In this document: positions 1 through 20,641 of the stretch, piece after piece | Layout of the letters: each line of letters starts with the position of its first letter | How positions within the stretch are numbered: the stretch's first letter is position 1 | Virus record (IMG/VR): IMGVR_UViG_3300025120_000721 | Span: 1 to 20,641 of that record | Length of the DNA stretch: 20,641 bases | Origin: a virus | Reading direction: 5' to 3' (one strand) | Notes under the pieces: generated by a model | The model's input: only the letters and a program-made list of their open reading frames with translations | Told to the model about the DNA's origin: nothing | Database searches by the model: none | Program-made: the position numbers and the translations under genes

Positions 1-1103
1 GAATTTCTTGTTGCAGCAGTGTTTACTACTGCGCTGTTTTTACTTGTCGTAGTGAAGTCAACTACTCGCGGTATTCCAGCGTCATAAATGATGATTGGTA
101 TTACAGGAGCACCAGTTACAACATCGTTAAAACTCAAGACTTGGTTTCTTAATATAGTAAGAGAACCAGCTACAGGAGCGCCACTTACAACATCTGTAAA
201 AGTAAAATTGTGCTTTGTTGTGAAATTAAAATTACTAATACTGGGAGCGCCAGTAGTAACATTGTTAAATGTGAAGCTATGGTTTTGGACTAAACTTAGA
301 TTTCCAACAATAGGAGATCCAGAAGTAATATTACTAAATACAAAACTTTCATCCTCAGCCGCTGCAAAATTCGCAACTACAGGTGAGCCAGTTGTTACAC
401 CATTAAAAGTAAAATTGTGAGTTTGTGTTACAGCTAGGTTATCTACAACAGGTGAGGGGGTTGTAACCGTTGTAAAGCCAAAAACGCCAGATTGCGTAAG
501 CAACGGATTACCGATTACAGGAGAACCAGTTACAACATTATTGAAACTTAAGTTGTGGTTTTGTGTCAGCGCGAAATTATCAAGCGCTGGTGATCCAGCT
601 ACAACAGTGTTGAAAGCAAATGTTTCATCTTCTGCAACATTGAAATTTGCAACTGTTGGATTGCCAGTGACAACATTATTGAATGTAAAATTGTGGGTTT
701 GAGTTAGTGCTAAATTTGGAACAACAGGAGCGCCCGAAACAACATTTTGGGGAACTAATGTTTCACGCTCTGCGCAATTAAAGTTATTTACTAATGGAGC
801 ACCAGTTACAACACTACTAAAAGTAAAGTTGTGATTTTGTGTCAGCGTAAACGCTGCAATGCTTGGTGGTGCTGTCGCAATATTGAGAGTAACAAGACCG
901 TGTGTCTGTGTAAGCGCTAGGTTGTCCACTTGAGGAGAGCCAACAGCAACGCCAGTAAATGTTAAATTGTTTGCAACACTTACAGTTACATTTTCTACTA
1001 CAGGAGCACCAGCTACAACGTCATTAAAAGTAAAATTGTAGACTACAGAAACTCTAGCATCATCCGCAACTGGATGCGCTGCAATAGGCGCAAAACCAAA
1101 CAT
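1..1103 (-). CDS. Repeat protein of fourteen 23-residue units (3' end outside the window)
   Basis: An open frame from the ATG at 1101-1103 to the left edge, 367 codons with no stop. It follows the preceding stop by three bases, and AGGTC lies upstream. After a 24-residue start (MFGFAPIAAHPVADDARVSV) come fourteen tandem units of exactly 23 residues (residues 25-346), with the frame TF-x-x-VV-x-GAP-x-V-x-NF-x-L-TQ-x-HNF. Core residues are Phe2, Val5, Val6, Gly8, Pro10, Val12, Asn14, Gln19 and His21. Many neighbouring units differ in a regular way (TQNHN types against AEDET types), hinting at a 46-residue super-repeat. After unit 14 the sequence changes character (VVDFTTTSKNSAVV). A beta-solenoid or beta-stack fibre is likely. 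Low hydrophobic core variety and no enzyme motif support a structural adhesin role. Confidence 0.78.
   Translation of the reverse strand, partial: MFGFAPIAAHPVADDARVSVVYNFTFNDVVAGAPVVENVTVSVANNLTFTGVAVGSPQVDNLALTQTHGLVTLNIATAPPSIAAFTLTQNHNFTFSSVVTGAPLVNNFNCAERETLVPQNVVSGAPVVPNLALTQTHNFTFNNVVTGNPTVANFNVAEDETFAFNTVVAGSPALDNFALTQNHNLSFNNVVTGSPVIGNPLLTQSGVFGFTTVTTPSPVVDNLAVTQTHNFTFNGVTTGSPVVANFAAAEDESFVFSNITSGSPIVGNLSLVQNHSFTFNNVTTGAPSISNFNFTTKHNFTFTDVVSGAPVAGSLTILRNQVLSFNDVVTGAPVIPIIIYDAGIPRVVDFTTTSKNSAVVNTAATRN
66..1031 (-). repeat. Fourteen tandem 69-bp coding repeats
   Basis: In-phase 69-base units coding for the 23-residue repeats of the leftmost gene. DNA copies are diverged, but the words for GAP/GSP and for TQ-x-HNF recur every 69 bases with no length change over fourteen units. 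On the plus strand a shadow reading frame at 88-420 arises from the same periodicity. Confidence 0.88.
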
Positions 1104-1106
1104 GGT

Positions 1107-1415
1107 TTATGACCTAGCTTCTACCCAAGCATTTACCATTGCCGTGACTTCTGCATTAGTCATATTTGACATTGTTCCATCATCAGCTTGCTTTTGAAAT
1201 TTGTTAGCAGTGTGCATTGCCAACACTTTTGTATTCAATTCTGTTTGTGTCATAGTCGTAACTGTATCAGGCACGTAATATTCTCTGTCAGCTTCCTCTG
1301 GTGACCAACCTACTTTAGTATTTGTTGCGTCATCTGAGAAATAACCACCGTCCTCTATCCATTCTGGCGTCCTCATTCCCCCTGCTGTCATGTGCATTTT
1401 ATACTCTATAATCAT
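1107..1415 (-). CDS. Small conserved-looking phage protein of unknown function (102 aa)
   Basis: A 102-residue acidic protein. The start at 1415 is fixed by a strong AAGGAGA six bases upstream (1422-1428), which lies in the end of the preceding gene. It opens MIIEYKMHMTAGGMRTPEWI and has DGGYF, VGWSPEEADREYYVPDTVTT and a final helical segment with MTNAEVTAMVNAWVEARS. The motif style (DGGYF, WSPEE, REYYVPDT) is familiar from small proteins next to fibre genes of marine phages, with no assigned function. It may be a fibre-tip domain encoded separately or a chaperone. The TAA lies four bases before the next start. Confidence 0.74.
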   Translation of the reverse strand: MIIEYKMHMTAGGMRTPEWIEDGGYFSDDATNTKVGWSPEEADREYYVPDTVTTMTQTELNTKVLAMHTANKFQKQADDGTMSNMTNAEVTAMVNAWVEARS

Positions 1416-1416
1416 T

Positions 1417-2229
1417 TTAAGTCTCCTTAGTTTTTTCAAGTTGCAGCATATAGTCTGTATTTAGAAAGTCCGATTTTCCAAATATTCTCTCAGCAGTGTC
1501 ATCAGCATTTTTAAAATACTTGTCTGCCATTTGATCCAGAAACTCTTCTAGATCATTACTGTGCAAATTTTCTAATTTAGCAATTCTGTCAGCCGTAACT
1601 TTTATGTAGCCACTAACCTCAGTCAGCGCGAGTTGTGGATGAACACCGTACTGCTGCATATATTCAATAGTTGCTGTGGAAGCTCTGCCACCGTCCATTA
1701 GATTTCTATACATTAATTCAAAACCTCGACGAACATGGTGACGCTTTTCTTCTCTTTCAAAAGCAACTTCATCCCATTCATCAATGCCAAAATTTTCCTT
1801 AATGTTTTCATAACTATCAATTAAAGTAGCAATATCTTTTATTGACCCATTAATCTTGTTTTCCATTTGAATTAAGCCATGACGCTTTTGTCTTAGCTTG
1901 GCTTCACTGACAGGATCGGTTGAACCCTCAAGCTCCATAATTTCTACACGAACTTCTGCATGGGAAACTTGCGCTTCATTTAAAGCGTTTTCTCTTTTCT
2001 CAACTTCCGCTGTTATCTGTCGCAACATTCGATATGGCGAGTGACCATTGAGCATTGTCAATGTCATCATGTTTAATGTTGTTTGTGAATTGTTACGATC
2101 AAATGCCCTAGTTGCTTTTGCTATCTCTGGCAATTTCTCAGCGACCTTTGCAGCCGCAACTTGATTTATATTTTTGCTTGCCTCTACTGGCAAAGAAAAA
2201 GTTATTGGTTTTGTTATTATGTTAGTCAT
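1417..2229 (-). CDS. Helical protein of unknown function (270 aa)
   Basis: A 270-residue protein I do not recognise. The ATG at 2227-2229 is chosen because AGAAGG lies six bases upstream; earlier in-frame starts would overlap the propeller gene by about 140 bases. It begins MTNIITKPITFSLPVEASKN and is then almost all predicted helix, highly charged. A likely coiled coil runs from about 70 to 130 (QITAEVEKRENALNEAQVSH and EVRVEIMELEG), followed by YENIKENFGIDEWDEVAFER and a long second helical region to 250. The end reads IFGKSDFLNTDYMLQLEKTK. There is no signal peptide or membrane segment. Its place between the propellers and the repeat protein, and its helical, soluble nature, would fit an assembly chaperone or stalk for those fibres; this is a guess. 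Confidence 0.78.
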   Translation of the reverse strand: MTNIITKPITFSLPVEASKNINQVAAAKVAEKLPEIAKATRAFDRNNSQTTLNMMTLTMLNGHSPYRMLRQITAEVEKRENALNEAQVSHAEVRVEIMELEGSTDPVSEAKLRQKRHGLIQMENKINGSIKDIATLIDSYENIKENFGIDEWDEVAFEREEKRHHVRRGFELMYRNLMDGGRASTATIEYMQQYGVHPQLALTEVSGYIKVTADRIAKLENLHSNDLEEFLDQMADKYFKNADDTAERIFGKSDFLNTDYMLQLEKTKET

Positions 2230-2242
2230 GCTTGACCTTCTT

Positions 2243-3343
2243 TTATGATGGGTTTCCTGCACAAGAGATTGACTCCTCTTGCGTAGACGGCATATCTCCA
2301 AAATCAGTACAATTTGCTGCTGTTTGAATGACGCACTGATCGATTGTATTTGTCGCTGCGTAACCTGAATTTGCACCTGCAAAGAATACTGCTATAGTTT
2401 TATTATTTGCTGTACCCATTCCGTATCTAGCAACCGTCAAATCGCCAAAATCTACAGCGTTCCCTTGAGTAGCAGTTGTGACGTACCCCATTGAATTAGT
2501 AACTGAACCAGTATAACCACCAACATGGATTGATCTTGTGGCGTCTGATACTGCGCCATGCTCTGACGATGAAATTGTCATATCCCCAAAGTCTGTTGCA
2601 TTAGCCGCTGTTGCTGCCGTTACGTAATCAATGTTATTTCTAGCAGGATTACGACCACCAAAAAATAAAACATAAGTTATGTCAGAAGATGCAGTAGCTC
2701 CAATTAATGTAGTAGTGAGATCACCAAAATCTACAGCGTTCCCTGCCGTATCAATCGTGACGTACTGAATGTCGTTAGACTCATGACTTGCACTTGCCCC
2801 ATTTTTATAACCACCGCCAAACAATGCGCGTGTGCCATTTGACGCTGCTGCCATATAATAAAATGTTCCTACTAAATCTCCAAAGTCTGTTCCATTTCCT
2901 GCACTGGCAATTGTTATGTATTCAATGATATTTGTCATAGTGCCTGCTGCTGATCCCCCTGCAAAAAGCCCTCTTGTTTTACTTGAGCAAGCCCCACCTC
3001 TATCGTGATTATGTGATGTTGAGTAATCACCAAAAGTTGAAGCCGTACTTGGCGTTGTTATTGTGTAATATTTATAACCACTACTATCTGTAGTTGTAAC
3101 TGCACGATCACCACCCCAAGTCATAGGAGGTGATAAAGAAATTGTTTTAAACTCACTATTTATATATTGATAGAGAACGCTGTTAGTACTATCCCACCAT
3201 ATATCCCCTGCGCTTGGAGATGATGGTTCTGTACCGCTTGCAGTATAACCTTGCTCAATGGCATTCCCTCTAACCTTTAGCTTGTTAGGAAAGTCTACAT
3301 TTGAGCCGTTGGCATCAATCGTGTTTACTTTTAAAGTACTCAT
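2243..3343 (-). CDS. Receptor-binding candidate with six propeller-like repeats, paralogue C
   Basis: A 366-residue third paralogue. The first 80 residues have STLKVNTIDANGSNVDFPNK, then YTASGTEPSSPSAGDIWWDS and LYQYINSEFKTI; the repeats begin after this. The six anchors are TFGDY, TDFGDL, VDFGDL, TDFGDM, VDFGDL and TDFGDM at about 47-residue intervals, the first being the most decayed. The head part starts with MS-x-L-K-V-N-T-I, a pattern often seen at the fibre N-terminus that binds the virion. The start has the same TAGGAGA-A-run site as paralogue B. The gene after it is unrelated, so the tandem array ends here with exactly three members. Confidence 0.78.
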   Translation of the reverse strand: MSTLKVNTIDANGSNVDFPNKLKVRGNAIEQGYTASGTEPSSPSAGDIWWDSTNSVLYQYINSEFKTISLSPPMTWGGDRAVTTTDSSGYKYYTITTPSTASTFGDYSTSHNHDRGGACSSKTRGLFAGGSAAGTMTNIIEYITIASAGNGTDFGDLVGTFYYMAAASNGTRALFGGGYKNGASASHESNDIQYVTIDTAGNAVDFGDLTTTLIGATASSDITYVLFFGGRNPARNNIDYVTAATAANATDFGDMTISSSEHGAVSDATRSIHVGGYTGSVTNSMGYVTTATQGNAVDFGDLTVARYGMGTANNKTIAVFFAGANSGYAATNTIDQCVIQTAANCTDFGDMPSTQEESISCAGNPS

Positions 3344-3352
3344 TTTTTTCTC

Positions 3353-4501
3353 CTAGTTACCAGAAGCTGAATTACCGTTTTGGTGAAGATCATCTAAATC
3401 ACCAAAATCTGAAGCATTTCCTAAAGTGTTTATATCTATGTATTGGATGGTATTTAGAGCATAAGGAGAAGCAGCTACTTTACCTGATGAAAAACAGGCT
3501 CTCCCAGACAAATTTGTGCAAGCTTTAGTATGAGTACACGCTTGAAGAAGATCGCCAAAATCGGTTGAATTACTTGCTGTACCAATTGTTACATATGTAA
3601 TCACATTTTGCACTGTGGTACTATTATAAGCCTCATGTATTACACCGCGCACATTTTGGCTTGTTCCACAGTTAGTCCATGAAGCGTTAGATAAGTCGCC
3701 AAAGTCTGTTGCGTTAGCTGCTGTTGCAATAGTAACCTGATCTATGACGCTATCTCCCATCGAAGTAGAAAAGCCGCCATGAAAAAGACCTACTGTACCA
3801 TCAGTAATGTTTCCACCAATCTCACTACGACCTACAGTCAAATCTCCATGATCTGCTGCATTAGACGCTGTTGCAGTAGTAAATCTTTGTATTTGATTTG
3901 TCTTATCGCTGTCTCCGTTACCTCCTGCATTTACTGCTATAGTTCCATTACAATTTGCGGCAGCATCTTGTTGCCCATAAGTACCAGATAAATCACCGTG
4001 ATCTGCTGCATTACCCAAAGTTCCAACAGTAATTACATCTATCTTTAAACTTTTTGCGGTTGACCCACTTTGCCCACCAATTACAAATGCTCTTGTTCCA
4101 TCACTGGTACTACTGTTGTATCTCTTTGTTTCTGTAAGGTCGCCAAAATCTGCTGCATTTCCTAATGTTGCAATTGTCCAATATACAATGGAGTTACTTA
4201 TAGCCGCTGCGTTTCTACGATAAGCCCCCATGTATAAAGCTCTTTCACCGCCATCAAATAAAGTTGGTGCATTGCTGTGAGTAATCTGCTTAAACGCACC
4301 GTCAGCATAAATATAAAATTTATCATTTGCTGTGTCGTACCAAGTGTCACCATTTGCAGGGGAAGATGGTTCTGTTCCTGATGCCGTGTAAGCCTTGCCA
4401 ATTAATCCACTATCTGAGCCGCCTATATTGACCCCATATGTAAAATTAGGAGCGCCAGTACCTGCACGATCTGTTATCTTTCTTGTTGTAAATTCTGACA
4501 T
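3353..4501 (-). CDS. Receptor-binding candidate with six propeller-like repeats, paralogue B
   Basis: A 382-residue paralogue of its two neighbours. The head part reads FTTRKITDRAGTGAPNFTYG, then YTASGTEPSSPANGDTWYDT and FYIYADGAFKQI, closely like the same place in paralogues A and C. Six repeats follow, with anchors at ADFGDL 117, ADHGDL 167, ADHGDL 217, TDFGDL 265, TDFGDL 313 and SDFGDL 364. The spacing is 48-51 residues. Several cysteines lie in repeats 5 and 6. The blade sequences differ freely from those of A and C except at the anchors, so the exposed loops have diverged. A TAGGAGA site whose TAG is the stop of paralogue A lies eight bases before the ATG, as in paralogue C; the junctions look like copies of each other. 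Confidence 0.78.
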   Translation of the reverse strand: MSEFTTRKITDRAGTGAPNFTYGVNIGGSDSGLIGKAYTASGTEPSSPANGDTWYDTANDKFYIYADGAFKQITHSNAPTLFDGGERALYMGAYRRNAAAISNSIVYWTIATLGNAADFGDLTETKRYNSSTSDGTRAFVIGGQSGSTAKSLKIDVITVGTLGNAADHGDLSGTYGQQDAAANCNGTIAVNAGGNGDSDKTNQIQRFTTATASNAADHGDLTVGRSEIGGNITDGTVGLFHGGFSTSMGDSVIDQVTIATAANATDFGDLSNASWTNCGTSQNVRGVIHEAYNSTTVQNVITYVTIGTASNSTDFGDLLQACTHTKACTNLSGRACFSSGKVAASPYALNTIQYIDINTLGNASDFGDLDDLHQNGNSASGN

Positions 4502-4510
4502 TATTTTCTC

Positions 4511-5626
4511 CTAAGAAGCTGCGCCTGATGCTGCGCCACCATATCTTGACGCTATTGTTAAATCGCCATGATCTGCTGCGTTTCCTGTTGTTTGAATAGT
4601 AACAATATCCACGTTATTAACAGCAGTGCTTGAGTCCTGACCCCCTAAAAACACTCCCTTTGTTTCGTTGTTGGTAGCTGATAAACCTCCCCTTGCAAGG
4701 CTTAAATCTCCAAAATCTGAAGCGTTACCTGTTGAAGCTATTGTAAAATAATCCATTACATTAGTAACACTAAAACCACCTGCAAATATTGCTCTTGTAG
4801 CGTCTGCACAAGAAGAAGTATTATATCTTGCACTTGTCATATCACCGAAATCTATTGCATTACTTGGAGTAGCATTTGTAATGTATTCAATTGTGTTAAC
4901 AGTTGCATCTCCATACATACCACTAAACAAAGCCCTTGAGGTATTGGTTGCACCTGAGCCTCTTGAGGTAACAGCAGTGTGATCTCCAAAGTCGGTGGCA
5001 TTACCAGAGGTTGCTATTGTAACAAAATCTATTGTGTTGACTTGACTGTTACCTGCGCTTGTTGTTTGTCCACCTGAGAAAATACCAAACTTTCCACCGA
5101 CTGCTGCAAGTCTATACCTTGCTTGGCTCAAATTTCCGAAATCAGTTGCGTTGGCTGCTGTTGAGGTTGTTACTTTATCTATTGTATCAGTAATAGCAGA
5201 GTCATCTCCTCCTCCAAATATAGCAGTTGTACCATCTGATGCACCTGCTAATTGGTCTCTAGCTGCACTTAAATTCCCAAAGTCGGTAAAATTTCCAGAT
5301 GTTGTAATAGAACCATAATTAATTGTGTCTAATTTATTAAAAGAAGCATCAGCGCCACCTGCCATAATCGCACGATCCCCATACCACACTGGCGATATAC
5401 CTATGGTTTCTTTCCACTCCCCTGCAATGTAAATAAATATCTTTTCGTTTGCTGTATCCCACCAGATTGAACCGTTTTTTGGAGAACTTGGTTCACTAGA
5501 ACTTGCTGTATATTGACCAAGATTGAGCGTAGAAAGTGCCGCGCCATTTACAGTTACACCAGTGCTAAAATTGGGTTTGCCAGTACCTGCTGCGTCTACG
5601 ACTGTATCAACTTTTATTTCTGTCAT
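4511..5626 (-). CDS. Receptor-binding candidate with six propeller-like repeats, paralogue A
   Basis: A 371-residue protein. Residues 1-80 are an attachment part shared with the next two genes: TEIKVDTVVDAAGTGKPNFS, then YTASSSEPSSPKNGSIWWDT and FIYIAGEWKETIG. From about 82 there are six repeats of 46-50 residues. Their anchors are FGNL 116, FGNL 163, FGDH 213, FGDM 260, FGDL 306 and HGDL 353, each preceded by T-x-x-x-N-A-x-D and followed by a glycine-pair strand such as RAIFAGG. The blade-like strand-turn pattern and the lone C-terminal strand RYGGAAS suggest a closed six-bladed beta-propeller like Kelch (inference from pattern). No enzyme motif. The ATG has only a weak ribosome site; the stop overlaps the TAGGAGA site of the next paralogue. 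Confidence 0.78.
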   Translation of the reverse strand: MTEIKVDTVVDAAGTGKPNFSTGVTVNGAALSTLNLGQYTASSSEPSSPKNGSIWWDTANEKIFIYIAGEWKETIGISPVWYGDRAIMAGGADASFNKLDTINYGSITTSGNFTDFGNLSAARDQLAGASDGTTAIFGGGDDSAITDTIDKVTTSTAANATDFGNLSQARYRLAAVGGKFGIFSGGQTTSAGNSQVNTIDFVTIATSGNATDFGDHTAVTSRGSGATNTSRALFSGMYGDATVNTIEYITNATPSNAIDFGDMTSARYNTSSCADATRAIFAGGFSVTNVMDYFTIASTGNASDFGDLSLARGGLSATNNETKGVFLGGQDSSTAVNNVDIVTIQTTGNAADHGDLTIASRYGGAASGAAS

Positions 5627-5627
5627 T

Positions 5628-6632
5628 TTATATTACCGCGTATCGCGCCCCACTGCTAATTGTTAAAGTTACACCGCTTGCAATGCTAACAGCACCAACT
5701 GAAAAACCATTGTCAGTTGCTGCAATAGTAGTATTAGAGCTAATGGTTTGTGAATGTGTATTTACAGGACTTAGCCCAGAGCTACCTGCGTTATCGTCTG
5801 CAAAACTTAAGTTGCCTGATCCGTCTGTTTTTAAAACTTGGTTTGCTGACCCATCTGCTGTTGGAAAAGATAACCCATCTAGTACAATCTTACCCGAACC
5901 ATTAGGCGTTATAGCAATATTACCGTCGCTTGCTGAGACAATAGCCTGTCCATTTACATCAAGTGAACCGCCCAACTGTGGAGTCGTATCAGCCGCTACA
6001 CTTGCTATGCCACCTGATCCAGATTGGTCATCCACCCAAGCGTAATCGCTACCGTTCCAACCTAAGATTTGACCAGATGAAGCACCACCGACATTGAGGT
6101 GAGTATTTACATTAGCGTCTGTATAACCTGCATTATCTACCCAAGCATAATCGCTACCGTTCCACGAAAGCACATATCCACTTGTAGGGTTAGATTGATT
6201 TAGGTGACTGTCTACATCACTGTTGCTATATGAGCTTACCGCAACAGGAGCAGTCTCAGCGCCAGCGCCCATTTGACTATGTGAGCCGCAATAGTAGAAA
6301 AGCTGATCTGCTGCATCTTGTTGTAACTGAACCTCAACATATGCGCCTGAGCTTCCAGCCGTTCCTGACGTTGTAATACCTGTTGTGAACTGTGAACCAC
6401 CGCCATGAGTACCATCTGAAGTTGTACTAAATCGTAATGGATGCCCACTGTTAGAACTATCAGAAACATCAAATCTATATTTAACACCTTTGGGAATAAA
6501 CATATCCTGTTGAGATGTTCCATCTATTACAAACTTACCGCCAGCAACCGTGACCGTAACAGCTATACCTTTCAAGCTTCCGTCTGTTTGAACATCTTTT
6601 GCAAACGTGGCTAGATTTCTGTTTATACTCAT
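5628..6632 (-). CDS. Tail fibre protein with a cupredoxin-like copper-binding domain
   Basis: A 334-residue fibre-type protein. Residues about 20-125 look like a cupredoxin (plastocyanin-like) domain: KFVIDGTSQQDMFIPKGVKY, then RFDVSDSSNSGHPLRFS with His64, and QLFYYCGSHSQMGAG with Cys115, His118 and Met121. The His...Cys-x-x-His-x-x-Met set is the type 1 copper ligand pattern. Residues 141-165 and 176-201 are two copies of a short repeat sharing WNGSDYAWVD, encoded by near-identical DNA. LKTDGSGNLSFAD at about 267-279 and the C-terminal SNTTIAATDNGFSVGAVSIA to SSGARYAVI are common fibre or virion-protein elements. AAGGA precedes the ATG. No signal peptide is visible, consistent with a virion protein made in the cytoplasm rather than a periplasmic electron carrier. 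Whether copper is really bound is unknown. Confidence 0.75.
   Translation of the reverse strand: MSINRNLATFAKDVQTDGSLKGIAVTVTVAGGKFVIDGTSQQDMFIPKGVKYRFDVSDSSNSGHPLRFSTTSDGTHGGGSQFTTGITTSGTAGSSGAYVEVQLQQDAADQLFYYCGSHSQMGAGAETAPVAVSSYSNSDVDSHLNQSNPTSGYVLSWNGSDYAWVDNAGYTDANVNTHLNVGGASSGQILGWNGSDYAWVDDQSGSGGIASVAADTTPQLGGSLDVNGQAIVSASDGNIAITPNGSGKIVLDGLSFPTADGSANQVLKTDGSGNLSFADDNAGSSGLSPVNTHSQTISSNTTIAATDNGFSVGAVSIASGVTLTISSGARYAVI
6034..6164 (-). repeat. Near-identical 26-bp direct repeat pair inside the cupredoxin fibre gene
   Basis: Two 26-base copies, 6034-6059 and 6139-6164, differ at one position (GTAATC against ATAATC) and lie 105 bases apart. They code for the WNGSDYAWVD words of a tandem protein repeat. 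Such high DNA identity suggests a recent duplication or gene conversion. Confidence 0.85.
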
Positions 6633-6641
6633 ATCAGATCC

Positions 6642-7355
6642 TTAAATTGCATACTGTTGAACTTGCACAATATCCCCAGCATTACCGCCAGAAACTAAGG
6701 TAACTGTGCTGGACGAAATTGAATAATCGGTAGTTGGCAAAAGCAAAATGCCGTTTAAATAAACCGCACTTTTGTTAATATTATAACTGCCACTAAATGC
6801 AGTTTGCCCTGACGTAGAAGTAAATTCAGTTGTTAAATAATTTGCAGAAGCACCGCCATACTCTACGACTTCCAGAATATCGCCAGCACTAGCACCAGCG
6901 CCTAAAACTACAGCACTTCCTGAGCTTGCCGTAAATGAGGAGCTATCTAATTTAGCCCCGTTCATAAACACCAGAATGTTACCAACTGTGTAGTTAACAC
7001 TGAAAGATGTTTGATTTGCTGTCGCTGTAAATGCTGTGAAATTGTGAGCAGCACCAGATAGAGTTAGATCAGCAGAAGACGGACTGATAAAGACATATGC
7101 AGAACCGCTTAGATTAAGAAGAGAACCAGTAGAGCTACTACGCAATACACGGGTTAAAGTTGTGCCTGAGTGAGTGTAGACCCCCTGAGATATTTCCCAA
7201 GCGTTACCATCTTCTATGACAAAGACTGTGGTATCACCGTCAGAAATCCCACCGTCTGCAAACGTTTGGTAGCCTGTTCTTGCAGAGCCTAGACTTAAAG
7301 TACCCGTTCCAGTTGTGCTTGTGCTTACAGAGACTCGATCAGCAAATTTAACCAT
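6642..7355 (-). CDS. Tail fibre protein with two beta-rich repeat modules
   Basis: A 237-residue fibre protein. The N-terminal part ([20 protein letters not shown], then [16 protein letters not shown] and [17 protein letters not shown]) is a module common at the start of phage fibre proteins: a short structural domain reporting per-virion attachment. Residues about 105-166 and 173-236 are two copies of a beta-sandwich-like repeat, recognisable by [29 protein letters not shown], then [10 protein letters not shown] in the first copy, and [21 protein letters not shown], then [12 protein letters not shown] in the second. This repeat (Q-T-x-F, a V-x-x-N-G strand, A-G-D-I) is widespread in marine phage fibres. 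It probably lies in a trimeric stalk. Its specific receptor role is unknown. Confidence 0.8.
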
Positions 7356-7496
7356 CTACTCGTCCGTTTCTTTTTTCTTTTCGTTTTTGATTTCATCGCT
7401 TTTTAAATCTGTGGTGTAACCTTTATCAGATATTTTTTTTGCAATTTCGTCTGGTTCAAACTCAAAGTGGTGAACTGTTTTATTTGTCATAACCAT
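7356..7496 (-). CDS. Small charged protein of unknown function (46 aa)
   Basis: A 46-residue reading frame in what would otherwise be a 152-base gap. The ATG at 7494-7496 has AAAGG eight bases upstream (7505-7509); a second ATG two codons later is possible. The protein begins MVMTNKTVHHFEFEPDEIAK and ends in a Lys/Glu/Asp-rich tail, SDEIKNEKKKETDE. The TAG touches the next ATG (TAGATG), the same tight packing as other genes here. A good ribosome site, full use of the gap and the tight junction argue for a real gene. No domain is recognised; it could be a small fibre-assembly helper. Confidence 0.62.
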   Translation of the reverse strand: MVMTNKTVHHFEFEPDEIAKKISDKGYTTDLKSDEIKNEKKKETDE

Positions 7497-7507
7497 TAGC
7501 TCAACCT

Positions 7508-7879
7508 TTATGATGGATCTGGAATGCCAAGGGCAAAACTAGCGCCTGTAAAAGAATTTCCGTTAGTGACAGATTGAGAAGCTGATAGACTTCCTGTAAC
7601 TAACAATCTGCTATTACTTGAATCTACCAGAGCATAGTGAGTACAAGTGCCAGTACCTGTAATCGCTCCATCTGTAATTGCTGCGAAAACAACCTCACGA
7701 CCACCGCCAGATCTATCTGATGGAGCAGCGCCACTTAGTGACGTAGAGTTTCCCAATGTGTATGTAGAAGTGGCCTCAGCGTATGTTGTCGCTTCTTGGC
7801 TAGTCACATGAATAGCATTTGCTTCCGTGTCTAAAACTCCTAATCCAGAGTCTAGCACTCTGTCATTTAATGTAGCCAT
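7508..7879 (-). CDS. Phage structural protein of unknown function (123 aa)
   Basis: A 123-residue protein, poor in Lys (none seen) and rich in Ser, Thr, Ala and Gly, predicted beta. It starts MATLNDRVLDSGLGVLDTEA and continues with NAIHVTSQEATTYAEATSTY. I associate this opening with small hypothetical proteins in fibre regions of marine and alphaproteobacterial phages, but no function is attached to it. The ending, FTGASFALGIPDPS, looks like an exposed strand and a short tail. A strong AAGGAGA lies eight bases before the ATG, so the product may be abundant, for example as a minor virion protein. Fibre genes lie on both sides. Confidence 0.72.
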   Translation of the reverse strand: MATLNDRVLDSGLGVLDTEANAIHVTSQEATTYAEATSTYTLGNSTSLSGAAPSDRSGGGREVVFAAITDGAITGTGTCTHYALVDSSNSRLLVTGSLSASQSVTNGNSFTGASFALGIPDPS

Positions 7880-7907
7880 TTTAAAAATCTCCTTTTTTGA
7901 GTTGGCA

Positions 7908-8297
7908 TTATGGCAAGTTAGGCCATGAGGGATTGAGAGGATCGAAACCGTCTTGTGCTGGCATATCCCTCAAATTCTGTCTTAGTATTTTATAATTATC
8001 TTTATCTGTTTCAGATAATGGACTGTCAGCCGCTTGCGTCCAATCGGTTGCTGCTAAACGTTTGTTACGCTCTTCTCTAAATTCTATTAAGTTTTCTGCG
8101 TATATGTCAGCTTGCGTTTCACTAACAAAATTTGCGTCAACATACTTCAAATATTTAACACTATTGCTGTCGTTTGGTGCAGCTATCTTTGACATAACGC
8201 CAGTGTCATTTGCACCAATTAAATTATCCGCGTCTGCTTCATCTGCAAACTCTGAAACAATATAACCGCCATCATTAAGGTAAACAAAATAGCTCAT
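7908..8297 (-). CDS. Tail fibre assembly chaperone-like protein (Phage_tail_APC type)
   Basis: A 129-residue acidic protein beginning MSYFVYLNDGGYIVSEFADE. The C-terminal third carries the pattern of phage tail assembly chaperone-like proteins encoded next to fibre genes: EFREERNKRLAATDWTQAAD, SPLSETDKDNYKILRQNLRD, then MPAQDGF and PSWPNLP. The words AATDWTQ-x-x-D-x-P, RQ-x-LRDMPAQ and the final W-P-x-x-P are the recognisable parts. In known phages such proteins help fold or mount fibres, or form a fibre's C-terminal tip. The start overlaps the tail tip stop by 4 bases (ATGA), and fibre genes follow. The N-terminal 70 residues are not recognised. Confidence 0.75.
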   Translation of the reverse strand: MSYFVYLNDGGYIVSEFADEADADNLIGANDTGVMSKIAAPNDSNSVKYLKYVDANFVSETQADIYAENLIEFREERNKRLAATDWTQAADSPLSETDKDNYKILRQNLRDMPAQDGFDPLNPSWPNLP

Positions 8298-11200
8298 GCT
8301 ATATTACTCAACACAAATAAATCACCTTGTACGTTATAACGCCTTGCGTTGGTAACAGTGATTGAAACCGTCACTGAAGTACCACTTAGAGAAAATGCCT
8401 TAATTCCATGTAGTTGCTGAGAATTACTAGTCGATATACTCCCAATGTTACCGTAATCTCTATTAGTTCCCGCAATGTTTATATCTGGTTTTATATTAGC
8501 AGAGTTATTATCAGTATTACTTGTAGCAAAAACCAACCCAGAAAAACCTGCAATAACTTTTGATCCGCTAGTTAATCCTGTAGCGGTTAACGTAGCTATT
8601 GTAGTATTATATTGATAGCTGCTGCCAGTATAAGTATAATTTACTGCTGAAGTATGTGCTGTAGCAATACCAGATCCAGTAAATACACTAGCCGAAATTG
8701 TACCACCTGATATATTACCTGCATTTATTGTACCTGCATAAACATAAGAAGAAACAATAGTATCCGCTTCAATTGATGCCTGTGCCCAAGAGCTACCATT
8801 GTAATGGTAGTATTTTTTATTACCAGTATGGAATAATAAGTCTCCGTTTGTTACTCCCGACGATGGGAAACCATTTTGATAGAATACAGTAGCTTTACCT
8901 AATGCGGTTGTATTTGCAGAGTTAGCTGTTGAATTAGCGGAATTAGCAGTACTTAACGCAGTATTTGCCGTTGAGTTAGCAGTATTTGCTGTTGCTTGTG
9001 CGGTTGCTGCATCATTTACAGCACCATCAGCGGTTGATTGAGCAGTGCTTGCGGCAGAGCTTGCTGAATTGGCTGTATTGTTTGCTGTTGTAGCTGTTGA
9101 ACTAGCGGTATTAGCTGTATTTGTTACAGCCGTTAGATCTGTTCCTAAATTTGTAATCTTGCCTTGTGATAGATTTGGAATTTGCCCTACTGTTAAAGTA
9201 TCTCTAATTGCAGCCGCACCAAACTCCGCTGTACCATCATTCTTAATTCTCCAACCTGCTGAACCTGCACTAAAATTAGAACTTTCAATCGTATCAGTAA
9301 TTTGAAAAGCACCATTAGCTGTGCCGTATTTTATAGAAGTCACAGCACCGCTTACATCTGCCTCAACAGTATAGGTAACTGTCCATTCTTTTTCTACAAA
9401 ACTTGTATTGCTAACCGTTGTTTGGCTGTGAGACCACCCTGACGGGGGTGTGCTAAATGATGCACTAGCCACATTAAAAGTACCACTATTATTTGTAGGA
9501 GCACTAGGAGCAGTTGCTTGCAAGGTTGTATAATATAAAATCCCAGAATAAACGCTTGTATCTGTATCAACACCCGTAGCCGCTGCATCTGTAGTTGCAT
9601 TGACTGAGCTACTTGCTGCGCTTTCATTCCCAGAAAAATCAACTGCTGCAACCCAATAATAATACTGTGTGCTTACTGCCAGAGCAGCATCTACAAATTT
9701 GTCAGACCCACTGAAAGCAATAGGATTAGCTGGCTGTGAATTAGACGTAGCTCTGTAGATATTATATCCCTTAAGATCATACAGCGTAGCGCCACCGACT
9801 TGAGTAGTAGGGGCTGTCCAATCTAAAGTTATTTGCTTTGCGCCACCAGTAGCCGTTAAACCAGAAACACCGCTAGGAGCAGTTGTGTCACCGCCCACAG
9901 TATGCGCTGACGCTGCTACCCAAGAACCTACATTACCTTTAACACCTACACCCCTGACCCTCACATTGTACTGAGCGCCACTTTCCAATGGGCTTATATT
10001 TGCAGCAGTATCAGAAGCTGGGATTTCTGTTCTAAAATAATTACTGTCTGTAGTTTTTTTCCACTCGATTTCATAATGATTTAAAAATTTACTTGTTGCC
10101 GCTGTCCAACTAACTCGCGCTTGTGTCACAAATGTTCCATCTAATTGTACTGAACCGATGTCAGTAACAGAAACATTAGACGGGCTAAGACCAGCCCTTA
10201 TATCTGTAAGGGTTGAATTGTTACTGAGTATTTCGCTTTCTTCTGCTGACCAACTGAAAGCAGCTGAAGATGTTTCACGCAATGTTAAGCTTACACTTAG
10301 TTCACCGCTGGAACTATCGTTTGAAAACTTCCAACCAACTACCTCAAATTCTTTTGCACTCCATCCGTAACGGCTATTGGTTATTCCTACAACGTCACCG
10401 ACTTGAACGTTAAAAGCATCTAACCCAAAATCCGCTGAAACGGTCATGCTTTCACGCGCTCTAAACAAAGTCATCTTGGCTAATCTTTGAGCCATAGCGC
10501 TAGACGTTGTGTAGGGTAGGGCTAAGTCAATAGCGCTTTCTACACCAGCGTCATTATTTATAAAGGTTGTACTTCTTATCTCAGGATAATCAGTGCGTAT
10601 ATAATCGTCAGCAGCAGAGTTAAACATTCCACGAACAATGTTAAAACTATCGCGTCTGCTAGGCTTTGTTTCAACGTTTATTCCAGATCTAAAATCATCT
10701 AGGGTAAAAGTCTTAACAGCTGCTGTGTATTCTCCTACTTTCAATTGCCAGTTGCCCTGACCCCAAAAAAGGGTAGCAGCACAAGAAGTCATCATATCGC
10801 CTAAAATATCAGAGGGGCTTCTGTCTAAACTTACAACACCGTTTAGCTCATATCTTTTTTCAGTGCCGCCATTAGATAACGTAACAGTTTCATCACAAGT
10901 ATTAGCAGCTGCTGAGAACGTTGTATCAAGCGTGACGCCTGTATTATCTACACCATAAGAGCTAGTGAGATAATCACGGATACACAGAGCCGCATTTGCT
11001 GAGAAAGCAGTGCTGGAATTTCTGGGATCATAAACCTTTTTGCCCTCAACTATTGCAGTGAATAAAGGTATTCCCTCAGCAAAAACATTTTGGTCATACT
11101 CCATGCGAACATAGAGGCAAGCAATCCCTTCACCTTTAAAGTTTGTATTTTCACTACTACTAGGAGCAACCCCGTCTATTTTCCATTCTGGGGGATCTGT

Positions 11201-11740
11201 AATAGCGTTTAGTGTGCTGTAAACATTTTGGTTATCAGCGCCTGTAAACTTGCGAATATATATCTTAGCGTTACTGTCTGCGTCTTTCCACCTCGCATCA
11301 GAAACAAAATAATCTGAGCCAATTGTTACAGTTGCGTCATTGATATAAACAGAGCCAATACTATTAACTTCATGTCCACCCAAAACAATTATTTGGTGCA
11401 GAAATTTATTAGTATCACCTGTACTTTCTACATAAGATACTACACCGCCTTTACGGATTGTACCGTATATAATTTCCTGTGGCGCTGTTGCTGTTCTAGT
11501 ATTTGCAATTAATCCCTGACTTGTCCCGAAAGCTCCAAAATCAGGAGTTGGAGTAAGTGCTTTAATAGCCCAAGTAGTAACTGCTGATATTGCTATATAG
11601 CTTATAGCTTTACTTATAAATATTTGACTAGCTGTTGCGCTGGCTAATATATTTCCACCAAATAAAATAAAGGGGTCTCTAGGTATTCTCTCCCAGCTGT
11701 TGAGGCTGACCAATCTGTAATTGTATAGACTGTCTTTCAC
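8294..11740 (-). CDS. Tail tip / host-specificity protein with fibronectin type III domains (lambda J-like role)
   Basis: Largest gene of the window, about 1148 residues; central tip protein that contacts the host. I chose a GTG at 11738-11740 because it overlaps the preceding stop as GTGA, like two neighbouring ATGA junctions; a TTG four codons upstream is the alternative. Numbering from the GTG: a hydrophobic stretch at about 25-62 (ASQIFISKAISYIAISAVTT); a hub-like region to about 495, with VEGKKVYDPR and VQVGDVVGITNSRYGWSAK; two fibronectin type III domains at about 520-614 (SPLESGAQYNVRVRGVG) and 620-718 (GYNIYRATS, YYYWVAAVDFSGNESA); a linker; an Ala/Thr/Asn-rich stretch at about 871-949; and a beta-rich C-terminus with ADTIVSSYVYAGTINAGNIS. 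The hub region and order identify it; the C-terminal half likely determines receptor contact. Confidence 0.86.
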   Translation of the reverse strand: MKDSLYNYRLVSLNSWERIPRDPFILFGGNILASATASQIFISKAISYIAISAVTTWAIKALTPTPDFGAFGTSQGLIANTRTATAPQEIIYGTIRKGGVVSYVESTGDTNKFLHQIIVLGGHEVNSIGSVYINDATVTIGSDYFVSDARWKDADSNAKIYIRKFTGADNQNVYSTLNAITDPPEWKIDGVAPSSSENTNFKGEGIACLYVRMEYDQNVFAEGIPLFTAIVEGKKVYDPRNSSTAFSANAALCIRDYLTSSYGVDNTGVTLDTTFSAAANTCDETVTLSNGGTEKRYELNGVVSLDRSPSDILGDMMTSCAATLFWGQGNWQLKVGEYTAAVKTFTLDDFRSGINVETKPSRRDSFNIVRGMFNSAADDYIRTDYPEIRSTTFINNDAGVESAIDLALPYTTSSAMAQRLAKMTLFRARESMTVSADFGLDAFNVQVGDVVGITNSRYGWSAKEFEVVGWKFSNDSSSGELSVSLTLRETSSAAFSWSAEESEILSNNSTLTDIRAGLSPSNVSVTDIGSVQLDGTFVTQARVSWTAATSKFLNHYEIEWKKTTDSNYFRTEIPASDTAANISPLESGAQYNVRVRGVGVKGNVGSWVAASAHTVGGDTTAPSGVSGLTATGGAKQITLDWTAPTTQVGGATLYDLKGYNIYRATSNSQPANPIAFSGSDKFVDAALAVSTQYYYWVAAVDFSGNESAASSSVNATTDAAATGVDTDTSVYSGILYYTTLQATAPSAPTNNSGTFNVASASFSTPPSGWSHSQTTVSNTSFVEKEWTVTYTVEADVSGAVTSIKYGTANGAFQITDTIESSNFSAGSAGWRIKNDGTAEFGAAAIRDTLTVGQIPNLSQGKITNLGTDLTAVTNTANTASSTATTANNTANSASSAASTAQSTADGAVNDAATAQATANTANSTANTALSTANSANSTANSANTTALGKATVFYQNGFPSSGVTNGDLLFHTGNKKYYHYNGSSWAQASIEADTIVSSYVYAGTINAGNISGGTISASVFTGSGIATAHTSAVNYTYTGSSYQYNTTIATLTATGLTSGSKVIAGFSGLVFATSNTDNNSANIKPDINIAGTNRDYGNIGSISTSNSQQLHGIKAFSLSGTSVTVSITVTNARRYNVQGDLFVLSNIA
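8894..9130 (-). repeat. Alanine/threonine/asparagine-rich repeat in the tail tip protein
   Basis: About 79 codons with repeated words such as TANT, STANS and NSAN, spaced at near-heptad intervals (NTANTASSTATTANNTANSA is an example). The DNA is correspondingly repetitive. Such stretches in phage tail proteins form trimeric coiled coils linking the hub to distal domains. No lysine or glutamate charge pattern is seen, so a canonical coiled coil is probable but not certain. Confidence 0.7.
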
Positions 11741-12156
11741 TCTAGCACCCAACCACTTGTAATTGTTTCTATCGGTAGAGCTTCCAAAGACTGCTTTCCT
11801 AAAAAGACAGCGCTGCTACCTATGCTTATTCCAAGAGCATCATTTATTACCCAACGTCTAGCAGCCTTCGTTGTAACTAGACTTCCTCTAGGGGGTACTC
11901 CATCAACTCTTGTCAGCTTTGTTTCTAGAGCTTCATAAAGTGTATTTGCTCCAAACCGTTTTCTAAGTTTTTCCCGACTTAAATAAATACCATTTTTTGT
12001 ATATTTACAAAGCCAATCATCAGCATAGCCAATGCCATACATTGCGCGAAAACAGTTGTTAGTAAAAACAAAGCAATCGTTTGTATGCCATTGAAAACCG
12101 TAGCCTCTATTTGCTCTTATATAATCGTTAAGAGCATCTAGATTAGGTTGCTTCAT
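11737..12156 (-). CDS. DUF6950-like tail-tip protein (NlpC/P60-related, probably without catalytic His)
   Basis: A 139-residue protein. The ATG at 12156 is preferred over one 63 bases upstream because the family sequence begins with LDALNDYIRANRGYGFQWHT and because it leaves only a 14-base overlap. The N-terminal Asp-Cys motif (WHTNDCFVFTNNCFR, Cys28) is the nucleophile position of NlpC/P60-type peptidoglycan hydrolases, and PPRGSLVTTK is the place of their Gly-Asp turn. The position of the catalytic His (His-x-Gly-Ile) instead reads DALGISIG, so Ala replaces His. That suits the DUF6950 family, where the fold may serve structure rather than cell-wall cutting. It lies where lambda K-like proteins are found, between the hub and the host-specificity protein. 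Confidence 0.75.
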   Translation of the reverse strand: MKQPNLDALNDYIRANRGYGFQWHTNDCFVFTNNCFRAMYGIGYADDWLCKYTKNGIYLSREKLRKRFGANTLYEALETKLTRVDGVPPRGSLVTTKAARRWVINDALGISIGSSAVFLGKQSLEALPIETITSGWVLE

Positions 12157-12730
12157 CACCAGCTTGAACTTCTCGACCCCACACAATCGACTTATCTTGC
12201 AACCCAGAAACCCAATCAAAAAAACTATCAGATCCAGTTAGACCTTTAGAAGTTCTAACCGCCTTATGGCTCTCGCTTGTGTAGCGTCTAATATTAGGGC
12301 GCTCTAAAGTGATTAGTCTGTTTTCTACCGTCAGCTTAATTGTTGCGCTTTGAGCTTCATCTAGAATAGTCATTTGATCCATGTAGCCGCTAAAGATTTC
12401 AACTACATCACTTACCCCGTTTAGACCCCAATAGATTGTCACAAGTCTACCTTGGTACTCTTCAGTCAAAGCGTAAGTCAAAACTGTGTTTGCCAAACCT
12501 GACAGCGTGATTGTTGTACCACGCGCTGACAAATCACCAGCCTCTTCTAAACCGTCAATTGATAATAATGAACCCGTACCCGTATAGGTTGAAGAGCTTA
12601 TTGTTTTCTCACCGTATCCCGTCCACAACCTCATAGCACCAGATTGAAATGCTAAATCTACAGCATAGAACGGTTCTATCTCAGGATTAGATAGAGCCGA
12701 TAAAATAGCGCTGGGAACTGCTCTAGTCAT
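12143..12730 (-). CDS. Tail-tip hub protein, DUF2163-like
   Basis: A 195-residue protein resembling DUF2163 / baseplate hub proteins. Visible landmarks are FYAVDLAFQSGAMRLWTGYG, the GTGSLLSIDGLEEAGDLSAR segment, TTITLSGLANTVLTYAL, the YQGRLVTIYWG strand, EIFSGYMDQMTI, and TIKLTVENRLITLERPNIRR followed by YTSESH. The C-terminus FFDWVSGLQDKSIVWG fits the same family. Such proteins pair with the following Cys-containing protein and the large tail tip protein at the end of the tail tube, in the place of lambda gpL or GTA hub genes. The ATG overlaps the preceding stop as ATGA. The 3' end overlaps the next gene by 14 bases. Confidence 0.82.
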   Translation of the reverse strand: MTRAVPSAILSALSNPEIEPFYAVDLAFQSGAMRLWTGYGEKTISSSTYTGTGSLLSIDGLEEAGDLSARGTTITLSGLANTVLTYALTEEYQGRLVTIYWGLNGVSDVVEIFSGYMDQMTILDEAQSATIKLTVENRLITLERPNIRRYTSESHKAVRTSKGLTGSDSFFDWVSGLQDKSIVWGREVQAGDEAT

Positions 12731-13326
12731 ACTGCTTCCATTGCTCCAAAACTTATTCCATAGACTGAAAGATTACTAACGCTGTAAGCAATTTCATTAC
12801 TACTCAATCTAAATAAACCATTAGCGCTTGTAAGGTCAGCTGACACAGCTGAACGTGTTTTTCTAAGGCTAGGCCATATCTCTAGATCTGCTGCGCTTCC
12901 AGTGCCTGTATAATTTTCTAACACTTTATGTAACGTCGAGTCAGAGCCAGTACCCAAAGCCAAAAAGTCACCAGCCTTTAAAGTCTGACCAGACGTTACA
13001 ACTGCACTAACTGTATTATCACCAGCTGACCCTGAGATTGTAGCAGCTGTCGCTGTGCCTTGAATTGCGTGTGATATAGGATCACTCAGTAGAAATGTTC
13101 CATGCCGACCCCGTAAACTAATCAGCCACGCTACCCAAGCCTCAGCTGTAACTCTACGCATTGGCTTTAGAGTTATATCTACACTCCACATCTGACCAGC
13201 ATAAGTGTGCGCCTGACCAGCAAAAGTAAACGGGCTTTGAGAATAAGCAACAGAGTTTATTGCTCTAAAATCTATTCCGCTGATTGTTGTGTAATCAGGT
13301 AAGCTTAGAGGATATGTTATAGCCAT
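12727..13326 (-). CDS. Minor tail protein, distal-tail candidate
   Basis: A 199-residue, beta-rich protein placed right after the tape measure, where distal tail (baseplate hub) proteins sit. It begins MAITYPLSLPDYTTISGIDF and has the conserved stretch WVAWLISLRGRHGTFLLSDP, which I know from a family of proteins in this position in proteobacterial siphoviruses. Residues 105-150 look like an inserted small beta domain (STLHKVLENYTGTGSAADLE). The end, SNLSVYGISFGAMEAV, is a closing strand pair. No enzyme motif is visible. Start and stop both overlap neighbours (TAATG and ATGA). The structural role is by position; the exact family name is uncertain. Confidence 0.72.
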   Translation of the reverse strand: MAITYPLSLPDYTTISGIDFRAINSVAYSQSPFTFAGQAHTYAGQMWSVDITLKPMRRVTAEAWVAWLISLRGRHGTFLLSDPISHAIQGTATAATISGSAGDNTVSAVVTSGQTLKAGDFLALGTGSDSTLHKVLENYTGTGSAADLEIWPSLRKTRSAVSADLTSANGLFRLSSNEIAYSVSNLSVYGISFGAMEAV

Positions 13327-14978
13327 TAGCTAAAAGCCCGTCCGTAACTGCCACCCCGACGCTTGCTATCAACAACCGCTGCTTTAGCACTTTCCGCAAT
13401 TTGAGGTAACATCGTTTTAATTTCGTTTCTGACTGTCTGTTGTACGCCAGTAGTCACGTTAATTGTTTGATTGATTGTCACCCCATCACCGCCACTTATC
13501 GCGCTCTGTGCTTGCCCTACAGACAGCACACGACCTGATTGTGAGGGTACAAAGATCTCCCTGCCATGCTCACCCACAACAGCAGCTTGACCAGCTTGCA
13601 TATAACCGCCAGAAGCAAGATTAGTATTAGGCATGAAAGATGATGTTGCTGGATTAATACCTAAAAAACCCATTGCCGCATTTACTAACCGCTGTACTAC
13701 TAAGATCCTATAAAGCTCTCTTATGATTGCTTGGGCTGAAGATTTCAAAGAATCTTTGAAACTTTTTGAACCGTCAATGGCAGACATAAAAACATCTTCA
13801 AAAGCAGACTCAAGAGTAGAAGCCATAGAGTCTAGATCTTCCATAGCCTTGGTCATTAACTGTAATTCACCAGTAGCTTTTTTAACATCCTTTGGATTTA
13901 CTGGGGAGCTTGTGCCTTTGGTATTTGCTGCTTTCTCCATTTTGTCGATTAAAGCAATTCGCGCTAATTCTTGATCTAATAGTTTCTGTCTTTCCGCTTG
14001 TACTCCAGCAAGCTTTATTTCTGAGACAACAAGATTATCTATCATAACTTGTTTCTTTTTTTGAAAATCTTCTTCAGTACGAAAAGCTGCTTTTTTAAAT
14101 TTTTCGATAGCCTCACGTTTTTTTTGAATTTTTATTTCTAACTTTAATTGCTGGTTATAAAGATCATCTAATCTTGCTTTGTCAGTCATTGCAAAAATAG
14201 CGTCAAAAGCTTCTAGCGCTGTTAAAGCAAACTTTGAAAACGACTTACCCATAGCGCCAAGAATTTCATCCATGCGTCTACGCATTTCCATCCCAGCTTT
14301 TATTGTATCTGTTTCTAAAACTAGGCCAAGCTCTCTAGCTCTTTCTGACATTTCACCTAGTGCTTTTGCATTATTTTGGAACAATGGCACAAGTAAAGTT
14401 GCATCAGAAGCAAGCGCCTCCATAAAGAATGTCATTTCTGCTTGATTAACGTTTGCGTCTTCTAGTGCTTTTACATACAGCGCTAAACCTTCATCAGAGC
14501 TTAGACCTTTAAAAGCGTCAGCAGTAAGCCCGACTTTAGGAGCAATTTGCTCAAAGAAATCTATTGCCCCACCGCCTCCGCTTATAAAAAAGTCAGAAAA
14601 TTTATCATTTGTGTCTTTCAAAATATCTGCAAGTTTTTCTTGAGAAACGCCAAAGTTTGCAGCAGCAAATGACATTTCTTGAAAGCGCTCAACATTTACA
14701 CCAGCAAGCGCTGAAAGATTAGTAATCTCTTTTGATGTCTGTGTAGCGTTTTCAATCATTCTTTGAAAACCAACACTGATAGCACCAATTGATAACAAAC
14801 CGCCAAGCTTACCAGCTGACAGACTAAGCTTGTCCATAGCCTTAGTTGTTTGATGTAAATTAGTCTTAGACTTATGTGCAAATCTTTGGATCTTTTTATT
14901 CGCACGATCCATAGCTTTATTAAACTCACGATCTTTTGCAGAAAGTATAATATTTAATTCTTCTGCACTTATCGCCAT
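13326..14978 (-). CDS. Tape measure protein
   Basis: Sets tail length and is injected ahead of the DNA. The protein has 550 residues, short for a siphovirus. Residues 1-50 are a charged helix (AISAEELNIILSAKDREFNK). A hydrophobic segment lies at about 52-70 (LSAGKLGGLLSIGAISVGF), followed by NLSALAGVNVERFQEMSFAA, typical of lambda-like tape measures. Residues 275-355 form a long charged coiled coil (KLEIKIQKKREAIEKFKK onward). The C-terminal part has a hydrophobic helix with AAMGFLG and the hallmark SGGYMQAGQAAVVGEHGREI followed by FVPSQSGRVLS. Using the usual rule of about 0.15 nm per residue, the tail would be near 80 nm (inference). The ATG follows the frameshifted chaperone stop directly. 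Confidence 0.92.
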   Translation of the reverse strand: MAISAEELNIILSAKDREFNKAMDRANKKIQRFAHKSKTNLHQTTKAMDKLSLSAGKLGGLLSIGAISVGFQRMIENATQTSKEITNLSALAGVNVERFQEMSFAAANFGVSQEKLADILKDTNDKFSDFFISGGGGAIDFFEQIAPKVGLTADAFKGLSSDEGLALYVKALEDANVNQAEMTFFMEALASDATLLVPLFQNNAKALGEMSERARELGLVLETDTIKAGMEMRRRMDEILGAMGKSFSKFALTALEAFDAIFAMTDKARLDDLYNQQLKLEIKIQKKREAIEKFKKAAFRTEEDFQKKKQVMIDNLVVSEIKLAGVQAERQKLLDQELARIALIDKMEKAANTKGTSSPVNPKDVKKATGELQLMTKAMEDLDSMASTLESAFEDVFMSAIDGSKSFKDSLKSSAQAIIRELYRILVVQRLVNAAMGFLGINPATSSFMPNTNLASGGYMQAGQAAVVGEHGREIFVPSQSGRVLSVGQAQSAISGGDGVTINQTINVTTGVQQTVRNEIKTMLPQIAESAKAAVVDSKRRGGSYGRAFS

Positions 14979-15538
14979 TTATCCGTACTTCCTTGCTAGT
15001 TCTTTTGCCTCTTCTAACGAAGGTGCATTTTTGCCAGCCCTATTTGGACTATGCGCTTTTTGCCAACCATCAAATAGAATGAAAACATCTTTAGGTATCA
15101 TGCGTCTGATTTCGTCAGGTTTCAGTCCAGCTATAATTCCGTTTGCAATTATTTTACGGACGTTAAGCCTTGTTTGCTTTTGCTCGTAACTTTTTTTTTA
15201 GGTGCTTCTGCAAATGCGTCAGGCATAAAAGCAATACCCAAAACAGCCTGAGCAATTTGATAGAGGCGCAAATAATCAGCTGGTGTACACTCTTCAATTA
15301 TTGCATCAGCTTCACCGTCTTTTTTGCCACCCCCGACTAGTGCCAAAGCTAAGAGATCTTTAATTTCTGTGGAAGAAGGTTTGCTACTGCGCTCAAAAAA
15401 ACCATCCCACAATTCAAAGATACCTCTGTGTTTGTCCTCAAATCTTTCTATCTGTCCGACTGTAAGAATAAAAACGTAGCTAGTGCCGCCAAGCTCCTCA
15501 ACAATGCCGCCCCGTGGACTTTCAGCGGTAATAGCCAT
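14979..15538 (-). CDS. Tail assembly chaperone, frameshifted long form (gpGT equivalent)
   Basis: Long product made if ribosomes slip back one base on the run of nine A at 15191-15199. It joins codons 15538-15191 to the -1 frame 15191-14979. The result is about 186 residues: the first 116 of the short form followed by about 70 new ones. The new part has no upstream start of its own near the shift and reads SYEQKQTRLNVRKIIANG, then LKPDEIRRMIPKDVFILFDG and KNAPSLEEAKELARKYG. It is open from the slip site to a TAA that touches the tape measure ATG (TAAATG). A conserved-looking helical extension in exactly this position mirrors lambda gpG/gpGT. An ATG at 15101 could start a separate 40-residue protein, but it lacks a clear ribosome site. 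Confidence 0.8.
15149..15538 (-). CDS. Tail assembly chaperone, short form (GTA gp10-like, gpG equivalent)
   Basis: A 129-residue protein that coats the tape measure during tail assembly. Similarity to the GTA-gp10 / Phage_TAC_11 family is seen in the N-terminal beta part (SPRGGIVEELGGTSYVFILT), then VGQIERFEDKHRGIFELWDG, and a helical part with ADYLRLYQIAQAVLGIAF. It ends in a Lys/Ser-rich tail, APKKKVTSKSKQG, coded partly by nine consecutive A. That A-run is the frameshift site that makes the long form. The start overlaps the tail tube stop, as TAATG. The order tail tube, chaperone, tape measure is the standard one. Confidence 0.88.
   Translation of the reverse strand: MAITAESPRGGIVEELGGTSYVFILTVGQIERFEDKHRGIFELWDGFFERSSKPSSTEIKDLLALALVGGGKKDGEADAIIEECTPADYLRLYQIAQAVLGIAFMPDAFAEAPKKKVTSKSKQGLTSVK
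15190..15202 (-). promoter_or_regulatory. Programmed -1 frameshift (slippery) site
   Basis: On the minus strand the zero-frame codons are CCT AAA AAA AAA GTT, so it contains A-AAA-AAA, a classic bacterial -1 slip heptamer. A backward step of one base opens a 70-codon reading frame that ends at the tape measure start. Only a weak downstream stem is visible (TCCGT/ACGGA, 15138-15142 with 15156-15160), about 30 bases beyond the site. Confidence 0.78.
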
Positions 15539-15963
15539 TATGCAGAAGTAAAGGTTACAGCACCGTTGCTTTCTAAACTTGTTGAGAAAGTAACGCCACC
15601 TTCTGTTTCGCCACCAAACTCTAAACTTGTTAGCCTAAAGTTTCCAGCATATGTACCAAAATCAGGAACAACAACCTGACAATTCATTGCTGGATCAGCT
15701 TGCATTGCTACCGTGTTTAATCTTGCCTCAGCCGTTTCATCTAGAAAAACTCCGTCAGCCGATAAGCTAACTGATTTTAAACCGTTCAAGCTTGAAGCAA
15801 AGAGCGCACCAGCTGGCGAACTTGCGTCAGGGGTAGTTACATCAATTGCAGAATTATTGATTGTAATAGTCTTAGAGTTTAGACCAGCTAAAGAAGTAAA
15901 TACTTCTGAACCAGACCCGTCACCGACTTTAAGTAATAGTGCTCTACCTAATTGTTTAGCCAT
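15538..15963 (-). CDS. Major tail tube protein
   Basis: Forms the stacked hexameric rings of the tail tube. The 141 residues are almost wholly predicted beta structure and match the TP901-1/GTA-like major tail protein family: MAKQLGRALLLKVGDGSG, the ITINNSAIDVTTPD strand-loop that is a signature of the family, LSADGVFLDE, the VVVPDFGTYAGNF strand and a final SLEFGGETEGGVTFSTSLES. A strong AAAAGGAGT site seven bases before the ATG, the best ribosome site in the neck/tail part, fits a highly expressed protein. The stop overlaps the start of the tail assembly chaperone (TAATG). Confidence 0.88.
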   Translation of the reverse strand: MAKQLGRALLLKVGDGSGSEVFTSLAGLNSKTITINNSAIDVTTPDASSPAGALFASSLNGLKSVSLSADGVFLDETAEARLNTVAMQADPAMNCQVVVPDFGTYAGNFRLTSLEFGGETEGGVTFSTSLESNGAVTFTSA

Positions 15964-15977
15964 AGTAAAAACTCCTT

Positions 15978-16391
15978 TTAGGCTGTTTGAATATTTGCGT
16001 TGAAAAGAATTGAGCCTTTATGCCCACGATCATCAGTATTCTTTTCAACCATGTAATTTTCGCAACGTAGATCTATTAGGTGAAAACCAGTTAGACTTAC
16101 GTTTGTTTCTTGTCGGTGTAGCGCTGTTCTTACAGCTTCTAAAATTCTTGTTGCTTCAACACGTCCAGTTGTTTGAGAAAATGCCTCTATAAATAATGTT
16201 ACCTCTGCTCCTGTACTTCCGTCAGTATCGTCAGCGCGTGGCACAATGCCGCCAAACCGAATGAAAGGGTAGGTGACAGGGGTAGGGGCTTCATCATAAA
16301 TTCTATCAGAAATAATAGCTGCTGTAGCGCTGTCAGCTGCTAGCCTTGTCCTAACAGCCTTTTGTAATTCCAATGCAAAACCGTTACTCAT
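15978..16391 (-). CDS. Tail terminator / tail completion protein (DUF3168)
   Basis: A 137-residue protein of the DUF3168 type, which caps the head-proximal end of the tail tube as a hexamer. Supporting features are the N-terminal LQKAVRTRLAADSATAAII helix, RIYDEAPTPVTYPFIRFGG with the conserved Pro-x-x-x-Tyr-Pro-Phe-Ile, the strand TLFIEAFSQT and the helix VEATRILEAVRTALHRQ, and a late MVEKNTDDRGHKGSILFNA strand pair. It starts 4 bases inside the preceding gene and ends just before the tail tube gene, the normal order. No odd features. Confidence 0.88.
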   Translation of the reverse strand: MSNGFALELQKAVRTRLAADSATAAIISDRIYDEAPTPVTYPFIRFGGIVPRADDTDGSTGAEVTLFIEAFSQTTGRVEATRILEAVRTALHRQETNVSLTGFHLIDLRCENYMVEKNTDDRGHKGSILFNANIQTA

Positions 16392-16819
16392 TTTAAACCA
16401 GTTTCCCTAGCAGCTTTGTTAATAGCGCGACTTACACGACCTCTATGCTTTTTACCTAAGAGCAAATAAGTGACCCTAATGAATGACCTAGGACTTGTAG
16501 TACCTGTAAACTTTTTGCCTGTTCTTTCTGGCTGTCTAGATCTTCTTGTATAAGTTCTACCAAATTCAACAGACAACGCTTTGATCTGATCTTTAGCCGT
16601 TGGTGGTGCAGCCTCAACAGACCCCACGAAACTAAAAGGTCTTATTTCAAATTTAGCGTGGATACCTCGCGCTAAATCACCTGTATCTTTCTGGACAATT
16701 GATCTAGCTTTTGCAACGCCTTCAAGCGTAGACTTTCGTACTACATCACCAATTAATTTTCTTTGCCGCCTTGGGTACTTTTTAATATTTGCAGAAAGTT
16801 TTTCAAACTCAACCTTCAA
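16388..16819 (-). CDS. HK97 gp10-like neck/tail component
   Basis: A 143-residue, strongly basic protein. The HK97 gp10-like family is recognised by the N-terminal helix (FEKLSANIKKYPRRQRK), the KARSIVQKDTGDLARGIH element containing the typical Asp-Thr-Gly-Asp-Leu, the strands FSFVGSVEA, and the later ALSVEFGRTYTR and RSFIRVTYL. In characterised phages this protein sits between head closure and tail terminator and helps join tails to heads. It overlaps the preceding gene by 4 bases (ATGA) and the next by 4. The loop around residues 85-110 is rich in Arg and Lys. The family call is good; the exact structural place is by analogy. Confidence 0.85.
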   Translation of the reverse strand: MKVEFEKLSANIKKYPRRQRKLIGDVVRKSTLEGVAKARSIVQKDTGDLARGIHAKFEIRPFSFVGSVEAAPPTAKDQIKALSVEFGRTYTRRSRQPERTGKKFTGTTSPRSFIRVTYLLLGKKHRGRVSRAINKAARETGLK

Positions 16820-17172
16820 GCTGCAACACCTTTTTCTAGGACAAACAAAGTAATGTCATTTTTAGCTGTTGGACTTGTAATAGACTTGATAGCCCAGATA
16901 GTATTTCTAGCAATAACGCGATCTGACAAAGTAATTGTTTTTAGTGTGCTGTCTGTTCTTACGCGCATGTTTGCTTTTGCTACATCTTCAAAAGCACCTG
17001 TTTCATCGTTCATAGTTCCAGAACGCTCTACAATTTCAGCAAAGCGACTAATAAGATCTGACCAGTTATCTTGCGTCACATTCCCAAAGTCATCAGCAGT
17101 TGCTGACATTCTTTGAAATGTCGCTCTGTCTCTGAACAACCCAGACCTAGCCAACCCAGCTACTCCGTTCAT
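16816..17172 (-). CDS. Head closure / head-tail joining protein
   Basis: A 118-residue protein in the position of SPP1 gp16 / HK97 gp7-like stoppers, which close the head after packaging and bind the tail. Family features are the N-terminal RDRATFQRMSATADDFGNVTQ stretch (seen as FRDRATFQR and DDFGNV), a central SRFAEIVERSG, and the C-terminal beta strands VRTDSTLKTITLSDRVI and TIWAIKSITS. These resemble the Phage_H_T_join family. The chosen ATG overlaps the connector gene by 26 bases and has no good Shine-Dalgarno sequence, so it may be translated by coupling or begin a few codons later. The next gene overlaps its stop by 4 bases. Confidence 0.82.
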   Translation of the reverse strand: MNGVAGLARSGLFRDRATFQRMSATADDFGNVTQDNWSDLISRFAEIVERSGTMNDETGAFEDVAKANMRVRTDSTLKTITLSDRVIARNTIWAIKSITSPTAKNDITLFVLEKGVAA

Positions 17173-17746
17173 TTGCTATCAGCTGCTCAATGCCAAAAGG
17201 TAACGTCTTGGAAATTGTTCCTATTAATTCATTCTCACGGTTTTCATAATAGTTTGCGACCAGCATTTTTATTGCATGTCTGACTGTCTCAGGCACACTT
17301 TCAGCTGTGTCACCAAAACCCACAACATAGGTTATCTTAATTGCATCATCACGCTTGAATGTTACAGGAAAAGAAAAGCCCGATTTAGGATAAATAGTTT
17401 TGTAACTTTTACTGCCTATTATGTAGTAATTAGAAAGTGTATCAGTTTGCAAAACGTTGTTTACATCGTAATACTCTATGGAAGTTACAGACTGAACTGG
17501 GGTAATACTAAGATGTACAGTTGTTGGGTTAGGTGCAATGTACTCAGCCCAAGTTTGTGTAATCATTGCTTTTCCAAGCATACCAGTAACATCTAAATAA
17601 TTTACCGCAACATTTATTAAAGATCCAATGATTACATCATCGTCTGAATGTTCTACGCGCATATGTCGTTTGCATTCAGCAATTGTAACAGGATCTATTA
17701 AAGGAGCAGTTACTAGCTCTAATCTATGTTGCAGCGGTAAATTCAT
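17147..17746 (-). CDS. Head-tail connector, HK97 gp6-like (adaptor)
   Basis: Adaptor protein that docks as a ring under the portal and starts the neck. At 199 residues it has the length of the gp6/gp8-like DNA-packaging family. The N-terminus carries the family signature: PLIDPVTIAECKRHMRVEHSDDD followed by a helix DVIIGSLINVAVNYLDVTG, a Leu-Thr-like aligned alpha region used to build the ring. The middle (TTVHLSITPVQSVTSIEYYD) is the beta insertion, and VPETVRHAIKMLVANYYENRE is the conserved C-terminal helix. The start ATG follows AAGGAA that overlaps the stop of the preceding small gene. The 3' end overlaps the next gene by 26 bases, which suggests translational coupling. Confidence 0.88.
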   Translation of the reverse strand: MNLPLQHRLELVTAPLIDPVTIAECKRHMRVEHSDDDVIIGSLINVAVNYLDVTGMLGKAMITQTWAEYIAPNPTTVHLSITPVQSVTSIEYYDVNNVLQTDTLSNYYIIGSKSYKTIYPKSGFSFPVTFKRDDAIKITYVVGFGDTAESVPETVRHAIKMLVANYYENRENELIGTISKTLPFGIEQLIANERSSWVG

Positions 17747-17748
17747 TG

Positions 17749-17943
17749 TTATTCCTTAACAGCTGTCTTTTTCTCAGCGACTTCTTTAGTAGCCTTTTCA
17801 ACTTTTGTTTCTTCAACAACTTCAGCTATTCCCTTTTCAACATATCTAAGAAGAGCATCAGGATCATTAATCTCTACAATGTCTCCGACACTGTTACTGA
17901 ACCCAATACCAGCCATTGATTGAAGTAATCTTACTTTTGCCAT
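17749..17943 (-). CDS. Small head/neck protein of unknown function (64 aa)
   Basis: A 64-residue protein beginning MAKVRLLQSMAGIGFSNS. The ATG at 17941-17943 is chosen because AAAGGAA lies seven bases upstream and because a longer reading would overlap the capsid gene end and the terminator hairpin. Residues 1-45 (MAGIGFSNSVGDIVEINDPD and DALLRYVEKGIAEVV) look like a small beta fold seen in short proteins encoded just after capsid genes, with a G-D-x-V-E-I turn. The last 20 residues are alternating Lys and Glu and probably disordered. No cysteine, signal peptide or membrane segment. It could be a head decoration or a neck accessory protein; position is the only support. Confidence 0.7.
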   Translation of the reverse strand: MAKVRLLQSMAGIGFSNSVGDIVEINDPDALLRYVEKGIAEVVEETKVEKATKEVAEKKTAVKE

Positions 17944-17958
17944 GTTTATATTCCTTTG

Positions 17959-17987
17959 AAAAAGTGAGGGGGTTGCATCCCCCTCAC
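17959..17987 (-). terminator. Intrinsic terminator directly after the major capsid gene
   Basis: Read on the minus strand, a perfect 9-bp stem (GTGAGGGGG / CCCCCTCAC) with a 6-base loop is followed at once by five T. It sits in the 56-base gap between the capsid stop and the next start. This is the form of a rho-independent terminator. Since tail genes continue in the same direction with no clear new promoter, it probably acts partially, giving more capsid mRNA than downstream mRNA (inference). Confidence 0.8.
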
Positions 17988-17999
17988 ACACTGCCAATA

Positions 18000-19247
18000 T
18001 TAAGCTTGTGTTAGAGTTTTCACAGCTGCTGTATCTGTTAAGCAACCATCGAATCTAAGATAACCTAGCACCGCAAAATCTGGAAAAAATCGCTCTCGAA
18101 GAACCGTTACAGCTGGCTCTGCAACTTTTCTGACATAGAAAGCTGACATATCACCAAACAAGACTGTCTTGTTACCAGTAGCAATTGAAGCAACGTCTTG
18201 ATTAACAACTACTGGATAGCCCAAGATTGTCTGTGGCATGTTTGCAGCATAGCCGCCAATCTCCCACAAATATCTATTTTGGCTGTCCTTTAGCTTTCTG
18301 ACTGCTGACAAAGTGCTGTCATTCATCATCATAGCAACATTACCGCCTTGCCTATAGGCTGGATCTACTGAGTGAACTAAGTCAATTAATTCATCAGCTG
18401 CAATTGCTGTTGCTGAAGCTGCTGTTACTCCCAAAGTTGCATTGGTCATAATCCCTTCAACGTCAGATGAACCGCTACCAGTTGTAAGCTTAGAGTTAGC
18501 AATACGCGCCATTCGCTCACCAAGCTTACGACCTAAAAAGCTTTCCATATTAAGAACACTGTCAGTATTCAATTCGTGAGAAAACCTAATAAATTCAGTA
18601 TTAAAGCCGAAAGCTGAAAGCTGCTTCTGTCCAAAAGTTACATCTTTTCCATTGTCATCTGTTGGCTGTGTACCTTCAGTATGAGCAACAGGTAGTAACC
18701 CAGAACCCGTATCATCAACAGTTGGGATTTTAAATGCTTCACCAGTTGCTGTGTTGAGCGTTGTGAACAATGGTGACGTATACATTGCACCATGAGCTTT
18801 CATGCTTTCAACAATAAAAGTCGCAAGAGTTTCAGGCACAGTAAAACCACCACTATTGTTAGTGCCGCCAACCTGTACACGTTTTTCCATTAGTGCTTGC
18901 CTAGCTTCTGGGCTAACATCTTCTAGACCACCTTTAGACACGTACTCCATAAACGCAGTACGATATTCCATTGTGTCACCCTGATCTGATGCTGGTGCAG
19001 AACGACCTTCAACTTGTGGAAGCTTTGAAGTGTCAGGAGCTTCAATAGCCGCCTGAGCTTTTTCAAGTCTTTCTTCACGATCAGCACGGGCTTGTAGCTT
19101 GTCGTGATCTTCCATCATAGCGTCAAATTCACGCTCTATTTCAGCTGCTCTTTCTTCAACAACATCGTCAGTTATTTCTTCTAATTTCTTTCGCGCTTCT
19201 GTGGCGATATTCGCCATTTTCTCACGCAAAGTTTTTATCTCAGACAT
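18000..19247 (-). CDS. Major capsid protein, HK97 fold
   Basis: Forms the icosahedral head shell. At 415 residues it is a usual length for a HK97-type capsid protein that carries its own scaffold. Residues 1 to about 70 are highly charged and helical (MSEIKTLREKMANIATEARK onward) and match the delta or scaffold domain, which the upstream protease should remove; the linker at about 71-92 is where cleavage is likely, but the exact site cannot be read. The mature part contains GGFTVPETLATFIVESMK, GEAFKIPTVDDTG, the NTEFIRFSHEL strand, a LGRKLGERMARI helix, TILGYPVVVNQDV and VLFGDMSAFYVRK followed by the conserved end AVLGYLRFDG. These are standard HK97-capsid landmarks. The start ATG has AAAGGA six bases upstream, just past the protease stop. 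A strong terminator-like hairpin follows the gene. Confidence 0.96.
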   Translation of the reverse strand: MSEIKTLREKMANIATEARKKLEEITDDVVEERAAEIEREFDAMMEDHDKLQARADREERLEKAQAAIEAPDTSKLPQVEGRSAPASDQGDTMEYRTAFMEYVSKGGLEDVSPEARQALMEKRVQVGGTNNSGGFTVPETLATFIVESMKAHGAMYTSPLFTTLNTATGEAFKIPTVDDTGSGLLPVAHTEGTQPTDDNGKDVTFGQKQLSAFGFNTEFIRFSHELNTDSVLNMESFLGRKLGERMARIANSKLTTGSGSSDVEGIMTNATLGVTAASATAIAADELIDLVHSVDPAYRQGGNVAMMMNDSTLSAVRKLKDSQNRYLWEIGGYAANMPQTILGYPVVVNQDVASIATGNKTVLFGDMSAFYVRKVAEPAVTVLRERFFPDFAVLGYLRFDGCLTDTAAVKTLTQA

Positions 19248-19261
19248 ATGAGATCCTTTCT

Positions 19262-20257
19262 TTATTTAGGGAGAAATTTAGCTTTCATCTTTAAGCGTCT
19301 TATGACGCTGTGATGTCTGCGTTTTGCGTGTCGCGCGTTTCTGTACTTCTCCAGACTACTCATGGCACTTCTTAAACCGATTGATGTACTTTCGTAGGCT
19401 GGGGTTGTAACAATGCTCACATCGTGCAAATCAGCCCTAGTAATGGTGCGAGTAGGCATTTCAGACTCATCACTCCATTCTTGTGCTGTAGGTACGAAAG
19501 CGAACGACATTTTGTCCAAATCACCCCTCTTCATTTTGGGGAGAATTGATCGGACATCGGGATCTGAAGGATCTAGATTGGCTCTTATTTTAAGACCTCT
19601 TTCATCCTCAGATAATTCTAACGTACCGCTGCGAGTACGTGCTAATGGTAGGCCAGTGTGATTAATTAGAAAAACAACATCGTCACGATCTACTGCATCT
19701 GTAAATGCACCACGCGCAATTTGCTCTTGCCACTTTCCAGCTATAATTGTTGGACTATCAAAGACAGCTGCATAACCTTCAACTGCTACAGTACCGTCAT
19801 CAACTTCACGAATTTCTAAACCTTCAGCTAGTCTAGCCTCACGGTACTTGTTTTTGTCTTTATCTTTCTTTTTACCGTAAGCGCTATCTTCAATGTCAGT
19901 CATATCTTCATCCTCATACTGCTCACTTTTTCCAAAAGTAATTATGATTTCCGTTTCTGTTTCTTTGATGTTTTTTATGTTGCGATCTTCAGAGCGCTCA
20001 CTAACAACTGATAGTGTTGAGAACTTGTGACCAACAAGCTGACCTGTAGCGCTATAACCATCTTCACCTTCACGGTAGAGCATGATTAAAGCCGCTGGAT
20101 CATCTTCTGTTGCGTTTAGAGTAAACTCAGTATCTGGCACGTTAAGTGTACCGTCTTTGACTATGCGTCTTACTTTGCCGTAAGCTTTGCCACCGCTGCT
20201 ATCCCAGCTGACGAAATCACCTACAGCAACCCCGTCAGGTGCTGCTCTATTCAACAT
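19262..20257 (-). CDS. Prohead protease (HK97 S78-type) with an extra N-terminal domain
   Basis: Serine protease that cleaves the capsid delta domain and itself during head maturation. The protein has 331 residues, longer than a plain HK97 protease of about 200. Residues 145-295 are the protease: it opens with VAVEGYAAVFDSPT, has the catalytic His200 in LINHTGLPLART and Ser251 in KMSFAFVP, and ends with HDVSIVTTPAYEST. Residues 8-85 form a separate beta-rich domain (GDFVSWDSSGGKAYGKV, then VGHKFSTLSVV) resembling SH3/Tudor-like DUF2945 or XkdF-associated domains. A charged, lysine- and aspartate-rich linker (about 112-145) joins the two. The C-terminus, from about 305, is very basic. The start is an ATG preceded by TAAGGA about 11 bases upstream. 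It lies between portal and capsid genes, as expected. The protease call is firm; the role of the N-terminal domain is unknown. Confidence 0.92.
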   Translation of the reverse strand: MLNRAAPDGVAVGDFVSWDSSGGKAYGKVRRIVKDGTLNVPDTEFTLNATEDDPAALIMLYREGEDGYSATGQLVGHKFSTLSVVSERSEDRNIKNIKETETEIIITFGKSEQYEDEDMTDIEDSAYGKKKDKDKNKYREARLAEGLEIREVDDGTVAVEGYAAVFDSPTIIAGKWQEQIARGAFTDAVDRDDVVFLINHTGLPLARTRSGTLELSEDERGLKIRANLDPSDPDVRSILPKMKRGDLDKMSFAFVPTAQEWSDESEMPTRTITRADLHDVSIVTTPAYESTSIGLRSAMSSLEKYRNARHAKRRHHSVIRRLKMKAKFLPK

Positions 20258-20270
20258 ACGTTAATAATCC

Positions 20271-20641
20271 TTACTGAAAGTTTACTGACTGTGTGGCTAT
20301 GGGAACTGTCGCGCCTTGAATTAGCAAATCATCACCGCTAGGCTTACGCTCAAGCCCTTCGATTTCTCTAACTTCATTTGGCGTTTTGACAGCATTTTGT
20401 ATTGCAGCCGCGTGTGCTTCCATACGGGTTTTCAAATCACCTCTTAGCAAGCTATCAACATTGTAGCGCACTTCTAAACTACTCTCACGACCAAACAGTT
20501 TTAAATTCATTTCCTGTTCTGTCTGCTCAATCCAGCGCCTGAGCGTGTGCTTTACAAAATGCAGATCTTGCTGCTCATTGTTGCTGAATGTTCCGTTGGA
20601 AAGATCTTGTAAGAAAACAGGCGGTAAGCTGTATATACGTG
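20271..20641 (-). CDS. Portal protein, C-terminal part (cut by the right window edge)
   Basis: Dodecameric portal of the HK97 family: the channel at the capsid vertex through which DNA is packaged and to which the neck binds. The last 122 residues are in the window; the reading frame is open to the right edge with no start seen. Recognisable elements run in order: a PPVFLQDL stretch, a NEQQDLHFVKHTLRRWIEQTEQE helix region (seen here as SNNEQQ, then TLRRWIEQ), the LLRGDLKTRMEAHAAAI segment and the TPNEVREIEGLERKPSGDD tail. The Asn-Glu-x-Arg-x-x-Glu-Gly motif and the LLRGD motif are typical of the portal C-terminus. The stop is followed after 13 bases by the prohead protease, the usual HK97 order; the large terminase is expected further right. 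An internal ATG at 20510 is not a real start, because conserved portal sequence continues upstream of it. Confidence 0.93.
   Translation of the reverse strand, partial: RIYSLPPVFLQDLSNGTFSNNEQQDLHFVKHTLRRWIEQTEQEMNLKLFGRESSLEVRYNVDSLLRGDLKTRMEAHAAAIQNAVKTPNEVREIEGLERKPSGDDLLIQGATVPIATQSVNFQ

What the first reader, a model, noticed from the sequence alone, without database searches (positions are those of the whole stretch)
2243..5626. Three tandem paralogues, each with exactly six propeller-like repeats, in the fibre region
Seen: three consecutive genes share an attachment-type N-terminus of about 80 residues and then six repeats anchored by N-A-x-D-F-G-D-L at about 47-residue spacing; loops between anchors differ strongly. 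Knowledge: phage receptor-binding proteins diversify by duplication, and Kelch-like repeats of this length form beta-propellers. Inference: the phage displays three different six-bladed tips, perhaps as a heteromeric or interchangeable receptor-binding set. Equal copy number of six in all three argues for a closed fold rather than a loose array.
Basis: partly seen in the sequence, partly recalled or inferred. Interest (0 to 1): 0.66.

Follow-up and report, generated by a model that had tools for sequence, protein, structure and literature searches.

The report
Three swappable propeller-tipped phage tail proteins
A marine virus of bacteria carries three neighbouring genes for tail proteins that each end in a six-bladed propeller; in related viruses the attachment end of each protein stays in its place while the propeller tips are exchanged, which looks like a modular way of changing what the virus grips on its host.

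Summary
Genes A (4511-5626), B (3353-4501) and C (2243-3343), on the minus strand, each have an N-terminal domain of about 75-83 residues and six units of about 48 residues; only C's first unit is degenerate. An AlphaFold2 model of A (propeller pLDDT about 97) matches six-bladed Kelch propellers (KLHL12, KEAP1; TM 0.87-0.90), although no Pfam Kelch model matches. In relatives, unit number comes in sixes: 109 proteins with 6, 10 with 12, 2 with 18, 8 others. Arrays most often hold three genes. N-termini are position-specific across loci; propellers are not, and clear chimeras exist. A relative (L061) keeps three such N-termini but carries a different, five-unit repeat domain. An all-helical protein just downstream (1417-2229) is linked to these propellers: 109 of 111 testable loci of its family have them, and L061 lacks it next to its array. 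Best reading: three co-translated receptor-binding proteins with fixed sockets and exchangeable Kelch-fold tips, plus a probable tip-specific assembly factor. Receptor binding, oligomeric state and the partner's role are inferred. It is a new variant of a known kind (modular phage receptor-binding proteins).

The parts
4511..5626 (-). Gene A, 371 aa: socket domain (residues 1-about 80) plus six-bladed Kelch-fold propeller (about 83-368)
3353..4501 (-). Gene B, 382 aa: B-type socket domain plus six propeller units
   Evidence: fold inferred from 37% identity to A
2243..3343 (-). Gene C, 366 aa: C-type socket domain plus six propeller units, the first degenerate; 90% and 89% identical to the last array gene of L005 and L012
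5387..5626 (-). A-type N-terminal socket domain (about residues 1-80), 67% identical to the N-terminus of the first L061 gene, which carries a different repeat domain
4499..4513 (-). A-B junction TAGGAGAAAATAATG: the Shine-Dalgarno-like GGAG overlaps A's stop codon, so translation is probably coupled
3341..3355 (-). B-C junction TAGGAGAAAAAAATG, same arrangement
1417..2229 (-). Partner protein, 270 aa, all-helical (phrog_1409, function unknown), linked to propeller arrays in relatives
5628..6632 (-). Upstream fibre-type gene (tail fiber PHROGs); conserved neighbour of the array
8294..11752 (-). Central tail protein J homologue, places the array in the tail-tip/fibre module

Best explanation
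A, B and C are three co-translated tail-tip receptor-binding proteins. Each has a position-specific N-terminal socket of about 80 residues that attaches it to its own place on the tail apparatus, and a C-terminal six-bladed Kelch-fold propeller whose variable loops contact the host surface. Phages change recognition by exchanging whole propeller tips between sockets and between phages while the sockets, the flanking tail genes and a linked helical protein (1417-2229) stay put. Shown here: six units, the predicted fold of A, socket/tip discordance, conserved neighbours, linkage of the helical protein. Inferred: attachment by the N-terminus, receptor binding by the loops, simultaneous display, and the helical protein acting as an assembly factor for this propeller type.
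For: Fold: A model mean pLDDT 91.2 (propeller blocks about 92-98), four strands per blade, closing strand from the C-terminus; top PDB matches are six-bladed Kelch domains KLHL12, KEAP1 and SAKe6 designs, E 4e-20 to 1e-17, TM by target mostly 0.83-0.90. Closed ring: nr90 complete ORFs have 6 units x109, 12 x10, 18 x2, other x8. Sockets fixed, tips free: in 10 non-redundant triple arrays, same-position minus different-position identity is 8.4 points for N-termini (0 of 2000 permutations reach it) and 0.05 for propellers (816 of 2000); 63 of 88 gene pairs with N-termini at least 85% identical have propellers under 50%, including window A and L010 A (86% and 33%); the reverse also occurs, e.g. 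L091 gene 1 and L215 gene 2, propellers 87%, N-termini 42%. L061 keeps three such N-termini in front of a five-unit repeat of another kind. Faster divergence than neighbours: in L010 and L012 the helical protein is 95-96% identical to the window's while the A and B proteins are 43-63%. Fibre context: J homologue, tail fibre assembly gene, tail-fibre-type genes upstream. Coupled junctions.
Against: No direct evidence of virion location or of binding. Trimerisation was not modelled. Between the three close C copies (89-91% identical) dN/dS is 0.13-0.17 overall, 0.21-0.33 in loops and 0.06-0.10 at anchors: relaxed constraint, not positive selection, so diversification is mainly by exchange. The window carries no fibre-switching device that I found, so nothing shows alternative expression. 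L061's match to sockets is clear for A (67%) but weaker for B (51%) and C (55%), whose best hits in other loci are not always at the same position.
Confidence: 0.78

Rival explanations
1. The propellers are enzymes (for example polysaccharide-degrading tailspikes or galactose-oxidase-like) rather than binding tips.
For: Propeller folds occur in predicted Klebsiella phage depolymerase domains (PMC11448410), and viral Kelch matches include a protein annotated galactose oxidase.
Against: The residues conserved across the family are structural anchors (NATDFGDL, GG, TR), repeated in each blade, with no singular conserved catalytic set seen; top structural matches are non-enzymatic Kelch binding domains.
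Confidence: 0.12
2. The proteins decorate the capsid or tail tube, or bind sugars or particles nonspecifically, rather than acting as the specific receptor-binding set.
For: No virion data; some phage Kelch proteins are known only as virion structural proteins (CBB_552 in PMC5259590).
Against: Position in the fibre module after J and tail fibre genes, gene-specific sockets, and tip exchange are typical of receptor-binding proteins.
Confidence: 0.1
3. The three genes are a simple recent tandem duplication with no functional difference between copies.
For: Paralogues within a locus are similar (propellers mean 45%), slightly more than between loci.
Against: N-termini are orthologous by position across loci (63 of 69 nearest neighbours; permutation test), so the copies predate the divergence of these phages; C alone is about 90% conserved in L005 and L012 while A and B are not.
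Confidence: 0.04
4. The linked helical protein 1417-2229 is unrelated to the propellers (for example a lysis or replication gene that merely lies next door).
For: Its model has no significant structural match and its PHROG has no function.
Against: 109 of 111 unique loci of this family with over 1.5 kb upstream have Kelch propellers, 97 immediately upstream, across phages whose copies are often only 20-27% identical to the window's; L061, with another tip type, lacks it between the last tip gene and the next conserved gene.
Confidence: 0.25

Closest known systems
Kelch-type six-bladed beta-propellers (KEAP1, KLHL12 Kelch domains)
   Same: Six four-stranded blades of about 48 residues, glycine doublet after strand b, C-terminal strand closes the ring; Foldseek TM by target 0.87-0.90
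   Different: No Pfam Kelch match in the window proteins and only 2 of 92 relatives with a weak Kelch_1 hit; the Kelch tryptophan position holds the Phe of the DFGD anchor; phage socket domain instead of BTB/BACK
Kelch-domain proteins of giant phages (Pectobacterium phage CBB 550, 552, 554)
   Same: Several Kelch-fold proteins in one phage, one found in the virion (PMC5259590); CBB Kelch-like proteins are among the viral fold matches
   Different: No shared sequence family shown, no socket/tip array described in the passages read
Staphylococcus phage phi11 receptor-binding protein Gp45
   Same: Beta-propeller in a tail-tip receptor-binding protein (PMC4901313)
   Different: Five-bladed, one protein as a homotrimer with helical stem and C-terminal tower; here six-bladed, three paralogues, propeller at the C-terminus
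Modular multi-RBP systems of Klebsiella phages
   Same: N-terminal anchor kept, C-terminal specificity module exchanged (PMC8262889, PMC6872550; abstracts)
   Different: Those tips are capsule depolymerases; here all positions use one Kelch-fold family with a linked helical partner
Metaviromic islands of marine phages
   Same: Host-recognition genes are a hypervariable part of marine phage genomes (PMC3909814)
   Different: The passages read list tail fibre, C1q and lectin-like genes, no propeller array

Membership tests
Kelch-type beta-propeller (fold) | Closed ring of four-stranded blades of 44-56 residues | tested here: met
   AlphaFold2 model of A and Foldseek to KLHL12, KEAP1
Kelch-type beta-propeller (fold) | Six blades, no leftover unit | tested here: met
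   Six units in each window protein; 6, 12 or 18 in 121 of 129 nr90 relatives
Kelch motif sequence family (Pfam) | Significant match to a Pfam Kelch profile | tested here: not met
   No hit for A, B, C at E up to 10; 2 of 92 relatives at best 0.037
Kelch motif sequence family (Pfam) | Conserved Gly-Gly doublet and spaced Tyr and Trp in each repeat | tested here: not met
   GG and Tyr are in the consensus, Trp is replaced by Phe of DFGD (consensus)
Modular phage receptor-binding protein | Conserved N-terminal attachment domain with exchangeable C-terminal domain | tested here: met
   Permutation test and chimeras; L061
Modular phage receptor-binding protein | Gene lies in the tail-tip/fibre module | tested here: met
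   Downstream of J, tail fibre assembly and tail fibre homologues
Modular phage receptor-binding protein | Present on the virion and required for adsorption | not testable with these tools
   No isolate or proteomics for this family
Modular phage receptor-binding protein | Trimeric assembly | not testable with these tools
   Only monomer prediction was available
Diversity-generating retroelement target | Reverse transcriptase and template repeat near the variable gene | tested here: inconclusive
   None of the window genes given to the family libraries matched a reverse transcriptase, but several genes were not scanned and the record is a fragment
Invertase-switched fibre locus | Alternative tips in opposite orientation between inverted repeats | tested here: not met
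   All tip genes on one strand in one run; inverted pairs of 14 nt or more are imperfect and none flank the tips as a clear invertible segment

The most novel reading that the evidence does not exclude
A widespread marine phage adhesion system of three fixed, gene-specific sockets carrying freely exchanged six-bladed Kelch-fold tips, assembled by a dedicated helical partner that is tied to this propeller type, so that one virion displays a combinatorial set of three specificities at once.
Probability: 0.35. Interest if true: 0.75.

Novelty: new variant of a known kind. Interest (0 to 1): 0.58.

Why it matters
It offers a countable, modular host-recognition system found on many uncultured viral contigs: socket type, tip type and array size can be read directly from sequence, which could help predict how marine phages change host. 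The strict sixes give a natural family for studying propeller evolution, and the linked helical protein is a testable candidate for an assembly factor of a large unannotated family.

Tried and rejected
Loose repeat array: rejected because units come in multiples of six and the model is closed. Fibre switching by inversion: no suitable inverted repeats. Retroelement diversification: no reverse transcriptase among the family matches. Positive selection in loops between close C copies: not seen, dN/dS below 0.35. Finding isolates: only Synechococcus phage S-SKS1 at 28% identity, none for the helical protein; a genome scan gave one contig binned to a Porticoccaceae genome, itself an array with six genes. 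Structure of the helical partner: all-helical, no significant PDB match. A genome scan with alignment A1 failed for lack of a conserved block. Search of the S-SKS1, L061 and L062 records for the helical protein found none, but that call had no positive control.

Full report
The window is one whole IMG/VR viral record of 20,641 bases. Its genes run on the minus strand from head genes (prohead protease, HK97-type major capsid) through tail genes to a central tail protein J homologue, a tail fibre assembly gene and tail-fibre-type genes, then genes A, B and C. The major capsid protein is nearest (44-50%) to capsids of Rhizobium and Labrenzia phages, so an alphaproteobacterial host is likely but not shown.

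A, B and C have 371, 382 and 366 residues. All have six anchors, the first of C being degenerate. A unit profile built without window sequences gives six units per protein; 17 of 18 are far above the best of 600 shuffled proteins (12.0 bits), and C's first unit (11.2 bits) is supported by position and by homologues.

The fold was predicted from an alignment of 92 relatives. The propeller of A is predicted at about 97 pLDDT with four strands per blade, and the best solved matches are six-bladed Kelch domains. In Kelch phase the domain begins at strand b and the C-terminal strand completes the first blade (my reading of the strand list). Sequence profiles do not place it in Pfam Kelch, so it has the Kelch fold without being a recognised member of the sequence family.

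Unit number is quantised. Among 129 complete, 90%-non-redundant ORFs of relatives, 109 have six units, 10 have twelve, 2 have eighteen and 8 have other counts, at least some of them split or shortened genes. This is what a closed ring predicts. The loci were found with a six-unit query, but neither the search nor the count required six.

Arrays anchored on the downstream helical protein hold one (18), two (9), three (44) or more (3) propeller genes where the upstream side is complete. Adjacent genes overlap or are mostly separated by a few bases, and in the window each start codon follows a GGAG that overlaps the previous stop codon, so joint translation is likely.

Sockets and tips evolve separately. 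For triple arrays, N-termini resemble those at the same position in other loci (63 of 69 nearest neighbours). In ten non-redundant loci the excess identity is 8.4 points against a permutation standard deviation of 1.07, while for propellers (nine loci) it is 0.05 against 0.23. Sixty-three of 88 gene pairs with N-termini at least 85% identical have propellers under 50% identical, and the opposite chimeras also exist. In the window, C is about 90% identical to its counterpart in L005 and L012 while A and B are about 43-52%, and the flanking helical protein is 87-96%. L061 and L062 carry three tandem genes with such N-termini in front of a different repeat domain of five units; similar repeats occur in Roseobacter and Lentibacter phages.

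The helical protein at 1417-2229 is a new element of the finding. It sits just downstream of the array. Its family was found in 52 of 68 propeller loci, and conversely 109 of 111 unique loci of the family with enough upstream sequence have Kelch propellers, 97 of them directly upstream. It is all-helical with a long helical hairpin and no significant structural match. L061 lacks it between its last tip gene and the next conserved gene. An assembly factor for this propeller type is the best guess, not shown.

Mechanism: sockets hold the proteins at defined places on the tail, tips bind the host surface, and tip exchange changes specificity. Known phage parallels are modular Klebsiella receptor-binding proteins, the propeller of phi11 Gp45 and Kelch proteins of phage CBB. 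Limits: A alone was modelled, oligomers were not, and no isolate of this family was found to test binding.

Noticed in passing
L081:6481, L108:6628, L118:5632, L136:2895, L125:2501, L188:3791 and 5481, L038:6601: Some propeller genes are split into two ORFs (3+3 or 4+2 units). The break falls just after the Gly-Gly doublet, and stop and start codons overlap or nearly touch (mostly TAATG); usually the next-to-last gene of the array.
   Followed up: partly
window 1417-2229: All-helical protein of unknown function linked to Kelch-propeller arrays across very divergent marine phages.
   Followed up: yes
L061:6001-9084: Three tandem genes with related sockets but a different repeat domain of five units each; similar repeats occur several times in Roseobacter phages CRP-13, CRP-9, CRP-738 and CRP-2.
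   Followed up: partly
window 5628-6632: The fibre-type gene upstream of A begins with a stretch that resembles a cupredoxin-like domain by eye; no Pfam match, tail fiber PHROGs match.
   Followed up: no
window 19265-20257: The prohead protease has an N-terminal match to a TUDOR-type domain (Hva1_TUDOR, E 5.8e-7).
   Followed up: no
L025, L032, L051, L133: Relatives in which six-unit propellers follow much longer N-terminal regions (about 160-490 residues), so the tip is probably used on several kinds of fibre.
   Followed up: no
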